Virus record (IMG/VR): IMGVR_UViG_3300042090_002485
Location: 1 to 64,000 of that record
Strand: one strand, 5' to 3'
From: a virus
DNA: 64,000 nucleotides
Translations under genes and position numbers: made by a program
Notes under the pieces: generated by a model
What the model was told of the DNA's origin: nothing
Seen by the model: the letters and a program-made list of their open reading frames with translations, nothing else
Database searches by the model: none
Part shown: positions 1-64,000 of the stretch, in pieces
Numbering within the stretch: position 1 is the first letter of the stretch
Layout: each line of letters begins with the position of its first letter

Positions 1-157
1 ACCGCGACGATCGCGTCCGACATCACCGCGTCGACCGCGACGATCGCGTCCGACATCACCGCGTCGACCGCGACGATCGCGTCCGACATCACCGCGTCAA
101 CCGCGACGATCGCGTCCGACATCACCGCGTCAACCGCGACGATCGCGTCCGACATCA
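1..157 (+). repeat. 33-bp in-frame tandem repeat
   Basis: About 4.8 copies of a 33-bp unit (starting accgcgacgatcgcgtccga) are nearly identical; the last copies differ by tcg/tca at the unit junction. The period is an exact multiple of three and lies in the open frame of the partial gene, so it encodes 11-residue protein repeats. The array continues beyond the left edge. Confidence 0.9.
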
Positions 158-495
158 CGACGTCTCAGGCTGCCATCATCGCCGCCATCCCGTCGGCTTC
201 GACGGTCGCGTCGGCAATCCTGGATGCCGCTCGATCTGGGCACATCACGCTTGGCTCAGTTGGTGAGGGCATCGCGCTCGCGACCTCGTTGTTGCAGGGC
301 AACTTCTTCATCGACAACGTCACACCGTCGGTCAACGGCCCGACGGCGCAGCGCCTGCGGTGCTGGCTGTCGGCCTCCGCGATGTCGGGCGTCACGCCGG
401 GCGGCTCCGGGCAAGGCGAGTTCGCGACGTTCTTGGTTACGACGACGTACTCGGGGCCCGGTGCCGTCGCTACGCACAAGGTTGTGCAGCAGTGA
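1..495 (+). CDS. Fibre-like protein with 11-residue tandem repeats (5' partial)
   Basis: The gene enters from the left edge in frame 1 and stops at TGA 493-495. The first ~157 bases are nearly five copies of a 33-bp unit encoding an 11-residue repeat (STATIASDITA). The remaining ~110 residues are non-repetitive, with a compact C-terminal domain ending THKVVQQ. Regular Ser/Thr/Ala/Ile 11-mers followed by a small globular tip resemble the shaft-and-tip layout of phage fibre or spike proteins, but no family is recognised. The function is inferred from architecture only, and the N-terminus lies outside the window. The next gene starts inside the stop codon (GTGA overlap). Confidence 0.6.
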   Translation, partial: TATIASDITASTATIASDITASTATIASDITASTATIASDITASTATIASDITTSQAAIIAAIPSASTVASAILDAARSGHITLGSVGEGIALATSLLQGNFFIDNVTPSVNGPTAQRLRCWLSASAMSGVTPGGSGQGEFATFLVTTTYSGPGAVATHKVVQQ

Positions 496-800
496 GCGAC
501 GGCAGTGCGCTCACAACCAAGGGCCTGACTGGGTTCATCTCAACAGGGTCAGGCCCAGCACCGACGCCTACACTGGCGCCGCCGCCAGCTGGTTCCGTCG
601 GCGTGCCGGTTACACAGGGTCCCATTGTCATCGTCATCCCGACCGCGGTGAACGTGTGCTTGGTCGCGAGCCAGAACGTCACGGACAACCTGCGCCAGGG
701 CCAAGCTTCCAACCTGACGCTGCCAAGCTTGTACAAGCGCGCCTACATGGTCGCGAACCAGACCGACGAGATCGCCTTGTCGCGAAGGAACGGGACATGA
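492..800 (+). CDS. Hypothetical protein, 102 aa, follows fibre-like gene
   Basis: GTG start at 492 overlaps the previous stop (GTGA). The product has a Pro/Thr/Ala-rich N-terminal third, a hydrophobic GPIVIVIPTAVNVC stretch, and a C-terminal polar part with LPSLYKRAYMVANQTDEI. It looks like a small phage surface or head-fibre fragment, but no family is recognised. It ends inside the next start (ATGA). The overlap chain from 492 to 1230 implies translational coupling. Confidence 0.5.
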   Translation: MSDGSALTTKGLTGFISTGSGPAPTPTLAPPPAGSVGVPVTQGPIVIVIPTAVNVCLVASQNVTDNLRQGQASNLTLPSLYKRAYMVANQTDEIALSRRNGT

Positions 801-1066
801 CGGAAGGCGAGGCCAAACGCATCGCGGCACAGGTCGCCGACCTACGGATGCAGATCAACGCGCTCGTGGCTTCAACCAAGCACGGTAACCTGCCTGCCTT
901 GCTCCTGCAGACACGGCGGACGATGTTGCTGACCGGCTTGGCAATCAGTTTTGCGTTGCTTGCGTCGGTCGTGGTTCGCACGTGGCAGGACCGCAACGTC
1001 AGCGACCTGCAGGACCGCGTCGAGGACCTTGAGCACAAGGTACAGTCGTTGGAGCCGCGTCGGTGA
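797..1066 (+). CDS. Small membrane protein with C-terminal coiled coil
   Basis: 89 aa. A polar N-terminal ~38 residues is followed by one hydrophobic segment (about 39-58, LLTGLAISFALLASVVV) and a heptad-like tail (NVSDLQDRVEDLEHKVQSLE). This is a single-pass membrane protein with a short coiled coil. A holin or spanin-like role is possible from size and layout, but there is no specific signature. It overlaps both neighbours by four bases. Confidence 0.55.
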   Translation: MTEGEAKRIAAQVADLRMQINALVASTKHGNLPALLLQTRRTMLLTGLAISFALLASVVVRTWQDRNVSDLQDRVEDLEHKVQSLEPRR

Positions 1067-1230
1067 TCGAACGTGCGCGTCGCATTTGGAATGAACGGTT
1101 CATGCGTGCGATGGCCCGTTTGGAAGATGAACGGCAGAAGCACGAGCGTTGTGGAGGTTGTGGGCGGCTCTTCTGTGACCACCCGCCAGATTTTGACGAC
1201 TGCTTGCGCAAGGTCTTGGCGCAGGACTGA
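1063..1230 (+). CDS. Zinc-knuckle miniprotein, 55 aa
   Basis: GTG start at 1063 overlaps the previous TGA, and the frame stays open to TGA 1228-1230. Basic N-terminal half, then CGGCGRLFCDHPPDFDDC, giving four cysteines and a histidine consistent with a small zinc-binding fold. Overlap spacing identical to its neighbours supports it as a real gene. Function unknown. Confidence 0.55.
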   Translation: MIERARRIWNERFMRAMARLEDERQKHERCGGCGRLFCDHPPDFDDCLRKVLAQD

Positions 1231-1251
1231 CACGTGTGATACGGGGTGGAG

Positions 1252-1593
1252 ATGGGTTCAAAAAACGACGCACTGTTCAAGCTGGACGCGTGTGAGGTCC
1301 GCCCCGGACAGCGGTGGAAGCACCTCAAGACCGGTCACATGTACATGGTGGTCGCGACCGGCATCCAAGAGGCAACCCTCGAGCCCGTCGTGATCTACGC
1401 TGGACCAGACGGCGTCGTGTGGGTGCGGGCCCTCGAAGTCTTCTTGGGTGACACTGATCAGGGCAAGCCGCGGTTCATCCTCGCCGAGGACGAGTGCGGG
1501 GAGGACGTCCAGGCGTCGGTCGCCACTGGCAAGTTCCGGCGCGTCAGTCGGGTCGTCGCTGGCCTTCGCGAGCTGGCGGAGGCGTGCCAATGA
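1252..1593 (+). CDS. DUF1653-domain protein
   Basis: About 113 aa. The central region (VRPGQRWKHLKTGHMYMV, then VVIYAGPDGVVWVRALEVF) matches the DUF1653 pattern, a small beta-rich domain found in bacteria and phages with no firm biochemical role. ATG 1252 follows GGGG by a few bases; a GTG at 1246 is an alternative start adding two residues. The stop overlaps the next start (ATGA). Confidence 0.75.
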   Translation: MGSKNDALFKLDACEVRPGQRWKHLKTGHMYMVVATGIQEATLEPVVIYAGPDGVVWVRALEVFLGDTDQGKPRFILAEDECGEDVQASVATGKFRRVSRVVAGLRELAEACQ

Positions 1594-2204
1594 CGGCCAT
1601 GGTTGCGATCGCGCCCAACCGCCCGGACTGGGGCGACTACTACATGCGGCTGGCTTACCTGGCCGCGACGCGCGCGACCTGTCCGCGCAAGCATGTCGGC
1701 GCCATTCTGGCTGCACCCAGCCATCGCATCGAGGCAACGGGCTACAACGGCGCGCCTGCCGGTGCCGCGCAGTGCGACGAGGTCGGTTGCCAGATGATCG
1801 AGGGTCACTGCGTGCGCACGCTCCACGCTGAGAGCAACTGCCTCGACTTCGCGGGGCGCTACGCGGCAGGCTGCGACCTTTACGTGACCGTCACGCCGTG
1901 CTGGGACTGCGCCAAGCGCATCGTCAACGCCGGCATCATCAAGGTCACCTACGACGAGCACTATGAGAGTCGCTACGGCAAGAGTGCCGACGTGCCGACG
2001 TTCCTGCAGGACCACCGCATCAAGGTGGTCCGGTTCGAGGAAGGCCGCATGCGGCGATTCAAGGAGTTGCTGCAGCTGCTCGACAAGCCGGTCGACATCG
2101 CGACGCCAGTTCACGGCGTGCCGATCATCACGCCGGCGTCGTGCGCGGTGCACCGGTTCAGCGACAACCGGTGCGTGGTGTGCGGACTGGTGGACACGCC
2201 ATGA
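1590..2204 (+). CDS. dCMP/cytidine deaminase family protein
   Basis: 204 aa. Converts dCMP to dUMP (family knowledge), feeding dTMP synthesis during phage replication. Zinc-site residues are visible: HAE at about 79-81 supplies the His ligand and catalytic Glu, and PCWDC at 103-107 supplies two Cys ligands. Additional Cys/His (QCDEVGC, EGHC at about 62-74) match the second zinc site common in phage dCMP deaminases. A C-terminal extension (about 150-204) ends with CAVHRFSDNRCVVCG, a zinc-ribbon-like tail. ATG 1590 overlaps the upstream stop. Confidence 0.88.
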   Translation: MTAMVAIAPNRPDWGDYYMRLAYLAATRATCPRKHVGAILAAPSHRIEATGYNGAPAGAAQCDEVGCQMIEGHCVRTLHAESNCLDFAGRYAAGCDLYVTVTPCWDCAKRIVNAGIIKVTYDEHYESRYGKSADVPTFLQDHRIKVVRFEEGRMRRFKELLQLLDKPVDIATPVHGVPIITPASCAVHRFSDNRCVVCGLVDTP

Positions 2205-2569
2205 AGACCGACGACGAGCTGCGCGTGGCTGCAGCGGCTGCCGCCAAAGCGGACATGAAGGCGTTGGGAATGCACAACGGCGATCGCATCAAGTGCGATT
2301 GCGAGCACTGCGTCAAACTGCTCGTCGAGCAGTACCGCTGGCACTGGGCGCGCCTTTCAGGGCAGCAGGCTCTACAAGGTCTCGTTGCCGTAAAGGCAGC
2401 GCCGACGCTTCAGTTTGACCCTGTTCGACCGTTCGGGTCGATCTTGCCGGCGCCGACGCTGCTCCATGTTCACGATATCGACTCGAGCGCGGGCATCCCG
2501 TACTGCCGGTCGTGCGGCTTGGCTGTCCCGTCTTCAGAACCGGGCATCGTCGTCGGAGCTGGCGGATGA
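2201..2569 (+). CDS. Hypothetical zinc-binding protein, 122 aa
   Basis: Start ATG 2201 overlaps the deaminase stop. Ala-rich helical N-terminus, then CDCEHC near residue 31 and YCRSCG near residue 105, two Cys pairs that could bind one or two zinc ions. No family recognised. Translationally coupled to the deaminase and to the next membrane protein. Confidence 0.5.
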   Translation: MKTDDELRVAAAAAAKADMKALGMHNGDRIKCDCEHCVKLLVEQYRWHWARLSGQQALQGLVAVKAAPTLQFDPVRPFGSILPAPTLLHVHDIDSSAGIPYCRSCGLAVPSSEPGIVVGAGG

Positions 2570-2775
2570 GGCTCGACGACATCCTGCTCGTCGGTGTTGG
2601 GTGCTTGCTGCTTGGCTGGTCGCTCCTATGCGCTCACGGGCTTTGGCGCGATGGCTGGGTGGTTGAGCGGGGCGAAGCGAAGCCGGATACGTTGCACACG
2701 CTGTTCATGACGGTGTGGACGGTCATCCTCTTGTTGCTCGCCATGGTCGTGTTTTCGGTCGTTAGTCGACGCTGA
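2566..2775 (+). CDS. Two-pass small membrane protein, 69 aa
   Basis: Two hydrophobic segments (about 6-24 and 47-65) are separated by a charged loop WRDGWVVERGEAKPD, ending SRR. ATG 2566 overlaps the previous stop. Size and topology fit a holin or other small phage inner-membrane protein, but there is no diagnostic motif. Confidence 0.55.
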   Translation: MRLDDILLVGVGCLLLGWSLLCAHGLWRDGWVVERGEAKPDTLHTLFMTVWTVILLLLAMVVFSVVSRR

Positions 2776-2817
2776 AGCGGTTGCGCTGCGGCGAGTCGGC
2801 GCGGTAAACATGGGGGC

Positions 2818-3237
2818 ATGCCTACCTTCCTGCACGTACGAACTGCCTGCGCCATGGCCGCGCACGAGGTGAACCGCGCATATTGCCGCGCCATCGACGA
2901 CAACTCCCAGGTCGAATGGGACCAGGCCGCCGACTTGCAGAAAACCAGCGCGCTCGAGGGTGTCGACGCGGTTTTCGCTGGCAAGACATCGGAGCAGCTC
3001 CATGAGAGTTGGTGCAATGCCAAGCGTCGTGACGGTTGGGTCTACGGCGTGACCAAGGATGCGACCGCCAAGACGCATCCGGCTCTGGTGCCGTACTCGG
3101 CGCTGCCGGACTGGCAGAAGAAGAAGGACGATTTGTTCGGCGCGACCGTGCGCGCGATGGCGGCGGCACTCGGCTACCCTGTTGATGACACGGTGACGAC
3201 GAAGGACAGCCTCAAGGTCCAGACGTCGCTGGCCTGA
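2818..3237 (+). CDS. RyR-domain protein
   Basis: 139 aa. The middle carries the RyR signature: an H-E-S-W element, GWVYG, then K-T-H-P-A-L-VPY and a downstream K-K-K-D. RyR domains occur in ryanodine receptors and in many phage and bacterial proteins, where they are predicted ligand-binding modules. This is a short free-standing version. A GTAAACA half-site lies just upstream (2803-2809). Followed within five bases by a second, more divergent RyR-like gene. Confidence 0.75.
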   Translation: MPTFLHVRTACAMAAHEVNRAYCRAIDDNSQVEWDQAADLQKTSALEGVDAVFAGKTSEQLHESWCNAKRRDGWVYGVTKDATAKTHPALVPYSALPDWQKKKDDLFGATVRAMAAALGYPVDDTVTTKDSLKVQTSLA

Positions 3238-3241
3238 GTAC

Positions 3242-3592
3242 GTGCGGCCGCTCGACGATCCCGGCTTCGCCGCCTGCGCGCGCGAGGCGCTCGCCGCCGA
3301 CTTCGACCCCGTGCCGTGGGACGAGGCGTCGGAGTGGCGTCGGCGTGTCAGCGCTGTGGTCGCGGAATCGGCCCTCGACACCAACAACCCGGACCACATG
3401 CGGTGCGCGTGGACGACAGAAATGTGCGCGATGGGTTGGAAGTGGGACCGCGAGTTCAGCGAGGCTGCCAAGACGCACCCGGGCATCGTGTTCGGCGAGC
3501 TGACGCGTGGCGGGACGAAGCACTGGTGTGAGGTTGCGCGCCGCGTGCGCGACGTTGGGCGTCGGCTCGGCGTCAGGATGCTCGGACCTTAG
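3242..3592 (+). CDS. Divergent RyR-like protein
   Basis: 116 aa from GTG 3242. The segment DHMRCAWTTEMCAMGWKWD followed by AAKTHPGIVFGEL mirrors the H-x2-W, GW and KTHP-x-hydrophobic pattern of the preceding RyR protein, so the two probably arose by duplication and divergence. The N-terminal D-P-G-F-A-A-C-A helix is distinct. Function unknown. Confidence 0.55.
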   Translation: MRPLDDPGFAACAREALAADFDPVPWDEASEWRRRVSAVVAESALDTNNPDHMRCAWTTEMCAMGWKWDREFSEAAKTHPGIVFGELTRGGTKHWCEVARRVRDVGRRLGVRMLGP

Positions 3593-3601
3593 GAGGACAA
3601 G

Positions 3602-3976
3602 ATGGCGAGAGGGCCGTACACGTACGCGTGCTACTGGAAGCCGGGCGACATCGAGTGGCTTGTACGGTACCCCAAGGGCGCTGTGCTCCAGGACATCGTG
3701 CCCGTGCTCGCGCCTGTCGCATCGTCGGGTGGCCTCTTCATGGAGAGCAAGCCCGTCGCGCAGCTGAGCATCATGCTCATCTTCGACGCACCTGATCTGG
3801 GGGCGGAGGTCATGATGCGAACGATGACGGCGTTGCCGCAGGGCATGGAGCTTCCGCCACAGGCTAGTGACCAGCCTTGCGTTGGTGCTTTTCTCAACCC
3901 GATGCTTGGGCGCGGCTGCTGCGCGTACATGTCCCCGGAGACCGCGGCAACCCCTGTCTCGGCTCTAGTTTTGTGA
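3602..3976 (+). CDS. Hypothetical protein, 124 aa
   Basis: Strong ribosome-binding site (AGGAGG at 3591-3596) six bases before ATG 3602. Mixed alpha/beta composition; no recognised motif. Ends in a GTGA overlap with the SLOG gene. Confidence 0.55.
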   Translation: MARGPYTYACYWKPGDIEWLVRYPKGAVLQDIVPVLAPVASSGGLFMESKPVAQLSIMLIFDAPDLGAEVMMRTMTALPQGMELPPQASDQPCVGAFLNPMLGRGCCAYMSPETAATPVSALVL

Positions 3977-4443
3977 TCGTCGGCGTCACGGGGCACCGTC
4001 CCGACAAGCTTGGGGACTGGGATCCGCTTCACCCCGTCGTCACGCGCGTTCGCAAGGCGCTGCGCGACGGCATCATCAAGAACTGGCCTGCCAAGCTGCT
4101 CACCGGCATGGCGCAAGGCGTCGACCAGTGGGTGGCAGAAGCCTGCATCGAGTTGGGCATCCCGTTCGTGGCGTGCTTGCCGTGCGACAACCAGTGCGCT
4201 CCATGGCCGCTGCCTACCCAGCAACGCTGGCGTAAGCTTTGTGAGAAGGCCGTCGAGGTCATCATCGTCAGTCCGGGACCGTACAAGCCCTGGAAGATGC
4301 AGCGGCGCAACGAGTACATCGTTGATCACTGCGAACGCTTGCTGGCCGTCCATGACGGGTCCGAAGGCGGAACGTACAACTGCCTGGTCTACGCGCAGTC
4401 CGTGAAGCGCGAGATCGTCCACTTGCCGTGGCAAGGGCCTTGA
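3973..4443 (+). CDS. SLOG / YpsA-type nucleotide-binding protein
   Basis: 156 aa from GTG 3973. N-terminal IVGVTGHRPDKLG is the Rossmann-like signature of the YpsA/DUF1273 SLOG family, followed by LLTGMAQGVDQWVAEAC, the second family motif. SLOG proteins are predicted to bind nucleotides or nucleotide-derived ligands; phage members have no settled role. Four-base overlap with the previous gene. Confidence 0.75.
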   Translation: MIVGVTGHRPDKLGDWDPLHPVVTRVRKALRDGIIKNWPAKLLTGMAQGVDQWVAEACIELGIPFVACLPCDNQCAPWPLPTQQRWRKLCEKAVEVIIVSPGPYKPWKMQRRNEYIVDHCERLLAVHDGSEGGTYNCLVYAQSVKREIVHLPWQGP

Positions 4444-4475
4444 CAACCGGGCTATCGAATCGCGATAAGCGATCC

Positions 4476-4727
4476 ATGCCGAAGACCAAGACCAAGTTCA
4501 CTGCCATCTTCAACGCCAAGATCGGGAAGACGCCCATCCAGATCAGCGTTCCCGTCGATTTCACGAATCGCCCGACCGACGAGGTCAACCAGTTCATCGA
4601 GGGCCTGTCATCGCAGGCACACGAGCAGCTCTCGGAGCTGGCCGGCGGCGCCAAGCTGAAGTTCGCCAACCAGGCCGACTTCAAGAAGGCTCTGAAGGAG
4701 AACCTCAAGGCCGCCACAAGCGCCTAA
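4476..4727 (+). CDS. Small hypothetical protein, 83 aa
   Basis: ATG 4476 sits after a short inverted repeat (TATCG-AATCG-CGATA, 4453-4467). Lys-rich, beta-like N-terminal half (FNAKIGKTPIQISVPVDF) and a helical C-terminal half. No family recognised; a small nucleic-acid-binding protein is possible from charge alone. Confidence 0.5.
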   Translation: MPKTKTKFTAIFNAKIGKTPIQISVPVDFTNRPTDEVNQFIEGLSSQAHEQLSELAGGAKLKFANQADFKKALKENLKAATSA

Positions 4728-4871
4728 CGCTCGGCGCAGTGCCGTTGTTGACGGCAAGATCTTCGCGTGCGACAAAGGCGCATGCTGAGCTGGTGGCGTC
4801 GACGCAAGCACGTGGAGCTGCGTCTCTCCATCGGTCCGGTTCAAACCCGCTGCTGCACAGGAGTGATCGCC

Positions 4872-5198
4872 ATGGGTACCCTCGCGCTTCTCGACAACCA
4901 GCACTGCCCTCTTGCCCTCCAGGCCGCCGACGCCGCCGGCAATCCGACCACGCTTCCCGCGGGTTCGGTGACGTGGACGTCGTCGAATCCGTCGGTCGCG
5001 GTGGTTACGCCGTCGGCTGACGGCATGACCGCCGACGTCGCTGCTGTCGGGCCGCTCGGCACCGCACAGATCGGTGTCTCGGTTCAAGTCGACCCAACGG
5101 GGGCTACCGCGCCGCTGACCGGCTCGCTCAACGTCACGGTCAGCGCCGGCGCCGCGGCGACGATCAACGTTGTCCCCGGCACGCCCGTCAACAAGTAG
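4872..5198 (+). CDS. Ig-like (BIG2-type) domain protein, 108 aa
   Basis: AGGAG at 4859-4863 spaced eight bases from ATG 4872 decides the start. The product is one Ig-like domain: AGSVTWTSSNPSVAVVTPSADG is the standard BIG2 strand pattern, followed by TAQIGVSVQVD and LNVTVSAG. Such domains decorate phage capsids, tails and adhesins. As a free single domain it is most likely a decoration protein. No signal peptide. Confidence 0.65.
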   Translation: MGTLALLDNQHCPLALQAADAAGNPTTLPAGSVTWTSSNPSVAVVTPSADGMTADVAAVGPLGTAQIGVSVQVDPTGATAPLTGSLNVTVSAGAAATINVVPGTPVNK

Positions 5199-5201
5199 GG
5201 G

Positions 5202-5274
5202 CGAGCCCGGCGGGGGTCGAACCCGCGACATCCGAGTCCATCAGCTCGGCGTTCTGCCACTGAACTACGGGCCC
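5202..5274 (-). tRNA. tRNA-like gene with 8-nt anticodon loop (possible tRNA-Ile GAT)
   Basis: On the minus strand the sequence folds as a full cloverleaf: a 7-bp acceptor stem (one G-U), D-arm GTTC-AGTGGCA-GAAC, T-arm GCGGG-TTCGACC-CCCGC, variable loop ATGTC. Anticodon stem CCGAG/CTCGG encloses eight bases, CTGATGGA, instead of seven. Counting from U33 the triplet would be GAT (Ile); a four-base reading is also conceivable. CCA is not encoded. Antisense to neighbouring genes. Confidence 0.75.
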
Positions 5275-5296
5275 TTGTTCGCTGTGCATCGTAACG

Positions 5297-5378
5297 TGGG
5301 GACGGCGGGATTTGAACCACGCGACCTCCGGCTCGTGCTCGCGCACTACCGGCGCTCTGACCGCTGAGCTACATCCCC
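5297..5378 (-). tRNA. tRNA-like gene with anticodon loop replaced by a GNRA hairpin
   Basis: The acceptor stem GGGGATG/CGTCCCC pairs throughout, the D-arm GCTC-AGCGGTCA-GAGC is canonical, and TTCAAAT gives the T-loop. The T-stem has one extra T (GCGTGG opposite CCCGC). Anticodon stem CCGGT/GCCGG encloses 15 bases that contain GTGC-GCGA-GCAC, a 4-bp hairpin with a GNRA tetraloop, so no normal anticodon can be assigned. It is either a degenerate tRNA or a tRNA-like RNA with another role. Confidence 0.6.
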
Positions 5379-5476
5379 TGGCGGAGCTGCGACGACGCTC
5401 GCGTCGACGGGCGACGGTTTACGTTTTCCCGCCGCAGCTCCAAAAAGGTCAACTAGAGGTTGATGTTTTTCCCTCC

Positions 5477-5485
5477 CCTATCATT
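5477..5485 (+). promoter_or_regulatory. CCTATCATT element before HNH gene
   Basis: CCTATCATT with TATCAT at 5479-5484 and ATG six bases later, the same spacing as several other copies of this element. If it is a -10 box, transcription would begin at or near the start codon. There is no clear Shine-Dalgarno. Confidence 0.5.
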
Positions 5486-5490
5486 CGGGC

Positions 5491-5892
5491 ATGGTGAAGC
5501 TCGTCAGGCACCTCGTCCGAGTCGTCCAGGCCACGCGCCGCGAGAAGGCCAAGCGCGAGATCAGGTCTCCGCAGTGGCCTCGCGTCGAGAAGGAGCACCT
5601 CGCCAAGCACCCGACGTGTGCCGCGTGCGGCGGGTCCAAGCGCCCGCAGGTGCACCATGAGAAACCGTTCCACACCGATCCCTCGCTCGAGTTGGACCCG
5701 AACAACCTCATCACGCTGTGCATGGGGAAGTTCGAGTGCCACATCCGCATCGGACACGGCGACTCGTTCGAGTACTACAACCCGCACGTCGTAACGCACG
5801 CTGCTCGCGTCATGGCCCATCCCGACCAGCGCGAGGCCGTCGAGGCTGAAGCCAAACTGCGCCGCGTGCGCAACGAACCGGGCGGGTCCTGA
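5491..5892 (+). CDS. HNH endonuclease
   Basis: 133 aa. Basic N-terminus, then [25 protein letters not shown] and a following CHIRIGHG: the zinc Cys pairs and the H-N-H catalytic core in order. Size and small-domain architecture fit free-standing phage HNH nucleases, used in packaging or as mobile homing enzymes. It sits directly after the tRNA-like pair, with no structural neighbours, which favours a mobile or accessory role. Confidence 0.8.
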
Positions 5893-5897
5893 CACGA

Positions 5898-6191
5898 CTA
5901 CTTCACGAGCGGCAACGCGCTCGTGACCTTCCTGACCGCCGCGCGGTCGGTGGTGGGAGCGACGCCGATCGCCATCGCCTGGCCGGCGTAGGGGCCGGCG
6001 TCTTCGACGATGAGCTGGTGCGTCAGCGAGTGCTCGCCGAGCGCCGCTGCAAGACGCCGCAGCGAGGCTTCGTCGGGCACCTCGAGCGCAACTACGATGG
6101 TTTGCGGGTGCCCCGACGCCTCGGAAGCGGCGTGGGCTGCGTGGGCGACCATCGTACCCTTGGGGAGGTCGGCCCGGACGGCGATGTACAG
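5898..6191 (-). CDS. Peptidyl-tRNA hydrolase 2 (Pth2-like)
   Basis: Homology runs from [22 protein letters not shown] through [19 protein letters not shown] to the end: the Pth2 fold with its Lys/His and D-A-G-x-T/Y motifs. Pth2 releases tRNA from prematurely dropped peptidyl-tRNA. The only in-frame ATG (6152) lies inside the conserved first helix, so translation probably starts upstream at a non-ATG codon; CTG 6191 is taken here, although the frame is open to 6260. Minus strand, opposite to its neighbours. Confidence 0.65.
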
Positions 6192-6260
6192 GACCTGGAG
6201 CGGGGCGGTGCCGGGCGTTCCCGGCGAGCTTGCGCGATCACGGTCGATGCATTGGTGCCT

Positions 6261-6494
6261 TCAACCGTAAGAACTGCCGCGCGGGATGTCAAGCCGCTTG
6301 ACGATGCGCTGGAGCGATTGGCGACGGATGCCGAGGACACAGGCCGCCACAGTCATACAGCCGCCGCAGGCCGCCAAGACGGCGATGACATGGCGGCGTC
6401 GCAGCTCGTAGAGGGTCACGCCCCGCTCGCCAAGGGCTTCGATGGCGGCATCGGCCCGTCGGCGTGTCTCTTCTTTGGCCCAGGGCGCGGGCAT
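6261..6494 (-). CDS. Fis-type helix-turn-helix protein, 77 aa
   Basis: The C-terminal ~25 residues ([20 protein letters not shown]) match the Fis/NtrC C-terminal DNA-binding helix-turn-helix. The N-terminal helix is Arg/Glu rich. Likely a small dimeric DNA-binding regulator. ATG 6494 lies six bases after a CCTATGATC element on the minus strand. It is divergent from the lipoprotein gene at 6603, and a GATTAT-N3-ATAAAC palindrome lies between the two. Confidence 0.65.
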
Positions 6495-6498
6495 GCCT

Positions 6499-6508
6499 GG
6501 ATCATAGG
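6499..6508 (-). promoter_or_regulatory. CCTATGATC element before Fis-like gene
   Basis: On the minus strand CCTATGATCC carries TATGAT six bases ahead of ATG 6494, the same geometry as the other CCTATNATT copies in the window. Confidence 0.4.
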
Positions 6509-6557
6509 CCAGAAGGGTCTAAAACCGACCCTGGAAACAGGCATAAGAATAGGTAGA

Positions 6558-6572
6558 GATTATGGCATAAAC
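6558..6572 (+). promoter_or_regulatory. Palindrome GATTAT-GGC-ATAAAC
   Basis: A 15-base inverted repeat with one arm mismatch, same half-site and 3-base spacer as sites at 12629, 18091 and 61954. It lies between the divergent Fis-like and lipoprotein genes, about 30 bases before ATG 6603. Candidate operator or promoter core. Confidence 0.45.
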
Positions 6573-6602
6573 ATCCCCGGCATGGCCGGAGAAAGGCTCT
6601 CT

Positions 6603-7436
6603 ATGCGCACGATGATGGCTATCGCGATGTGCTTCCTGGTCGCCTGCGCGGGTACGCAGGGCACGATGGGTGATGAGGGCTCGGCTGGCGGGCAAGGACC
6701 GGCGGGGCCGCAGGGTCCCCAAGGTCCTGAAGGTCCTCAAGGCCCCCAAGGCCCCCAAGGTCCGCAAGGGCCCTCCGGCAGTGGCGTCGGTATCCCTGGC
6801 CCCCAGGGGCCCCAGGGCCCGACGGGCGCGACTGGACCTGAAGGTCCCGAGGGTCCTCAAGGCCCTGCCGGCGCTACAGGCGCTACAGGCGCGACGGGCC
6901 CCGCTGGTGCGACCGGCCCGCAGGGCGTGCAGGGGCCCCAGGGCCCGACGGGCGCGACGGGTCCCGCCGGTGCGCAGGGCCCCGCCGGCTTGGTCGCGAT
7001 GGCGTTTTCACCGAACGGCTTCCAGCTCGGCTACTGGATGGGCGCGTCGTTCGACCCGTCGAGCGGCGAGGCCCACATTCAGGCGTCGTACATCACGCAC
7101 GGCGACCAGTTCGACAGCATCGCCGACGGGTTCATCATGCCGACGGGCTGGTCGAAGGAGGTCGGCTCGGTCTGGTACGTGAACAACAACTGCACGGGCG
7201 CCGCGTTCTCCGCCATCGGCACAGTGAACGTCTCGAACTGGCTCTACGCGGGCGCGGGCGGGCAGCTGTACGCGTCGGCGGGTACGTCGAGCAACGTCGC
7301 CCTGCAGTCGTTCCAGGCCGGGCCGAGCGGGCCGTGCACCCTGGAGAACCTCAGCGGCAACGCGCTGGCGCTCAAGGTCGTTGGCCTCGTCGGCCCGACG
7401 ACGGTCACCGGCCCCATCTCGGTGGTCGTCCAGTGA
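6603..7436 (+). CDS. Collagen-like lipoprotein
   Basis: 277 aa. N-terminal hydrophobic signal with lipobox L-V-A-C (Cys15) indicates lipidation and export. Then about 90 residues of uninterrupted Gly-X-Y collagen repeats rich in GPQ, GPE and GAT triplets, followed by a ~155-residue globular domain with [15 protein letters not shown] and internal cysteines. GGAGAAAGG seven bases upstream supports ATG 6603; longer in-frame extensions are spurious. A lipobox is unusual for a virion fibre, so this is more likely displayed on the infected cell, for example as a surface-altering or superinfection-exclusion protein (inference). Confidence 0.75.
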
Positions 7437-7555
7437 AGTGGACGCCACCGAAGGCGTCGGCACCGCTCCGCGCGGCGATGCCGCTGGGCGGGTGGACATC
7501 ATGTCTGCCGCGTGCGACGCGGCATCCGCCCAAGGACACGTCGTATGCTGTCGAC

Positions 7556-7765
7556 GTGAAGTTAGAAGACATGCCGACGCAGCTCGACTGCACGTTGGTT
7601 GAAGCGGTCGCCGCCGCACTGCAAACCTCGAAGGGCAAGGCGCGCAAGTTCATCGCTCGCGGCGAGGCGCGGGTGAACGGCGAGGTTGTTCGCGATCCGG
7701 ACGTGCGGGTCAAACGCAGCGACCGCGTCGAGCTGGGCAGGGAGGGTCTCCCCCGCCGGCTGTAG
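7556..7765 (+). CDS. S4 RNA-binding domain protein, 69 aa
   Basis: SKGKARKFIARGEARVNGEV followed by VRVKRSDRVELG is a complete S4 domain, the fold used by ribosomal S4, pseudouridine synthases and small ribosome-quality-control factors such as RqcP. It is essentially a free-standing S4 module. GTG 7556 is chosen; ATG 7571 is an alternative. It lies near the Pth2 and tRNA-like genes, suggesting a translation-linked patch. The upstream in-frame extension overlaps the lipoprotein C-terminus and is rejected. Confidence 0.65.
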   Translation: MKLEDMPTQLDCTLVEAVAAALQTSKGKARKFIARGEARVNGEVVRDPDVRVKRSDRVELGREGLPRRL

Positions 7766-7997
7766 TTCGTGAAAGGAGGTGATGGAGTCCAATGGACGTC
7801 CGTCCCCTGAAGTGACTGGATAAATATGGCATAAGGACCTGTATGCAAAGGAGGTCCATCATGCGCAGCTAGCAAGGCGAGAGGTAGCGTACGCGCAGGA
7901 CGCGTTCGCTGCTCCACGACGGGTACCGACGGTGCTCGTTGCGGAGTTGTGAACATCAATCGCCCAGATCGGGCATCCACCAGCGAAAGGACAGAAC
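7766..7997 (+). other. Non-coding stretch with two extended Shine-Dalgarno sequences and a hairpin
   Basis: No long frame is present. GAAAGGAGGTGAT (7771-7783) is a 13-base perfect complement of the bacterial 16S 3' end. A second AAAGGAGGT (7847-7855) is partly enclosed by a GGACCT/AGGTCC inverted repeat (7835-7840 and 7852-7857). Tiny frames follow each: MDVRPLK (7792-7815) and Met-Arg-Ser-stop (7861-7872). It could be a leader RNA, a regulatory RNA, or minigenes of the phage lambda bar type. The only evidence is sequence. Confidence 0.45.
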
Positions 7998-8567
7998 ATG
8001 CAGAAGCACAAGGAATCGCACATGGACCACGGCTTCACCCAGGAGCAGTGGGACTACATCTTCGCGAAGTACTCCGACAAGAAGGAGTTCTTCATCGATA
8101 CGTTCGAGCTGCCCGAGAACCTCGGGACAGTGACAGACGAGCTGTACGGGCCGTCGGCCGGCGACGGGCCCGTTCCTGAGTCTGAGGTGTTCTACGCGCA
8201 CCGCGGCGTGCGGGCGTGGGACTCGCGCCTCGTGCGCTGGCCCAAGAAGCCGACGCGGTTCGTGCGGGTCATCGCGGGGCCGCATAAAGAGCCCTGCGAT
8301 CCCGCGCACCACTGGCCGAAGCAGTGCATCCTGTGCGGGGGCACCGGCGTGCGGGCGTACGCGTGCATCCTCTACACGGCCTACGGCGTCGCGCGGCTCG
8401 ACATGCCCGCCGCGCCGAAGGAGCCGGGCGACATCGTGCACAGCTCGTTCGCGCAACGCATTTCGCAGACCGAGGACTACGTGATGAAGGCCGAGGCTCT
8501 GCGTAAGGCGTTGCGCGAAGCCCAGGCGTTCTGGAGCGTTCATGCCCTCGCCCACGAGGGCTCGTGA
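7998..8567 (+). CDS. Hypothetical protein, 189 aa, with zinc knuckle
   Basis: ATG 7998 preceded by GAAAGGA. Acidic/aromatic N-terminus (HGFTQEQWDYIFAKY), central CDPAHHWPKQCILCGGTG with Cys/His that could bind zinc, and a C-terminal helix. No known family. Ends in a GTGA overlap with the receiver-domain gene, suggesting coupling. Confidence 0.55.
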   Translation: MQKHKESHMDHGFTQEQWDYIFAKYSDKKEFFIDTFELPENLGTVTDELYGPSAGDGPVPESEVFYAHRGVRAWDSRLVRWPKKPTRFVRVIAGPHKEPCDPAHHWPKQCILCGGTGVRAYACILYTAYGVARLDMPAAPKEPGDIVHSSFAQRISQTEDYVMKAEALRKALREAQAFWSVHALAHEGS

Positions 8568-8941
8568 AAGTCCTCCACGTCGAGGATCATCCTGACGTCC
8601 AGCGCGCAGTCTTTCGCGTGCTGAAGCGCACGTTCGACCAGCTCGACCCTTGGGTCGCTGACCGCGCGGACCTCGCCATCGAATACCTTCGTGACGCCGA
8701 GCTGACTGCGCCGTGCGACCTGGTCATCTGCGACTGGGACCTGAACGGCAAGGAGACCGGCAAGGCGGTGCTCACGTGGATTCGCGAGCACTGCTCGCGC
8801 CTCGAGAGCAAGTTCCTGTTCTTCACGGCCAACGACGCGGGGGCGCATCAAGGCGTCGCCTACCTTGAGAAGCCGTCTGATACCGAGACGCTTCGCACGG
8901 CCATTATGGCCTTGCTGAAGCCCACCGAACAACGGTCCTAG
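8564..8941 (+). CDS. Response-regulator receiver domain protein
   Basis: 125 aa, a single CheY-like receiver. The acidic pocket E7/D8, phospho-acceptor D57 in CDWDLNG, T88 in FFTAN and K103 in LEKPSD are all in the expected places. There is no output domain, so it may act as a phosphate sink or through protein contacts with a host kinase. The last 54 coding bases are duplicated inside the gene at 9624. Confidence 0.82.
   Translation: MKVLHVEDHPDVQRAVFRVLKRTFDQLDPWVADRADLAIEYLRDAELTAPCDLVICDWDLNGKETGKAVLTWIREHCSRLESKFLFFTANDAGAHQGVAYLEKPSDTETLRTAIMALLKPTEQRS
8879..8932 (+). repeat. 54-bp segment, copy 1 (receiver-domain tail)
   Basis: Identical except for one base to 10542-10595. It encodes DTETLRTAIMALLKPTEQ at the end of the receiver gene. 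The second copy lies in frame within another gene. Confidence 0.9.
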
Positions 8942-8996
8942 CGCTCGTGCTGATCGCGCGAGCGTGGCCACCAAACCAATCACAAGGAGCAAAACA

Positions 8997-9575
8997 GTGA
9001 GTTCAAAAGTCACGAGCCTGTACAAGCAGGGCAAGATCGGCAAGCCGACGGACGCGAAGGACCCCATCTACATTCACGCAAGCAAGATCGATGTCTACCG
9101 CGGGCTCGCGTGGGCACCGGACCAGTGTGTCCTCGCGAAGGCGGCCTTGCGTGCGATCCCCAACTCGTTGAAGTGCATCTTCTACGAGAACGCGGTTTAC
9201 ATTGCCGTGGTTGACATCAAGACCGGCAAGAAGACCACGCTGCGCTACATCCCATCGCCCGAAGCGCAGAAGGCCATCGCGACCTACGACATGACGGGCA
9301 AGTTCCCCACTGGGCGTTATCGTCTTGACGCGCCCTCGGGTTCGAACACGCTCGCCGCAATCAAGGCTCGCAACGTGTGGCGCAACGGAACGCGCCACAA
9401 GGAGGGCAATAAGACCATCACGCGCAAGCCCGTCGACTTGAAGACGGAGTGTGCGGTGACGCCGAAGTCTGGTCGTAGCAAGAGGTCTTGCAAGAAGACC
9501 CTGCGCGACGAGATGTCGCGTCGCAACGAAAAGCAGACGCCGAAGCGCTCGCGGCTGCAGTTCGCGTTCGCGTAG
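8997..9575 (+). CDS. Hypothetical basic protein, 192 aa
   Basis: AAGGAG seven bases upstream favours GTG 8997 over GTG 8964. The chain is Lys/Arg-rich throughout, with a lysine-rich N-terminus and a very basic C-terminal 60 residues (KSGRSKRSCKKTLRDEMSRR). It looks like a DNA- or RNA-binding protein, possibly condensing nucleic acid, but no family is recognised. Confidence 0.55.
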   Translation: MSSKVTSLYKQGKIGKPTDAKDPIYIHASKIDVYRGLAWAPDQCVLAKAALRAIPNSLKCIFYENAVYIAVVDIKTGKKTTLRYIPSPEAQKAIATYDMTGKFPTGRYRLDAPSGSNTLAAIKARNVWRNGTRHKEGNKTITRKPVDLKTECAVTPKSGRSKRSCKKTLRDEMSRRNEKQTPKRSRLQFAFA

Positions 9576-9623
9576 CAACCAATCGTAACGGTCCTGATCG
9601 GACCAGAAAGAGGTCACCTGACC

Positions 9624-11456
9624 ATGGCTACCGTAGCTCGTGCTCGTCGGACGGCTGCCCCGAAGGCAGCCCCCAAGGCGGAGGTTTCCGCTACCCCGTC
9701 GCGCCCCGGTTTCTGGGCGCGTACCACCAGCGTCGCTAAGCGCGCCGCTGCTACCGTCGTCGGCGCCGTCAAGCGCGCCGTCGCCGCGGTGACCGGCAAG
9801 GTCGTCACCATCGCCACGTCGGTTCGCCGCGCGGTCGTCGCGGTTGTTGTCGCGCGCCCGCGCGTGATGCGCGTCGTCCTGCGCGTCCAGATGACCGCCA
9901 GCCGGCTGTGGCGCCGGGCCATCCTGCCGTTGCTCCAGGCGGTGGCCCTCGCTGCGGTGTTCACGACCGCGTTCGTCGCGCTCGTGTACGGCCTCATGGT
10001 CGCGCCGCTGCTCACGCTGCTCGCGTACGCCGTCGTCATTGGGGTGGTCTTCCTGCTCGCGCTCGCGTGGCGTGCCCTCGAGGAGCGCGAGGCGCGGGGT
10101 TCGGTCTGGGCCGCGCGCGTCTTGAACGCGGTCGATTTCTTGGCGCGCATCGGATACGCGCTGGGTCTCGTCGCGGCCGGCGTGCTCACGGTCGTGCTGT
10201 GCGCGACGTCGCTGGGCTTCGCCGTGTTCGTCGCGCTCGACGTCGCGTTGTCCTACTTCGCGGTCCGCGGCGCGTCCACCATCGCGTTCCTCGCGTCGTG
10301 CCTGGTGACGGGCCAGTGGGAGCTGGCGCTGGCGTGGCTGGCGTGGCGTGCGATTCGCGGTGGGGTCATCAGCGAGCGTGAGCCCGCCGTGGCGCCGGAG
10401 TACTCCGAGATCCGCCGTCGCTCGGCGCCTCGCGACGCCGAGGTCGTCGAGGAGACCGTCGAGACCGTCGCCGAGGAAATCGTCGCAGAGGCGCCAGAGC
10501 GCGGCCGCGTGCTCATCGCCAAGGACACCGAGGAGATATGGGATACCGAGACGCTTCGCACGGCCATCATGGCCTTGCTGAAGCCCACCGAACAAGAGTA
10601 CTCCGAGATCCGCCGTCGCTCGGCGCCTCGCGACGCCGAGGTCGTCGAGGAGACCGTCGAGACCGTCGCCGAGGAAATCGTCGCAGAGGCGCCAGAGCGC
10701 GGCCGCGTGCTCATCGCCAAGGGCACCGAGGAGATGTGGGGCACGGATTGGGACACCCACGTTCTGGTCCATGACGATGCGGACGAGGGGCGCGCCGCCG
10801 AGGTGACCCTGCCGTGCGCCTCCTGCGGGCGGCTGGATGCCGGCACGCGTGTGCGGTCGCTGGACCACCGTGTCGCTGACGCGCGTCGCCTCGGCGTCGA
10901 CCTGCGCGAGTGGGACATCGTCGGGCTGCCCCACGCACCCGACGCCATGCTCTGCGAAGGTTGCTTCGTCGCCGAATGCGAGGACACGGCGATCGCCTAC
11001 ACCGGCGTGTCGTTGAAGGTCCGCGGCCTCGAGGTGTCGCTGACTCGCTTGGGCCTCGAGGCCTCGAGCGAGTACGGGCTCAGTCGGGCGCTTGCTGCAG
11101 GTGCGCTTACCCCCGTGCAGCACGGCGCGTTGCAGGCTGCTGGCTGGAAGGACGGCGACCCGGGCGTCTGGGGCGTCGTGACGTGGTGGCGGCACAAAAA
11201 CGACCGCGCGTTCCCCGCGCCGCGCGCGTGGGCGTGCTTGCACGACGGCATCGAGATTGCGCGCGTACGTCTCGACGACCACAGGCGCAACGTGTTCTCG
11301 GCGACGGTGCTAGGAACGGTGCTGCCGCGGACGTGGTCCAGCGAAGGCGCTGCTAAGAGCGCTGTGCACCGCGCGCTCCGCGCCCACGAAGCGGTCGTGG
11401 CGCGTAAGGTCGGCAAGCTCGAGACCGCCGGAACCCCCGCGACGCAGGGGGCGTAG
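9624..11456 (+). CDS. Membrane protein with internal duplication and Cys-rich C-terminal domain
   Basis: 610 aa. Ala/Arg-rich basic N-terminus (1-95), then at least four hydrophobic segments between about 98 and 240, then a soluble region. Residues 259-306 and 325-372 are near-identical 48-residue modules (EYSEIRRRSAPRDAEVVEET...), separated by 18 residues copied from the receiver-domain protein. The C-terminal part has CASCGRLDAGTR and a later CEGCF pair, a likely zinc site, and ends in a basic helix. Function unknown. The large minus-strand frame over the same bases is a GC-rich shadow. Confidence 0.65.
   Translation: MATVARARRTAAPKAAPKAEVSATPSRPGFWARTTSVAKRAAATVVGAVKRAVAAVTGKVVTIATSVRRAVVAVVVARPRVMRVVLRVQMTASRLWRRAILPLLQAVALAAVFTTAFVALVYGLMVAPLLTLLAYAVVIGVVFLLALAWRALEEREARGSVWAARVLNAVDFLARIGYALGLVAAGVLTVVLCATSLGFAVFVALDVALSYFAVRGASTIAFLASCLVTGQWELALAWLAWRAIRGGVISEREPAVAPEYSEIRRRSAPRDAEVVEETVETVAEEIVAEAPERGRVLIAKDTEEIWDTETLRTAIMALLKPTEQEYSEIRRRSAPRDAEVVEETVETVAEEIVAEAPERGRVLIAKGTEEMWGTDWDTHVLVHDDADEGRAAEVTLPCASCGRLDAGTRVRSLDHRVADARRLGVDLREWDIVGLPHAPDAMLCEGCFVAECEDTAIAYTGVSLKVRGLEVSLTRLGLEASSEYGLSRALAAGALTPVQHGALQAAGWKDGDPGVWGVVTWWRHKNDRAFPAPRAWACLHDGIEIARVRLDDHRRNVFSATVLGTVLPRTWSSEGAAKSAVHRALRAHEAVVARKVGKLETAGTPATQGA
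10398..10541 (+). repeat. 144-bp direct repeat, copy A
   Basis: Two base differences from 10596-10739, in frame, encoding a 48-residue acidic/basic module. Copies A and A' are separated by exactly 54 bases that match the end of the receiver gene. Confidence 0.9.
10542..10595 (+). repeat. 54-bp segment, copy 2 (between the 144-bp repeats)
   Basis: Matches 8879-8932 at 53 of 54 positions and is in frame in both genes. Sits exactly at the junction of the two 144-bp repeats, giving a 198-bp period. Confidence 0.9.
10596..10739 (+). repeat. 144-bp direct repeat, copy A'
   Basis: Second copy of the module at 10398-10541; differs only near its 3' end (aagg-a/g-caccgaggagat-a/g-tgg). Confidence 0.9.
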
Positions 11457-11459
11457 TCC

Positions 11460-11915
11460 GTGCTGGACGCGGTCGTACAGGCGCTCGCGGAGCTTCCGCA
11501 GAAGCGCGACGCGCTTAACGCGGTCGACGACAAGATCTTGGGCGCCATCCAGCGCATCGAGACCGCGCTGACCGAGCTGCGCGCGTGCATTCGCGCGGAG
11601 ACCCGCTACGACACGGAGGAGGGTCGCTTCATCTTGTCGTTCGGCAAGCATCAGGGCACGTGGCATCTGATGTGGGGGTGCGAGAAGGACGATGACATCG
11701 ACCGCGATGTTCCCCTGGCGCACGCTCCGCGGCACGCGCGCGGCGACGTGTTCTCGCCCAATGCGCAACGGAGCCTCTCGCCGGTGGCATGCCTGATCGT
11801 CGAGATTGGGCACGCGCTGGTGCGCGCGCACCAAGAACGACACGTGTTGGTCACGGTCGCCGAGCGCATCGTCGCCGTGCTAGAAGACGCGGTCGCGGCG
11901 CAGCCCAAGCGCTGA
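11460..11915 (+). CDS. Hypothetical protein, 151 aa
   Basis: GTG 11460 begins three bases after the previous stop. The N-terminal ~45 residues form a heptad-like helix (VVQALAELPQKRDALNAVDD), followed by a beta-type central part (RFILSFGKHQGTWHLMW) and a C-terminal helix. No family recognised. Confidence 0.5.
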   Translation: MLDAVVQALAELPQKRDALNAVDDKILGAIQRIETALTELRACIRAETRYDTEEGRFILSFGKHQGTWHLMWGCEKDDDIDRDVPLAHAPRHARGDVFSPNAQRSLSPVACLIVEIGHALVRAHQERHVLVTVAERIVAVLEDAVAAQPKR

Positions 11916-11924
11916 CCTAGAATC
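11916..11924 (+). promoter_or_regulatory. CCTAGAATC, possible variant of the CCTATAATT element
   Basis: Overlaps the previous stop. TAGAAT lies 11 bases before ATG 11935. Weaker match than the other copies. Confidence 0.3.
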
Positions 11925-11934
11925 CGGGTGCACG

Positions 11935-12255
11935 ATGCAGAACGAGTTCCGATGCCTATCAAACGCGCTGCTGCGCGCGGGCCTGCGCTGCGACCTGCCA
12001 GTTGCGTTCTCCGTTCCTCCGCGCGTGCGCGCGATGGTGGGTGCTGCCGATGTCGCCAAGGTGCGCACGGTGACGCTCCACCAGTGCCCGCAGCGCGACG
12101 GCACGACACACTACGTGATCGAGATGCACACGATCGACGGCGACCACAAGGTCGAGGAGTTCGGTCACCGCGGCAAGGTTTCAGAGCACGATACGTTCGT
12201 GCTCTACGACCGGCACCGCGACGGCAGGTTGAAGCACTTGCACTACGTCCACTGA
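11935..12255 (+). CDS. Hypothetical protein, 106 aa
   Basis: ATG 11935. A short helical N-terminus with two cysteines, then a beta-rich domain (VRTVTLHQCPQ, THYVIEMHTIDGDHKVEEF) ending in an His-rich tail. No recognised family. Confidence 0.5.
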   Translation: MQNEFRCLSNALLRAGLRCDLPVAFSVPPRVRAMVGAADVAKVRTVTLHQCPQRDGTTHYVIEMHTIDGDHKVEEFGHRGKVSEHDTFVLYDRHRDGRLKHLHYVH

Positions 12256-12294
12256 CAACAACAACCGCGCCTGATCGGCGCCGAGGAGCCAACC

Positions 12295-12588
12295 ATGGCG
12301 AACGACAAGAACAAGTCCTGGCACGCGAGGTGGGGGAATTGGGCGGTGTCGCTGAAGACCACGGGCGACTGCTGGGCCGTCACCGTGTACCGGTGGCCGC
12401 CGGGCTCGGGTCTGGGTGACCGCAAGGTCCTCGCGACCTGCCCGTTCTTCGGGGCGCGTGAAGAGGCCGTGTCCTGGGCGTGCGGCGTGATGCGGTCCGA
12501 CGGCGCCACGGTTGTGGTGCTGGACGCCCCGGGGCTCGCGCTCGAGCACCTGCTCCGGTTCACGACGGCGCCGGAGCTGGCGGCGTGA
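12295..12588 (+). CDS. Hypothetical protein, 97 aa
   Basis: GAGG precedes ATG 12295. Trp-rich beta-type N-terminal half (WHARWGNWAVSLKTTGDCWA) and an Ala-rich helix. Last gene before a strong intrinsic terminator. Confidence 0.5.
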   Translation: MANDKNKSWHARWGNWAVSLKTTGDCWAVTVYRWPPGSGLGDRKVLATCPFFGAREEAVSWACGVMRSDGATVVVLDAPGLALEHLLRFTTAPELAA

Positions 12589-12592
12589 GGTG

Positions 12593-12620
12593 AGAGGCGC
12601 GCCCGCGGCGCCTCTTTTTT
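12593..12620 (+). terminator. Intrinsic terminator
   Basis: 8-bp stem AGAGGCGC/GCGCCTCT with a 7-base loop, running into a T tract (TCTTTTTT). It ends the plus-strand run that began near 7998 and separates it from the methylase operon. Confidence 0.85.
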
Positions 12621-12628
12621 GGCCCTGT

Positions 12629-12643
12629 GTTTACAGGATAAAC
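12629..12643 (+). promoter_or_regulatory. Palindrome GTTTAC-AGG-ATAAAC
   Basis: Inverted repeat (also readable as TGTTTA-N5-TAAACA, 12628-12644) 21 bases before the methylase start and directly after the terminator. Same element as at 6558, 18091 and 61954. Confidence 0.55.
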
Positions 12644-12664
12644 ACGACGGTGTAGGGTTCCTCG

Positions 12665-13495
12665 GTGGCAAGACCGTTGCTGAAATGGGCGGGCGGGAAG
12701 ACCCGGCTCCTGTCCGAGTTGGTCGCCCGCATGCCTTCTGCGTACCGTGGTTACTACGAACCGTTCTGCGGCGGCGCCGCGTTGTTCTTTCACTTGGGGC
12801 CGCAACCCGCCACGCTCGGCGACACCAACACCGAGTTGGTCGCGATGTACAAGGCGGTGTCATCGCACGTCGAGGACGTCATCGACCATCTGGCCGCGCA
12901 CAAGCACAAGCACGGCGTTGATGAGAGCTACTACTACACTGTGCGCGAGGCGTTCAACGCCCTCGAGTGGGATGAGGACCCCCCGGCGCGCGCTGCGGCG
13001 TTCATCTACCTCAACAAGACTTGCTTCAACGGGCTGTGGCGCGTCAACCGGGAGGGCCGGTTCAACGTGCCGCGCGGCGACTACAAGGACCCGGGGATCT
13101 ACAGCGTCGAGCAGCTACGCGCGGCTTCCCAGGCGCTGCGCGGCGCCGACGTGCGCGCCGGTAGCTACGTTGACACGACGGCGCGCGCGGGCGAGGGCGA
13201 CTTCGTCTACATGGATCCGCCATACGACCCACACTCGCAGACGTCGAACTTCACTTCGTACACCAAGGACGTGTTCGGGCGCGACCAGCAGCGCGAGCTG
13301 GCCGAGTACGCGCGCAAGCTTCGGGCGCGCGGCGCCTACGTGATGTTGTCGAACAACGACACGCCGTTCATCCGCGAGCTTTACGCCGACTTTTGCGTGG
13401 ACGACGTGCAGGTCGCGCGCGCGATCAACAGCAAGGGCGACAAGCGGGGCAAGGTGGGCGAGGTGATCGTCACCAGTTATGAAAGGACGTCATGA
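12665..13495 (+). CDS. Dam-like DNA adenine methyltransferase
   Basis: 276 aa from GTG 12665. LLKWAGGKTRLL at the N-terminus and FCGGAALFFHL form the SAM-binding region, and DPPYDP (184-189) is the catalytic motif IV. The order and spacing are those of the D12/Dam class, which methylates adenine N6. Phage members usually protect DNA from host restriction; target specificity cannot be read from the sequence. A terminator and a palindromic element lie directly upstream, so it probably heads its own transcription unit, coupled to the nucleotidase (ATGA overlap). Confidence 0.9.
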   Translation: MARPLLKWAGGKTRLLSELVARMPSAYRGYYEPFCGGAALFFHLGPQPATLGDTNTELVAMYKAVSSHVEDVIDHLAAHKHKHGVDESYYYTVREAFNALEWDEDPPARAAAFIYLNKTCFNGLWRVNREGRFNVPRGDYKDPGIYSVEQLRAASQALRGADVRAGSYVDTTARAGEGDFVYMDPPYDPHSQTSNFTSYTKDVFGRDQQRELAEYARKLRARGAYVMLSNNDTPFIRELYADFCVDDVQVARAINSKGDKRGKVGEVIVTSYERTS

Positions 13496-14130
13496 GCAAG
13501 CCGGTCATTCTCCTGGACATCGATGGCGTCGTCGCGAACTTCATCGCCGGCTGCCTACCGCACGTGCTGGACCTCACCGGACGCCTGTACGAACATGATG
13601 ACGTCGATCAATTCATGATCGAGAAGGCCCTCGGGCTGGACGCGCAGCAATCCAAGCTCCTGTACGATCAGGTTTGCAAAGAGGGTTGGGTCGAAGGGTT
13701 ACCGGCGTACGAAGAGGCCAAGGTAAGCGTTGCAGCGCTGCGCGAGTTCGCTGACGTCGTACCGGTGACGCAGCCGTTCCTGGCGAGCCGGCATTGGGTG
13801 TTCGAGCGCAACGCGTGGATCCTCGAACACATCGGCATCGACCCGCGCGACGTCTACCACGCGTTCAAGAAGTTCCGCATCCATGGCGACATGCTCATCG
13901 ACGATCGGACGTCCCATCTGATCGAATGGGCGGAATACTGGACGTCGAAGATGGGGCGTGGTGCCGGCGTCGCCGTGCGCCTGCGTCGTCGCTACAACGA
14001 GAACGAGCCGTGGTTGCGGCCGCATGGTTCGTCGGAATATCCCAACGCGGAGTGGGGCGTCCAGGTTGACGACTGGGCGCACTTGGTGCGGTTCGCGCGT
14101 GTTCACTTCGGCGTGGAGCCACTGCGATGA
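13492..14130 (+). CDS. 5'(3')-deoxyribonucleotidase-like HAD protein
   Basis: 212 aa. The N-terminus VILLDIDGVVANF holds the HAD nucleophile and acid/base aspartates (D9, D11). GDMLIDDRTSHLIEW supplies the later acidic motif, matching the NT5C family that removes phosphate from deoxyribonucleotides. Probably tunes dNTP pools together with the dCMP deaminase. Overlaps the methylase stop by four bases. Confidence 0.75.
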   Translation: MSKPVILLDIDGVVANFIAGCLPHVLDLTGRLYEHDDVDQFMIEKALGLDAQQSKLLYDQVCKEGWVEGLPAYEEAKVSVAALREFADVVPVTQPFLASRHWVFERNAWILEHIGIDPRDVYHAFKKFRIHGDMLIDDRTSHLIEWAEYWTSKMGRGAGVAVRLRRRYNENEPWLRPHGSSEYPNAEWGVQVDDWAHLVRFARVHFGVEPLR

Positions 14131-14414
14131 AGACGACCGTTGTGAACCTGCGGACGTCGGCATACGACGTCGACATCACCAGAGCTACGCGGTGGGGCAA
14201 CCTCTTCACGCACGAAAAGGATAAACCTACGCGCGCGAAGTACGTGGTCGCCACGCGCGAGGAAGCCATTTCGAAGTATGAGGAGTGGCTCAAACAACAG
14301 CCGCACCTCATGGTGAAGTTGTCGACGTTGCGTGGGAAGGTTTTAGGCTGCTGGTGTAAGCCGCTTCCGTGTCACGGCGATGTGCTCGCGCGACTTGCGG
14401 ATGAGGAGAAGTAG
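14127..14414 (+). CDS. DUF4326 protein
   Basis: 95 aa. The signature is strong: WGNLF near the start, KYEEWLKQQPHLM, then LRGKVLGCWCKPLPCHGDVL with its conserved Cys/His set. DUF4326 proteins are common in phages, with no assigned biochemical role; the CWC-x-P-x-CHGD cluster suggests metal binding. Overlaps the nucleotidase stop. Confidence 0.82.
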   Translation: MKTTVVNLRTSAYDVDITRATRWGNLFTHEKDKPTRAKYVVATREEAISKYEEWLKQQPHLMVKLSTLRGKVLGCWCKPLPCHGDVLARLADEEK

Positions 14415-14415
14415 C

Positions 14416-14679
14416 ATGGGCGTTGCGGCGGCACGTCGCGAGCGCAAGCTGGGGGAGCTGCTCGTCAAGCGCGACAAGGAGATTGCGAAGCTGCGCAAGC
14501 AGCTCGCGATGCGCGAATGCGTCGTGCTGATCAACCCTCGCCAGCTCGCGCGCGTCGAGCGGTTGTGCATGGCGCTGCTGCATGCACAGGACCGGCTTGC
14601 GCAGGCACAACAGGCTGTGGTGACGGAGGTCGACAACCTGCGCCGCGACACGGTGGACCGCGTTAAGAAGATGCGCTGA
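14416..14679 (+). CDS. Coiled-coil protein, 87 aa
   Basis: GAGGAG six bases before ATG 14416. Almost entirely helical and charged (RRERKLGELLVKRDKEIAKLRKQL), with a second heptad stretch at the C-terminus. No family recognised. Confidence 0.5.
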   Translation: MGVAAARRERKLGELLVKRDKEIAKLRKQLAMRECVVLINPRQLARVERLCMALLHAQDRLAQAQQAVVTEVDNLRRDTVDRVKKMR

Positions 14680-14709
14680 CTCTTGGTACAAGGACTCGAG
14701 GAGGACGCG

Positions 14710-14925
14710 ATGGGTTATGACAGCGGCAAGGAACCGCACACGCTCGGCGACGGCAAGGTCGCTCGCGAGACCGAGAAGGCTCTGCTGATCCGAATCGACG
14801 ACAAGGAGATCTGGGTGCCCAAGAGCGTCATCCACGATGACAGCGAGGTGTTCGACATGGGCGACAACTGCGAGGGCACCGTTGTGGTGCATCGCTGGTG
14901 GGCGGAGAAGAACAACCATGCCTGA
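14710..14925 (+). CDS. Hypothetical protein, 71 aa
   Basis: GAGGAGG just upstream favours ATG 14710 over ATG 14683. A single beta-type domain (KALLIRIDDKEIWVPKSVIH) reminiscent of small SH3/OB-like phage proteins; family not assigned. Overlaps the next gene by eight bases. Confidence 0.55.
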   Translation: MGYDSGKEPHTLGDGKVARETEKALLIRIDDKEIWVPKSVIHDDSEVFDMGDNCEGTVVVHRWWAEKNNHA

Positions 14926-15136
14926 CAACGACGAGCGGTTGATCGCCGCGGTCAACCAACTGACCGATCAGGTGTCACGGCTAGCATGGGCACAAGAAGC
15001 TCTCGTGCGCGGGCGTTTCGAGAATGGCGTTTTCGAGGGGAAGACCTGCCGAACTTGCGGTTCAATGCTCGTGCCGGTGGAATATCCGTGTTGTGCCGCG
15101 TGCCGGGAGCCCAAGCCGGTGAAGACCGATGGCTGA
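14918..15136 (+). CDS. Zinc-ribbon protein, 72 aa
   Basis: Helical N-terminal half (ERLIAAVNQLTDQVSRLAWAQ), then CRTCGSMLVPVEYPCCAAC, a typical four-Cys zinc ribbon. Overlaps both neighbours. Confidence 0.55.
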   Translation: MPDNDERLIAAVNQLTDQVSRLAWAQEALVRGRFENGVFEGKTCRTCGSMLVPVEYPCCAACREPKPVKTDG

Positions 15137-15401
15137 CATTGAGTCTCAGCTCAGCGCGCTGCAGCTCCAGGTCTACGACCTCATCCGGTCCGCGGGCTGG
15201 GAGGGGTGCACCGTCGACGAGCTGGAGGTCGCGACGGGACGTACGCACCAGAGCATCTCGGCTCGCGTGAATGAGCTGGAGAACTGGAAGCCGACGCCGC
15301 TGGTCGAGCGGCGCGCAGCCAAGCGCAATACACGCACGGGACGCCCGGCGTGGATCTTCATCCAGTGCGGCCTCAAACGGGTCAACAAGGAGGAGGGTTG
15401 A
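15129..15401 (+). CDS. Winged-helix DNA-binding protein, 90 aa
   Basis: QVYDLIRSAGWEGCTVDELE, then TGRTHQSISARVNELE and RRAAKRNTRTGRPAWIF: the helix-turn-helix plus basic wing of a small winged-helix domain. A likely transcriptional regulator or accessory DNA-binding protein. Overlaps the previous gene by eight bases and touches the next. Confidence 0.65.
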   Translation: MADIESQLSALQLQVYDLIRSAGWEGCTVDELEVATGRTHQSISARVNELENWKPTPLVERRAAKRNTRTGRPAWIFIQCGLKRVNKEEG

Positions 15402-15637
15402 TGCGGTCGTCGGTGAGGCCCGGCGTCGACGAACACGAACCGAGCCTCGCGCGCGAGGGCACGGTCTGGATGTGCGGCGCGTGCGGCCGTACCCGCAAGG
15501 ACCGCGACAACCTGGGCGACACGTCGTGTCAGATCTGGGCGGTGCTGGTCCGCGAGGACTCGATCAAGCGCGACGAGACTGGCCGCGCGATCGGCGCCGA
15601 GGCTGTCAACGATGAGACCTCCGAGATCACGTGGTAG
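15401..15637 (+). CDS. Hypothetical zinc-binding protein, 78 aa
   Basis: AGGAGGG upstream of ATG 15401. WMCGACGRTRKDRDNLGDTSC contains a Cys pair and a later Cys. Its 3' end overlaps the convergent lysin-like gene by 11 bases. Last gene of this plus-strand run. Confidence 0.5.
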   Translation: MRSSVRPGVDEHEPSLAREGTVWMCGACGRTRKDRDNLGDTSCQIWAVLVREDSIKRDETGRAIGAEAVNDETSEITW

Positions 15638-16304
15638 CGGGGTAGTACGGTCCGCCGGTGACGCAGTCCTCGCCGTACTGGTGCGACACGATGTTGTCGG
15701 CTGGGTTCCTCTCCTTGTACTTCGCCCAGTCCATGCCGTAGGTGGCGATGGTCTGGCGTGCGTAACCGAGACCGTGGTTGTGCGCGATCGCGAGGTAGGC
15801 CCGCATCGTGCCGCCCTTCCACACCGTGCCCTTGGGGTCGATGTAGTCGAGGTCCGGTGCATCGGCTGCGAGCTTGGCGTAGCCGCGTAACGCGGTGCGA
15901 TTGCGCTCGGCGAGCTGGATCATGCAAACCGTCGCTTTGTCGAAGTCGAGCATGTCGGCGAGCACGAAGCCGAACGTGCGCGCCTCTTCGTCGCCGATCT
16001 GGTAGGCGCCGACGCTCTGGAAGCCAGTCGGACTCGACGCGGTGGCGACCTCGGTGTCCCACTCGTTCGTGCAGCCCGCTTCGTGGAAGCAGGTGCCCAC
16101 GAAGTAGCGCGGGTCGATGTTTGTCATGCCGATGCCGAGCTGTCCTCCCTGGACGACCTCGAGCACGCGCTGGCCCGTTAAGGGCACGGCTGCAGCTTTG
16201 CGGTCCCACGACGGCGGCAGGTTGTCGAGGACGTATTCCTCGAGGCGGTGAGGAAGGAGCTTGGACGGGAAGAGCTGTTCGTGCTGCGGCAAGACAAGGG
16301 TCAT
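15627..16304 (-). CDS. Putative lysozyme-like endolysin
   Basis: About 225 aa. FHEAGCTNEWDTEVATASSP followed by SVGAYQIGDEEARTFGF resembles the Glu-centred active-site helix and QIG motif of phage lysozyme/transglycosylase folds; AYLAIAHNHGLGYA follows. No signal peptide or membrane anchor. AAAAAAGGAGG precedes ATG 16304 (GTG 16307 also possible). It stands alone on the minus strand behind its own CCTACAATT element. Assignment is by pattern only; another virion hydrolase or a structural protein is possible. Confidence 0.5.
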   Translation of the reverse strand: MTLVLPQHEQLFPSKLLPHRLEEYVLDNLPPSWDRKAAAVPLTGQRVLEVVQGGQLGIGMTNIDPRYFVGTCFHEAGCTNEWDTEVATASSPTGFQSVGAYQIGDEEARTFGFVLADMLDFDKATVCMIQLAERNRTALRGYAKLAADAPDLDYIDPKGTVWKGGTMRAYLAIAHNHGLGYARQTIATYGMDWAKYKERNPADNIVSHQYGEDCVTGGPYYPATT

Positions 16305-16331
16305 CACGGCCTCCTTTTTTGGCCCACAGGA

Positions 16332-16340
16332 AATTGTAGG
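16332..16340 (-). promoter_or_regulatory. CCTACAATT element before lysin-like gene
   Basis: Minus-strand CCTACAATT about 27 bases before ATG 16304, with AAGGAGG in the leader. Back-to-back with a plus-strand copy at 16367. Confidence 0.55.
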
Positions 16341-16366
16341 GCACGTTTGGACGGAGGCCTCCGGCG

Positions 16367-16375
16367 CCTATAATT
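16367..16375 (+). promoter_or_regulatory. CCTATAATT element before tail-like gene
   Basis: Perfect CCTATAATT, 24 bases before ATG 16400. A TTTGGA box 17 bases upstream of TATAAT gives a fair sigma70-type promoter; most other copies lack a -35 box. Confidence 0.65.
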
Positions 16376-16399
16376 TCGTCACACCTTGAGAGGTTCCCG

Positions 16400-17305
16400 A
16401 TGGCGCTCCTGACTGTGACCAACCTGTCGACCAGCAACATCGGGATCCAGGACCCCACCGGCCTCTATCCCGCCGCCAGCTTCCAGATCAAAGGGAGCGG
16501 GACTTACGGCCCGGTCGAGTTGCCTCTTGGTGAGATCGCTGCGATCGAGGCGATCCTCATCGCCGAGAAGACCGCAGGCAACATCACCTACACGATCACC
16601 AACGATCCGGCGGTGCAGACCGACGTGCCCCCGTCGCACGAGGTCACGGTCTTGGTCACACCGTACGACGCTGTTGCAGGTGACCACGACATCCTCACCA
16701 ACCTGACCGCACCCGGCGCTGTTTCCGTCGTGCTTTCCGCCGCCGCGCCAATCGGTCAGACGGTGCGCGTCATCGACGAGAAGGGTGATGCGGGCACCAA
16801 CAACATCACGATCACGGTTGCCAGTGCCGGCACGATCAACGGCGGCGCCAACATCGTCATCAACACCAATCGCGGCTGGGCGACGCTGCTCAAGACGGGC
16901 ACCAACGCGTGGGCTGCTGTGGCGTCGACGTCGGCTTCGTCGGGCGCCGCTGGCGGTGACCTGACGGGGTCTTATCCGAACCCGTCGCTCGCGTCGATCT
17001 TCAAGAGCGCGCCTGCGACGCTCTCGGGGGCAGGCACGATCGACGTGACCAAGCGGACGACGCTGTTCACCTCGACCGGGGCAGGCAACGCGCTCGTGCT
17101 CCCCGACGGTTCCGAGGCGGGTCAGCGGCTGACCCTCATCCATACGGTCAAGGGCGCGTCGGGCACCGGTGTCATCACGCCGACCCACGCAGGCAACTTC
17201 GCAACCGCGACTGTCACCAGCAAGTGGGACTGGTACGAGTTCGAATGGTCGGGCTCAGCGTGGAACGCTGTCGGTGGCGCCGTCGCGCCCACCGGTCTCG
17301 CCTAA
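16400..17305 (+). CDS. Tail fibre / decoration-like structural protein
   Basis: 301 aa. Beta-rich, Thr/Ser/Ala/Gly-biased. The central GGDLTGSYPNPSLASI is a motif repeatedly seen in phage tail fibres and tip proteins, and the flanking domains are jelly-roll-like (TITVASAGTINGGANIVINT). GAGAGG precedes the start. It heads a three-gene run of surface-like proteins. Confidence 0.6.
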   Translation: MALLTVTNLSTSNIGIQDPTGLYPAASFQIKGSGTYGPVELPLGEIAAIEAILIAEKTAGNITYTITNDPAVQTDVPPSHEVTVLVTPYDAVAGDHDILTNLTAPGAVSVVLSAAAPIGQTVRVIDEKGDAGTNNITITVASAGTINGGANIVINTNRGWATLLKTGTNAWAAVASTSASSGAAGGDLTGSYPNPSLASIFKSAPATLSGAGTIDVTKRTTLFTSTGAGNALVLPDGSEAGQRLTLIHTVKGASGTGVITPTHAGNFATATVTSKWDWYEFEWSGSAWNAVGGAVAPTGLA

Positions 17306-17311
17306 CACGCG

Positions 17312-17629
17312 ATGGGCGCTGACCACGCGGATGCCGGCCAGCCCATGCCGGCTGACCTGGTGGCGCGCCCGTGCGTCGGCTACCACCGCTTCGCGACCGC
17401 GACGCGGCAGATCTCGCTGCGCAACACCGGCGTCAACACGCTGTGGGTGTCTTTCGACAAGAAGAAGTGGCACGACGTCGCGTGCGGGACTTCGTGGGAC
17501 GACCGTGTCAGTGCGAAGGGGTTCTGGTACTGCACGCAGGTCGGTGTGACGTCGTTCGTGGTGATGGGGATCGCACTCAACCTGGTGCGCATGGACGCGC
17601 CTAAGCCGGACCCGGAAGAGCTGGCGTAG
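17312..17629 (+). CDS. Small structural-like protein, 105 aa
   Basis: Beta-type central domain (RQISLRNTGVNTLWVSFDKKKWHDV) resembling a small capsid/fibre-head domain. Six bases after the previous gene and abutting the next; likely the same transcript. Confidence 0.5.
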   Translation: MGADHADAGQPMPADLVARPCVGYHRFATATRQISLRNTGVNTLWVSFDKKKWHDVACGTSWDDRVSAKGFWYCTQVGVTSFVVMGIALNLVRMDAPKPDPEELA

Positions 17630-18091
17630 GTGCCGTTCACGCACTACCCCAAACTCTCAGCGAACGTCATCTGCGCGTGGGTGCAGCCGGCACCGCCGGA
17701 CAAGCCGAACTTCCTCGGGCACCCGCGGTTCGCGATGCTGAACCGCTTCGTCAAGCCCCTCGAGCCCGGCTCAACCCTCGTCGCGTACCAAGAAGCGATC
17801 AACTTCACGCGGTTCTTCGGCTCCATCGCGTGCGACCAGCCCCTCGAAGTCGTCGTGACCTTCTCGAACGACGAGGTCGACGACGACGGGCACTACGTGA
17901 CCGACGAGAACATCTACCAGCTTCACTACGACGCCGAAGAGCGACGCCACCTGTACGACCCGAGCAAGCAGGCCGCGACCGGGAAGTTCTTTTCGATGAT
18001 CTTCGGGCGCTGGCTTCGCGTCGAGGTCAAGAACGTCGGCACGTCGCCCACCGGGCTTCTTCGCCTCTACGTGCGTGGATCCGTGTTCTAG
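17630..18091 (+). CDS. Structural-like protein, 153 aa
   Basis: GTG 17630 directly follows the previous stop. Beta-rich with aromatic strands (FTRFFGSIACDQPLEVVVTF, FGRWLRVEVKNVG) ending LLRLYVRGSVF, which looks like a receptor-binding or decoration domain. No family assigned. Confidence 0.5.
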   Translation: MPFTHYPKLSANVICAWVQPAPPDKPNFLGHPRFAMLNRFVKPLEPGSTLVAYQEAINFTRFFGSIACDQPLEVVVTFSNDEVDDDGHYVTDENIYQLHYDAEERRHLYDPSKQAATGKFFSMIFGRWLRVEVKNVGTSPTGLLRLYVRGSVF

Positions 18092-18105
18092 TTTATGTGA
18101 TAAAC
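18091..18105 (+). promoter_or_regulatory. Perfect palindrome GTTTAT-GTG-ATAAAC
   Basis: 15-base perfect inverted repeat overlapping the previous stop codon and seven bases before ATG 18113. Same element as at 6558, 12629 and 61954. Confidence 0.6.
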
Positions 18106-18112
18106 ATCGCCG

Positions 18113-18352
18113 ATGGCCATTCGCAAGGTTGAGGCGCAGGTCGCGGGCAGCGTGCTCACGCACTCTGTCGGCGTCGGGCAGCACATCACGCAAGGAACGA
18201 CGATCATCATCCTCGAGTGCATGAAGATGGAGATCCCGCACGAGGCGCCGTGTGCCGGCGCCGTGGTCTGGCTCGAGGCCTGCGCCAAGACCGTAGAGGT
18301 GGGGGACGTCGTTGCTACGCTGGACGACGCGCCAGCGCCCTCGCGGCCATGA
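18113..18352 (+). CDS. Biotinyl/lipoyl-attachment domain protein (BCCP-like)
   Basis: 79 aa, a complete biotinyl domain: VAGSVLTHSVGVGQHITQG, then ECMKMEIPHEAP with K38 in C-M-K-M, close to the canonical A-M-K-M biotinylation site, and a mirrored second half. In bacteria such domains carry biotin for acyl-CoA carboxylases; here there is no carboxylase partner. The 3' end overlaps the convergent minus-strand gene by 38 bases. Biotinylation by the host ligase is inference. Confidence 0.75.
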   Translation: MAIRKVEAQVAGSVLTHSVGVGQHITQGTTIIILECMKMEIPHEAPCAGAVVWLEACAKTVEVGDVVATLDDAPAPSRP

Positions 18353-19841
18353 CGCCGAGTGGGATCGACGCGCCGATCGCGGCCATCTCGCCGCCGCTGA
18401 ACGGGTTCTTCGCGTACGGCGTCCAGCCGGCTCCGGTCTGGCGCTGGCCCGCGTGGAGCGACAGCAGCTTCTCGTGGCGGGACAGGCCCGACGCGTCGAT
18501 GCCGGCCGCAGCGAGCTGCTGGTCGAGGGCGTCGCCCCAGCCAGCCTGCGGCCGGATCTTCATCATCGTGCCGCCACCGAGGTCGATCGCGTCGCCGCCC
18601 AGCGTGTCGAACGCTCGGTTGCCGACGTCGATCGACTTCTCGTAGTCGAGCAGGTCGTGGGTGCGCGCGCCGCGGCCGCGCTGCAGCACCTGCTGCCGGA
18701 TCGTCGCGGGGTCCCGGTTGATGTGGATGGCCGCGTCGAACAGCTCGGGGTCGTAGCTGCGCAGGAGCTGCTGGTGCTCGAGGATCTCACCCGCGTGCGG
18801 CGCGTACGGCGTCTTCTCGATGTCGCCGCCTCCCAGCAGCTGGTGCGCGCGCATGTGCGGGCGCCAGTCGAGCCCGTGGTGTCGCAGGCCCATCTGCTGC
18901 GCGAGCGCCTTGGAGAGCACCGTCTTGCCGGCGCCCGACGGCGCGTCGACGGCCATCCGCAGGGCCGACGGGTCGATGCCGCGCTGGGTCAGTGCCTCGT
19001 GCGCACGGGCGGCTTGCGCTAGCACCTCTGCGGGGATCGCTTGTTCAGCGTCCTGCTGGTGGATGTCGCCGGGGTTGTGCAGGCTGTTCGCGAGGTCGGC
19101 GTGAATGCCGGGCTTGTGGGCGAGCAACGCGCCGCCGACAGCGAGCGGAATGGCAGCGCCGACTGCGGTAGGCAACACTGCGCCGGTCTTGAGGACCTGC
19201 GTGCTGTCCCCCTGTCCTGCCGCCAGGCCTCCGATCGGCGACACGCGCGCAGGAATCGCGACGTCGGGTCGATTGACGGGCGGCGGCTGTTTCAGCGGCG
19301 TGAGCTGCGCGCGCGGGTCGTTCTGTTGGCGGTACTCATCGAAACGGTCGAGTACACGGTCCTGATGCATGAGGTGCATCTGGTAGTCGCGCCTCAGGTT
19401 CCGTGGTTGCCATCCGGGCGCAGGGCCCACCTGCGTCTGTTCTCGGGTCTTCGGCGCGAGCGGGAGGTTGGTGACCTTCTGCTGATGGAATGCCGCAGCG
19501 CCACCAGGCGTCGTCGACGACAGACCACGCTGGTCGAGCAGTGCGTTGGCCCGGTCGAGCGCCTTCACACCGCCGCCATGCTCGGCGCTCTGCCAGGGCA
19601 GACGTGCTGACAGGCTTCGCATCGCTTCGCTTTGCGGCGTCGGAGCCAGCTCACCGCCGCTACCGTGCTCGCGGAAGAACTGCCCCAAACCCGGGCGCAG
19701 CTGCGCGTTGGGCTGTGCAGCGATCTGCGATGCGCGCTCGGTCATCGCTGGCGCCAGCGCGCGGCCGCCGCGCGTCGCCGCGTTGGTCAGCGCGCGCGCG
19801 TACGTGCTGCCGAGGATGGCGAGCTTCTCGAAGATATCCAC
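18315..19841 (-). CDS. Large virion-region protein with P-loop kinase-like domain
   Basis: 508 aa. Low-complexity Ala/Gln/Pro N-terminal half with a hydrophobic segment (~230-250), then DAPSGAGKTVLSKALAQQMG with Walker A at about 298-307, and a nucleoside-kinase/zeta-toxin-like continuation (LDWRPHMRAHQ...). The C-terminal region has a second hydrophobic Gly/Ala stretch. Last gene of the minus-strand morphogenesis block. May be an injected protein with kinase activity; substrate unknown. Confidence 0.6.
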   Translation of the reverse strand: MDIFEKLAILGSTYARALTNAATRGGRALAPAMTERASQIAAQPNAQLRPGLGQFFREHGSGGELAPTPQSEAMRSLSARLPWQSAEHGGGVKALDRANALLDQRGLSSTTPGGAAAFHQQKVTNLPLAPKTREQTQVGPAPGWQPRNLRRDYQMHLMHQDRVLDRFDEYRQQNDPRAQLTPLKQPPPVNRPDVAIPARVSPIGGLAAGQGDSTQVLKTGAVLPTAVGAAIPLAVGGALLAHKPGIHADLANSLHNPGDIHQQDAEQAIPAEVLAQAARAHEALTQRGIDPSALRMAVDAPSGAGKTVLSKALAQQMGLRHHGLDWRPHMRAHQLLGGGDIEKTPYAPHAGEILEHQQLLRSYDPELFDAAIHINRDPATIRQQVLQRGRGARTHDLLDYEKSIDVGNRAFDTLGGDAIDLGGGTMMKIRPQAGWGDALDQQLAAAGIDASGLSRHEKLLSLHAGQRQTGAGWTPYAKNPFSGGEMAAIGASIPLGVMAARALARRPA

Positions 19842-19843
19842 AG

Positions 19844-20164
19844 CTACGTCCTCAGTGCACCCATCGACTGTGGCGCCGGGCCCGGCGCGCCAGCGAGCTG
19901 CGGCGGCGAGCCGACCGTCGAACCGACGGTGTTGGGCGGCGTCTGTGGCGACGTCGACTGCGGTAGCTGCAGTGGCATCGTACCGTCGAGCGCCGCGCAG
20001 TCGCCGGGCGCGTGTGACATCGGCGGGACCGCTCCAGACGGAGGGACATCCTGGCCGTTCTCGACGTCGGCGACGAACTGATCGACTTGCGTGGGTGGCC
20101 CGAGGGCGAACTTGGCGCGCGCGGCGCGGCCGCCGCTCTCGAACGCGATGCGCATCAGCGACAT
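19844..20164 (-). CDS. Small tagged virion-region protein, 106 aa
   Basis: The N-terminus AFESGGRAARAKFALG carries the G-x2-A-A-x3-F motif shared by many proteins in this block. The rest is Pro/Ser/Thr/Gln-rich and probably disordered. GGAGGG precedes ATG 20164. Overlaps the upstream stop (TGATG). Confidence 0.6.
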   Translation of the reverse strand: MSLMRIAFESGGRAARAKFALGPPTQVDQFVADVENGQDVPPSGAVPPMSHAPGDCAALDGTMPLQLPQSTSPQTPPNTVGSTVGSPPQLAGAPGPAPQSMGALRT

Positions 20165-20724
20165 CAGAACCCTCCGGTCATGGGAGCGTAGACGAGGTCG
20201 CGCTGGCGACGGTCTTCCTCGTTCTGGTTGTGGAGGCCGTACGCGAGCGCGCCCGCGGTGCCGAGCGCGGCCAGTCCGAGTCCACGCCGAGTGCCGCGCA
20301 TGAAACGGCCTGCGCCGCCGGCCGCGGCTGACGCCGCTCCTGCCGCTGCGGGCGCGGCGGCCGGTGCAAGCGACTGTGCCGCGGGCTTGGGCGCAGGCAG
20401 CTCTGCGTGCGCCGGGGCGACGTTCGCTGCCTGTTGGCCCCGCACCGCAGCGTGCGCAGCGGCCCACGCCGGGTCGGGCGACGCGGGCGTGGCGGGCGCC
20501 GGCGGGGCTCCAGCACCGTGGCGGGCCTGCATGAACGACTGCTGCCACTCGGGCATCGCCTGGTGCTGGAACATCGGCCCGCGTTTTTGGCGCAACGCCG
20601 GCATCGGCATCGACGGCGGCACGACTGCGTTGTGGACCTGCGCCAGGTGCGGCGCGGCCATGTCGGCGAGCTTGAAGTGCTCGAGCGCGGCTGCGCGGCC
20701 ACGGTCTGCCGCGTGGCGTAGCAT
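20164..20724 (-). CDS. Tagged virion-region protein, 186 aa
   Basis: ATG 20724 overlaps the previous stop (TAATG). The N-terminal DRGRAAALEHFKLAD is a clear copy of the shared tag. A Pro/Ala-rich linker and a Gly/Ala membrane-like stretch (GLGLAALGTAGALAYGL) follow, then a polar tail. The in-frame upstream extension is rejected because it overlaps the preceding gene. Confidence 0.6.
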   Translation of the reverse strand: MLRHAADRGRAAALEHFKLADMAAPHLAQVHNAVVPPSMPMPALRQKRGPMFQHQAMPEWQQSFMQARHGAGAPPAPATPASPDPAWAAAHAAVRGQQAANVAPAHAELPAPKPAAQSLAPAAAPAAAGAASAAAGGAGRFMRGTRRGLGLAALGTAGALAYGLHNQNEEDRRQRDLVYAPMTGGF

Positions 20725-21092
20725 TATCCCACCGCGAGGAAGACGACGTTGCAGGGGCCCGTCGTTGTGATGAATGCAGAGGTCGGGAACGGCGTCTGCG
20801 GATTGACCCACAGGAAGTAGCCACCGACGGCGAGTGGCCACGCAGCGTCGGCGTCGGACTGCCACGAGATCGTGCAGCTGCCCGAGCCAACGTAGACGAA
20901 GACGCCCTTGGCTCCCGGACTCGCGAGCGTGCCGAAGTTGACAGGGTCGTTGGAGATCGCTCCCGTGTAGCTGCGCTGGAAGTCGGCGCGCGCCGTGAAG
21001 CCCAGCGACGCCGCCAGGCTGATCGCGGCGACGGTGCCGCCGTCCACGAGGGGGATGGCGAGCGATCCCTGGACGGCCAGTGCCTGCGTCAT
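20724..21092 (-). CDS. Small structural-like protein, 122 aa
   Basis: Beta-rich with conserved-looking strands (KGVFVYVGSGSCTISWQSDADA, GGYFLWVNPQTPF), the pattern of a small head or tail decoration protein. ATG 21092 lies seven bases after a TATAAT box and TGAGGA sits in the spacer. Confidence 0.55.
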   Translation of the reverse strand: MTQALAVQGSLAIPLVDGGTVAAISLAASLGFTARADFQRSYTGAISNDPVNFGTLASPGAKGVFVYVGSGSCTISWQSDADAAWPLAVGGYFLWVNPQTPFPTSAFITTTGPCNVVFLAVG

Positions 21093-21098
21093 GTCCTC

Positions 21099-21107
21099 AA
21101 TTATAGG
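21099..21107 (-). promoter_or_regulatory. CCTATAATT element
   Basis: Perfect minus-strand CCTATAATT; TATAAT ends seven bases before ATG 21092. No -35 box at the usual distance. Confidence 0.65.
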
Positions 21108-21119
21108 TGTCGACGATCG

Positions 21120-22151
21120 CTACGACTTCGGCCAGCCGGCAGCGAGGCCGGCTTTCGCGATCGACTCGGCCTGCGTGCGTGTGAGCAGCACGGGGGCCTT
21201 CGCGAGCGCGCCGACGGCCAGGCCTTGCGCCTGTGCGAGCGTCGCCATCGGCGACGCAGGCGGCGTTGGCGTCGGGTTCGGCGTCGGGCTCGGGTTCGGC
21301 GTCGGGCTCGGGGCCGGCTGTGGGACGGGCACGCTGCCGCCCATCGAGTCGAAGTCCGCGATGAGGTCCGTCCACGCGACGCCGTTCGGCGCCTTGGCCG
21401 CACCCTTCGCGAGTTGGTCCGGCGAGCACAGTACGTAGACGGCGCCGCCGGCCTTCTGCACGGCCAGCGCAGCGATGGCCGCCCAGGTGAGTGTGCCGCC
21501 GTTGCCGGTCGTCGGGTCGACGAGGCCCCACGAGTCGATGTCGACACCCGTCGTGCCGTAGCCGTAGCCGATGACGCAGTGGCCGTTGTTCGGGTCGGGC
21601 GCACCGACGTCCCAGACATAGCCTGGTCCGCTCGGGAACGGGTTGACCCACGCGTCCGGCAGCTCGAGTCCGAAGTACAGGTTCTCGAACAGGTAGAGCG
21701 CCTGCATCAGCTCGGTCTTGTTGGTCGCGTCGACCGCGAGCCAGCCGAGAAGCTTGGTGCCGTTGGCGAAGCCGTGCTGCGTCCAGTAGTTCAGCGCGGT
21801 CGGCTCGTCGCAACCGTTGTCGGTCGACGGGTCGCCGGGGACGTAGCCGCCGATCGCGGAGTAGTCCGCGATGATTTGAGCGCTCGTCGCGTGGAACAGG
21901 TCGCCGGCGTTGCCGGTCTCCGTGCCCTCGACATGGTAGCCGCCGCTCACCACACAACAGCCGAGCGTGTCGTTGCAGAAGATGTCGGTGAGCACCGGCA
22001 TCGCTGCGGCCGCATAGCGCGTCGAGGTCGGCGGCGGCGGCAGGTTCGCGCGGAGGTAGTTGTGAAGCCGGAAGTGCGGCCCGATCGCGACGGGGCGCTT
22101 GCGGCCAAACCGGGCGGTGCCCTTGGCGTGCGTGATGGTCTTGACGGGCAT
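21120..22151 (-). CDS. Papain-like cysteine protease/hydrolase
   Basis: 343 aa. NDTLGCCVVSGGYH (Cys65/66), NGHCVIGYGYG (His191) and DIDSWG (~206-209) give the Cys-His-Asp/Asn arrangement of papain-fold enzymes. The C-terminal region has a Pro-Thr/Ser spacer (PSPTPNPSPTPNPTP) and a short helical domain ending AAGWPKS, a possible cell-wall or virion anchor. It could act on peptidoglycan cross-links at infection or lysis, or on proteins; substrate not decided by the sequence. In-frame extension upstream of 22151 is rejected. Confidence 0.6.
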   Translation of the reverse strand: MPVKTITHAKGTARFGRKRPVAIGPHFRLHNYLRANLPPPPTSTRYAAAAMPVLTDIFCNDTLGCCVVSGGYHVEGTETGNAGDLFHATSAQIIADYSAIGGYVPGDPSTDNGCDEPTALNYWTQHGFANGTKLLGWLAVDATNKTELMQALYLFENLYFGLELPDAWVNPFPSGPGYVWDVGAPDPNNGHCVIGYGYGTTGVDIDSWGLVDPTTGNGGTLTWAAIAALAVQKAGGAVYVLCSPDQLAKGAAKAPNGVAWTDLIADFDSMGGSVPVPQPAPSPTPNPSPTPNPTPTPPASPMATLAQAQGLAVGALAKAPVLLTRTQAESIAKAGLAAGWPKS

Positions 22152-22161
22152 GGAGGGCTCC

Positions 22162-22983
22162 CTACTTCTTCTTGCCGTGGTTGAACTTCTTGCCGGGCGC
22201 GAGTGCGTTGAGCAGCTTCGCCTTGGTGTCGAGATCGACAGCGCCGCCGTATCGTGTCGACGCGACGACAGGCGCGGCGCTGCCTGAACCGCTGCCAGCG
22301 CCGCTGCCGCTCGTCGGGTAGTCGTCGACGATGCAGGCGACGAGGTTTGGGCCGAACGAGGTTGCCAGGCCCTCAAGCACCGGGATAACGGCGGTGATGC
22401 CATCGGAAACCACGCCTGCAATCGCGCCCCACACGGCCGCGACGACCTGCGTGACGGTGTAGCCGTCGCTGACGACGATCGCCTCAGCCTTCACGCAGTC
22501 GACGATGTCAGTGACGATCGGAGGAGCGCTTGCACAGCCTGTTGGACCGAGTGCGACGCCCTCGACCACGTCGGCCGTGTCGAGCGTCGGCGCGGGGGTC
22601 GAGCTGTTCCGCGCCAGCTGCACGATCAGCAGGAGCGCAGTGGCAACGATAAGAAGAAGGCCCACGCGTGCGCGACCAGACTGCGGCGCGCGCGGCGCAG
22701 CCGGGATGCTCTTGCCGGCCGCATCTCGAAAGACCCCGTTCTCGACGGTGTGGCCGTACAGCAGGGCATGCATTTCGACCTCGTGTGCATGCGCCATCTT
22801 CAGCTTGGTTTGCTGTGCGGTCTGCCAACCCTGGACGCCGAGGATGACCATGATCGGTGTGATGAGGCCGACGATGGTCTGGACCGGGATGTTGTAGCCG
22901 AACACCGCGGCTGTGGACGCCGCTGCGGTCAGCAGCGCGATGATGAAGGCCTTGTTCTCGATCAGCGTGATGAACTTGCTCAT
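22162..22983 (-). CDS. Membrane protein, holin-like N-terminus, 273 aa
   Basis: The N-terminus is two hydrophobic segments (about 12-30, 35-52), then a charged helix (QQTKLKMAHAHEVEMHALLYG), a third segment (LLLIVATALLLIVQLA, ~125), and a long Ala/Val/Gly domain. Position beside a hydrolase suggests a lysis-module membrane protein. ATGA overlap with the upstream zinc-ribbon gene. Confidence 0.5.
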   Translation of the reverse strand: MSKFITLIENKAFIIALLTAAASTAAVFGYNIPVQTIVGLITPIMVILGVQGWQTAQQTKLKMAHAHEVEMHALLYGHTVENGVFRDAAGKSIPAAPRAPQSGRARVGLLLIVATALLLIVQLARNSSTPAPTLDTADVVEGVALGPTGCASAPPIVTDIVDCVKAEAIVVSDGYTVTQVVAAVWGAIAGVVSDGITAVIPVLEGLATSFGPNLVACIVDDYPTSGSGAGSGSGSAAPVVASTRYGGAVDLDTKAKLLNALAPGKKFNHGKKK

Positions 22984-23243
22984 TGGATCTCTCCTGGGCC
23001 CCGCACCGAGACGGAGCCCTTCTCCGCCGGACGGTCTCCATGCGTGTGGACGTGGCCGGCCTTCTGTTTGAGGGAGCCCCGATACGACGGGATGGTCACG
23101 GTGTGTAGACGCCCGCCCAGAATTTCGTCGTTCTCGGTGGCGATGCGTCCACAGAACGGGCACGACGCGACGTCAGCTTCGGGGCGATGCGTGTGCTCGA
23201 ACCGCACACCGCAGGTGCAGGCGTACTCCCTCAGGATTCGCAC
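22980..23243 (-). CDS. Zinc-ribbon (FmdB-like) protein, 87 aa
   Basis: GTG 23243 starts REYACTCGVRFEHTH followed by ASCPFCG, the FmdB-type Cys-x2-Cys ribbon. The frame continues upstream to 23378, but a CCTATCATT element ends eight bases before the GTG and the ribbon begins there, which decides the start. Confidence 0.6.
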   Translation of the reverse strand: MRILREYACTCGVRFEHTHRPEADVASCPFCGRIATENDEILGGRLHTVTIPSYRGSLKQKAGHVHTHGDRPAEKGSVSVRGPGEIQ

Positions 23244-23250
23244 GACCGGG

Positions 23251-23259
23251 AATGATAGG
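23251..23259 (-). promoter_or_regulatory. CCTATCATT element
   Basis: Minus-strand CCTATCATT with TATCAT eight bases before GTG 23243. A degenerate palindrome half-site (GGATAAACA) lies at 23271-23279. Confidence 0.55.
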
Positions 23260-23286
23260 TCGCGCTTGTCGGATAAACAAAACCGC

Positions 23287-24996
23287 TTAGCAGAGGTCAG
23301 CGGCGGTCGTTGTGTTGGTCGTGCCTGTGTTGGGATTGCGCGGGTCGTTGGTTGCGACCGGTGTGCCGTCGTCTGCAATCACTGGCGTGCTTGGAGGCGG
23401 CACTGGCGCCGGTGTTCCCGTTGGCAGTGGCAGCATGTTCGGCCCGAACACGGCCGTCTCGGCGGATGTGATTGCGGTGTCGATCGCGGCCAACAGGCCC
23501 ATCAGCGGGTTGCCCGCAGCCGCGGGGCCGAACATTGCGTCGAAAAATGTCATCGTGGCCGCGAGGTCGGCCAGGCGTGGCGCGCCCGCGACGAAGCACA
23601 CACCGCAGACGTACTCGCCGTTGTGGAACGGCGGCGCGGTGGGGTCAGACGCGTCGCCCAGGCGCGTCGCGAGCTGCTGCAGCAGGTACGTGTTGCCACC
23701 TGACGCGCTCGACATCTGCGTGACGTACATGCTCGGCATCGGGCGCGCGAATGCTGCGGCTGTGCGTTGGATGTCTGCGACCAACGTTTGCGCGTTCGCA
23801 CCCAAGCGTGATGCTGCTGCCGATGCGAGCTGTGATGCCGCTGCCAGGCGACTCGACGCCGAGTTTCCGTTGGGAGCTGCGAGTAGCCCGCTGACCTGCG
23901 CGATCATCGCGTCCGCGGCGTCGGCGACTGCGGGGAATGCCTGTAGTGCTGAGCCCGCGCCGACCCAGCTCGGGCCCACCCCGGTTTGTGGGGCTGGCGG
24001 CTTGACCGCGGACACCTTGGTCACGTTTGAGACGCGGTCGAACGGCAGCGTCGTCGCTGTCGCGCCGTTCTCGGCGGCGGCGACTTCCCATGCGACGCAG
24101 TAGTACGCGGGCGTCGCCGGCGGACTTGCGTCGAGGTACGACGACGTCGTGCCCGTGCCAACGGCCAGCACCGTGGCTGGCCCCGCTGTCATCCCGGCCG
24201 TGAGCGCCTGGGTCGAGAAGAAGTCGAGGACCGACCGCGCGGCTTGTGCGCTCGCGTCGGTCGAGCGGATGACGGCGTAGCGCGACACCTTGCTGGAGAC
24301 GCCGGGGAAGTACAGCGACGAGAATGCACCCGAGGGCGGGTCCCACGACAGCTGCACGCCGACACCGGGTGAGGCGTTCGCGGGGACCGCCTTGAGGTTC
24401 TGCGGTACCGGGACCGTGCGTGCTGCGGCCGCGCTGTCGCCCTGCGGCGCGACGAGTACGTCGAGGGTCGACGCCGCCGCTACGATCGCAGGGAATGTCG
24501 GGGCCCCCACGAGCAGGACGGCCATCGCAACCGCGTCGGTCTGGGCGTCGTACTGCGGGCGGTTCGGGTCCTGGACGTTCATCATCGCGGACGCGAACGT
24601 GCGATAGAATCCGGCGTTGCCCCCGAGGCCGGAGATCATGTCGGCGTAGGCCGCCGCGTCGATAGCCCCCGTGCTGCCCCCCGATTGGTTCAGCGCACCC
24701 TGGAGGTCGTCCAGTGTTGGAGGGAGCGTGGCAACTCCCTGGCCGGGTATCGTCTTGGCGATGGGAATCGTCAGGACGTGGACAGGACCGCCCTCGAGCA
24801 AGGACTGGAGCGTGTCCAGGATGGCCTGGACCACGAGTGCGGTTGGGTCCGGCGGGGACGGCAGCGCGGGAATGGACGGCAGCGACGCTGGCGCGGCGGA
24901 CAGCGCCGTCGACAGCGCGCTTGCGGCGCCTTGCACGGCCGCTGTCAGCGCGGGCGGGATCAGCTGGTTCGGATTGATGACGGCCCAGTTGGTCAC
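23287..24996 (-). CDS. Baseplate/tail-associated protein with FN3-like domain
   Basis: 569 aa. Ala/Ser/Pro-rich helical N-terminus (1-60), central region with a fibronectin III-like pattern (VQLSWDPPSG, then AYYCVAWEVAAAENG, ~215-320), long helical stretches, and an unstructured Pro/Thr/Asn C-terminus. FN3-like insertions are common in tail and baseplate proteins. Its place immediately after the spike gene supports this. Overlaps the next gene upstream (ATGA). Confidence 0.5.
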   Translation of the reverse strand: MTNWAVINPNQLIPPALTAAVQGAASALSTALSAAPASLPSIPALPSPPDPTALVVQAILDTLQSLLEGGPVHVLTIPIAKTIPGQGVATLPPTLDDLQGALNQSGGSTGAIDAAAYADMISGLGGNAGFYRTFASAMMNVQDPNRPQYDAQTDAVAMAVLLVGAPTFPAIVAAASTLDVLVAPQGDSAAAARTVPVPQNLKAVPANASPGVGVQLSWDPPSGAFSSLYFPGVSSKVSRYAVIRSTDASAQAARSVLDFFSTQALTAGMTAGPATVLAVGTGTTSSYLDASPPATPAYYCVAWEVAAAENGATATTLPFDRVSNVTKVSAVKPPAPQTGVGPSWVGAGSALQAFPAVADAADAMIAQVSGLLAAPNGNSASSRLAAASQLASAAASRLGANAQTLVADIQRTAAAFARPMPSMYVTQMSSASGGNTYLLQQLATRLGDASDPTAPPFHNGEYVCGVCFVAGAPRLADLAATMTFFDAMFGPAAAGNPLMGLLAAIDTAITSAETAVFGPNMLPLPTGTPAPVPPPSTPVIADDGTPVATNDPRNPNTGTTNTTTAADLC

Positions 24997-25193
24997 GGCG
25001 GCAGTCTCTTCATCGCACGCGCGAGCGCCGCGGTGTTTTTGGCGCGGTGCCCCATCTCGACGCGCAGCGCGCGCGCGTACAGCTCCGCGAGCCGCGACAG
25101 CACCGCACCGACCGCGGGTGCCTCTGCTTGCCAGCTGGAGCGTCGCGGGGCGTCGCCGCGCAGCACGAAGACGTGTTTCTTGGGACCGCTCAT
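24993..25193 (-). CDS. Small basic protein, 66 aa
   Basis: Wedged by four-base overlaps between the spike gene and the 569-aa gene. Arg/Ala-rich helix (VLSRLAELYARALRVEMG). No family recognised; a baseplate accessory or chaperone is possible. Confidence 0.45.
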   Translation of the reverse strand: MSGPKKHVFVLRGDAPRRSSWQAEAPAVGAVLSRLAELYARALRVEMGHRAKNTAALARAMKRLPP

Positions 25194-26626
25194 TCGGTGA
25201 CGACCTTCGTTGACAAAGTTGACGGTGTCGCCGCCGCCGCAGCAGAGAGCAGCGACCCGATGGCTGTGAGCGCTGCTGCGATTTGGCCTACGGCTGTCGT
25301 TGTGGCGATGGACGGCGTCCCGGTGAATAGGTCTGGGCTGATCGTCGCCACCGCGGTCGCGCCTGCTGCCGTTGCCGCTGCGCCCGCTGCTCCGACCTGC
25401 GACATCACGGTGGCGTTGAACGTCGTGCCCTTGATGTTGGCGTCGACCGCGTTGGCGCCGAGCTTGACCTGGACGTTGGCGTCGACAGTCGAGGTCTCCA
25501 TCGCGGTCGCGGTCCAGTTGCCCCCGGCAGACACCGAATCGTCCCCGCCGGTTGCAGCCTTGCGCGCGCCGCCGACCGCGAGGGTTTGGTCGCCGCCGAC
25601 GCCGAGGTCGTGGTCGCCGCCAACGTAGTCCGTTGAGTCGCTGCCCACCGAGCGCATGGCCGTGCCGCCTACCGACGCTGACGACGCGCCGTCGACGGAC
25701 GTCGTCGAGTCGCCGGTCACGGCGTGCGTGTGGTCCCCGGCCGTCGTCTCGGCGCGGTCGCCAGCGACGTCGTTGCGCATCGTGGCGGTGCCGTTGGCGC
25801 CCGAGGTCAGGTCAACGCCGCCGTCGCCGTAGAGCTGCACGCGGCCGTCGGAGCCGGCGTGCAGGCGGAACAGCGTGCGTCCCTCCGGATCCGCGATGCG
25901 GAAGTCGAACACGTCGCCCTCGGACCCGAGGTCGAGGTAGATGGTCCAGTGCTGCTCGTCGAGACCGGTCTGCGTCGTCTGGTTCGCGCCGGCGCGCAGG
26001 GTTAGCGACGTCTTGCCGTTGTCATTCTGGACGAGGAGCTGGCCGAAGTCGGTGATCTGCTGGAGCCGTCGCGCGAGCGTGCGCAGCGTGCCGGTTGCGC
26101 CGAGCGACTGGAGCATCGCGGTCGGGCTGCCGATCTGTGAGACGCCGCCCTCGAGCACCGCGACGTGGTTGCCGAGCCGGCCGACCTGAGCCCAGTCACC
26201 AGCGGTCATGTCGGTGGGGGCGCCCGGCGGCTTGAAGTTGCTCGTGCCGTCGGTTGGCGTGACGGGGTTGTCGTCGCCGACCCCCGCGACGCCTGTCAGC
26301 GATGGCGACGGAATCGCGGTCTGCACCGCGCCAGGCATGTCGATGCAGCCGATGATTGCGGGGAAGCCCAGCGCGTAGGAGACGACGACGGTTGCCCCGG
26401 TGGGCAGGTGGTCGTAGCTACCGGCGGTCGCCCGGATCTGCGGGACGTCCGAAAGCGGGCGACCGCTGTGCGTCCTGAGCACCGAGGTGTGCGTCGCCGA
26501 GTTGTAGGCGACGACGTCAGCCAGTTCCCATTGTGGGCGTCCTTCGGAGTCGGAGCCGTCTCGCGCCAGTCCCGCTGCGCCGACGTTGGCCGCGCCGCGC
26601 GGAGGACGGAGCGGGTCGGGCCTCAC
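25190..26626 (-). CDS. Baseplate spike protein (gpV/gp5/VgrG-like)
   Basis: 478 aa from GTG 26626. The N-terminal ~30-110 region (ELADVVAYNSATHTSVLRTH..., GATVVVSYALGFPAIIG) is an OB-fold-like domain typical of gpV/gp5. The C-terminal part has short glycine/aspartate-punctuated repeats (GDHTHAVTGDST, VGGDHDLGVGGDQTLAVGG), the pattern of a trimeric beta-helical puncturing needle. In contractile-tail phages this protein caps the tube and pierces the host envelope. Conserved tail-block position supports the call. Confidence 0.72.
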   Translation of the reverse strand: MRPDPLRPPRGAANVGAAGLARDGSDSEGRPQWELADVVAYNSATHTSVLRTHSGRPLSDVPQIRATAGSYDHLPTGATVVVSYALGFPAIIGCIDMPGAVQTAIPSPSLTGVAGVGDDNPVTPTDGTSNFKPPGAPTDMTAGDWAQVGRLGNHVAVLEGGVSQIGSPTAMLQSLGATGTLRTLARRLQQITDFGQLLVQNDNGKTSLTLRAGANQTTQTGLDEQHWTIYLDLGSEGDVFDFRIADPEGRTLFRLHAGSDGRVQLYGDGGVDLTSGANGTATMRNDVAGDRAETTAGDHTHAVTGDSTTSVDGASSASVGGTAMRSVGSDSTDYVGGDHDLGVGGDQTLAVGGARKAATGGDDSVSAGGNWTATAMETSTVDANVQVKLGANAVDANIKGTTFNATVMSQVGAAGAAATAAGATAVATISPDLFTGTPSIATTTAVGQIAAALTAIGSLLSAAAAATPSTLSTKVVTE

Positions 26627-26638
26627 CTCAGCAACGTA

Positions 26639-26986
26639 TCACGTGCGACGCGTGCTGTTCGGCGCGTTCGTGGGCGGGATGCTGTAGCTTGGACCGCCGC
26701 GCCGCGCATCGACGAACTTGGTGTCCGACCAACGGAACGCGAAGTAGAAGTTGACCACGACCGCTGCGCTGAACACGTGGGTCGCGATGGCGAAGATCTC
26801 CCAGCTCGCTTGGCCTAGCACTGCGAGAGCGAACACTACGTTGGTGTAGGCGAACTGGATGCACGCGGCACAGATGGCTAGGCTCACCGGGTTCTTTCGC
26901 GTCTGCCAGCCTCGGCGGAACCGCACAGCGAGCGGCAGCCACGCGAGCGTGAGCGCCACGGACGCGATGACGAGGTACGCGGTCAC
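26639..26986 (-). CDS. Small multi-pass membrane protein, 115 aa
   Basis: Three to four hydrophobic segments (MTAYLVIASVALTLAWLPLA, AICAACIQFAYTNVVFALAV, IFAIATHVFSAAVVVNFYFAF) joined by short basic loops. GTG start overlaps the upstream stop. A holin-type role is possible. Confidence 0.5.
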   Translation of the reverse strand: MTAYLVIASVALTLAWLPLAVRFRRGWQTRKNPVSLAICAACIQFAYTNVVFALAVLGQASWEIFAIATHVFSAAVVVNFYFAFRWSDTKFVDARRGGPSYSIPPTNAPNSTRRT

Positions 26987-27219
26987 GCCTTCTTGCCTGC
27001 CGCTTTGGCGATCTCTTGCGCTGAGGGGATCTTGTGCGTTTCCGTCGGGTCCCGTCCGAACTTCGCGCGGTAGCGCTCCTTGGCTAGCCGTGTCATCGAC
27101 GCGATGTCTTCATTGGTGCGCGCGAGGAACGCGCGACTGCGCCGCCCGCAGAGCACCTCGAGGTAGACGATACGCACCACCACCAGAACGGTGATGGCAC
27201 TGATGATCCATACCAGCAT
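26983..27219 (-). CDS. Single-pass membrane protein, 78 aa
   Basis: N-terminal transmembrane segment (WIISAITVLVVVRIVYLEVL), then a basic cytoplasmic helix. Start decided by GGAGACACC before ATG 27219. Overlaps its downstream neighbour. Confidence 0.5.
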   Translation of the reverse strand: MLVWIISAITVLVVVRIVYLEVLCGRRSRAFLARTNEDIASMTRLAKERYRAKFGRDPTETHKIPSAQEIAKAAGKKA

Positions 27220-27228
27220 GGTGTCTCC

Positions 27229-27546
27229 TTACCCCTGGCCACTTTGCACGGGGGGTGCCGTGCCCGGGCGTCCTGGCGAGGGTGGCAGCTGTGGGGCTGC
27301 TGGTGACAGGTGGTCGACCGTTTTGGCCATGATGGTCACAGCGGTGAGCAGGTTCTGCAGCGCCTCGGTGAAGCGATCGAATCGCTTCTCGACCCGCCAC
27401 ATGAACCACAGGGCGACGAAGACGGGAAAGCCGAACTCTCGGATGATGCTCACTGCATCTTCCGGTCCCACCGAGTTCGCCGAGTCCGCGCTCACCACGA
27501 AGAGTAGGACGCCGAACAGCAGCGCGATCCGCTCGCCGCGCCCCAC
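27229..27546 (-). CDS. Holin-like membrane protein, 105 aa
   Basis: From GTG 27546: signal-like hydrophobic helix (IALLFGVLLFVVSAD), a second membrane segment (FGFPVFVALWFMWRVEKRF), a charged amphipathic helix, and a Pro-rich tail. This is the arrangement of BhlA/small phage holins. The start overlaps the end of the tube-like gene; the long upstream extension is out of frame with that gene and rejected. Confidence 0.5.
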   Translation of the reverse strand: MGRGERIALLFGVLLFVVSADSANSVGPEDAVSIIREFGFPVFVALWFMWRVEKRFDRFTEALQNLLTAVTIMAKTVDHLSPAAPQLPPSPGRPGTAPPVQSGQG

Positions 27547-27548
27547 GA

Positions 27549-28337
27549 CTACAGTCCGCCCGGGAAGTTGTCCGGCATGACATCGTCGAGGCCGCCGACG
27601 CTGTCGGCGTCGAAGAGGTTGCCGCCCTCGGTGTCGGTGAACCCGAGGACCTCGTCGATGTCGACCGCCGTGATCGGGTTGCCGCCGGCGTGCGGGCGCT
27701 CCACCGACAGCGACAGCGTGTTGCTGCCGAACGGCAGGAGGCGGTCGGCCATGCCCGAGACGTTCTCGAGGATGAGGTTCTGGCCCGCATTCCAGCCGAC
27801 CGCGTAGCTGGTGATCGCGCACAGTTCGGCGTAGAAGCCGCCGACGAAGCCGTGCGTCTTGTCGCGGAAGACCGTCCCGAGCCCGAACGGGATCAGGAAC
27901 AGCTCGCTGTCGAGGTTGATGAAGTACTTCTGACCTGCCGGACTCACGTCCGTGGCCGGGTCGTCGAACAGGGAGGGGTCGATGCCGCCGGCGACCGCGT
28001 TGTGGTTCAGGACGCGGAGCATGTTGCGGCCGTTGACGAACAGCCGCCCCATCGTCCACTGCGTCTGAGCCTTGCCGCTGACGTAGAAGCTGCGGCCGGA
28101 ACCGATGGCCATCATCGGCTGGGTCGGCTTGGTCTGCGTGAAGTTGACCGCCTGCAGCATCCCGATGGGCAGCAGGTTGGTGAAGCCGCTCGCGATGCCG
28201 TAGAGCCGCGCGGGCCCCGCGAGCACGAGCGTGTCGTCGGGGTGCGCCGCCGTGAACGCGGCGTTGTCCATCACGCGCTCGACGTAGCTCTCCTGGAACT
28301 TCCAGGTGTCGAAACTCTTGACTACTCCGAGGGCCAT
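27549..28337 (-). CDS. Tail tube-like structural protein, 262 aa
   Basis: Beta-rich with a compact N-terminus (GVVKSFDTWKFQESYVE), no membrane segments, and acidic C-terminus. Position a few genes after the sheath and before the spike is where contractile-tail phages encode the tube protein, and size is in range, but no decisive motif is visible; it could be another tail/baseplate subunit. GGAGAAAC precedes ATG 28337. Confidence 0.45.
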   Translation of the reverse strand: MALGVVKSFDTWKFQESYVERVMDNAAFTAAHPDDTLVLAGPARLYGIASGFTNLLPIGMLQAVNFTQTKPTQPMMAIGSGRSFYVSGKAQTQWTMGRLFVNGRNMLRVLNHNAVAGGIDPSLFDDPATDVSPAGQKYFINLDSELFLIPFGLGTVFRDKTHGFVGGFYAELCAITSYAVGWNAGQNLILENVSGMADRLLPFGSNTLSLSVERPHAGGNPITAVDIDEVLGFTDTEGGNLFDADSVGGLDDVMPDNFPGGL

Positions 28338-28348
28338 GATGTTTCTCC

Positions 28349-28969
28349 TTAGGGTCGCGCGATCCGCATCCCGTGCGTCGCACCAACGGTGCCGCCGAGG
28401 CCGGCCAATAGGTCTGACAGCGATAGGCCGGTGAGGGGAACTTTATTCGACGACGGCATCTTGAGCAGGTGCTCCAGCCCCATCCCGACGCCCTTGCCGA
28501 TGAGGGCGCCGCCGCCGCCGCCGAGCGCCATGCCGCCGAACGTCTTGGCGGCCTGAGCCGGGCCGTGTCCTGGTCCGTGCAGCAGCGACTGCGCGACCGG
28601 GAAGCCGGGGATCTCTTGCGCCGGAACGTCCCACCAGGGCTCTTGCGCGTGCGCCGCCTGCTTCATCGCGGGGTTCAGCAGCTGCGCACCCTGCAGCGCC
28701 CACGCTGGGATGTCGGCCGACGACGCGTCGAGGGCGTAGGGCGCGCCGGGCGGGATTGCAGGAGCTGCCTTCGCCGCTTCCTCGACTTGCTCCTTGATGA
28801 GGCCGCCGCCGATGCCGCCGGTCATCGCGCCGAGCGCGGCGCCGAGATCGGGCTGCTTGTACCGTGCGCCGATCGCACGTCCCGCGATGCCGCCAAACGT
28901 GGGACCCATCGCCACCGGCAAGATCGTGCCGAGGCTCGCGCGTTTGCGCATGAACCTGTCGAGGCTCAC
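28349..28969 (-). CDS. Glycine-zipper virion-region protein, 206 aa
   Basis: Repeated Gly/Ala zippers (GGIAGRAIGA, GAMTGGIGGGLI, GGMALGGGGGALIGKGVG) separated by Pro-rich linkers. Such segments insert in membranes or pack tightly in ejection proteins. Overlaps the next upstream gene by four bases. No known family. Confidence 0.5.
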   Translation of the reverse strand: MSLDRFMRKRASLGTILPVAMGPTFGGIAGRAIGARYKQPDLGAALGAMTGGIGGGLIKEQVEEAAKAAPAIPPGAPYALDASSADIPAWALQGAQLLNPAMKQAAHAQEPWWDVPAQEIPGFPVAQSLLHGPGHGPAQAAKTFGGMALGGGGGALIGKGVGMGLEHLLKMPSSNKVPLTGLSLSDLLAGLGGTVGATHGMRIARP

Positions 28970-29364
28970 CGGATACCTCGGGTGAGGACGCTCGGCGCGC
29001 TGCGATCGAGCGCGGTCGGGCCCGGCGTGCCTGCGAGGCCGCGCAGCAGCGCCTCCTCGGGCGAACGCTGCAGCGCCGCAGGAACGGCGTGCTGGCGGAG
29101 CAAGCGCTCCGGTGCCGCTGCGATTTCGCCTGCGCGCGCGAGCGGCGCGGTCACACGGGCGTAGGCATTCGGGGCGGCCGCGCGGAACGCGTCCTGTCCG
29201 AGGCCGCGCAACGCGCCCATGACCTTGCTACCGGCGTACGTCGCCGCGAGCGCGGGCGCGCCGTGGATCGCCGTCGACAGTAGGTCGAGGATCGACGCCT
29301 CGCGCACTCCGAAGCGTGCGCATGCCGGCCTCGCACCGTCTTGGTTAGCTGCCCGCAGTGTCAT
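28966..29364 (-). CDS. Tagged virion-region protein, 132 aa
   Basis: The N-terminus DGARPACARFGVREAS carries the shared tag. Ala-rich helices follow, then a basic C-terminus. Overlaps both neighbours (ATGA), so one transcript. Confidence 0.55.
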   Translation of the reverse strand: MTLRAANQDGARPACARFGVREASILDLLSTAIHGAPALAATYAGSKVMGALRGLGQDAFRAAAPNAYARVTAPLARAGEIAAAPERLLRQHAVPAALQRSPEEALLRGLAGTPGPTALDRSAPSVLTRGIR

Positions 29365-30086
29365 CCCCCGTACCCTGGCTGGGGTTGCTGCATGTGCTGG
29401 CCGAGTGCGCCGCCGGCGGCGCCGGCGACCTGGTCGAACGCTGCGCCGCCCATGCCGCCAGCGATGCGCGGCATGATCTTGCCGGCCATGCCGCCGAGCA
29501 TCTTGCCGCCGGCACCGGCGGCGAGGCGCCCCATGCCCGCGCGCGCGAGGGCGGGACCGGCCACGGAGCCGACGAGGGCGCCGAGGAAGGCTTCTTTGAT
29601 GCCGAAGCGTGCGGCGGCGGCCTTGGCGCCTGCTTCGTGTGCCGCCGAGAGCTTCGCGCGCGCTGCGTCAGCGAACGTCTCTTTCTCGCCGCCCTTGTGT
29701 GCGCCGTACATCATGCCGGGCACGGATCCGAGTGCGCCGCCCACGCCCATACCGACCATGGGGTTGCCCGCGAGCGCGCCGATGAGCGCGCCCAGGCCAC
29801 CGCCGGCGAGGGCTCCACCTGCGCCTCCGAGGATGGATCCACCTGCGGCAGACAAGCCCTGTCCCTTGTCTGCCCCGATCGCGGCGCCGATCGGTGCTCC
29901 GAGACCCGGTAGCGCGAGTCCGCCGAGCAAGCTCCCCAGCGCCGCGTGGTTCGCGAGCTTCTCCTCGCGTCCGTGGTTCTCGCGGTCCACGACGATCTGC
30001 ACGCCGGGACCGCCCGCGGCGCGCGAGTTCACCTCCGCCCCCTTGACGAGGTCGGCGACGAACTTGTCGAAGAACGAGTCGGACAC
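29361..30086 (-). CDS. Glycine-zipper protein with internal tag motif, 241 aa
   Basis: Polar N-terminus (FFDKFVADLVKGAEVNSRAAGG), then a long glycine zipper (GGAGGALAGGGLGALIGALAG), then EAGAKAAAARFGIKEAF, an internal copy of the shared tag, then a second glycine zipper. This could be two ancestral genes fused at the tag. Candidate ejected or pore-forming protein. Confidence 0.55.
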   Translation of the reverse strand: MSDSFFDKFVADLVKGAEVNSRAAGGPGVQIVVDRENHGREEKLANHAALGSLLGGLALPGLGAPIGAAIGADKGQGLSAAGGSILGGAGGALAGGGLGALIGALAGNPMVGMGVGGALGSVPGMMYGAHKGGEKETFADAARAKLSAAHEAGAKAAAARFGIKEAFLGALVGSVAGPALARAGMGRLAAGAGGKMLGGMAGKIMPRIAGGMGGAAFDQVAGAAGGALGQHMQQPQPGYGG

Positions 30087-30096
30087 GGGGGCTCCT

Positions 30097-32454
30097 TTAC
30101 GCGACGAGGTGCAGTTCGATGACGTTGAGGGGCTTCGGCAGGCCGATGGCGCAGTAGAGGAGCACCCGGTCGGCCGACGTCGGCGACACCGACAGGCTCG
30201 TGATCGAGAACGTCAGCAGCGGTGCGCCGATCTTGGCGACCGTGCGTAGCAACAGCAGCTGCGCGCCGGTGTTCATCGCCGCGCCGAGCAGGGTCAGCGT
30301 GTCGGGCGTGACGTTGTAGATGCCGAGGAAGTTCTCGAGGATGTCGACGAAGAACAGCGACACGAAGTCGAAGTTCTTGACGACGGAGAACTCGCCGCTC
30401 TCGAGCGTCGACGGGTTGGTGGTGAGCTGATGGATCGTGAACGGCAGCGATTGCGGGGTTTGCTGCGCGAACACATACCAGCCGCCGTTGGATAGCGACG
30501 TGAGCTGGTCGTCGGAGAAGTACGTGTTCGAGTCGTAGATCTGGCTGACGCCGGCGATGCCGAGGTTGGTGAACCCCTGCTGCGCGGGCAGGCCCGCGGT
30601 CATGCCGCCGACCGCACATGCCAGGTAGAACCCGGGTTGCGCGGTTCCGCCGACGACGCCGGGCAGGTCGCATTTGTCGGGCCACACCAAGATGGTGCGG
30701 CTCGAGTTGAACGACTGCGCCAGCGCGACCAGGTTGGTGACCTGCTGGTCCTTGGAGAGGTTGCGGATGACCTGGTAGTTCAGCGAGCCCTGGGTGACGA
30801 GCGCGCTGCCGATGCGCTTGACGCCGTGCGGCAGTTCGTTCTGCGTCGTCGAGCTGTCGGGACCGTTGTTAACCACCGTCAGGCGCTGGTTGCTCTGCAC
30901 CTGCGCGACGACGAGGTTGGTGAACACCGATGCGCTGGTGATCGTCGCGTCGGGGTCTGCAGGAAACTGGATGATGTCGCCGGCCGCGACGCCCTGGGTC
31001 ACGAACGCCGCGCTGGGGTCGGTGAGCTGCAGGAACAGGGTCGGACCCGCTGCGGTGATGACGCCGGTCAGGGCGGCCGAGCCGATGCGCACGGTGACGC
31101 CGTCGGACTCGAGGATCTCCGCCGTGATGTTGCACGTGCCCGCGCCCGCGAACGGCGTCGCGATGTTGGTCGTCATGACCGATGCGCTGATGACGGAGGC
31201 GACAGGGTACATGCCGAGCGCGACATCGCCAGCGGCGCTGGTGACCGTGACGTTGAGGATGTCACCGGGAATGACCCCGCCGGAGACCAAGCTTGCGACG
31301 CCCGTCAGCGTGATCTGCGTGATCTGGGACGGCGCGGTACCGGACACCGCCGACGCGGTGCCCGTCGACGACGGCGTGGCCAGCGTTTCGGTCAGCGGCA
31401 GCGTGCCGTTGCCGATGACGACGCGGAACCGCTGCGGGCGGCCTCCATTGTTGTCGGGCAGCGCGCGGCCGATGCAGTCGGAGTTCCACATCGCGAAGAT
31501 GGGCACGCTCGTCGACAGCGGCATGATCGCGTACACGTCTGCGCGTCCCGCGATCAAGTCGCGGCATGCGGTGTGGCCGTTGATGTCGTCGGTCAGCACA
31601 CCGAAGTACTGCACCTCGGACGTCGTGTTCTCGAGCGCGATGAACGCGCCCGCAGCGAGCGGGTTGCGCGCATCGATGCGGCCGAGCTGCGTGGTGATGT
31701 CGCTCTCGGACGCGACCGTGCCCAGTTCGCCGAGGTCCTGGCGAAGACTGCGGTACGCCTCGTAGACGAGGGCGTACTCGACCGGCTTGTTGCCCTGGTT
31801 CGGCACCGGGATCTGGATGCCACCGGAGATGTTCACGATGTTGCCGTTGGTCGTCCAGTACGTGCTGGAGACGGCGACGTCGTGGAGCTGGCGCTTGATG
31901 CGGAACACCTGCGACGAGCCCGGCGTGAACGTGAGCCCGGTGATGTCAGACGTCGTCGTGAGCGACGTGTTCGACTCGACTGCCGCGACGGTGAGCGAGA
32001 TGAAGTGCGTGCCGTCGGAGATCGTGATCGTATCGCCAGGCAGAACGAGCGTGTTGCCGGTCTGCCATTCGCCCGTGGCCGACGTGATGGTGTTCGGGGT
32101 TGCGCCCGACGTGACGCCATCAGTACCGCTGGCGATCACCGCCTGCGCGTCGTCGAGAAAGATCTGGACGCTGGTGTCGTCGAGCACCGCTCCGACCGCG
32201 TTGTTCGGCGGCTCGGCGACGGTGATGTAGTTCGGACCGGTCGGCAGCGCGGTCGCGGGGTTGCCGTTGAGCGTGCCGTACGCGGTCGTGATCTCGATCT
32301 CCGCCTTGTCCGCGTAGGCAGTGGAACCTGGGACGAAGTAGTCCTGGATCCAGTACGCGGGACCTACGGCGAGGCAGTTCAGGTCGGGCGTCGTCGGCGT
32401 GACGGTCTGGGTCGCGAAGTCCTGGTAAACAAGTACGACCGGTCGGATGGCCAT
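30097..32454 (-). CDS. Tail sheath protein
   Basis: 785 aa. The opening AIRPVVLVYQDFATQTVTPT and the sequence order (beta-sandwich insertions, then a C-terminal region with VRTVAKIGAPLLTFSITSL) match contractile tail sheath proteins, although this one is longer than many. The sheath polymer shortens to drive the tube through the host envelope. Preceded by its own CCTATAATT element and GCGGAG leader, consistent with high late expression. Confidence 0.8.
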   Translation of the reverse strand: MAIRPVVLVYQDFATQTVTPTTPDLNCLAVGPAYWIQDYFVPGSTAYADKAEIEITTAYGTLNGNPATALPTGPNYITVAEPPNNAVGAVLDDTSVQIFLDDAQAVIASGTDGVTSGATPNTITSATGEWQTGNTLVLPGDTITISDGTHFISLTVAAVESNTSLTTTSDITGLTFTPGSSQVFRIKRQLHDVAVSSTYWTTNGNIVNISGGIQIPVPNQGNKPVEYALVYEAYRSLRQDLGELGTVASESDITTQLGRIDARNPLAAGAFIALENTTSEVQYFGVLTDDINGHTACRDLIAGRADVYAIMPLSTSVPIFAMWNSDCIGRALPDNNGGRPQRFRVVIGNGTLPLTETLATPSSTGTASAVSGTAPSQITQITLTGVASLVSGGVIPGDILNVTVTSAAGDVALGMYPVASVISASVMTTNIATPFAGAGTCNITAEILESDGVTVRIGSAALTGVITAAGPTLFLQLTDPSAAFVTQGVAAGDIIQFPADPDATITSASVFTNLVVAQVQSNQRLTVVNNGPDSSTTQNELPHGVKRIGSALVTQGSLNYQVIRNLSKDQQVTNLVALAQSFNSSRTILVWPDKCDLPGVVGGTAQPGFYLACAVGGMTAGLPAQQGFTNLGIAGVSQIYDSNTYFSDDQLTSLSNGGWYVFAQQTPQSLPFTIHQLTTNPSTLESGEFSVVKNFDFVSLFFVDILENFLGIYNVTPDTLTLLGAAMNTGAQLLLLRTVAKIGAPLLTFSITSLSVSPTSADRVLLYCAIGLPKPLNVIELHLVA

Positions 32455-32486
32455 GGGCTAGATCTCCGCGTCCAGAGGGATGCGAG

Positions 32487-32495
32487 AATTATAGG
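32487..32495 (-). promoter_or_regulatory. CCTATAATT element before sheath gene
   Basis: Perfect minus-strand CCTATAATT in the 71-base gap upstream of the sheath. Leader of about 30 bases with GCGGAG. Confidence 0.65.
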
Positions 32496-32525
32496 TTCCG
32501 CACCCTTCGATCACGACGGAGGGGA

Positions 32526-33224
32526 CTAGCGCTGCCAGTTGAGCGCGACGTCCTCGAAGTACTCGGTCGCCGAGTCGAAGCCGCTCTTGGCGACGCGCAG
32601 CGCGATTTCGGCCAGCAGCGGGGCGGTCGGCTTGTTGGTCCACCGCAGCGGATATTGCACTGTGAACGTGACCGATGTGACCCACTGGTCCTTGTCGCGC
32701 GTGGCCGGTTGTACACGCCCCACCGTTACCGGCGTCATGTCGTGGAAGCCGAACTTGGCCTGAACGAGGTCGCTCGAGGCGTGCAAGTAGACGCCAAGGA
32801 TGTCACCGAGCGAAGCGCTTTCCGCGCGCTTGGCCGCCACGCATTCGATGAGGATCGGCACTGACTGCAGGTTCCAGAACCCTTCGAGGCCGGTCTTGAG
32901 GTTTTGACCGACACGGTCACCGATCACGACGCGCCCCATCACCTGGTCATCGCAATCCAAGAAGATTGCCGGGCGGAAGTCGCGGTGGGTCTTGTCTTCG
33001 TTGAAGGCGCTCTCGATCGCGAGCTTCGTGCGCGTGATGTCTGGGCGCCACAGCCACTGGAACTCGCTGCCGACGACGGACTCGGCGAATCGCATGCGCG
33101 CGACCTCGACGAACACGCCGAGCACAGCGAGCTTGGACCCCGGGCGGATGCTGTTGGGCTGCCGCTCGACCGGCGACGGCAGCGGCTTGGGGTCGGGAAC
33201 GTACGTGGGGTTGTTGTCGGCCAT
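32526..33224 (-). CDS. Neck/tail-completion-like protein, 232 aa
   Basis: ATG 33224 overlaps the upstream stop. After a Pro-rich N-terminus, a mixed alpha/beta domain (KLAVLGVFVEVARMRFAESV..., VTSVTFTVQYPLRW). Position directly upstream of the sheath, after the head genes, is where neck and tail-terminator proteins lie. No decisive motif. Confidence 0.45.
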   Translation of the reverse strand: MADNNPTYVPDPKPLPSPVERQPNSIRPGSKLAVLGVFVEVARMRFAESVVGSEFQWLWRPDITRTKLAIESAFNEDKTHRDFRPAIFLDCDDQVMGRVVIGDRVGQNLKTGLEGFWNLQSVPILIECVAAKRAESASLGDILGVYLHASSDLVQAKFGFHDMTPVTVGRVQPATRDKDQWVTSVTFTVQYPLRWTNKPTAPLLAEIALRVAKSGFDSATEYFEDVALNWQR

Positions 33225-34063
33225 CAGTAGAGCGGAGGTACGGCGTTGGGGTCGACCGCGAGGGAGTATTCGACGGAGTTGCGCGCGAGGAGCGATGAGG
33301 TGACCTTCTGGTGGACAGTGACGCTCTTCAGCTCGGTCTGGTGGGTGCGCTGGACCTGATAGCGATCGTTCCTGACCAGGTCTACCACGATGTCCTTGTA
33401 CTCGATGAGGGGGTAGTCCAGCACGTTGATGTCGTTCAGCTTGCGGTCGCTGTCGCCACTCGACGTCATGTTGGTCTCGATGGCGGCGGCTTCGCGACGC
33501 CCGCGGATGAAGACTGGCGCCCAGTAGCCGCCCAGGAACGCCGTACCGAAACATGCGGGGCAGTGCTCGAGCGTGGCTTGCTTGGTCACCGGGTCGTAGC
33601 ATTTCGGGCAGCGGTCGCCCCAGCGCCGGCGCTTGAGCACGGCGAGCGGGATGCCGTTCAGGTTCTTGTAGCCCACGGCCTCGTCGTGGAGGATCTTGCG
33701 CTTGAGCAGGCGCGTGCGCGTGTCGAGACCAGGCTCGACCGGTGTTGGCTCGCTCTTGAACGTGTTTGCGAACCCTGACGGTGGAACCACAGTGAGCTGG
33801 TAGTAGATCGCGCGGGAGAGCGCGAACAGGTTGACCGGCTCGCGCCCAGCGTGCGTCGCGGGCGGCGGTTCGTTGAACCTGTTGTCGAGGAACTGGTAGG
33901 CATCGCGCAACCCCGTCGCGATCACTTCCCACGGGCCCAGCGGCGACTCGGAGCGCGCGACGTCGACGAAGAAGTCGCCGCTCTCCTCGGACTTGACGTC
34001 CCACTGCACGAATACCGCGGTTGGGTACAACGCCGTCGTGCGCGTGATGCGGGCTTCGGGCAC
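33224..34063 (-). CDS. Structural protein with zinc ribbon, 279 aa
   Basis: GTG 34063. N-terminal beta domain (YPTAVFVQWDVKSEESGDFFVD), then CPKCYDPVTKQATLEHCPAC, a four-Cys zinc ribbon, then IEYKDIVVDLVRNDRYQV. Similar ribbon-bearing neck/baseplate proteins occur in other large phages; role not assigned. Confidence 0.5.
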   Translation of the reverse strand: MPEARITRTTALYPTAVFVQWDVKSEESGDFFVDVARSESPLGPWEVIATGLRDAYQFLDNRFNEPPPATHAGREPVNLFALSRAIYYQLTVVPPSGFANTFKSEPTPVEPGLDTRTRLLKRKILHDEAVGYKNLNGIPLAVLKRRRWGDRCPKCYDPVTKQATLEHCPACFGTAFLGGYWAPVFIRGRREAAAIETNMTSSGDSDRKLNDINVLDYPLIEYKDIVVDLVRNDRYQVQRTHQTELKSVTVHQKVTSSLLARNSVEYSLAVDPNAVPPLY

Positions 34064-34066
34064 GGC

Positions 34067-34939
34067 TCACCCGAGCGCGGGCGGGCCGCCGCTAGGCTGA
34101 CCCTTGCTCGCGTCCTCGATGTTCGTGCTGTCGACGGCGCCGTCGATCTGGTCGAACGCGCGACGGATGCGCTGTGGACCTTCGTCGCCAAAGCCGACGG
34201 GTGGCGATTTGACGGTCAGGCGCTCCTCGTAGGGGTTCGGCGTTCCGCCGGGTCCGCGTTGTTCCCAGGATGAGTGGCCGTCGGTGCCCCACATCTGCCA
34301 GTCGCCGAGCTTGGAGATGGCGAACATCTTCTCGAGGAGTGCCGCGCGGCGCGCGCGTAGCTTCGCGATGTTCAGGATCTCCGCGACTTTGTTGAGGCCG
34401 CCCGTCATCTGCCCGGGCTCGTCCGCGCTGTTGCGGATGCCCTCGTGGCGGAACAGGTCTGCGAATAGCGATGCCGCCTGTTCGTCGGCGGGCCGCCCAT
34501 CGCGCGCTCGCGCGAGCGAGCTGTCGGCAGTCGTCGCCGCGTGGTAGTGCGGGCTCGTTGACGGGTTGTCACCCTGGCTGGGGTCGCTGCCGAGCAGGCC
34601 CGCGTTGAAGTCGGCCGCCTTCTCCGGGATCCTCTTCGGCGCGTCGCACGAGCCGTAGTGCTTCGCGCGCCGGCACGTCGTGCACAGCTCGGCCGACAGC
34701 TTGCGCTTGGGCTCCGTGCGCGTCGAGCCCTGCTGGTGCGCGTCGAAGATCTGCGACAGCGATTGCGGCGTGGTCGGCGGCGCGAGGTTCGCTTGCGCGG
34801 TCTGCGGGATCTCGGTCGGGCTGCTCTTGGCGCGCAGCACGGCACTGCCGGCGACCGTCGGGTCGGACGGCGCGGCCCAGCCGAGCTTGTGCAGGGCTGC
34901 GAGTTGCCCGTCCGCGAACGCGATCTCGAGGCTGCTCAC
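34067..34939 (-). CDS. Virion-region protein with Cys knuckle, 290 aa
   Basis: The N-terminus SLEIAFADGQLAALHKLGW is a loose version of the shared tag. LCTTCRRAKHYGSC provides a Cys cluster, followed by helical (LNIAKLRARRAALLEKMFA) and Gly/Pro-rich parts. Overlaps the tagged gene upstream by four bases. Confidence 0.5.
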   Translation of the reverse strand: MSSLEIAFADGQLAALHKLGWAAPSDPTVAGSAVLRAKSSPTEIPQTAQANLAPPTTPQSLSQIFDAHQQGSTRTEPKRKLSAELCTTCRRAKHYGSCDAPKRIPEKAADFNAGLLGSDPSQGDNPSTSPHYHAATTADSSLARARDGRPADEQAASLFADLFRHEGIRNSADEPGQMTGGLNKVAEILNIAKLRARRAALLEKMFAISKLGDWQMWGTDGHSSWEQRGPGGTPNPYEERLTVKSPPVGFGDEGPQRIRRAFDQIDGAVDSTNIEDASKGQPSGGPPALG

Positions 34940-35322
34940 GGGGACACCACAGCGCCAGGCAGCGGCATCGACGAGGTTGCGTAGTCGTCGTCGTTGCGCT
35001 GCAGCGCACGGTCGATGACGCTGCGTTGGCGACGACCCTCATCTGCGGGTTCGCCGGCCTGGCCGCCGGCGCCGTCGGTCGACGTCGACGCACCCATGCC
35101 GACGTTGGCCGCGAGCTTCGCCGCGCCCGTTCCGATCTCGCCGGGCGACGCGCCGGGGGACACGGGGGACGGCGGCGCGGGCGGCGCGGGCGCGGCCGGC
35201 AGTCCGGGCGCCTTCACCGGCGACTTGATTTTCACTGAGCCGAGCGACGGCTGCGACGGCACGCTGAACGCAGCGAGCGCGACGCGCCCGCCCCGCTCGA
35301 ACATGTCGCGCAGCGCCGCCAT
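34936..35322 (-). CDS. Tagged virion-region protein, 128 aa
   Basis: ATG 35322: MFERGGRVALAAFSVPS is the shared tag. The remainder is Pro/Ala/Gly-rich and probably disordered. The upstream extension is rejected because it overlaps the previous gene. Confidence 0.55.
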   Translation of the reverse strand: MAALRDMFERGGRVALAAFSVPSQPSLGSVKIKSPVKAPGLPAAPAPPAPPSPVSPGASPGEIGTGAAKLAANVGMGASTSTDGAGGQAGEPADEGRRQRSVIDRALQRNDDDYATSSMPLPGAVVSP

Positions 35323-35339
35323 GGTCGGGCCTCGCGCGA

Positions 35340-35534
35340 CTACGCGGTGCGGAACAGGGACTCGAGCACGCTTGCGGGGATGTTCCCCGGCGTGGCCGCC
35401 GCGGTCTTGGGCTTCTCGACGAGGCCGAGGTCCTGGGCCTCCTTCACGAGGTCGTCGATGTTCTTGTAACCAGCCTGCTCGAGGGCCTGCTGGGCGCCCC
35501 ACTCGCGGGCCGTCTTGAGGTGATTGCTGGACAT
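35340..35534 (-). CDS. Small virion-region protein, 64 aa
   Basis: ATG 35534 lies six bases after TATAAT, with no Shine-Dalgarno, so the mRNA may be leaderless. REWGAQQALEQAGYKNIDDL resembles the shared tag, followed by an acidic helix and a Pro/Thr tail. Confidence 0.55.
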   Translation of the reverse strand: MSSNHLKTAREWGAQQALEQAGYKNIDDLVKEAQDLGLVEKPKTAAATPGNIPASVLESLFRTA

Positions 35535-35539
35535 GCGGC

Positions 35540-35548
35540 AATTATAGC
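35540..35548 (-). promoter_or_regulatory. GCTATAATT element
   Basis: Minus-strand GCTATAATT; TATAAT ends six bases before ATG 35534, placing a normal transcription start on or next to the start codon. Confidence 0.6.
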
Positions 35549-35551
35549 CGG

Positions 35552-35839
35552 TCAGCCAATGACTTCCTGGCCCCATGTGCCGTCCGCGCGCCCAGGCGCG
35601 GCCCGATCGTACGTTGTGAAGTTGTCCCACAGCCAGTCTGGCATGTCAGCGCGCCACGCGCTCGCCGCGTCAGGCGGCGCGCCGTCGTCCGGCGTGTCGC
35701 GCTTGGCGTACTGGATGCGCTCGGTGCCGTGGCTCTGTTCGGGGCCGGGCGGCATGACGCCGACGTCCGCGCCCATCGGGCCCGCGAATTTGGCGAGTGC
35801 GGCGCGCGCGCCGGCGGTGAAGGTCTCGCGCAGCGTCAC
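35552..35839 (-). CDS. Tagged virion-region protein, 95 aa
   Basis: TFTAGARAALAKFAGPMG at the N-terminus is one of the clearest copies of the shared tag. The rest is Asp/Pro/Trp-rich. The GTG start overlaps the upstream stop. Confidence 0.55.
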   Translation of the reverse strand: MTLRETFTAGARAALAKFAGPMGADVGVMPPGPEQSHGTERIQYAKRDTPDDGAPPDAASAWRADMPDWLWDNFTTYDRAAPGRADGTWGQEVIG

Positions 35840-36315
35840 GACTTGTTGAACCGCGAGACGTTGCGGTAGCCGGAGCTGAGCGTGTTGTACGCGCTCTCCA
35901 TGTTGTTCTGCGTCTTCACGCCACGCGTCAGCTCATCCCATTCGCTCTTGAGCGTCTGCGAGAGCTGCGAGTACAGCGCGGCCTTGTCGGAGATGCCGAT
36001 CGGCGCGATGTCGCCGTCCTGGACAGTTGCCTGGTTGCGCGCCTGCATGAACGAGTTGGACGTCAGCAGGAAGCGCGTCGTCCCGATCAGGAGCAGGTAC
36101 ATGAGCCCTTGCGGGAACGACTGCGGTGTGAAGTTGGTCTGCGGAGTGACCGTGTTGAAGGCGGACACCGCCATCTCGATGGCCAGGTTCAGTTCCTTGT
36201 CGGTGAACTCGACGGTGTCCAGCAGGATGTTGTTCGGCGCGTAGTCGCGCATGAACATCCTCACCTGGTCCTTGGTGACGACGGATGGGGTTGTTGGTGT
36301 CCCGACGACGGGCAT
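35836..36315 (-). CDS. Neck/head-completion-like protein, 159 aa
   Basis: Helix-rich: VTKDQVRMFMRDYAPNNILL, ELNLAIEMAVSAFNTV, LYSQLSQTLKSEWDELTRG. Size, helical content and position two genes after the capsid block match a head-completion or adaptor protein. Overlaps both neighbours. Confidence 0.5.
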   Translation of the reverse strand: MPVVGTPTTPSVVTKDQVRMFMRDYAPNNILLDTVEFTDKELNLAIEMAVSAFNTVTPQTNFTPQSFPQGLMYLLLIGTTRFLLTSNSFMQARNQATVQDGDIAPIGISDKAALYSQLSQTLKSEWDELTRGVKTQNNMESAYNTLSSGYRNVSRFNKS

Positions 36316-36779
36316 CAGCGCACGAACTGCCGCTCGAGGCTGGCGACGACCTGGGCAATCTGCGCCGCGCCGCTCGCCGTCGTGATGATCTGGATGCCCT
36401 GGAATGGCAGCAAGACGGTCTTGAACCGCGCCTCGTCGAGCGCGATGAACGCGACGGACGTCGCGGCCTCGATGGTCATCTCCTCACCAGCGAGGATGGC
36501 CGGCGAGGCCGTGTTGACGGTTGCGGGGTCGAGGTTGACGAGCTTGATGGTGATGTCAGCCGAGCCGCCCAGGTCGACGTGGATCTGGCTGCAGACCAGT
36601 GGCTCGACCGTGTTCCAGTAGAACAGACCGCCGGCGGTCTGCGGCGTGTACTTGTAGATCGTGTAGTCCGCGCCGATCGGCGAGTCACCGGTGGGGAACG
36701 TGCCGTCAAAGAAGGCGCTCGACGTGATCCGCTGCTGGATCGCGGTGGCGGTCGCCATGGGGATGCGCGGCGTCGTCAT
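36315..36779 (-). CDS. Structural-like protein, 154 aa
   Basis: Beta-rich (CSQIHVDLGGSADITIKLVN, GEEMTIEAATSVAFIALDE). ATG 36779 follows a CTACAATAG element by eight bases. Probably a neck or head-vertex component. Confidence 0.5.
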   Translation of the reverse strand: MTTPRIPMATATAIQQRITSSAFFDGTFPTGDSPIGADYTIYKYTPQTAGGLFYWNTVEPLVCSQIHVDLGGSADITIKLVNLDPATVNTASPAILAGEEMTIEAATSVAFIALDEARFKTVLLPFQGIQIITTASGAAQIAQVVASLERQFVR

Positions 36780-36783
36780 GCAC

Positions 36784-36794
36784 CCCTATTGTAG
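36784..36794 (-). promoter_or_regulatory. CTACAATAG element
   Basis: Minus-strand TACAAT eight bases before ATG 36779, with GGGG in the spacer; a weaker match that lacks the 5' CC. Confidence 0.4.
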
Positions 36795-36805
36795 TCGTCG
36801 ACGAG

Positions 36806-37291
36806 CTACTGCCGGGTTCGGCGGCGCTGCGGCGCGTCTGGCGACTTGGACGTGTCAGGCACGGCTTCGGTCGAGCCAGGGGCGCCGGTGGCCTGCTCGG
36901 CGGCCGCTGCCATCACGGCGGCGACATCCTCTTCGGCGATGACGTTGGCTGGCGGCGTGTGCGGCATGCTCTCGTCGGTCGCGAGGACCGGTTGCGCGTC
37001 GGCGGGTGGCACGGTTTCGAGGTGCGCGGGTGCTAGCGGAGCGGGCGGTGCCAGTGGGGCAGGAGGCGCAGGCGGCACAGCGATCGGCACCGCGCCGACC
37101 GGGCGAACGTCGACCCAGCCCATTTTCTTGACGCGCTCGACGATCTCGTCGGCCGCGGTGAACGAATCGATCTCTTTGGTGCCGCCGATGTGCCCGCGCT
37201 GGAACAGCACGAGCGTCTGACCGGTGATGTCGCGCAGCGGCGCGAGGTCGACCCGGCTGATGGTCTTGTTGACGATGACGAAATTGGTCAT
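36806..37291 (-). CDS. Hypothetical protein downstream of capsid gene, 161 aa
   Basis: From ATG 37291 after TTGGAG. The N-terminal ~65 residues form a compact alpha/beta unit (NFVIVNKTISRVDLAPLRDI, TAADEIVERVKKMGWVDV), and the C-terminal half is Pro/Ala-rich and disordered, ending in basic RRRTRQ. Perhaps a capsid-associated or minor head protein. Confidence 0.5.
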   Translation of the reverse strand: MTNFVIVNKTISRVDLAPLRDITGQTLVLFQRGHIGGTKEIDSFTAADEIVERVKKMGWVDVRPVGAVPIAVPPAPPAPLAPPAPLAPAHLETVPPADAQPVLATDESMPHTPPANVIAEEDVAAVMAAAAEQATGAPGSTEAVPDTSKSPDAPQRRRTRQ

Positions 37292-37310
37292 GGGGTTCTC
37301 CAAAATCGAA

Positions 37311-37354
37311 GGGCCCTCTTCCGCAGGTCCCCGGCACGGGGTGGAAGAGGGCCC
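37311..37354 (-). terminator. Strong hairpin behind the capsid gene (terminator or attenuator)
   Basis: A perfect 12-bp inverted repeat, GGGCCCTCTTCC / GGAAGAGGGCCC, with a 20-base loop, in the gap between the capsid gene and the next gene. On the minus strand it is followed by TTCGATTTT, a modest T tract. A partial terminator would make capsid mRNA more abundant than its downstream genes. Confidence 0.65.
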
Positions 37355-37391
37355 AGGTCGAACAGTAGCGCGCCGCGGGGCGCAACGGGGA

Positions 37392-38330
37392 TCAGGCGAA
37401 CGGGAAGTCGACGCGCTGCATCGCGAGCGTGTTGCCGATGCCGATACCCGGAGCCGCGTAGCTCCAGAACTCGATGATGTCGGCCTCCTGCTTGATGTAC
37501 AGGGTCGCGTCCTGCAGCAGGAAGAACACGCCGAGGTAGTTCTGCGGCGCGAAGATGTACGCTGAGCGGCGGGTCTCCCCGACCGTGTCATCGACGATGT
37601 CGCGCTTGATCGTCGAGACGACCGGGATGCCCCACAGCTTCTCCTCGGCCTCGATGCCGAGGTCGTAGTGCCGCGACGCCACGTCGTTACCGACGCTGGT
37701 CGCCGGCAGGTCGAGGGCCTCGTAGTACGTCGACTTCGACAGCAGGATCTTGCCGATGGGCTGCTTGCGGTTGACGAGGGCTTGGAAGCCCTGCTTGAAC
37801 CCGCTCGAGTTGAACGCGCCCGCGAGCGTCCGCTGCGTCGACAGCGCCAGCGCGATGATCGCGTTGTTGGTCGCCGTGAACTTGGTGTCCTCCTGGTCGG
37901 CCATGTCCTTGACCGAGTTGTCCGAGAGGATCTTGCGGATGTCGTTCTGGTACGTCATCAGCTCGAACTTGTTCTTGGTGAAGCGCTGGCTCTCGGTCTT
38001 GCCGAAGTAGACCGCGAAGCGCTGACCACGGAACCAGGTCCGCTGCGCCGAGCCGTTGAACGGCACGAAGGTCGCGACGGAGTTGGGCTCCTTCTCGACG
38101 ATCTTCTTCGGCTGGTCCGTGTTCTCGTCACGGTCGATCTCGTCGTCGGCCAGCATGACCGGCTCGATGATCTCGCGTGCGAACGACTCCTGGCGGAGCT
38201 TCTGGCGAATGAAGGCGGTGCCCTCGGCTTCAGCTTCCTTCGTCCGTCCGTCCGTCACCTTGCGGACGAAGTTCGAGTTGATGAACTGGGCCGAGACCTG
38301 TGGCGTCTGGGTCTTGTATGCGGCGGTCAT
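37392..38330 (-). CDS. Major capsid protein (HK97-fold candidate)
   Basis: 312 aa. Charged N-arm (DGRTKEAEAEGTAFIRQKLR), then E-loop/P-domain-like sequence, KILLSKSTYYEALDL, GIPVVSTIKRD and FLLQDATLYIKQEADI near the C-terminus. This order and content are typical of HK97-type major capsid proteins. Genomic position agrees: decoration protein and scaffold-like protein upstream, neck genes downstream, and a terminator-like hairpin right behind. Confidence 0.75.
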   Translation of the reverse strand: MTAAYKTQTPQVSAQFINSNFVRKVTDGRTKEAEAEGTAFIRQKLRQESFAREIIEPVMLADDEIDRDENTDQPKKIVEKEPNSVATFVPFNGSAQRTWFRGQRFAVYFGKTESQRFTKNKFELMTYQNDIRKILSDNSVKDMADQEDTKFTATNNAIIALALSTQRTLAGAFNSSGFKQGFQALVNRKQPIGKILLSKSTYYEALDLPATSVGNDVASRHYDLGIEAEEKLWGIPVVSTIKRDIVDDTVGETRRSAYIFAPQNYLGVFFLLQDATLYIKQEADIIEFWSYAAPGIGIGNTLAMQRVDFPFA

Positions 38331-38360
38331 GGTGCTGCTTCTCCTTCGAGGTCTCGGGGG

Positions 38361-38825
38361 TTAGAACGACGCCGTGTCGCCGCCCGTGTAGAACACGACG
38401 AGCGTCCCGTCGGTGGCGATGTTGTTCTGCAACACCTCCCCGATGATCTGGTTGTTGGTGGTGGCCGGCTGCCAGACGCCGGCACTGAACGTCAGCTTCT
38501 CGCCGACGGTGTAGGTCGTCGCCTCGAAGTTCGAGGGGTCGAGCTTGAACTCCGCGTTCATGCGCAGGCAGGTCACGCTGCCGACGAACGTCGCATCGAA
38601 GTCCGTGCTGTCGGTGACAACCACCCAGGTGGCCACGCTGTTGGCCGCCGAGCGGTTGGGAGTGGTTGCGAGCGCGACCGAACCGTCCGTTTGGACGGAA
38701 ACGACCGACCCAGCCGGCAGCGTGTCGGGCACGCCGGGCGTGGTCTGGTGGATCGGGAAGGTCTCGTCGATGGCACCTTCCTTGGGCCAACCGCGCAGGA
38801 CGTCGAACAGGCTTGCGAGCTTCAT
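38361..38825 (-). CDS. Capsid decoration-like protein, 154 aa
   Basis: Directly upstream of the capsid gene, as decoration proteins often are. Beta-rich middle (GSVVSVQTDGSVALATTPNR, KLTFSAGVWQPATTNNQII). N-terminal MKLASLFDVLRGW is helical. No family signature. Confidence 0.55.
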   Translation of the reverse strand: MKLASLFDVLRGWPKEGAIDETFPIHQTTPGVPDTLPAGSVVSVQTDGSVALATTPNRSAANSVATWVVVTDSTDFDATFVGSVTCLRMNAEFKLDPSNFEATTYTVGEKLTFSAGVWQPATTNNQIIGEVLQNNIATDGTLVVFYTGGDTASF

Positions 38826-38849
38826 CTGAGTTTTCCTCTTTGGAGAGCG

Positions 38850-39212
38850 CTACGAACTGATGATCCAGGCGCCGAACGCGTCGTAAGCAGCATCGGCCGC
38901 TTCCTTTACGTTCTTGGGTTTGGTGGTCTCGTCCGAATCACGGTCCGTACCCGCGCCGAGCGGCGTGACCACGCCGCCCTGCTTGGCCAGCAAGTCCTCG
39001 ACGACGCCAAGCGACGCGTCGTCGGTCGCGGCGAGCTTCTGGCGGACGTCGTCCGTCATCTCCTCGCCGTGTGCCACGAGGTGAGCCGCCGCGATCTTCT
39101 GAACGCGCGCGTCGCGCGTCGCCTTGATCGCCGAGGTCTTCTCGCGCTCGGTCTGGTCGTAGTAATCCGCGAACGCGTCGACCAGTGCTGCGACCTTGAG
39201 GAGGTTAGCCAC
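38850..39212 (-). CDS. Helical virion-region protein, 120 aa
   Basis: From GTG 39212, eight bases inside the previous gene's end. Helical and charged (FADYYDQTEREKTSAIKATR), then Asp/Thr-rich linker and a final helix. Longer frame upstream is rejected because it runs through two other short genes. Confidence 0.5.
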   Translation of the reverse strand: MANLLKVAALVDAFADYYDQTEREKTSAIKATRDARVQKIAAAHLVAHGEEMTDDVRQKLAATDDASLGVVEDLLAKQGGVVTPLGAGTDRDSDETTKPKNVKEAADAAYDAFGAWIISS

Positions 39213-39360
39213 GGGCCACCCCCAGCTTGCGGGCGAGCATGCCCAGACCTGCTGCCGCGACGAGTACACCAGCGGCCTTGGCGCGGCGCACATCCTCGCG
39301 ACGGACGTGTTCGGCACGCAGGTCCTGGGCAAGGGCGCGAAGCATCTCGGACTCCTTCAT
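39205..39360 (-). CDS. Short membrane-type protein, 51 aa
   Basis: ATG 39360 to TAA 39205-39207. A polar helix (MLRALAQDLRAEHVRRED) followed by a hydrophobic Ala/Gly/Leu segment (AAGVLVAAAGLGMLARKLG). Overlaps by four bases at the start and eight at the end with its neighbours, consistent with this packed operon. Confidence 0.45.
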   Translation of the reverse strand: MKESEMLRALAQDLRAEHVRREDVRRAKAAGVLVAAAGLGMLARKLGVARG

Positions 39361-39569
39361 CGGGACCCCGGCAGGTCGGCGTAGCCGACGTCGATGGAGT
39401 CGTCACGGAGGTTGGCGGCGAGCGCGCGGAGGCCGCGCGCGACCTCGGTGCGGGGCTGGACCTCGGCTGTCTTGACGGCTTGGACCTCGTCCGCGCGCCG
39501 GCGCGCCGACGTTGCCGCGTCGGCGAGGACCTCATCAACGACGAGCGAGAGGTGACGGGTTGCGCTCAC
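39357..39569 (-). CDS. Small helical protein, 70 aa
   Basis: GTG 39569; helical and Arg/Ala-rich (LADAATSARRRADEVQAV). Four-base overlaps both sides. Confidence 0.45.
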   Translation of the reverse strand: MSATRHLSLVVDEVLADAATSARRRADEVQAVKTAEVQPRTEVARGLRALAANLRDDSIDVGYADLPGSR

Positions 39570-39841
39570 TGGGCGCCCCTGTGCTGGAGGGCGTGGAGCG
39601 CGTCGACGATCTGCGGGCCAGCAAGGCCAGTCGCAACGCCTGCACCGAATCCGACGTTGCCCGCGCGCTGACGGGCCTCCTCATCCCGCGAATGGGTGAG
39701 GCCGCTCGCGAGTGCACCACCCGCGAGCACGCCTGCGCCGCCGGCGAGCAGCGCGGGAACGAGCGCCGGGTAAGCGGCGACCTTCTCACGTGCTGCGCGC
39801 TCGAGGCGAGCGAGGACGTCGGTGTTCACGGCGGCCGACAT
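39566..39841 (-). CDS. Small glycine-zipper protein, 91 aa
   Basis: Central ALLAGGAGVLAGGALASGL is a glycine zipper; the ends are polar. Likely a membrane-interacting virion component or pilot protein. Confidence 0.45.
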   Translation of the reverse strand: MSAAVNTDVLARLERAAREKVAAYPALVPALLAGGAGVLAGGALASGLTHSRDEEARQRAGNVGFGAGVATGLAGPQIVDALHALQHRGAQ

Positions 39842-39847
39842 GGCGAG

Positions 39848-40441
39848 TTAGCGCTGCGCCTCCGCGACGAGGTCGTTGGCGACCTTGAAGCCGGCGACGA
39901 ATGCCTCGCAGCCGAGCTTGTGGATCTGGGTGACCTGCGCGTTCCAGCCCGCGTCGAACGCGCGCTGGTGGAGGTCACGGATTGTGTCCGCTGCGGCGCG
40001 GTAGCCCTGCTGCGCGGCTTCCTTGACGAGGTCGGCGTTCGCCGCGGCGAACTTCTCGAACGTGTCGTCGGTTTGGCCGACCGACGCGGTCTTGACCTCG
40101 ACCGGCGGCAGCTGATCGGCGGCCTGCTTGTACTGCGCGGCGCGGGCCATGAAGCCGTCGCACACCGCGGCGCCGTAGGACTGCGCCTCCTTCATCAACG
40201 CCTCGTGCTCGGCCTTGCTCAGGTCGGCGGCGAGCTTGGTGAGGTCGTCGACCGGCGAGCCTGCGCCCGCGGTCTTGGTCGCCTCGGGCGCCGTCGCCTC
40301 TTTGAGGGCCTGCTTGAGACGCTCGCCGGCATCACCGGACGGAGCCGATGCAGCGGGGGCGGGCGCCGGAGACGGCGCGGGGGCGGACGCGGTCTTCACC
40401 GCGCCGTCCGTTACTGCCGAGAGTGCATGCGAGAGCTTCAT
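39848..40441 (-). CDS. Scaffold-like protein, 197 aa
   Basis: Ala/Lys/Glu-rich, almost entirely helical after a Pro/Ala-rich stretch (residues 15-40). It sits between the prohead protease and capsid genes, the classic scaffold position. Its own CCTATCATT element and GGAG leader follow a terminator, so its level is set independently of the protease. No family motif. Confidence 0.5.
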   Translation of the reverse strand: MKLSHALSAVTDGAVKTASAPAPSPAPAPAASAPSGDAGERLKQALKEATAPEATKTAGAGSPVDDLTKLAADLSKAEHEALMKEAQSYGAAVCDGFMARAAQYKQAADQLPPVEVKTASVGQTDDTFEKFAAANADLVKEAAQQGYRAAADTIRDLHQRAFDAGWNAQVTQIHKLGCEAFVAGFKVANDLVAEAQR

Positions 40442-40466
40442 GGGTGGCCGTCTCCGTTACGAGGGA

Positions 40467-40475
40467 AATGATAGG
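40467..40475 (-). promoter_or_regulatory. CCTATCATT element before scaffold-like gene
   Basis: Minus-strand CCTATCATT about 25 bases before ATG 40441, with GGAG in the leader, immediately after a terminator hairpin. Confidence 0.6.
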
Positions 40476-40487
40476 AAAGCGGGTCCT

Positions 40488-40512
40488 CAAAAACAAAACG
40501 CCGTCAGTGGCG
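40488..40512 (-). terminator. Intrinsic terminator behind prohead protease
   Basis: On the minus strand CGCC-ACTGAC-GGCG is followed by TTTTGTTTTTGA, overlapping the protease stop codon. Short stem but a clear U tract. Confidence 0.6.
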
Positions 40513-42261
40513 ACTCGTGATGATGTTGCCGAGCTTCTCCGCGACGTCGCCGAGCGCGTCGGACGCGCGTACGTCGACGCCAACGCGCGCGCTGCGCGGC
40601 ACCGCGTTCTCGACGAGGTTGACGATCGACATCATCGACGCGGTCTTCGCCGACAGCTCGGTGATGTCGGGAATCGCGTAGCCCTCGTCGGTCTGCATCG
40701 TGCCGCCGGTGCCATGGTTGCCGATCGCGCGCGCGCCGAGCACGCCTGCGGTCGCGGCGAGAGGCAGGCGGAACTTGCGCAACCACGGGAACGCGCCGAG
40801 CGCCTTGTAGCCGCCGAGCGCAAGCGCTCCGCCGCCGAGTACCTGGTTGCGCATGCGCGCGCGAGTCACTGCATCCTGCGCGTCGATCGCGGCACCGCGC
40901 GTGGTCTCGTAGGGTCCGACGTGCAGCACGTCCGTGGTCGGCGCGGCGTCCTGCCGGAGGCCGACACCTTCGGGAACGAGACGCCGGTAGAGCATCTCGC
41001 CCGCGCCTGCACGCTTCTGCGCCGCGCGCGCGAAGCCGTCCATCAGCGCGGCTGCGACCTTGTGCGACTCGAGCACGCCGCTGTCCAGCAGTTCGTCCAG
41101 CAGGTCAGGGCGGTCGCCGAACAGCTCGAGTGCGAAGCGGCCGGCCGCCGCGAACTTCTCGAACTCGGCCTCCGTGTGCGGCATGCACGTGTTGCTGCAG
41201 CCCGCGAGCTTGCTCGTGGACAGGTACATGAACTCACGGTCGGTGAGCGTGACGCCGTTGGCCGCCGCTGCACTGAGCGACTCGCCGAGCGGGTAGCCGA
41301 GCAGGCCGGCCACCTGGATGCGCGGCGCGCCTGCGAGCTTGGGCGCGAGGTGGTCCTTCAGCTTGACGATGAACGAGCGTTCGTCGGGCGCGAGGTGGCT
41401 CGTCGCGATCGGCTCGCCCTGGATCACCTTGTCGATGTCGGAGAGCTTCTGCACCGCGGCGCCCTTGAGCGCGAGCGCGTCGGATTCCTCGCCGAGCAGC
41501 GCCGACAGGCGAATCTCGGGCGTCGCTTCGGCGACCTTCTTGAGCGTGTAGCCGGTGCGGTCAGCCGGGCGGAACACGCGGCTGATGTCGAAGAAGTCGG
41601 GTGATGGGTTGTGGACGTAGTCCTTGAAGCCGTTCGCGTCGACGACGTTCATCGCGAACTTGACGTGGTCGCAGTAGTCCGCACGCGTCGGCGCCTCGTT
41701 GCCGCAGCGAGCGCAGACGTCGTACTTGATGCGACAGCCCATGCTGACGGGCACGAACTCGCCGTCGGCCGCGCGCTTGACCCACTCGGGGTCCTTGGCG
41801 TCGTCGACCGAGACCAGCAGCTCGACCCGGTGCATGCGCGGGTTCCAGAACGCCTTCTTCACCACGCCCGAGGCCTTCGCCGGGTCGCGGTTGGCGTGGT
41901 GCTGGAACGCGTGTGCGGGGTTGGTCTCGAACGAGTGGTAGTGCTTGGTCAGCTCCTGGCCGGGCGCAACGAACCAGCGGCGGTCGGCGGAGGCGATCTT
42001 GCCGCGCGCGGGCACGGGGAACTCGGGAAAGCCGTCGCCGTTGCGGTTGGGGCCGTAGGTCTCCTCGCCGCCCATCGCGCACAGCAGCATCGCGGTCTTG
42101 CCGGCCTCGGGCGTGACGCTCTTGATGTAGTCGAGCGCCTCGGACGCGTGCTTGGTGATGCGGCTGGTGTCGACCGAGCGGCCGCCGTTCCATGGCAGGA
42201 TGATCTGGGCGGTCAGCTCGCCGGTCGGGAAGAACTCGGGCAGCTCGATGAGCTTCTTCAC
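40504..42261 (-). CDS. Putative prohead/capsid maturation protease
   Basis: 585 aa from GTG 42261. GPNRNGDGFPEF (~71-81), TKHYHSFE (H107/H109), FVPVSMGCRIKYDVCARCGN (S173, with C183/C186) and RADYCDH (C197/H199) form a block I associate with prohead proteases of large phages: an essential His and Ser plus a zinc knuckle (family recollection, not a search result). The later helical region may be the scaffold-binding or self-cleaved part. Candidate processor of the shared N-terminal tags. Confidence 0.55.
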   Translation of the reverse strand: MKKLIELPEFFPTGELTAQIILPWNGGRSVDTSRITKHASEALDYIKSVTPEAGKTAMLLCAMGGEETYGPNRNGDGFPEFPVPARGKIASADRRWFVAPGQELTKHYHSFETNPAHAFQHHANRDPAKASGVVKKAFWNPRMHRVELLVSVDDAKDPEWVKRAADGEFVPVSMGCRIKYDVCARCGNEAPTRADYCDHVKFAMNVVDANGFKDYVHNPSPDFFDISRVFRPADRTGYTLKKVAEATPEIRLSALLGEESDALALKGAAVQKLSDIDKVIQGEPIATSHLAPDERSFIVKLKDHLAPKLAGAPRIQVAGLLGYPLGESLSAAAANGVTLTDREFMYLSTSKLAGCSNTCMPHTEAEFEKFAAAGRFALELFGDRPDLLDELLDSGVLESHKVAAALMDGFARAAQKRAGAGEMLYRRLVPEGVGLRQDAAPTTDVLHVGPYETTRGAAIDAQDAVTRARMRNQVLGGGALALGGYKALGAFPWLRKFRLPLAATAGVLGARAIGNHGTGGTMQTDEGYAIPDITELSAKTASMMSIVNLVENAVPRSARVGVDVRASDALGDVAEKLGNIITSRH

Positions 42262-42809
42262 GGCAGCAGGCTCCGCAGCAGGCGCGCGCCGTCGCCGCGG
42301 TGGCGCACGAGCAGCACGAGCGCGGCGTGCTTGGCGTCCGGGTCGGACAGGGCGCACGCGGCCTCGAGGACATCGTCGACGAGGATCGCCGCCGCGAGCT
42401 TCTGTGGGGACGACAGTGCGCCGGCCATATCGTCGTTGGTCGCGGGGCTCGGGCGGCTGAGCTTGCTCTTGAGCAGCTCGCCGAGGCCCTGCATGCCGCC
42501 GACGCCGGCGGCCGTCATCAGCGCCTGGTTACGCGCGTCACGCAGCAGCTCGTGACCCTGGTTGCCGGCGTCGCGCGCGAGTAGATGGCCGACGCCGAGC
42601 GCAGGGATGCCCAGGCCGACACCCCAACCCAGGCCGCGCTGCAGCGCGGACATCGCTGCGGGGTCGATTGCAGCGCGCTTGAACATGCCGAACGCGGCGA
42701 AGTCAGCAAGCGCGGCGCGCTCGAGCAGCGTGGCCGACGGCGGGCGCGCCGACGCGATCTTCTCCGCGAGGAGGACCGACGTCTCGAGGGCCTGGTTGAG
42801 CGCGGTCAT
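42258..42809 (-). CDS. Virion-region protein, 183 aa
   Basis: ATG 42809. Helical N-terminus with ADFAAFGMFKRAA (resembling the shared tag), a glycine zipper (GLGWGVGLGIPALGVGHLL), then Ala/Leu-rich helices. GTGA overlap with the protease gene implies co-translation. Confidence 0.5.
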   Translation of the reverse strand: MTALNQALETSVLLAEKIASARPPSATLLERAALADFAAFGMFKRAAIDPAAMSALQRGLGWGVGLGIPALGVGHLLARDAGNQGHELLRDARNQALMTAAGVGGMQGLGELLKSKLSRPSPATNDDMAGALSSPQKLAAAILVDDVLEAACALSDPDAKHAALVLLVRHRGDGARLLRSLLP

Positions 42810-42813
42810 GGGG

Positions 42814-43083
42814 TCACCGCGCCGGTGCGACGGTGCGCCGTAGCAGCTCAGCGAGCGCGGAGTCCTCAGCGATCTTGGTGCCGGTCACCGCCGCGAGCGC
42901 GCCGAGGCCGTCGGCGATTGCGCGCGCTTCCTTGCGGCGGCGGTACGCGCGCTCGCCGATGGTCTTGACCGCGACGCCGATGTTCAACTCGGGGACGCCG
43001 AGCATCGCGCCGGCGATCTTGTGCAGGCCGTGGTGCGCGACGGCCGCGGTGACGGAGGGCGGGATGAGGTCATCGAGGGTCAT
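42814..43083 (-). CDS. Small virion-region protein, 89 aa
   Basis: ATG 43083 inside the end of the previous gene (14-base overlap). Helical with a basic patch (GERAYRRRKEARAIADGL). The upstream extension is rejected because it runs through that gene. Confidence 0.45.
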   Translation of the reverse strand: MTLDDLIPPSVTAAVAHHGLHKIAGAMLGVPELNIGVAVKTIGERAYRRRKEARAIADGLGALAAVTGTKIAEDSALAELLRRTVAPAR

Positions 43084-44188
43084 CGTGAGTCCTTTCACCG
43101 ATAGGCTGCAGCTCGTACGCCTTGGGTTGCGGAAACAACCATTCGGACAAGGCGCCTCCACCGGCACCGAGTGCGCCGCCGAGGCCTCCGCCGATGAGTG
43201 CGCCGCGTGCGCGATGTTTGTCGTCGGACAAGGCTCCGCCGAGCGCCCCCATTCCGGCACCCGTCAGGCCACCGAGCGCCGTGGACTTCAGGATGTCGGT
43301 GGGTCGGTCTTTGCGCGCTTGCTCGGCTGCCATTTCGAGCAGTTGTTTGATGGCCTGGTCGTGCGACATTTCGGCCGCGCGCTTGTCACCGCCGCCGGTC
43401 ACGGCGCGCTCGGCGTCGGCGAGCAGCTTGATCGACATGTAGTCCGGGCCCGCGCCAGTCATCACGGCCTGGCGGAGGAACGAGCGCACCGCGTTCTCGT
43501 CGGTGGACAGCACGGGCGCGAATCGCGTCATGCTGTGGTACGCGCCCATCAGCGTGGCGTCGTCGGCACCGGCGAGCACCGAGTCGGTCTTCTTGAGCTT
43601 GCCGACGATGGCCTCGCGCGCGGCCTGGTCGCCAGCATGCCCGACGGCCTCCACCGCCTTGGCGGCCATGTCGCGGAGCAGGCCGAAGCCGGCCTTGCCC
43701 GCCTCGGCGCCGAACGCCTTGGCCGCTGCGCCGCCGCCGATGCCGAGCGTGTCCTGCCGCTCGCCCAGCTCGCGGCCGAACAGCTTCTTCTCGACGAGCG
43801 AGCTGAGGCCGTGGGCGACACCCTTGCCGGGCGCCGCGCCGATCTCGCCCAGGCTGCCCTTCGCGCCCTCGAGGAGCCCGCCGCCGATGGCTTGGCCGGC
43901 GCCCATCGCGCCGCGGCCCGCGGCTCCTGCCGCCGCGCCCGCCGCCGCCTTGGGGTTGTGGAACAGCTGCGCGAGCGGCAGCGCGAGCTGCATCGGCAGC
44001 GCAGCGGTCTTCGGCAACGACGCCTCATCGACGGCGTGCTCGGTCGAGTGCGCGCGCTCGAGCGCCCTCTCGACGATGCTGGGGATCATCGCGCCGACGG
44101 CGAGCGGCAACATCACGCCAGCGCGCTTCTGCGTGTGGCGCTCGAGCGCACGACGGGTGGTCAGCGCGAGGACGTCGCTCAGCTGCAC
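43070..44188 (-). CDS. Glycine-zipper virion-region protein, 372 aa
   Basis: Charged helical N-terminus, then repeated Ala/Gly stretches (KAAAGAAAGAAGRGAMGAGQ) and a second C-terminal glycine zipper (LGGLTGAGMGALGGALSD ... GGGLGGALGAGGGAL). A candidate internal core/ejection protein; no family recognised. Overlaps its neighbours on both sides. Confidence 0.5.
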   Translation of the reverse strand: MQLSDVLALTTRRALERHTQKRAGVMLPLAVGAMIPSIVERALERAHSTEHAVDEASLPKTAALPMQLALPLAQLFHNPKAAAGAAAGAAGRGAMGAGQAIGGGLLEGAKGSLGEIGAAPGKGVAHGLSSLVEKKLFGRELGERQDTLGIGGGAAAKAFGAEAGKAGFGLLRDMAAKAVEAVGHAGDQAAREAIVGKLKKTDSVLAGADDATLMGAYHSMTRFAPVLSTDENAVRSFLRQAVMTGAGPDYMSIKLLADAERAVTGGGDKRAAEMSHDQAIKQLLEMAAEQARKDRPTDILKSTALGGLTGAGMGALGGALSDDKHRARGALIGGGLGGALGAGGGALSEWLFPQPKAYELQPIGERTHDDPR

Positions 44189-45102
44189 TGGATCCTCACG
44201 AATTCCGCGCCGCGGCGCAGCTTGTCAGCTTCGGCCGCGATGCTGGCGAGCTTCTCGAACAGGCGCGTCGCCTCGTTCTCGGTGACGAGGTGGCGGTCGA
44301 CCAGCGCGGCGTGCTTGGCGCAGATGTCTTCGTGCGTCAGGGGCGGCAGGCGCCGCGACTCGCGCACGAGGTTGAGGACGACGGCGCCGAACGCGTCGCC
44401 GCGCAGCGCCATCGCGTCCTTCTCGAAGGCCTCGAGCGACGGGCCGCCCCAGGCGCGGCTGAGCGAGCGCTCGAGGGCTCCGAACGTGTCCTCGAACAGC
44501 CACTCGGCCTGCTTGTACTGGTCCTCGAGCACAGAGGCGAACTTGCGCCGGCGCTCGCCGCGGAACGCCGCTTCCTTGGCCTCGTCCTTCTTCGACTCCT
44601 TGGGCGGCTCCTTCTTCTCGGGCTTGTCCTTCTTGCCGTCGTCGTCCTTGGACTTCTGCTTCTCGCCCTTGGGGAACGGCCCGTCGTTGTCGTCGTCGAT
44701 CGGTGGTTCGCCCTTGGGCTCGCCGCCCTGGCCGCTGGCCATCATGGCCTCGCCTTCGCCGATCTCGTTGGGCAGCGGCCCCTCGTCGCCGTCGGGCTCA
44801 GCGTGCGGCGGTTCCTCGTGCGGAAGGTCGACGCCGCCCATGATGTGCTGCAGGACCTGGCGCGGGTCGATTGGGTCGAACTCGCCGGTCATGTCGGGCA
44901 CGCCCTGCTGCTTCTGTTGTTCCATCAGCCGCAGGAACGCCATCGTGTTCGCGGCCTGGACAAGGCGCGCGACCTGATCGGGGTTGAGCTGCCCCTGTTG
45001 CGCTTCCATCGCGGCCATGTCGGCGAGCTTCTCGCCGCTCATGAAGCGATCGACCACCCGCTGGGCCATTTGGTCGAAGTCCTTCTCTTGGTAGGCGCGC
45101 AT
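44179..45102 (-). CDS. Charged scaffold-like protein, 307 aa
   Basis: Helical ends flank a long acidic/Lys-rich disordered segment (KGEKQKSKDDDGKKDKPEKK). Charged low-complexity proteins between portal and capsid genes are often scaffold or core proteins. Ten-base overlap with the next gene and one-base overlap upstream. Confidence 0.5.
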   Translation of the reverse strand: MRAYQEKDFDQMAQRVVDRFMSGEKLADMAAMEAQQGQLNPDQVARLVQAANTMAFLRLMEQQKQQGVPDMTGEFDPIDPRQVLQHIMGGVDLPHEEPPHAEPDGDEGPLPNEIGEGEAMMASGQGGEPKGEPPIDDDNDGPFPKGEKQKSKDDDGKKDKPEKKEPPKESKKDEAKEAAFRGERRRKFASVLEDQYKQAEWLFEDTFGALERSLSRAWGGPSLEAFEKDAMALRGDAFGAVVLNLVRESRRLPPLTHEDICAKHAALVDRHLVTENEATRLFEKLASIAAEADKLRRGAEFVRIQCS

Positions 45103-45779
45103 CAGTGGACGATCTCCTCGCGGGGCACGGCGGCTCCCGCCTCATGCGTCAGCTCGCGGAACTTGAGCTTGGCGAGCAGGTCGGAGAGGTTGCCGCCGGT
45201 GCCGCCATCGGAGACGAGCGCGGCCGCGTTCATCGCGGTCTTCAGCATGCTGTGCGCGGCCGAGCCCTCGGTGCTGTTCAGCGTGTTCATGCGCAGCGTG
45301 CGCATGCTGCGGAAGTAGGCCTCGCGCATCGTCTGCTCTTGGACGTGCGACGCAGAGAGCTTGGACTCGCGACCGGAGTGGTGCGCGAGCGCCTCGACGC
45401 CGTCGAAGTGGGTGGCGACCGCGAGCATGGCGCGACCGAGCGGGCTGCCCTCGTAGTTCCGCACCCATCGCAGCAACTCGAGTCGGTCGCGGAAGTTGGA
45501 CAGGTTGCAGCACAGGTGGCGGAATGCCGGCAGCACAGCGAGCGAGACGCCGATGTCCTGGTGGATGCGCGTGTCCTCCGCCCCCGCGATGATCCAGGCC
45601 TGGACCTGCTCACGCTCGAAGAACGGGTCTTCATAGAGGTCGACGACGCGCTCCATGACGTCGGAGAACACGACGCCGTTGAGGTGGCGCCACAGCGCCT
45701 GCTCGTGCTCCTGCTTCGGCTCTTCGGCCATACGCATGACCGCGAGGTAGCGCGAGTCGGGCTTGCGCTCACGCCGCAT
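45102..45779 (-). CDS. Virion-region protein, 225 aa
   Basis: Helix-rich (EDPFFEREQVQAWIIAGAED, LCCNLSNFRDRLELLRWVRN), no repeats. Overlaps the 1029-aa gene by 11 bases. Probably a core component; family not recognised. Confidence 0.5.
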   Translation of the reverse strand: MRRERKPDSRYLAVMRMAEEPKQEHEQALWRHLNGVVFSDVMERVVDLYEDPFFEREQVQAWIIAGAEDTRIHQDIGVSLAVLPAFRHLCCNLSNFRDRLELLRWVRNYEGSPLGRAMLAVATHFDGVEALAHHSGRESKLSASHVQEQTMREAYFRSMRTLRMNTLNSTEGSAAHSMLKTAMNAAALVSDGGTGGNLSDLLAKLKFRELTHEAGAAVPREEIVH

Positions 45780-48700
45780 GATCGTCCGGCTCCTTTACGG
45801 CCTGGACGCCGCGGGACAGGCGCAGGACGAGGTCGCCCAGGCCCTTGAACGACGACTGCATGTTCTCCTCGATGCCCGCGAACGCGGCCTCACCGATCTG
45901 CTGCTTGAGATCAGGCTCCTGCATCCACAGCGTGAGCTGCACGCGGGCGAGGTTGTCGACGGCCTTCTCGAGGTTGGGGAGGTACTGCGCGACGACGCCG
46001 TGCAGCTCGGGTGACTGCGCGAGCGTGGCGACGGCCGCCGCGTCGAACATGTCGGCGGAGCGCATTTGCGCGACCTGGTCGAGGAACTGCGGGTTGATCT
46101 CCTGCCCCATCGCCTGCGCGTTTGGGCCGTCGGAGGGCATCATCGCCGACGGCGGCGGCTGTCCGCCGCCCATCGCCGGATCCATACCGCCCATGCCGCT
46201 CATGCTCGGGTCGCCACCGGGCATGCCACCCGACATGCCGCTCATCATCGACGGGTCCATGCCAGGCTGCCCACCGCTGGGCATGCCGCCGCCCATGCCG
46301 CCGAACATCCCGCCCATCGACGGGTCGGCGCCGCCGCCCATCATCGACGGGTCGCCGGCGCCGGGAGGGAACGGGCCGCCCGGAGGCATGCCCGGAGGCA
46401 CGGCCGCGCCCATCGACGGATCCTGCGGCGGTTGGCCCATACCCGCGGTCATGCCGGGAGGCATGCCCGGCCCACCCGTCGCGAGGTTCATCGACGACGG
46501 AGGCGCACCCATTGCTTGCGACTGCACGGACGCGGCAGGCGGTGCGCCGCCGCCGATCTCGCTCGAACGCTGCAGCAGCTGTTGGATCGTCTGTTGACGG
46601 TCCATCAACTTCTGCATCTCGTGCTGGATCGCTTGGTCCATCTCCATCGCTGCGAGGTCGAGCGGCGCCGGCGGGGGCGGAGCAGGCGGTGGGCCCATTG
46701 CTGCCATGGCCGCGTCTTGTCCGAGGTTCGGATCGCCCATGCTCGGATCGCCGCCCGGCGGACCCGCGTCAGCGCCGCCGTTCGGCGGAGCCTTCTTCTT
46801 CGGCTTGCTATCGGACTTTTTCTTGTCGTCGCTGTCATCGGCACCGAGCTTGCCCAACAAGCCACCTAACGCACCGCCCATCATTGCACCGCGCTGCGGT
46901 GCTCCGGGTAGTTGCGGAGCTTGGGGTTTCTTGGCGAGCAATCCCTTGAGAGGACCTCCGAGTGATGCAGGACCGCCCGAACCTCCCATCGCACTGCTGT
47001 CGACGAAAGACGAGGTTTTGTCACCTGCAGCGATCTTGTCGAGGCGGATTTGTGCGGTCGCGAGCTGCGCGCGCGTCGCGATCCACGCCGTTGCCGAATG
47101 GTCGGACGCGGCCTTCGTGAGCAGTGCCTCGGCGTCGTCGACGGAGATGTTGCATCCGTGAGCGAGCTTCTTGAGCGCGGGAACGAAGCTCAGCGGAGCC
47201 ATTCCGTTGATCGAGAACTGCTTGGCGCCCGCGTCCTTGATCGCGACCTTCTTCGCGCCCACGGCCGAGAGCATGCTCGAGACGCACGCCTGCAGGTCGA
47301 GCGCGGAGCGATACCAGCCGCGCTCGTCGAGCTTCTCGCCGAGCGGGATCCAGATGAAGTCCGGCGGGAGGTAGACGACGTCGGCGCCCTTGGGCATCCA
47401 GATCGCGCCGTAGGGGTGCGTCGGGTCGGTGCAGACGGTCTTCTCCGGGTAGCCGCCAATCCCGCTGATCTTCAGGCGGCGCACGCCGTCGCTGCCGGTC
47501 GACATCGACTTGACCTCGACGGGCACCGTTGCCTGGTAGACCGAGTGGAGCTTGCGGACGAAGAAGCCCTTGCCCGTCCGCGGTGCACCGTCGACCTTGT
47601 CGAACAGGCGTTCCTGGAGCCGGCCGGCAACGTCGTCAGCGACGGAGCTGCGCCCGACCAGACGATCCGTCATGAGGTACTTGCCGTCGCCGAATGCGGC
47701 GAGGTACGGCTTCGCGGTGTAGTCGCGCTTGGTCGCGTAGTCGGCCTCGTTCGGGCGCCCGACCGGGTAGACCTTGTTGTTGGGCCCGAAGTTGTCGGGG
47801 TCGCGGTACGAGTTGTCGACGACGGGGTTGTGCGCCGGGATCGCCGGGCGCCGGCCGTAGCGCGTGCCGTCGTCGAGCAGGTCGATCGGATCGGGCATCA
47901 CGAACGCGTAGCGCTCGCCGCCGTCGGAGCTGTAGAGGCAGTACACGCCCGGCTGGTTCGGTTCGGTCCAGTGCGCGAACGGCTGCTCCTGCACCGCCAT
48001 GTTACGGGTCAGACGCTCGTCCTTGGCGGCAAAGCCCTTCTTGCGCACGCCCGCGTAGGCCTCGCCGGCCTGGTCACCGAAGATGCGGCGGAAGTCGGTC
48101 GGCGTGTTGTCCTTGTCGGCGATCCACAACGCACCGCCAGACAACTGCTTGGCCGCGACCTTCTCGAGGCGCGGCTGGACCGCGCGCGACAGCGCCGCGA
48201 CGCCGTAGAACGCCGCTGCCGTCTTGAGCAGGCGGGGGTGGCGCTTGAGCGTGGCGACGAATGCGGTCTTCACCCGGTTGGGTGCGGCTTCGAGCATGCC
48301 GATGAACATCGGCGCGGGCTCGGCCGCTTCCTTTTCGCGCGCGTCGAGGTACTCGCGCGAGACGACGCGCGAGGCGTCGTAGATCGCCTTGGGCATCCAC
48401 GCCGCGTACGAGAACCGGCCCGTGATCGGCGGCACCACGACGTTGCGGATGTCGACGTCGGTGTAGAGCGTCTCGGGGGTCTTGATGCCCTTGCCCAGCG
48501 CCGAGAGCGCTGTCTTGTCGATCTCGTCCAGCCAGCCCTTGGTCAGCGGCAGGAAGATGTTGAGGGTCTTGTGGAAGAAGACCTCGAGCGGCTTGATCGT
48601 GTTGTCGACGAGCACGACCGGGATGTAGATCGGCTGGTCGTTGCGGAGCACGATGAACGCGCCCACGCCCGCTCCCTTGTCGACGTCGGCCTTGATCACC

Positions 48701-48858
48701 TTGAAGGTGACGACGTCCTGCATGACGTCGGGCATCTTCGACGACAGGAGGTTGTAGGCCATGTCGGACATGCCCTGCTCGAAGAGCTGGGCCTCCTGGT
48801 CCGGGCCGGCGTTCATCCCGGCCTGGAACTGCTGAGTGCGCGGGCTGAGCGGCGGCAT
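45769..48858 (-). CDS. Large core/structural protein, 1029 aa
   Basis: The N-terminal ~650 residues are globular (VTFKVIKADVDKGAGVGAFI..., GVYCLYSSDGGERYAFVMPD), with many conserved-looking aromatic strands. Residues ~690-960 are Met/Gly/Pro/Ser-rich low complexity (GGMPGGDPSMSGMGGMDPAM), then a helical end (FDAAAVATLAQSPELHGVV). No recognised catalytic motif. It may be an internal virion core or a packaged accessory to the RNA polymerase; neither is proven. Confidence 0.5.
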   Translation of the reverse strand: MPPLSPRTQQFQAGMNAGPDQEAQLFEQGMSDMAYNLLSSKMPDVMQDVVTFKVIKADVDKGAGVGAFIVLRNDQPIYIPVVLVDNTIKPLEVFFHKTLNIFLPLTKGWLDEIDKTALSALGKGIKTPETLYTDVDIRNVVVPPITGRFSYAAWMPKAIYDASRVVSREYLDAREKEAAEPAPMFIGMLEAAPNRVKTAFVATLKRHPRLLKTAAAFYGVAALSRAVQPRLEKVAAKQLSGGALWIADKDNTPTDFRRIFGDQAGEAYAGVRKKGFAAKDERLTRNMAVQEQPFAHWTEPNQPGVYCLYSSDGGERYAFVMPDPIDLLDDGTRYGRRPAIPAHNPVVDNSYRDPDNFGPNNKVYPVGRPNEADYATKRDYTAKPYLAAFGDGKYLMTDRLVGRSSVADDVAGRLQERLFDKVDGAPRTGKGFFVRKLHSVYQATVPVEVKSMSTGSDGVRRLKISGIGGYPEKTVCTDPTHPYGAIWMPKGADVVYLPPDFIWIPLGEKLDERGWYRSALDLQACVSSMLSAVGAKKVAIKDAGAKQFSINGMAPLSFVPALKKLAHGCNISVDDAEALLTKAASDHSATAWIATRAQLATAQIRLDKIAAGDKTSSFVDSSAMGGSGGPASLGGPLKGLLAKKPQAPQLPGAPQRGAMMGGALGGLLGKLGADDSDDKKKSDSKPKKKAPPNGGADAGPPGGDPSMGDPNLGQDAAMAAMGPPPAPPPPAPLDLAAMEMDQAIQHEMQKLMDRQQTIQQLLQRSSEIGGGAPPAASVQSQAMGAPPSSMNLATGGPGMPPGMTAGMGQPPQDPSMGAAVPPGMPPGGPFPPGAGDPSMMGGGADPSMGGMFGGMGGGMPSGGQPGMDPSMMSGMSGGMPGGDPSMSGMGGMDPAMGGGQPPPSAMMPSDGPNAQAMGQEINPQFLDQVAQMRSADMFDAAAVATLAQSPELHGVVAQYLPNLEKAVDNLARVQLTLWMQEPDLKQQIGEAAFAGIEENMQSSFKGLGDLVLRLSRGVQAVKEPDDHAA

Positions 48859-48873
48859 TATGGGTGACCTCGG

Positions 48874-49050
48874 TCAGGACGTCGGGAAGGAGACGACCTT
48901 CGGAATGGGAGCGTTGGGTGTGCTGGGCCCGGTGCCCAGCTCTCGGGTCTTCTGCGCCTTGAGCGAGGCCAGTGTCGGCATCGCGATCTCGGCAAGCTTG
49001 TCTTCGACGGCGCGAAGCCCGGCGAGGCGGATGTGGCGAGGAAGGCTCAC
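48874..49050 (-). CDS. Small protein, 58 aa
   Basis: GTG 49050 overlaps the stop of the upstream 440-aa gene (GTGA). The helical N-terminus IRLAGLRAVEDKLAEIA resembles the shared tag; a Pro/Ser-rich tail follows. Longer in-frame extension is rejected since it runs through the upstream gene. Confidence 0.45.
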   Translation of the reverse strand: MSLPRHIRLAGLRAVEDKLAEIAMPTLASLKAQKTRELGTGPSTPNAPIPKVVSFPTS

Positions 49051-50369
49051 GCCGCGCTGCGCTGGGCGGCGTTGATGCGCTCGATCTCGGCCTTGAGGGC
49101 CGCCTTCTTCTCCTCCTCGTGCTTCATCCACGGCGGCAGGTCCTTGTCCTTGTCCTTGTCCTTGCCGTCGTCGTCCTTCTTGTCCTTGTCGTCGTCCTTC
49201 TTCTCGCCCTCCTCCTTCTTCTCCATGAAGGGCGGAAGCTCGGCCGACTTGGTGCCCTGGTTGCCTCCGCGCCCGTCGTAGGCGCCGGGCCGCGAGTGCG
49301 TCGCCTCGGGGGTGTGGTTCTTGTAGCCGTCCGTGCGCGAGCCCGGCGGGACCGCCGCGGGCGTCGCCGCCGCGGTCTTCTCGGACGCCTCCTTCTGGAG
49401 GCCCGTCAGGTAGTGCGCCTTCTCGACGACGTTCAGGCCCATGCACGCGCGGACCGCGGCGACTTTGCGGTCGTCGTCGAACGACGCGGGCAGGTACTCG
49501 GCGACCTCGGCAGCCGTTTTCTTGAACAGCGCGATGTAGGGGTCCTCCGCCGCAGCCTTCGCCGAGTGCTGCTGGACCGAGTTCGACTTGTCGTCGGTGC
49601 GGGCGGGGGCGTTGGGCTGCGTGGTCTCGCGGCCGACGACGGCCGGGCCCTTCACCTGCTTCATCACCTCGCCGAGGCTGCCGACGCCGGCGACACCGAA
49701 CGTCGCATAGCCCGACGGGCGCTGCTCGGCGTCCATCTTGGCCTCGGCGGAGCCCATCGCCTTGTTGCCCTTGTCGCCGCCGAGGATTGTCGAGCCCTCA
49801 GCCTGCTTGAACAGGCTGCGCAGCGTCTCGGACGCGGTGCGCGACTGCTCCTGCGGCGAGTTCGACTTGTCGTCGCTGCGCGCCGGCTTGTTCGGGTTCT
49901 CTTCTTCCTTGCCCACCGCACCCGGCTTTGTGTCGACCTCGGTCTTGCCGAGGCTGTCCGTCGCGTAGCCCGGCGGGCGCTGCTCGACGTCCATCTTCGT
50001 CTCGCCGGCCGGCGACTGCTTCTCCTCGTTGCCCTTGTCGCCGCCCTCGATGGTCGAGCCCTCGGCGAGCTTCGTCATCAACTGGATGACGCTGTGGTTG
50101 GCGAGCTTGTGCACGTCCTCCCACGAGCTGAGCTTGTTGAAGGACGCCGCCTTGAACCCCGGCCGGCCCTTGAACCAGTCAGATGCCGCGATGACCTCGT
50201 TCGAGACCTTGACCACGACGTCGCGACCGATGTCCCGGCTCAGGTCGATCTCGACGCGGTCCGCGATGAGGTCCGCGACCTTGTGTGCGGTGGTCTCGTC
50301 GGGGAACGAAGCGCGGCCTGCGTTGACCAGCGCGGTCTGGATGCCACGAACGAAGGCGTGCTTGAACAT
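49047..50369 (-). CDS. Repetitive charged virion-region protein, 440 aa
   Basis: ATG 50369 (MFKHAFVRGIQTALVNAG) behind AGGAGAG and a CCTATCATT element. The N-terminus fits the shared tag loosely. Two ~80-residue units (AEGST at 102 and again at 190, both followed by DKGN, KMD-x-EQRP-x-GYAT and a DDKSNS element) are an internal duplication. The C-terminus is an extremely acidic/Lys run (DDDKDKKDDDGKDKDKDKD). Possibly a scaffold or core protein. Confidence 0.55.
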   Translation of the reverse strand: MFKHAFVRGIQTALVNAGRASFPDETTAHKVADLIADRVEIDLSRDIGRDVVVKVSNEVIAASDWFKGRPGFKAASFNKLSSWEDVHKLANHSVIQLMTKLAEGSTIEGGDKGNEEKQSPAGETKMDVEQRPPGYATDSLGKTEVDTKPGAVGKEEENPNKPARSDDKSNSPQEQSRTASETLRSLFKQAEGSTILGGDKGNKAMGSAEAKMDAEQRPSGYATFGVAGVGSLGEVMKQVKGPAVVGRETTQPNAPARTDDKSNSVQQHSAKAAAEDPYIALFKKTAAEVAEYLPASFDDDRKVAAVRACMGLNVVEKAHYLTGLQKEASEKTAAATPAAVPPGSRTDGYKNHTPEATHSRPGAYDGRGGNQGTKSAELPPFMEKKEEGEKKDDDKDKKDDDGKDKDKDKDLPPWMKHEEEKKAALKAEIERINAAQRSAA

Positions 50370-50396
50370 GCGGCTATCTCTCCTGGGGAACGGGTG

Positions 50397-50405
50397 AATG
50401 ATAGG
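50397..50405 (-). promoter_or_regulatory. CCTATCATT element
   Basis: Minus-strand CCTATCATT, about 28 bases before ATG 50369, with AGGAGAG in the leader. Confidence 0.6.
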
Positions 50406-50432
50406 GCGGCATTTGGCAATTCCCAACGCGGG

Positions 50433-50645
50433 TCAGCCGAGCGCCTTGGCCTTGGGCGCGCCTGCAGCGATCGCAGGTGATGCAGGTGCTGGGGCAGCCG
50501 CTGTTGCAGGTGGTGCGTGGTTCGTCGCGGCTTGGCCGCTGAGCATCGGGTTGTAGCCCGCAGCGCCCTGCATCATGTTGGCGAGCTTGAAGTGCGCGAG
50601 GGCGCCTGCGCAGCCCGCCTCATACGAGTCCTTGAGAGTTTTCAT
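50433..50645 (-). CDS. Tagged virion-region protein, 70 aa
   Basis: SYEAGCAGALAHFKLANMM is one of the clearest copies of the shared tag. The remainder is Pro/Ala-rich and disordered. The short length makes this nearly a tag plus tail. Confidence 0.55.
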   Translation of the reverse strand: MKTLKDSYEAGCAGALAHFKLANMMQGAAGYNPMLSGQAATNHAPPATAAAPAPASPAIAAGAPKAKALG

Positions 50646-50660
50646 GGCGTCTTGTCCCTG

Positions 50661-51101
50661 TTAGAAGAGGCGTCCGACTGCGTGTCCGAGGCCGCGACCT
50701 AGCGCCATCCCGATCGGCGCGACAGCGAGTCCGCCTGCTTGACCGCCGTACATCATGCCCGCGAGACCGCCGATGCCGCCGAGCAGGCGCGCCGCGCGGC
50801 CCTGCTCGGGGTCGCTGTGCATCATGCCGGGAAGCGCAGCCAGCGTGCCGAGGGTGCCGATGCGGCCCAGCGTCTGGCGAACAGGTTGGCCGGGCAGCGT
50901 CGGCCACAGCACCTGGCGCGGGTGCAGCGCGCCGCCCGCGCGGAACGCGGCGGGCCCCTGCACGAACGCCTCCGGTCCCATGCCGACCAGGCCGAGGTTG
51001 CGTGCCGCGCTGATCCCGGTGTCAATGAGGTTGGCCTCCTTGAAGCCGAAGCGCGCGCGGGCTGCTGCCGCGCCCGCTTCGTGTGCACTGGCGATGGTCA
51101 T
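50661..51101 (-). CDS. Tagged glycine-zipper protein, 146 aa
   Basis: HEAGAAAARARFGFKEAN at the N-terminus, then helices and a glycine zipper (LLGGIGGLAGMMYGGQAGG). Overlaps the beta' C-terminal gene's stop by one base (TGATG). Confidence 0.55.
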   Translation of the reverse strand: MTIASAHEAGAAAARARFGFKEANLIDTGISAARNLGLVGMGPEAFVQGPAAFRAGGALHPRQVLWPTLPGQPVRQTLGRIGTLGTLAALPGMMHSDPEQGRAARLLGGIGGLAGMMYGGQAGGLAVAPIGMALGRGLGHAVGRLF

Positions 51102-52879
51102 CAGTAGCCTCCGTCCTGGCCGAGACCGAACTCGGCACCCGCGACGTACGCCGGCACCGGCGAGGCGCCGTGCAGGTTCGACACGTCGCCGCGGTGGATG
51201 CCCGCGAGCAGAGACTCCTTGAGGTAGCGGTGCGCCAGGCGCGCCATCCAGTCGGGGTTCAGCAGCGGCGTGCGCGACGCGGCGCGCATGACGGGCACCG
51301 CGCGGGGCCCGGTCGTCGCGATCGGCACTGACGTCACGCCGTGGCGCGTGAGCTGCTCGACCATCGGCGGCGTGATCATCGTGCCCGCGGTGTGGTGAAG
51401 CACGGTGTCGGCCAGGGTCTCGCCGACCGCGTCAGCCGTCGGTACGCGGCGCTTGTCGGCGGCGAGCGCGGCGTGGAAGCGGTTGTAGTCGATGACGTCG
51501 CCCTTGAGGAACGCGTCGTCTGGTCCGGGGTCGACGACCTGGACGTAGTTGAGCACGCTCTTCGCGAGCGTCTCGAGGTGGCGCTTGTCGACCTCGGAGC
51601 CTGAACGCTTGTAGACGTCGGCGAGCGCGTCGACGAGGTAGCGCCGGCCCTCGCCGAGGCCCTTGTGCTCGACGACCTCGTCGGGCTTGGGCACGCCGTC
51701 AGAGAGCTGGTCGCCGGCGTAGACCGACTGGCCCGGCGCGACGAGGACACGGTGCTCGGGCGCCACGTAGTGTCGGGTGTCCCCGACGGTGACGTAGTGC
51801 CCGCCCTGTGGCGCGGCCTCGATGCCCTTGACCTCGCCATCGAGCCCGGCGAGCACTGCTTTGTGGGCGAACGACGACGGCACCTCGAGCAGCGAGCGCA
51901 CGCCCTTGATGCCCTCGAGTTTTTTCTCGTCGTCAGCGCGCGCGACGCGGCCGCCGTGCTTGGCGTTGAGGCTGAACTGCGTGAGCGGCTCGCTCAGCGC
52001 CTGCGCCGCGCGCACGCCGACGTTGGTGCCGATCGGGTGCAGACCACCCGCGGGCGCGAGACCCTGGCACTTCTGGCAGACGCCATGTGGCGCCTCGCAC
52101 GTCATTGGCGAGCGCACGGTGACGGTCTTGCCCTCGCGCGTCAGCTCCGACGCCAGTGCCGGCGTGACCAGGCGCCCGTCGGTGAGGTAGCGGTCGATGA
52201 CGTGCGGGTCCGACCCGAGCATCGCGATGCCGTTCTTGGTGCCGCAGTCTGGCGTCGTGATGAGCTGGTCGCCCATGTTGTTGACGAGGATCTTGGCGAG
52301 GTCGCCTGGCTCGACGACGGAGATGTTTGAGAGCACCGCGTTCACGCGCGCCTCGCCGCCGGCGACCCACGCATCGGCGGGCTTGAGCCCCTCGGAGAAG
52401 CTCCGGTCGATGAGCCACGGTACGACCTTGCCCTTCGAGTCGCGCACCATCACCGGCGCGCCGACCGCGCGCATCAGCTGCGCGGCGTTGCCGCGGCCGC
52501 CGGAGCGGACCATGTCGCCCATCGTGCCCGGGTGCTTCTTGGCGACGCCGAGCATCGCGTCGAAGCCCGCGGCGAGCGCCTTCTCCTTCTCGGCCGCGGT
52601 GCCGGCGCGGCGGAACGCGGCTGCGTGCGGGCCGAGCGCGGCGTCGCGCTCCTCGCGCTTGGGCGCGATGTCGTCCAGCCCGACCGAAATGCCGTCGAGC
52701 GTCGCGACCTCGTCGCCGACGCGCTTGAGCTTGGTGACAGCGTCGGGGTAGCCGCGCGGATCCTCCTTGGCGAGGCCGACGAGCAGCTCGTTGAGCGAGC
52801 CCTTCGTCAGCTCGCCGCGTCCGCGCCACTTCGGCGGCAGCGCGGAATCTACGAGGTGGCGACCGAGCGTGGTGGGCAC
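51101..52879 (-). CDS. RNA polymerase beta' subunit, C-terminal half
   Basis: 592 aa from GTG 52879. It begins at the point where bacterial beta' has T-T-V-G-R (here TTLGR, 3-7), continues through SVGLDD (65-70), a zinc site C212, C261, C268, C271 (CEAPHGVCQKC), then VGVRAAQALSEPLTQFSLNA (287-306) and KHGG (307-310), the bridge/trigger-helix region, and ends with the beta' clamp-like tail. The N-terminal half, with the catalytic NADYDGD, is fused to beta in the gene at 54348. Both halves must assemble for activity. The bases between hold a nuclease and two tagged proteins. Confidence 0.9.
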   Translation of the reverse strand: MPTTLGRHLVDSALPPKWRGRGELTKGSLNELLVGLAKEDPRGYPDAVTKLKRVGDEVATLDGISVGLDDIAPKREERDAALGPHAAAFRRAGTAAEKEKALAAGFDAMLGVAKKHPGTMGDMVRSGGRGNAAQLMRAVGAPVMVRDSKGKVVPWLIDRSFSEGLKPADAWVAGGEARVNAVLSNISVVEPGDLAKILVNNMGDQLITTPDCGTKNGIAMLGSDPHVIDRYLTDGRLVTPALASELTREGKTVTVRSPMTCEAPHGVCQKCQGLAPAGGLHPIGTNVGVRAAQALSEPLTQFSLNAKHGGRVARADDEKKLEGIKGVRSLLEVPSSFAHKAVLAGLDGEVKGIEAAPQGGHYVTVGDTRHYVAPEHRVLVAPGQSVYAGDQLSDGVPKPDEVVEHKGLGEGRRYLVDALADVYKRSGSEVDKRHLETLAKSVLNYVQVVDPGPDDAFLKGDVIDYNRFHAALAADKRRVPTADAVGETLADTVLHHTAGTMITPPMVEQLTRHGVTSVPIATTGPRAVPVMRAASRTPLLNPDWMARLAHRYLKESLLAGIHRGDVSNLHGASPVPAYVAGAEFGLGQDGGY

Positions 52880-52880
52880 G

Positions 52881-53273
52881 TCACATCCCGGGGTAGCCGC
52901 TGCCGCCGCCCATCATCATCTGTTGCTGACGGGCCTGTTGCTCGCGCTTTGCCTGGTTGTGCCGATGGAGCATGTAGAGCGCGCCGCCGGCGAGCAGCGA
53001 CGGCGCGAGCGTGCGCATGTTGCCGAGCGCGTTCTGGCGTGCCTCCATGCCGAGCGCGGGCGTTGCTGCGCCGCCGAGACCTTGGCGGAGGTTGCCGTAA
53101 AGGTCCTTCGCAGCGCCCATCTGTCCCTGTCCGAACGCCTTGGCACGGTCCATCAGGCCGGGCCCCGCGGGCGCGGGCGGCGCTGCGGGCGTCGACATGA
53201 ACGCGGGGTCGTTGGCGAGCTTGAAGAAGCGGATGGCGGCATCGCGGCCGCGCGCGGTGGAGTCGTTCAGCAT
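52881..53273 (-). CDS. Tagged virion-region protein, 130 aa
   Basis: TARGRDAAIRFFKLANDP is a clear shared tag. Pro/Ala-rich linker, then a hydrophobic helix (ALGNMRTLAPSLLAGGALYML) and a Gln/Met/Gly-rich tail. Overlaps the DUF3008-like gene by one base. Lies within the split of beta'. Confidence 0.6.
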   Translation of the reverse strand: MLNDSTARGRDAAIRFFKLANDPAFMSTPAAPPAPAGPGLMDRAKAFGQGQMGAAKDLYGNLRQGLGGAATPALGMEARQNALGNMRTLAPSLLAGGALYMLHRHNQAKREQQARQQQMMMGGGSGYPGM

Positions 53274-53734
53274 CAGAACACCGTTCCGATTGATGTGGGC
53301 TGGCCCATGTCGCTGAGCCGGTTCGCGGTATCACCTGCCGACAGGTTCGACGGCGCGCCCCACGAGGTGGAGCGGTCGAGCGGGTCGCGCGCAGACAGCT
53401 GGTCGCCGGGTGACAGCGGTGAGTCGAGGCCGCTGAGCGCGGCTGCGAGGTCGTCGGCCGAGCCTAGGCTCGCGCGTTTGGCGTTGCGCTCGTGCTCGGT
53501 CTTGAACGCCTCGTCCCAGCCGTGGAACTCGCGGCGCGGGATCTTCAGGCGGATCTCGGCGGAGGCTTCCTTGAAGCCGAACTGCTCGAGCGCGGCGGCG
53601 GCGCCGAGCACGAACGAGTGCTTGACCTTCTCGGGGAGCTTCTTGTCCTTGGGCGTCGCATCCTCGAACTCCTTGGCCAGTTCGGGGTGGCGGGCGTACA
53701 TGAACCGCCGCTGCGCCTGGGACTTGAAGGGCAC
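53273..53734 (-). CDS. DUF3008-like tagged protein, 153 aa
   Basis: From GTG 53734: PFKSQAQRRFMYARHPELA is the typical start of DUF3008-like phage proteins, and a TATAAT box ends five bases before it, so the TTG at 53740 in the same frame is inside the promoter and rejected. Residues ~36-56 (HSFVLGAAAALEQFGFKEAS) carry the shared tag internally. Confidence 0.6.
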   Translation of the reverse strand: MPFKSQAQRRFMYARHPELAKEFEDATPKDKKLPEKVKHSFVLGAAAALEQFGFKEASAEIRLKIPRREFHGWDEAFKTEHERNAKRASLGSADDLAAALSGLDSPLSPGDQLSARDPLDRSTSWGAPSNLSAGDTANRLSDMGQPTSIGTVF

Positions 53735-53738
53735 GACC

Positions 53739-53747
53739 AATTATAGG
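53739..53747 (-). promoter_or_regulatory. CCTATAATT element
   Basis: Perfect minus-strand copy; TATAAT (53745-53740) is five bases from GTG 53734. Confidence 0.65.
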
Positions 53748-54376
53748 TGCTTGTGCTTGCGCCGTTGTTTCAAGCGCTGGTGCCAGGCGACCTGTCTTCG
53801 ATGTGCCGCTTCTGGGACGCGATGACCGGTGTCTCTCGTCAAGTACTGCGTCGCGCGGTCAGCCCATCCAGGCTGTTCGATATGACTTAGCGCTTGGTTG
53901 CATCCTCCACACAATGCACCACGTATCGCTCGTGTTTGATGGTCGTGGTCGACGTCAGTAGGTTTTTCATTACACAACGCACACGTGCCGTCTTGGCTCG
54001 TGATGATCGCGTCCCAGTGGCGCTGTGATATGCCCTTCGATGTAAAGCGTCCGTGTGCTTGTTTATCAGGTATGCAGGTCTTGCAATACTTCTGGTTTGG
54101 CGACGTTGGTACAAATGGGTCTGAGCATAGTTTGCAATTGCGCGGCGCGTGAACGCGTTTGCGTTCTTGTTCCTTTTCGACGCGTTTCGCTTCTTTCTTG
54201 GAGCGCCTTACGCCTTGGCGTCCTAGAAACGCTGCAATTGCTCCCTTGGGAATCTTGAACGCGCGGCTAAGTGTTAGCGGCGACTCCCCGTTCTTGTACT
54301 CACGCAGAACGCGACGGCCGATTTTGCTCCAGGCGATTTTGGTACCGTCACGCGCCGCGGATCTCGATCGGGTCAT
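53741..54376 (-). CDS. Endonuclease VII-type HNH nuclease inserted behind beta' N-terminal half
   Basis: 211 aa. A basic N-terminal helix-turn-helix-like part (LREYKNGESPLTLSRAFKIPKG), CKLCSDPF ... YCKTC, then CALCNEKPTDVDHDHQT and LCGGCNQALSHIE, the zinc and D-H-D-H catalytic elements of recombination endonuclease VII. Such nucleases are often homing enzymes. It overlaps the end of the RNA polymerase gene by 29 bases and is lower in GC than its neighbours, suggesting recent arrival. Confidence 0.75.
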   Translation of the reverse strand: MTRSRSAARDGTKIAWSKIGRRVLREYKNGESPLTLSRAFKIPKGAIAAFLGRQGVRRSKKEAKRVEKEQERKRVHAPRNCKLCSDPFVPTSPNQKYCKTCIPDKQAHGRFTSKGISQRHWDAIITSQDGTCALCNEKPTDVDHDHQTRAIRGALCGGCNQALSHIEQPGWADRATQYLTRDTGHRVPEAAHRRQVAWHQRLKQRRKHKHL

Positions 54377-57300
54377 TCAGCGCGATCTCGCCGCGGTGAT
54401 AAGCCGCCATCGCCTCTTCCTGCGACGCGAAGTGCCGTGTCTTCTCGCGTGATGGCGCGCGGGTCGCGCGGTTAAGGCCCATCAGGCTCTCCATCTCGGG
54501 CGCGACGTTGAGCACGCCCGGCCGTTTGTCGGCGAAGATCATGCTCGACAGCGTCATCTTCTTGGCGTCTTCGACGCCGCCCGGCGTCACAGGCGCGTGG
54601 ATCTGCATCGCGTCGCCGTCGTAGTCGGCGTTGGTACCCTTCTCGGCGAATGGGTTGAGCTTGAGCGTCTTGCCGTCGACGACCTTGGGGTAGGCCGCGA
54701 TGATGTTGAAGCGGTGCAGCGATGGTGCGCGGTTGACCAGCACCGGACGTTCCTTGCTCTCGTTGAGCAGCTCCTGACGCGCGATCGGCGACTTGTCGTC
54801 GACCATCTTCTGCGCGTCAGTTGCGGCGTAGCCCCTGCGTACCAGCCGGCCAACGACGAACCGGCCGTACATTCGCCACAGCACACCCTCGGGAACTCCG
54901 ATTTCATCCATGTTGAGCGTAGGGTCAGGCGCAATCGTAGCACGGCCTGATACGTCTTGCTGTCTGCGCATTAATCTAGATTGGAAAAATCCACTACCTG
55001 GGCGTGTCCCCGTGATCGCCGCGATGTAGCCCTTGGCACCGCGCTTCTCCGCGCCGGGGCTGACCGGCTCGCCGACGCCAAACAGCGCGCCGACGGCGTC
55101 GTAGAGGTGGCGCCGCGGGTCAGCCAGCTCGGACTCGGGCAGCGTCTTCTTCGCCTCGCGCAGTTGGTCGCTGGCGAGGAACGCGTCCTTGTAGAGCAGG
55201 TTCGCGTCGCCGACCTGGAGGCGGCCGTCCTGCAGCGGCAGGATCGGGCGGATGACCGGCGGCGTCACCGGGACCTTCGTCAGGACGTAGGCGTTCGCCG
55301 GCTTGAGGTCGCGGTCCTTGAGTGCCTCGAGGTACTTGATCTGCTTGACGACGCCGTCGAGCGCGGGCCCGCGCGCGCGCCGCGACTCCTCGCGCAGCTC
55401 GGCGAGCTTGGCGTCCACGTCGATGTCGTCGAGCGCGCGCCGGAACCACTCGCCGCCGCGGCCGACACGCTCGGAGAACTCCTTCTGGGTCAGGCCGAGC
55501 AGGCGCCGCACCGGCTCCTCGAACACCGGGTTGACGATCGGCTCGTGCAGATCGACGTGCGACCACTTCGTGCCGGACATGCCGCCGGTGGTCGTCGGGT
55601 CGAACAGGCCGCCGGTCTCGGGGCGCAGGTCCTTGGCGCGAACGAGCTTGCTGGCGTCCTTGAGCGCGCCCGACGACATGCTCTTGATGTCGGCGTCGGT
55701 GAGCGGGCCGAGTGCGAGTCGCGAGCCGCTCTTGTCGACCTTGACGCCGGCCCCGGTGAGCATCGCGAGGAACTTGTCGTAGGCGAACGTGGTCTTGGGG
55801 GCGGGCGTGGGTAGGCCGAGCTGGACCGCGCGCCAGAACTCGTCACTGCGCTGACTCTTCACCGACGCGGCCTCGCGGAGGATGTTGCGGGCGTTGTGCG
55901 CGACCAATCCGTCAAATTCCATGCGGCCTAGCCCCTTGGCGCCGTCGTCGCCGCCGCGTGCTGGCTGCTGGTTGTAGTCGTAGCGCTCGGCGCCGTGCGC
56001 GGCCCAGTTGCTGTCCGTCGTCTTGAAGAGCTTGAGGATGTAGCTCTTGCCGACCACCACGTCGGGGATCTTCTTCCCTGTGATCGGATCGGACACGGTC
56101 TCCTTGTCCGTTAGCCCGTGTTCGGCGAGCAGCTTCTTGGCGTACTCTACATTGTCCCGTCCCGGGACGTACTGCGGTACGACGACGGGCTTGCCCGTCT
56201 TCTCGGCGACCTTGCCGAGCATCGTCTCTACGGTCTGCGCCGGGTTGATGCGCGATACGATGCCGGCCGACGTGAACAACAGGTCGACCGGTCGGCCGTC
56301 CTGGTCGTGGATCATCTGCTCGTCTGGGACGATCTTGGCGATGACCCCCTTGTTGCCGTAGCGGTTGCAGTTGCCGCACCAGGCGGGTTTGCCATTGCGG
56401 CGAACATACAGCACGTGCCCCGGCACGGTGAGGCAGTACACGGGTCGCGCGTAGTCTTCGATGAAGCCCTCTTCTTGCGCGTTCTGCTTCTTGGTGTGCC
56501 CGTGATTGATCTGCGGCTCGAGTTTCGTCGTCACGATGCTGACTTGGTAGAATGGACGCGCGTGGCTCGCCTTGCCCATGATCGTGACGGGGCCTCCCTC
56601 GTGGATCCGATCCACGTTGGCCGCCCAGCCCACGTGCAGGCAGAGGCGCTGGACGTCATCGGCTAGGCGTCGCGACACAGTGAAGTACGCGACGGGGCGC
56701 CCGCACGGCTTCGACGAGCCGTCTCCCCACATCAACCACTGGAACAGGATGCGCAACTGCGCTGGTGGCAGGTCGAAGACGTTGTCGGGGATGTACTTCT
56801 CGTGCGCGAGCCCGAATTGCGAGAAGTACGCGAGCAGTTGCTTGCCGTAGATTCTGATTTTCTCTGGTCCCGGATAGAACGCGATACCGGCGGCGCGCAG
56901 TGCGTCGATCAGCTGTTGTCGGTTGGGCTCGCGCGTCTGCGTGATGTCGATGCCGTACGTTCCGGGTTGGTCGAACGTATTTCCTTCGGAAAGGAATGCA
57001 CCGAGCAGCAGCAGGAACGTGTTCATCGGCATGCGCAGCGGTGGCAGCTCGCGGGTCCCGACACCGCCCTGCCCCGCGCGAACGGACATCGCGGGGAACT
57101 CGAATACGTCGACGTGCGTGCCCTGCCAGTTGCCGTTCTTCTTGAATTGGACGCGCTTGCCTGCAATCGCGTCGGCGCGCAGCAGCTCGAACTGATCGTG
57201 GTCGCGCCGCTTGACGTACATCTGGTGGTTGGCGGTGACTGCGAAGTCGACCTGTTGAGACCGCACCGCGTACATGCGCCCGCCGGTCGGGTAGGAGTGT

Positions 57301-59762
57301 GTGGCTTCTGGATTCGCGTAGGTGATTTGGTCGCCTTGAAGCGTGCAAACTTCGTCCTGTAGCGTCACGGCCGCGATCGGCTTCCACCCGCGACGCGTCA
57401 GAACTTCCGTCGCCTCGTCGAAGCAGAGCTTGTCCCCGATCTGCAGAGCCTCGGTCGTGCGCACCGACGCGGAGGCGCGATGCGGCGTCTTTGCGACGTC
57501 GACGACGTGCCCGGGCTGCTCGTGCGTCCAGCGCTCGACGACCTCCTCGAACGGCTTGACCAGCGACTTGGACAGCTTGCCGAGCAGCGCGGCGTCGCCG
57601 GTGACGCGGTTTGGGCGCACGCCGACGACGATTGGGTCGCCTTGGTGGAGAATCGCGCCGGGCTTCGCGACACCATCCTCGTCGAGGTTGGCGTACTGCG
57701 CGGCGGTGTACTTGTTGCCGAAGTAGGTCCGGTGCTTCTCGCGGCCGATTTCCGTCTCGCCGCTGCGCTCGACGCCGTGCTGGTACATGTGCTCGCTGAC
57801 GAGTTTGTCGGCGGCGCCCTGCGACACGACGATGCCATCGTTGGTGTTGAGGCCGCGGTAGGGCATGTACGCCACGCGCAGGTTGGTGCCGAGCGCGAGC
57901 GCACCGTCCTTGGTGAAGTTCGACTCGGCGAGCGGCTGGTCCTTCTCGACCTTGTCGCCGGCCTTCACCAGCAGCGTGTTGTGCAGCGCGGTCTTGGCCG
58001 CGAGCGGGAAGTCCTTGTCGTAGTGCAGCTTGTCGGGCGCCGCGGACGTCTTCTCGTCGTCGTGGCGGTCCGAGAGGTGGATGTAGTCGTCGTCGATCTT
58101 TGCCACGACGCCGGCGCGCCGCGCGGTCGGCACGACCTGCTTGACCATCTCGTGCTCGACCGAGACGCCGGGCTTCCACGACTCGACCTGCACGAGGGGC
58201 GCCTCGCGGTGGACGAGCGGCAGCGCCTGGCCCTGGTGCTTGCTGGCCATCAGCACGCGGTTGCCCTGGATGCCGTAGATGAGCGGCAGCAGGTTCGACG
58301 TCGGGCCGTAGAGGTCGGCGACGTGCTCGATCTGGTGCGTGACCTCGGACCCCGGGACCCTCTCGACCTTCCCTCGGTTCATCGCGTCGACCAGGCGACT
58401 CGCCTCGACGTTCTCGCCCGGGAACGCGACCACCGCCTTCTCCATGTCGGCGGCCTTGAGGAACGTCGACTTGCCCGTTCGCACGTCGCGGACGGGCGCG
58501 TAGAGGTTGCCCTTCTCGTCGCGGCGCGCGCCGATCGCGGCGCGCAGGTCGACGCCGATGGAGAAGCTCTCCGGTGACCGCGCCGGGTCGAGGATGCCCA
58601 TGTGGGTCGGGTGGACGTCGCGGGCCTCGAGTGGGATGGCGCGCTCCGACGGGATGGCGCCCTCGCCGAGCATCGTCACCTTCGACGCTTGGTCCATCAG
58701 CTCCATCGGGTTGATCTGCATCGGCACTGACGACAGCGACGTGCCGGTGAGCAGGCCGCGCACCGCGCCGGTGAACGGCCCGGCGGGCAGCGCCTTCTTG
58801 ACGTCGCCGCGCGCCGCGTCGAGCTTCCACCCCAGCTTGGTGCGCATCGCGCGGGCGCCGAGCTGGATGCGCTCCTTGACGAAGTCGTCCACCGAGTGGA
58901 GCGTCTTGAACGCGAGCGAGTCGCGGTCGTCGACGTCGGCCGCCGTCCGGTGGACGTCGAGCAGCTTCTTGCTGGCCGCGAGCATCGCGCTGGCCGACGC
59001 CTTGTCGTAGGGGTAGCCCAGCGTCTTGACGCAGACCTCTGGGTCCATGACGGTGTTGTCGAAGTAGTCGCGCAGCACGCGCGCCTTCTCGTCTTGCGTC
59101 GTCGCGGTCTGCTTCGCGGGGTGGACCAGCGTCGAGTACAGCTTGTCGACGTGTTTGTCCGGCGCCTTCCACGCGTCGCGGTTCATCTGTGCGATCTCGG
59201 AGCCCCACGCCGCCGCGATGTCCTGCTGCGGCACGCCGAGCGCGCGCAGCACGGGGTGCAGCGGAATCTTCGACGTGGTGTGTGAGGGCTGCATGTAGAG
59301 CAGGCCCTTCTCCGCGTCCATCGACACGCGGAAGTTCGCGCCGCGGGCGAGGTTGAACGTCGCTTCCAGCTCTTCGTTGCCGCGTCGGCGGACGTACGCG
59401 CCGGGCTTGGTACGCAGCTGGTTGGCGACCGAGTACTCCGTGCCGTCGACGATGAAGGTGTGGCGCGGCGTGAAGTACGGCAGCTGCATCAGCGTGAAGT
59501 CGCGCGCGGAGCTGACGGGCTGGCCCGCAGAGTCCTTGACGACGATGTCGCCACGGATGCGCTCGGACAGCGTGCGGCCCTCGAGCACGGCCGTCTTCTG
59601 CTCGCGCGATGAGAACTCGCGGGGCTCGACGCGGATGTTGGACAGCTCGAGCGTGTGCTTGCCCGCCTTGAGAGGGAACACCTGCGCGAGGGCCTCGGCC
59701 GCCTTCTTGCGGATGGCCTCGCGCCGGGTGGCAGCGTCTTCGATGACCGGGCGCAGGTTCAT
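54348..59762 (-). CDS. RNA polymerase beta - beta' N-terminal half fusion, with intein
   Basis: 1804 aa before splicing, about 1452 after. Beta part: TFIVDGTEYSVANQLRTKPG near the start, RDVHPTHMG (381-389), GDKL (776-779) and, after the intein, CNRYGNKGVIAKI (1132-1144), i.e. the two catalytic-lysine motifs of beta. From ~1340 it changes into beta': LTDADIKSMSSG, RPVLVNRAPSLHR (1672-1684) and NADYDGDAM (1711-1719), the magnesium-binding loop. The beta' zinc-binding N-terminal domain is missing. It stops just where bacterial beta' has T-T-V-G-R, which opens the separate gene at 51101. Start codon 59762 has only a weak Shine-Dalgarno. Confidence 0.93.
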   Translation of the reverse strand: MNLRPVIEDAATRREAIRKKAAEALAQVFPLKAGKHTLELSNIRVEPREFSSREQKTAVLEGRTLSERIRGDIVVKDSAGQPVSSARDFTLMQLPYFTPRHTFIVDGTEYSVANQLRTKPGAYVRRRGNEELEATFNLARGANFRVSMDAEKGLLYMQPSHTTSKIPLHPVLRALGVPQQDIAAAWGSEIAQMNRDAWKAPDKHVDKLYSTLVHPAKQTATTQDEKARVLRDYFDNTVMDPEVCVKTLGYPYDKASASAMLAASKKLLDVHRTAADVDDRDSLAFKTLHSVDDFVKERIQLGARAMRTKLGWKLDAARGDVKKALPAGPFTGAVRGLLTGTSLSSVPMQINPMELMDQASKVTMLGEGAIPSERAIPLEARDVHPTHMGILDPARSPESFSIGVDLRAAIGARRDEKGNLYAPVRDVRTGKSTFLKAADMEKAVVAFPGENVEASRLVDAMNRGKVERVPGSEVTHQIEHVADLYGPTSNLLPLIYGIQGNRVLMASKHQGQALPLVHREAPLVQVESWKPGVSVEHEMVKQVVPTARRAGVVAKIDDDYIHLSDRHDDEKTSAAPDKLHYDKDFPLAAKTALHNTLLVKAGDKVEKDQPLAESNFTKDGALALGTNLRVAYMPYRGLNTNDGIVVSQGAADKLVSEHMYQHGVERSGETEIGREKHRTYFGNKYTAAQYANLDEDGVAKPGAILHQGDPIVVGVRPNRVTGDAALLGKLSKSLVKPFEEVVERWTHEQPGHVVDVAKTPHRASASVRTTEALQIGDKLCFDEATEVLTRRGWKPIAAVTLQDEVCTLQGDQITYANPEATHSYPTGGRMYAVRSQQVDFAVTANHQMYVKRRDHDQFELLRADAIAGKRVQFKKNGNWQGTHVDVFEFPAMSVRAGQGGVGTRELPPLRMPMNTFLLLLGAFLSEGNTFDQPGTYGIDITQTREPNRQQLIDALRAAGIAFYPGPEKIRIYGKQLLAYFSQFGLAHEKYIPDNVFDLPPAQLRILFQWLMWGDGSSKPCGRPVAYFTVSRRLADDVQRLCLHVGWAANVDRIHEGGPVTIMGKASHARPFYQVSIVTTKLEPQINHGHTKKQNAQEEGFIEDYARPVYCLTVPGHVLYVRRNGKPAWCGNCNRYGNKGVIAKIVPDEQMIHDQDGRPVDLLFTSAGIVSRINPAQTVETMLGKVAEKTGKPVVVPQYVPGRDNVEYAKKLLAEHGLTDKETVSDPITGKKIPDVVVGKSYILKLFKTTDSNWAAHGAERYDYNQQPARGGDDGAKGLGRMEFDGLVAHNARNILREAASVKSQRSDEFWRAVQLGLPTPAPKTTFAYDKFLAMLTGAGVKVDKSGSRLALGPLTDADIKSMSSGALKDASKLVRAKDLRPETGGLFDPTTTGGMSGTKWSHVDLHEPIVNPVFEEPVRRLLGLTQKEFSERVGRGGEWFRRALDDIDVDAKLAELREESRRARGPALDGVVKQIKYLEALKDRDLKPANAYVLTKVPVTPPVIRPILPLQDGRLQVGDANLLYKDAFLASDQLREAKKTLPESELADPRRHLYDAVGALFGVGEPVSPGAEKRGAKGYIAAITGTRPGSGFFQSRLMRRQQDVSGRATIAPDPTLNMDEIGVPEGVLWRMYGRFVVGRLVRRGYAATDAQKMVDDKSPIARQELLNESKERPVLVNRAPSLHRFNIIAAYPKVVDGKTLKLNPFAEKGTNADYDGDAMQIHAPVTPGGVEDAKKMTLSSMIFADKRPGVLNVAPEMESLMGLNRATRAPSREKTRHFASQEEAMAAYHRGEIALNDPIEIRGA
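56370..57425 (-). other. LAGLIDADG intein inside beta (352 aa)
   Basis: Residues 780-1131 of the fusion. Block A begins with Cys (CFDEATEVLTRRG); block B has TANH; LLGAFLSEGN and LMWGDGSS are the two LAGLIDADG helices; block F is VYCLTVPGHVLYVRRNG and block G ends WCGN with Cys+1. Excision joins GDKL to CNRYGNKG, restoring the beta active-site signature. Penultimate Gly replaces the common His. The insertion lies between the two conserved lysine motifs. Confidence 0.9.
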
Positions 59763-59786
59763 GGTGTTTCTTGGTAGAAGAGGTTG

Positions 59787-60158
59787 CTACGGGATCCTTC
59801 GCGGCAGCACGGGCGCTTCAGCATCGCCCGCGTCCTGATCCGGCCTGGCCTGCGGGAGCTGGCGCGGCGTCAGGTAGCAGACCGCTACGATGAAGTCGCC
59901 GTCCTTGGTGAACGTCTTCTCCTCGTAGCGGATGGTCGCTTCGCCGCGCAGCACCTTGTTGAGCACGTCCTCGTACTCCCCGCGGTCACCTGGCAGCCCG
60001 AACAGCTGCACATGCGCGTCGAACTCCAGTTCGGGGCCCATCTTGCGCGGGTTGCCCTCGAACGCGACCCGACCAGGCCCGCCAAACATGCCAGCAACGT
60101 CGCTGGCTCCGCGCTGGGCCTTCGCGATGGACGCTACGAAGTCGTCTTCTTCAGCCAT
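59787..60158 (-). CDS. Hypothetical protein between portal and RNA polymerase, 123 aa
   Basis: A beta-type middle (LEFDAHVQLFGLPGDRGEY, EATIRYEEKTFTKDGDFIV) and a Pro/Asp-rich end. No family recognised. Could be an RNA polymerase partner or a portal accessory. Confidence 0.45.
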   Translation of the reverse strand: MAEEDDFVASIAKAQRGASDVAGMFGGPGRVAFEGNPRKMGPELEFDAHVQLFGLPGDRGEYEDVLNKVLRGEATIRYEEKTFTKDGDFIVAVCYLTPRQLPQARPDQDAGDAEAPVLPRRIP

Positions 60159-60170
60159 CGTTGCATCCTA

Positions 60171-61952
60171 TCAGGCAGTAGCCGGGGGAGCACCGCCGCC
60201 CGATGGGTCTCCACCCTGCCGCATCGCCGTGATGGCGTCGTGGTTCTGGGCGGTGGTCTGCGCTTGGAGCCGTTCCTTGACCACGGCGTACATCACGAGG
60301 TCCTCGCTCTGCAGCGCATGCATCTGCGATTGACGTGAGCCGGGGTCAAGAGCTGCCATCTGCTGGACGATCTGATCGGCCTGCGCGATCACGGCCTGCT
60401 GGTCGTACGACAGGCCCTGCTGCCCCAGCTGCGCCTGCGAGCGCGCCTGCGTGGCCAGCGAATTCTGCCGCTTCATCAGCTCCTGCTGCAGCTCCTGCGC
60501 GGTGCGGGCGTCCTCGAGGGCCTCCTGCTTGCGCCACTTCCGCTCGTCCGCGGGGTCGACCTCGAAGGCCTCGCCGAGCGTCCGCTTGGACAGCCACGGC
60601 CCGGTCGTCGGGTCGGCCATGTTGAGCTGCAGCAGCAGGGCCTTCTGCTGGACGTCGTCGATGAACCGGAAGGGCGCGAGCGAGACCTGGACGGTGCCGC
60701 GACCGAGCTGCTTGGCGGACTTGTCCGTGATCCACTGCAGGAGGTCGTTGAGATCGCCGGTCTGGTGGACGAGCTGGTTCTCGAGCACGCGCAGCTGGAT
60801 GCCGGAGCCCATCGCGGAGAAGCCGCCGTAGATGAACTCCTTGGGCAGGCCCATGGCCGCGATGATGTTGTCCTCCGCAGCCTGGACCTCGCCGAGCGTC
60901 ATCAGTGCGCGCGCCTGGCCGCCGAGGTGCGTGACCTCGGCGGGGACCGGCGACCACATGATGTGGAGAGGGTCGCGGCGCCACTTCTTGACGCTGTCCT
61001 TCATCTGCGCCGACCACTTGGCGAGGTTGATGGTGACCAGCGGGTCGCCGTTGGGCGAGGACTGCTTGGGCGAGATGATGCGGAGCGGGACGATGTAGTC
61101 CAGCGCGATCGCCTCATTCGCCTTGCGCAGCACGGCTGCGTAGAAGAACAGCTTGATCGTCGACGCCAGCGGCGGGAAGCCCCACTGGGCCTCGATGCCA
61201 GCAGGTGCGTCCATACGCATGTGGAAGATCTGGCCCTCGGCGAACTTGAAGATCTTGTCCTCGCGGATGGCCTTCAAGAACTCCATCGGCATCGTGTCGA
61301 TGAGGTGCTTGTTGCCCTTCGCGCAGCGCTCCTTCAGCTCCTTGGGGATGGTGTAGAAGTACTCGCTGTGCCCGGTGATGGGGTTGTAGTCGATATCCAT
61401 CAGCTTCGGGTCCCAGCGGATCACCGAGAGCCGATCCTTGCGCGTGATCTTGCGGTCGACGATGTTCTTTTCGCTCGCGTCGACGCGCGTGCTGCATCCG
61501 CTGCACTCGTAGTTGAACGAGAGCTTCTTGAGCTTGAACTTGTAGTTGACCTGGTGGACGTTGGTTAGCCGCGCACACCGCGGGCACTTGAGGAAGCGCA
61601 CGAATGGCGCGTACATCGAGAAGAACGCATTGCCGTAGACGAACTTGTCGATGGCGGCTCGGATCAATGTCCGCTTCGTCTTCAAGACCTTGTCGTGCAG
61701 GTCCTCGAAGAACTGCTTGAGCGATTCGTTCTGGGTCTCGTAGATCAGGTTCGTGATCGGGTACGTGCAGAACTTCTGCAGCGCCGCGTAGATCTGCGCG
61801 CTGTTGAAGTAGAGGTACTCGCACAGCCGGAAGAGGTCCTTGAGCTTCCGCGGCGCGAACGCCGTGAGGAAATCGAAGAGCGGACTGCCCTGCGAAGCGC
61901 TGTTGTGCGACGCGAGTTCCGCGACGCCGGGGTCGAGCATTCCGTCAGGCAT
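60171..61952 (-). CDS. Portal protein with inserted zinc ribbon
   Basis: 593 aa. Portal-like layout: helical N-terminus (LFRLCEYLYFNSAQIYAAL), wing with VIRWDPKLMDIDY, clip/stem region, and a long Gln-rich helical C-terminus (ELQQELMKRQNSLATQARSQ). C123/C126 and C150/C153 (KCPRC, CSGC) form a zinc ribbon within the wing, unusual for portals. First gene of the minus-strand block; its ATG abuts the GTTTAC-CTC-GTAAAC palindrome shared with the divergent helicase gene. Confidence 0.65.
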   Translation of the reverse strand: MPDGMLDPGVAELASHNSASQGSPLFDFLTAFAPRKLKDLFRLCEYLYFNSAQIYAALQKFCTYPITNLIYETQNESLKQFFEDLHDKVLKTKRTLIRAAIDKFVYGNAFFSMYAPFVRFLKCPRCARLTNVHQVNYKFKLKKLSFNYECSGCSTRVDASEKNIVDRKITRKDRLSVIRWDPKLMDIDYNPITGHSEYFYTIPKELKERCAKGNKHLIDTMPMEFLKAIREDKIFKFAEGQIFHMRMDAPAGIEAQWGFPPLASTIKLFFYAAVLRKANEAIALDYIVPLRIISPKQSSPNGDPLVTINLAKWSAQMKDSVKKWRRDPLHIMWSPVPAEVTHLGGQARALMTLGEVQAAEDNIIAAMGLPKEFIYGGFSAMGSGIQLRVLENQLVHQTGDLNDLLQWITDKSAKQLGRGTVQVSLAPFRFIDDVQQKALLLQLNMADPTTGPWLSKRTLGEAFEVDPADERKWRKQEALEDARTAQELQQELMKRQNSLATQARSQAQLGQQGLSYDQQAVIAQADQIVQQMAALDPGSRQSQMHALQSEDLVMYAVVKERLQAQTTAQNHDAITAMRQGGDPSGGGAPPATA

Positions 61953-61953
61953 G

Positions 61954-61968
61954 GTTTACCTCGTAAAC
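61954..61968 (+). promoter_or_regulatory. Perfect palindrome GTTTAC-CTC-GTAAAC
   Basis: 15-base perfect inverted repeat in the 52-base gap between the divergent portal (ATG 61952) and helicase (ATG 62005) genes. Being symmetrical it could serve either. Confidence 0.6.
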
Positions 61969-62004
61969 ACGCAGGGCCTCTCCGTGATAGAAAGGCATCG
62001 TCAC

Positions 62005-63981
62005 ATGACGCGCACCAGGATGGACGTCCGCGTCGGCCGCGCGGGCAACGGCACCCCGGTCTTCATGATCCCGGGCCAGTCGCTCACCCACGGCCGCATC
62101 TTCGGCGCGACGTGGGACGAGCAGCGCGGGCTGTGGATGTACCCCGCGTTCTTCCCGGCGTCCGAGAAGGTGCTGGCCGACTTCGACGTGATCTCGCGCG
62201 ATGCCGAAGTGGTGTTGTCCCCCGTCGCCCAGCAACACATCGCTACCCTCGCCACGACCAAGGCCGCCCTCGCCGCGCGCGAGCTGCCGGCGTACTTCGA
62301 CTACATCACCAAGCCGTACGCTCACCAGGTCGATGGGCTCTGCCACGTCTTCCACAACATCCGCGCCGCGCTCTACTTCGACCCTGGTCTGGGCAAGTCG
62401 AAGATCGCCATCGACCTGGTGCGGCTGCTGCGGCTCGGCGGGATGCGAGGCTGCGCGCTCGTGCTCGGACCACGCGTCACCGTCGAGAACTGGGGTCGCG
62501 AGATCGATCGTCATTCCGACCGCCAGCTCAGGTGGGTCGCGCTCGTCGGCTCGCCGAAGGAGAAAGAGGCTGCGCTCGACCGCGCCGCGCAGGAGCGCGT
62601 CGACATCGTCTTGGCCACGTACGACACTGCCAAAAGGATAGTAGATTCGCTGGTTGCGCGACTACCCTACGAAGCGCTGATCCTGGACGAGAGCCACAAC
62701 GTCAAGGCGTGGACGTCCAACCGGACGACGGCTGCGTGGGAAATCGCGCAGAAGGCCCAGCGCCGGGTGCTCATGACCGGTTCGCCGACCGAGGGCGACC
62801 CACGGGACGTCTACGCGCCCTACAAGATCCTGGGTGACTGCTTCATGCCCGAGCCGCACCACAAGTTCGCGCGGATGGTGACCAAGCGCCCGTCGGAGCG
62901 GTCGCACGTCGTGCACGGTTTCAAGAACCTCGACCTGGTCAACGCCCGCACCACGTTCCTGAGCATGCGACGGACCAAGGAGGAGTGCCTGGACCTGCCT
63001 GCGCGGACCTTCGTTGACGTCGACTACCGCCTCACCGACCGCCAGACCGCGCTCTACAACCAGGTGGTCGAGGATATGGGCATCGACCCGGTGGCGTTGG
63101 CGAACTTCGCCGCGCTGCTGCGCGCCGGCGCGGTGCCCCCCGCGCTGCTTCCTGGGCAGGGGTTCCAGGGCATGACGATGCCGCACCGCGCGGTTGCGCT
63201 GCTCAAGCTGCTGCAGATCACGTCCGGCTTCATCATCAACAACATCGTCGACAACAGCTACTGCGACACGGTGAACGGCGGCAATCCTTGCGCGCATCGG
63301 CAGCACTGCGTCGACCGTGAGATTAAGCCGCGCACGTCGAAGTGCCTCGTTGACAAGACGCCGTGGCCGACCGAGACGATCTACACTGACGCCAACCCCA
63401 AGCACGACGCGATCGCGGAGCTGATCGACAGCATCATCCAGGTCCCGGACGCCAAGGTCATCGTGTGGTGTGTGTTTCACCCCGAGATGGACTCAATCGC
63501 GCAGCGTGTGCAGGACGCGGGCATCGGGCACGTCCGAGTCGACGGGACGACCGCCAAACCGATGAAGGTGATCGATCGGTTCAACGACGATCCGTCCGTT
63601 CGGGTGTACATCGGGCAGGTCGCCTCCGGTGTCGGCGTGAACTTGGTGTCAGCCGCCTACGTCATCTACAGCTCGCTGCCGTACGCGCTCACGGCCTACT
63701 TGCAGAGCCTGGACCGGAACTACAGGATCGGGCAGGACAAGCCCGTCACGGTCTACCGCATGATCGGCTTGCAGACGCTGGAGGCCGCGGTCGCGTTCCT
63801 GCTAGACCACAAGGTCGATGTGGATGCGCTGATGACCAACAAGATCGAGTGCGGACTGTGCCCTCACGTCCTGCGCTGCCAAGCCGAGCGCATCGAGCCG
63901 TTCGAGACCGGCTGCATCCATCCCAAGACGATGAAGCGCCCCGTGCTGCGGGCCCACTCGATCCACCAGAACGGAGGCTGA
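62005..63981 (+). CDS. SNF2/DEAD-like helicase
   Basis: 658 aa. YFDPGLGKSKIAID (Walker A, 126-132), LILDESHNVKAW (DESH, 229-232), VLMTGSPTEGDP, then the second lobe with KVIVWCVFHPEMDSIAQR, IGQVASGVGVNLVSAAYVI and YLQSLDRNYRIGQ, the SNF2 motif VI. The C-terminus has CGLCPHVLRCQ and a later Cys, a zinc-finger tail. ATG 62005 starts immediately before this fold; the upstream in-frame extension is rejected because it runs back through the palindrome. Probably remodels DNA in replication, recombination or transcription. Confidence 0.85.
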   Translation: MTRTRMDVRVGRAGNGTPVFMIPGQSLTHGRIFGATWDEQRGLWMYPAFFPASEKVLADFDVISRDAEVVLSPVAQQHIATLATTKAALAARELPAYFDYITKPYAHQVDGLCHVFHNIRAALYFDPGLGKSKIAIDLVRLLRLGGMRGCALVLGPRVTVENWGREIDRHSDRQLRWVALVGSPKEKEAALDRAAQERVDIVLATYDTAKRIVDSLVARLPYEALILDESHNVKAWTSNRTTAAWEIAQKAQRRVLMTGSPTEGDPRDVYAPYKILGDCFMPEPHHKFARMVTKRPSERSHVVHGFKNLDLVNARTTFLSMRRTKEECLDLPARTFVDVDYRLTDRQTALYNQVVEDMGIDPVALANFAALLRAGAVPPALLPGQGFQGMTMPHRAVALLKLLQITSGFIINNIVDNSYCDTVNGGNPCAHRQHCVDREIKPRTSKCLVDKTPWPTETIYTDANPKHDAIAELIDSIIQVPDAKVIVWCVFHPEMDSIAQRVQDAGIGHVRVDGTTAKPMKVIDRFNDDPSVRVYIGQVASGVGVNLVSAAYVIYSSLPYALTAYLQSLDRNYRIGQDKPVTVYRMIGLQTLEAAVAFLLDHKVDVDALMTNKIECGLCPHVLRCQAERIEPFETGCIHPKTMKRPVLRAHSIHQNGG

Positions 63982-63983
63982 CC

Positions 63984-64000
63984 ATGAAGATCGCCATCAC
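63984..64000 (+). CDS. Start of next plus-strand gene (3' partial)
   Basis: ACGGAGG (63971-63977) six bases before ATG 63984, which opens Met-Lys-Ile-Ala-Ile and leaves the window. It would be coupled to the helicase gene. No function can be given. Confidence 0.6.

What the first reader, a model, noticed from the sequence alone, without database searches (positions are those of the whole stretch)
51101..59762. Phage-encoded bacterial-like RNA polymerase with beta fused to half of beta', and beta' split
Conserved bacterial signatures are present in order: beta GDKL...GNKG, beta' NADYDGD, the four-Cys zinc site and the bridge/trigger segment. Beta is fused to the N-terminal half of beta', and the break lies just before the T-T-V-G-R element, where bacterial beta' subunits also tolerate insertions. 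The beta' N-terminal zinc domain is missing. Known phage multisubunit RNA polymerases (phiKZ family, AR9) are also split but are very divergent and not arranged this way. This combination may represent a distinct lineage, possibly packaged in the virion because it sits inside the structural block. No alpha, omega or sigma is visible here.
Basis: partly seen in the sequence, partly recalled or inferred. Interest (0 to 1): 0.85.

Follow-up and report, generated by a model that had tools for sequence, protein, structure and literature searches.

The report
Phage RNA polymerase, fused then re-split
A ~188-kb phage encodes its own bacterial-type RNA polymerase in which the two large subunits were first joined into one chain and one was later cut again; an isolated relative carries the same enzyme, with a matching sigma factor, in its virus particle, so it probably starts transcription of phage genes right after infection.

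Summary
Confirmed. ORF 54348-59762(-) is beta joined without a break to the first half of beta'; 51101-52879(-) is the rest of beta'. Both are collinear with E. coli RpoB/RpoC over their whole length, with the catalytic residues intact. All 76 IMG/VR relatives, Salmonella phage Arash and Vibrio phages D69/D181 share the fusion plus split. Published proteomics of Arash finds both parts and a sigma factor in virions, the fused part having the most spectra. The nearest relatives (2048- and 2153-aa ORFs) keep all of beta-beta' in one chain, and a careful tree shows fusion first, then one split (100/99). The cut lies in the same linker as in cyanobacteria and phiKZ-type phages. Alpha and omega were not found. 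The lineage differs from likely mReC contigs (separate unsplit genes) and from phiKZ (beta split, two enzymes, no sigma). Arash has two promoter-like classes, extended -10 and TAAAATA, matching two sigmas. Enzymatic activity and early-transcription use are inferred. New variant of a known kind.

The parts
54348..59762 (-). beta-beta'N gene, 1804-aa precursor (1452 aa after intein removal)
   Evidence: ORF, Pfam, alignment to E. coli RpoB/RpoC
57426..59762 (-). N-extein: most of beta, ending at GDKL (catalytic Lys)
56370..57425 (-). intein, 352 aa (Cys1, TANH block, LAGLIDADG, ends WCGN followed by Cys)
   Evidence: relatives without it read GDKL-S-NR-x-G-x-KG
55754..56369 (-). rest of beta (CNRYGNKG onward) up to about the beta/beta' junction
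   Evidence: the junction is approximate, extein aa ~985-995
54351..55753 (-). beta' N-terminal half (clamp without zinc ribbon, sigma-docking coiled coil, active-site barrel)
54612..54632 (-). NADYDGD catalytic Mg motif
   Evidence: D582, D584, D586 invariant in A4
53741..54376 (-). HNH / endonuclease VII-like gene, overlaps the 3' end of beta-beta'N by 29 bp; probably a recent insertion, not the cause of the split
   Evidence: Pfam Endonuclease_7 2e-14; among relatives only in the identical contig L006, weakly in L033
53739..53746 (-). CTATAATT promoter-like element at the head of the g155-g130-beta'C gene group
   Evidence: 8 genome copies against 0.35 expected (max 1 in 20 order-4 simulations)
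53273..53740 (-). 155-aa gene of unknown function, conserved between the two RNAP genes in close relatives
52881..53273 (-). 130-aa gene of unknown function, conserved between the two RNAP genes in close relatives
51101..52879 (-). beta'C gene (592 aa): from the TTVGR element through bridge helix, zinc site, trigger loop and C-terminal clamp
52067..52246 (-). four-Cys zinc site of beta' (C212, C261, C268, C271)
   Evidence: invariant in alignments of 8 and 18 family members
51956..51958 (-). trigger-loop His308 (equivalent of E. coli H936)
59787..60158 (-). small gene between portal and RNAP (position of Arash gp205)
60171..61952 (-). portal protein; portal next to RNAP is conserved from this phage to single-chain relatives
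   Evidence: 30% to Arash gp204, E 2e-89; also next to RNAP in G004 and G003
61840..63981 (+). SNF2-type helicase near the RNAP genes
   Evidence: Pfam SNF2-rel_dom 3e-21; Arash gp198 relative

Best explanation
This is the core of a phage-encoded, bacterial-type RNA polymerase of an alpha-less, omega-less lineage. The precursor splices out an intein to give a 1452-aa beta-beta'N chain, which pairs with the 592-aa beta'C chain to form one active site: NADYDGD and the beta lysines lie on the first chain, the bridge helix and trigger loop on the second. The covalent beta-beta'N link probably replaces part of the assembly role of alpha. By analogy with Arash, the core is packaged in the virion with its own sigma (gp10 type: sigma2 and sigma3, no recognisable sigma4) and enters the cell with the DNA. 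There it starts transcription at -10-type promoters that have no -35 element. A second phage sigma (gp196 type), not detected in Arash virions, probably redirects the same core to a second promoter class for structural genes. In evolution the enzyme was first a single beta-beta' chain, then split once in the linker between the active-site barrel and the pore/funnel domains. Shown here: both genes, collinearity, residues, intein, conservation, order of fusion and split, sigma genes, promoter-like motifs. Shown in a published relative: presence in virions. Inferred: activity, assembly without alpha, injection, which sigma reads which motif.
For: Collinearity and catalytic residues. Foldseek of AlphaFold models of both pieces hits bacterial beta' (2.7e-24 for beta'C; 4e-26 for the other piece, including cyanobacterial RpoC1). 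Same two-gene architecture in all 76 IMG/VR relatives, apart from contig-end truncations and inserted elements, and in Arash and Vibrio D69/D181. Arash virion proteome (PMC10585845): gp206 3516 spectra (most of any protein), gp216 1210, sigma gp10 467, SNF2-type helicase gp217 1148. Per residue that is about 2.3, 2.0, 2.0 and 2.4 by my arithmetic, compatible with stoichiometric packaging. The window genome has orthologues of both Arash sigmas (E 7e-35 and 6e-17; domains). Alpha not found in five genomes and omega not found in its own, controls positive; one RNAP per genome. Order of events: split clade 100/99, single-chain G001+G004 100/100, G003 basal 100/99 (beta' alone agrees). Promoters: GGTATAAG 30 of 31 on one strand in Arash, 31 against about 5 expected; cTAAAATA upstream of structural genes; CTATAATT 8 against 0.35 in the window genome.
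Against: No biochemistry on any member. Virion data come from one relative at about 30-36% identity, purified by sucrose gradient, and its authors themselves raise carry-over of abundant proteins. Host alpha, omega or sigma recruitment cannot be excluded. The trigger-loop Arg933 equivalent is Asn, so catalysis may differ. TGGTATAAG and CCTATAATT also resemble host sigma-70 -10 elements. AlphaFold models have only moderate confidence (pLDDT 71-73) and no complex was modelled.
Confidence: 0.72

Rival explanations
1. The polymerase is made during infection for late transcription only, and its presence in virions is carry-over; the host RNA polymerase reads the early -10-type promoters.
For: The Arash authors raise carry-over (PMC10585845). 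TGGTATAAG looks like an extended -10 element and TATAAT is the sigma-70 consensus. The RNAP genes lie among structural genes.
Against: gp206 has more spectra than the major capsid protein, and RNAP parts, sigma and helicase have similar spectra per residue. The second sigma gp196 is absent from the same table. No -35 element is seen.
Confidence: 0.18
2. It is simply another mReC polymerase (Weinheimer and Aylward 2020), and the fusion/split is incidental variation inside that group.
For: The 2020 screen used IMG/VR and needed COG0085 and COG0086 hits, which a fused protein could satisfy; some members may be among its 97 contigs. In the trees the phage lineages sit next to each other, with bacteria as the other branch.
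Against: Two contigs from the metagenome of mReC1/mReC3 have separate, unsplit beta and beta' genes, two sets each, and one inspected keeps the N-terminal zinc ribbon. Gp23 capsid not found (no positive control) and TerL matches GpA_ATPase rather than PF03237. The two groups form separate clades at 100/99 each.
Confidence: 0.12
3. The split is recent damage: the HNH endonuclease (or an assembly error) cut a full-length beta' in this phage.
For: An HNH gene sits exactly at the break, overlapping the end of beta-beta'N.
Against: All relatives have the break, without this HNH gene. Two other genes are conserved in the gap. The Arash parts are encoded by separate genes and both found in virions.
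Confidence: 0.01
4. The phage core uses host alpha, omega and/or host sigma to assemble and start, as a modified host-type holoenzyme.
For: The core stays close to the bacterial one in sequence over its whole length; a phage sigma could alternatively serve the host enzyme.
Against: phiKZ-type RNAPs lack alpha and omega (PMC7598289); a phage sigma is found in the Arash particle; no host subunit is mentioned in the parts of the proteome table that I read.
Confidence: 0.1

Closest known systems
Salmonella phage Arash gp206/gp216 (OQ632216, PMC10585845) and Vibrio phages D69/D148/D181
   Same: Same beta-beta'N fusion, same break, portal next door, two sigmas (Arash) or an annotated sigma (D181); Arash parts found in virions.
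   Different: About 30-36% identity; Arash gp206/gp216 were annotated only as beta and beta', so fusion and split were not described; D181 has a group I intron in beta; the intein of this phage is absent.
Single-chain phage RNAPs in IMG/VR contigs G004 (2048 aa) and G001 (2153 aa), and G003 (at least 1757 aa)
   Same: Same clade; portal next to RNAP in G004 and G003; beta runs straight into beta'.
   Different: beta' not split: the whole core is one polypeptide (G003 is cut off by the contig end).
mReC polymerases (Weinheimer and Aylward 2020)
   Same: Phage beta/beta' alignable to cellular enzymes; deep branch outside Bacteria.
   Different: Likely mReC1/3 contigs: separate unsplit genes, two sets per genome, N-terminal zinc ribbon in the one inspected.
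phiKZ/AR9-type virion and non-virion RNAPs
   Same: beta' split after the active-site barrel; no alpha or omega; virion enzyme.
   Different: Theirs: beta also split, two enzymes per phage, no sigma-70-type factor, very divergent. Here: beta intact and fused, one enzyme, two sigma-70-type factors.
Cyanobacterial RpoC1/RpoC2
   Same: Split in the same inter-domain linker.
   Different: RpoC1 ends about 15-18 aa after the TTPGR element; the phage cut is before it, and beta is not fused in cyanobacteria.
Helicobacter/Wolbachia rpoB-rpoC fusion; crAss-like phage fused RNAP
   Same: Covalent beta-beta' fusion (bacterial cases from general knowledge; crAss fusion as stated in PMC7481178).
   Different: Not followed by a split of beta'; crAss enzyme not recognisable by COG profiles (PMC7481178).

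Membership tests
Cellular-type two-barrel multisubunit RNAP (beta/beta') | beta' NADxDGD and beta GDK...GxKG catalytic residues | tested here: met
Cellular-type two-barrel multisubunit RNAP (beta/beta') | Collinear domain order through bridge helix, trigger loop and second zinc site | tested here: met
Cellular-type two-barrel multisubunit RNAP (beta/beta') | N-terminal beta' zinc ribbon (bacterial) | tested here: not met
   no Cys in that region
Cellular-type two-barrel multisubunit RNAP (beta/beta') | alpha and omega subunits | tested here: not met
   PF01000 not found in 5 genomes; PF01192 not found in own genome; controls positive; contig may be incomplete
Cellular-type two-barrel multisubunit RNAP (beta/beta') | sigma-70-type initiation factor in the same genome | tested here: met
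phiKZ/AR9-type jumbo phage RNAP | beta split into two or more chains | tested here: not met
   beta is whole
phiKZ/AR9-type jumbo phage RNAP | beta' split after the active-site barrel | tested here: met
phiKZ/AR9-type jumbo phage RNAP | two RNAP sets per genome | tested here: not met
   one PF00623 locus per genome in 5 genomes
mReC (Weinheimer and Aylward 2020) | RNAP groups with the mReC clade | tested here: not met
   separate clade, 100/99; mReC1/3 identified by metagenome number only
mReC (Weinheimer and Aylward 2020) | Gp23-type capsid (PF07068) | tested here: inconclusive
   not found, but no positive control
mReC (Weinheimer and Aylward 2020) | TerL best match PF03237 | tested here: not met
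   best match PF05876; PF03237 below cut-off
Virion RNA polymerase | Enzyme present in purified virions | not testable with these tools
   Met for the relative Arash in print (PMC10585845); not testable for this metagenomic phage
Virion RNA polymerase | Transcribes early genes without host RNAP | not testable with these tools
   needs rifampicin or in vitro assay
Class 1 intein with homing endonuclease | Cys1, TxxH block, terminal Asn, Cys+1, LAGLIDADG, uninterrupted homologues | tested here: met
   the LAGLIDADG score is just under the Pfam cut-off; splicing itself not tested

The most novel reading that the evidence does not exclude
A previously undescribed RNA polymerase lineage in which a single-chain beta-beta' core evolved in phages and was then re-split at the linker also cut in cyanobacteria and phiKZ-type phages; one alpha-less, omega-less core, carried in the virion with its own sigma, serves the whole infection by exchanging two phage sigma factors.
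Probability: 0.5. Interest if true: 0.82.

Novelty: new variant of a known kind. Interest (0 to 1): 0.7.

Why it matters
It is a phage RNA polymerase that is still readily alignable to the bacterial enzyme, has no detected alpha or omega, is probably carried in virions, and comes with sigma-70-type factors, so promoter recognition and assembly without alpha can be tested with few proteins from phages already in culture. It also bears on a published dispute: whether split phage polymerases are relics of an ancestral multi-piece enzyme (PMC7824862), came from cyanobacteria, or were split independently (PMC7598289). Here the tree shows a fused enzyme first and a split later, in the same linker, which indicates that this cut can arise independently. 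YerA41 against Carin-5 looks like another case.

Tried and rejected
Split caused by the HNH gene: rejected, relatives have the split without it. Group I intron between the two genes in the window: none found by Rfam; D181 does have one, but inside beta. Second multisubunit RNAP in the genome: none. T7-type RNAP: no match, but the search had no positive control. Gp23 capsid search without positive control, so not used as proof. PHROGs on ten structural-block proteins gave little. The Arash motif GGTATAAG is not enriched in the window genome; a different word, CCTATAATT, is. Literature searches found no description of this fusion-plus-split architecture in the held library, but most subscription papers and preprints are not held.
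Full report
WHAT IS THERE. The two open reading frames are at the stated places. Pfam finds beta and beta' domains in the 1804-aa ORF and the beta' C-terminal domain in the 592-aa ORF. After removing a 352-aa intein (ORF aa 780-1131), an alignment with E. coli RpoB+RpoC and seven relatives is collinear from end to end. Extein residues 1 to about 985 are beta, and the C-terminal clamp of beta runs straight into beta' over a linker of about ten residues. beta' then continues to about E. coli residue 550, where the ORF stops, and the second ORF resumes at the TTVGR element. Catalytic residues are intact: GDK and GxKG lysines, NADYDGD, bridge helix, trigger-loop His308, and the four zinc cysteines, which are invariant in the relatives aligned. 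The N-terminal zinc ribbon of beta' is missing. AlphaFold models of beta'C (pLDDT 73) and of the beta C-end + beta'N piece (pLDDT 71) match bacterial beta' by Foldseek with E-values of 1e-24 to 1e-26, including cyanobacterial RpoC1 for the latter.

THE INTEIN. It begins with Cys, has a TxxH block and a LAGLIDADG match (2e-4, just under the family cut-off), and ends in Asn followed by Cys. Relatives without it read GDKL-S-NR-x-G-x-KG, so removal restores the catalytic loop exactly. The family is full of such elements: 26 of 81 long beta-beta'N ORFs hold insertions over 90 aa, some clearly inteins at other sites, and Vibrio D181 has a group I intron with a homing endonuclease in beta (100.7 bits) where D69 has an uninterrupted gene.

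RELATIVES. An alignment-based scan of IMG/VR gave 76 loci. Every one shows the beta-beta'N ORF and a separate beta'C ORF, except where a contig end or an inserted element truncates one. Isolated phages with the same layout are Salmonella phage Arash (gp206, gp216) and Vibrio phages D69/D148/D181. Gene order is shared: portal, a small gene, beta-beta'N, several genes, beta'C, structural genes. The HNH gene at the break is found only in this virus (an identical contig) and weakly in one other, so it did not make the break.

FUSION FIRST, SPLIT LATER. Contigs G004 and G001 encode the whole beta-beta' core in one ORF of 2048 and 2153 aa; G003 has at least 1757 aa of it. The portal gene is next to the RNAP in G004 and G003. 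In a careful tree of concatenated beta and beta' (22 rows, 1972 columns) the split enzymes form one clade (100/99), G001+G004 (100/100) are their sister (joint node 100/100), and G003 is basal (100/99). A 63-row beta' tree with diverse bacteria and archaea agrees (97 for the split clade; bacteria 99; relation of the phage lineages to bacteria not resolved, 72). The long branches of G003, L180 and mReC call for caution. The cut is in the linker used in cyanobacteria and, according to a review, in phiKZ-type virion and non-virion enzymes. It is not the same residue: cyanobacterial RpoC1 ends about 15-18 aa after TTPGR, the phage protein before it. Yersinia phage YerA41 has another beta' cut into adjacent genes where its relative Cobetia phage Carin-5 has one gene.

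HOW IT PROBABLY WORKS. In Arash virions purified on sucrose gradients, gp206 has the most spectra of all proteins (3516), gp216 has 1210, the sigma factor gp10 467 and the SNF2-type helicase gp217 1148 (PMC10585845). Divided by length, these are about 2.3, 2.0, 2.0 and 2.4 spectra per residue (portal 1.5, capsid 4.3), a rough sign of stoichiometric packaging. A second sigma, gp196, is not in that table. The window phage has orthologues of both: 102625-103383(-), E 7e-35, and 67245-68333(-), E 6e-17. The gp10-type sigma shows regions 2-3 and no recognisable region 4. Alpha was not found in five genomes and omega not in the own genome, with positive controls, and each genome has one RNAP. In Arash the word GGTATAAG occurs 31 times, 30 on one strand, mostly 30-60 nt upstream of a start codon, against 5.45 on average and at most 8 in simulations. 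Its profile is an extended -10 element without a -35 box. A second word, TAAAATA, precedes structural operons and often lies back to back with the first, for example just upstream of gp216. In the window genome (65% GC) CTATAATT occurs 8 times against 0.35 expected, one copy being at the head of the gene group that contains beta'C. A sigma without region 4 fits promoters without a -35 box. Which sigma reads which motif is inference, and host RNAP could also read -10-like elements.

RELATION TO WHAT IS KNOWN. It works like a phiKZ-type virion RNAP, but fails the tests for membership there: beta is whole, there is one enzyme, and sigma-70-type factors are present. It is close in kind to mReC, but two contigs from the metagenome of mReC1/mReC3 carry separate unsplit genes in two sets each, and the one inspected keeps the zinc ribbon. 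Their identity as mReC1/3 rests on the metagenome number and contig size, not on a sequence match. Some members of the present clade may have been among the 97 contigs of that study; the architecture is not described there. The Arash paper calls the proteins beta and beta' only. Reviews of 2020, 2021 and 2026 do not describe this arrangement in the passages I searched.

LIMITS. No enzyme of this clade has been assayed, as far as the held literature shows. Virion evidence is from one relative. Most subscription papers and preprints were not searchable. The window phage is one metagenomic contig, and the identical L006 may not be independent.

Noticed in passing
G000 79052-81769(-) (L005 15052-17769): The terminase large subunit gene (GpA_ATPase type) also carries a LAGLIDADG intein, related to the RNAP intein (26% identity).
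   Followed up: partly
L032 1-8509, and other relatives: beta-beta'N genes are a hot spot for inserts: 26 of 81 hold one over 90 aa, with inteins at several catalytic sites (SPE-S, GDKL-, near NADYDGD, near GLFD); L032 has a 2835-aa ORF with apparently three inteins.
   Followed up: partly
L004 15437-15717: Vibrio phage D181 beta gene is interrupted by a group I intron (Rfam RF00028, 100.7 bits) with a homing endonuclease; D69 has the uninterrupted gene.
   Followed up: yes
L226-L229 (G005, G006): Likely mReC1/mReC3 contigs each encode two different multisubunit RNAPs, as in phiKZ.
   Followed up: partly
L349 2344-8408; L350 2191-8414: Isolated Yersinia phage YerA41 (beta' split into adjacent genes) and Cobetia phage Carin-5 (beta' whole, sigma gene next door) carry another multisubunit RNAP lineage.
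   Followed up: partly
G000 CTATAATT sites, e.g. 21106, 35547, 162184 (all -): At several of these promoter-like sites a start codon lies only 6-15 nt downstream, which suggests leaderless mRNAs.
   Followed up: partly
Arash 109249, 137631, 139407: Early (minus-strand) and late (plus-strand) promoter-like motifs overlap head to head as CTTATACC(C/T)TAAAATA, a possible built-in switch.
   Followed up: no
window 5202-5378(-): Two adjacent tRNA-like genes by Rfam; ARAGORN calls one, with an unassigned 4-base anticodon (gatg).
   Followed up: no
phages collection OR844998.1, OR846602.1, CAKLQH020000005.1 and similar: Several records labelled as phage carry plain bacterial rpoB/rpoC and look like host contamination.
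   Followed up: no
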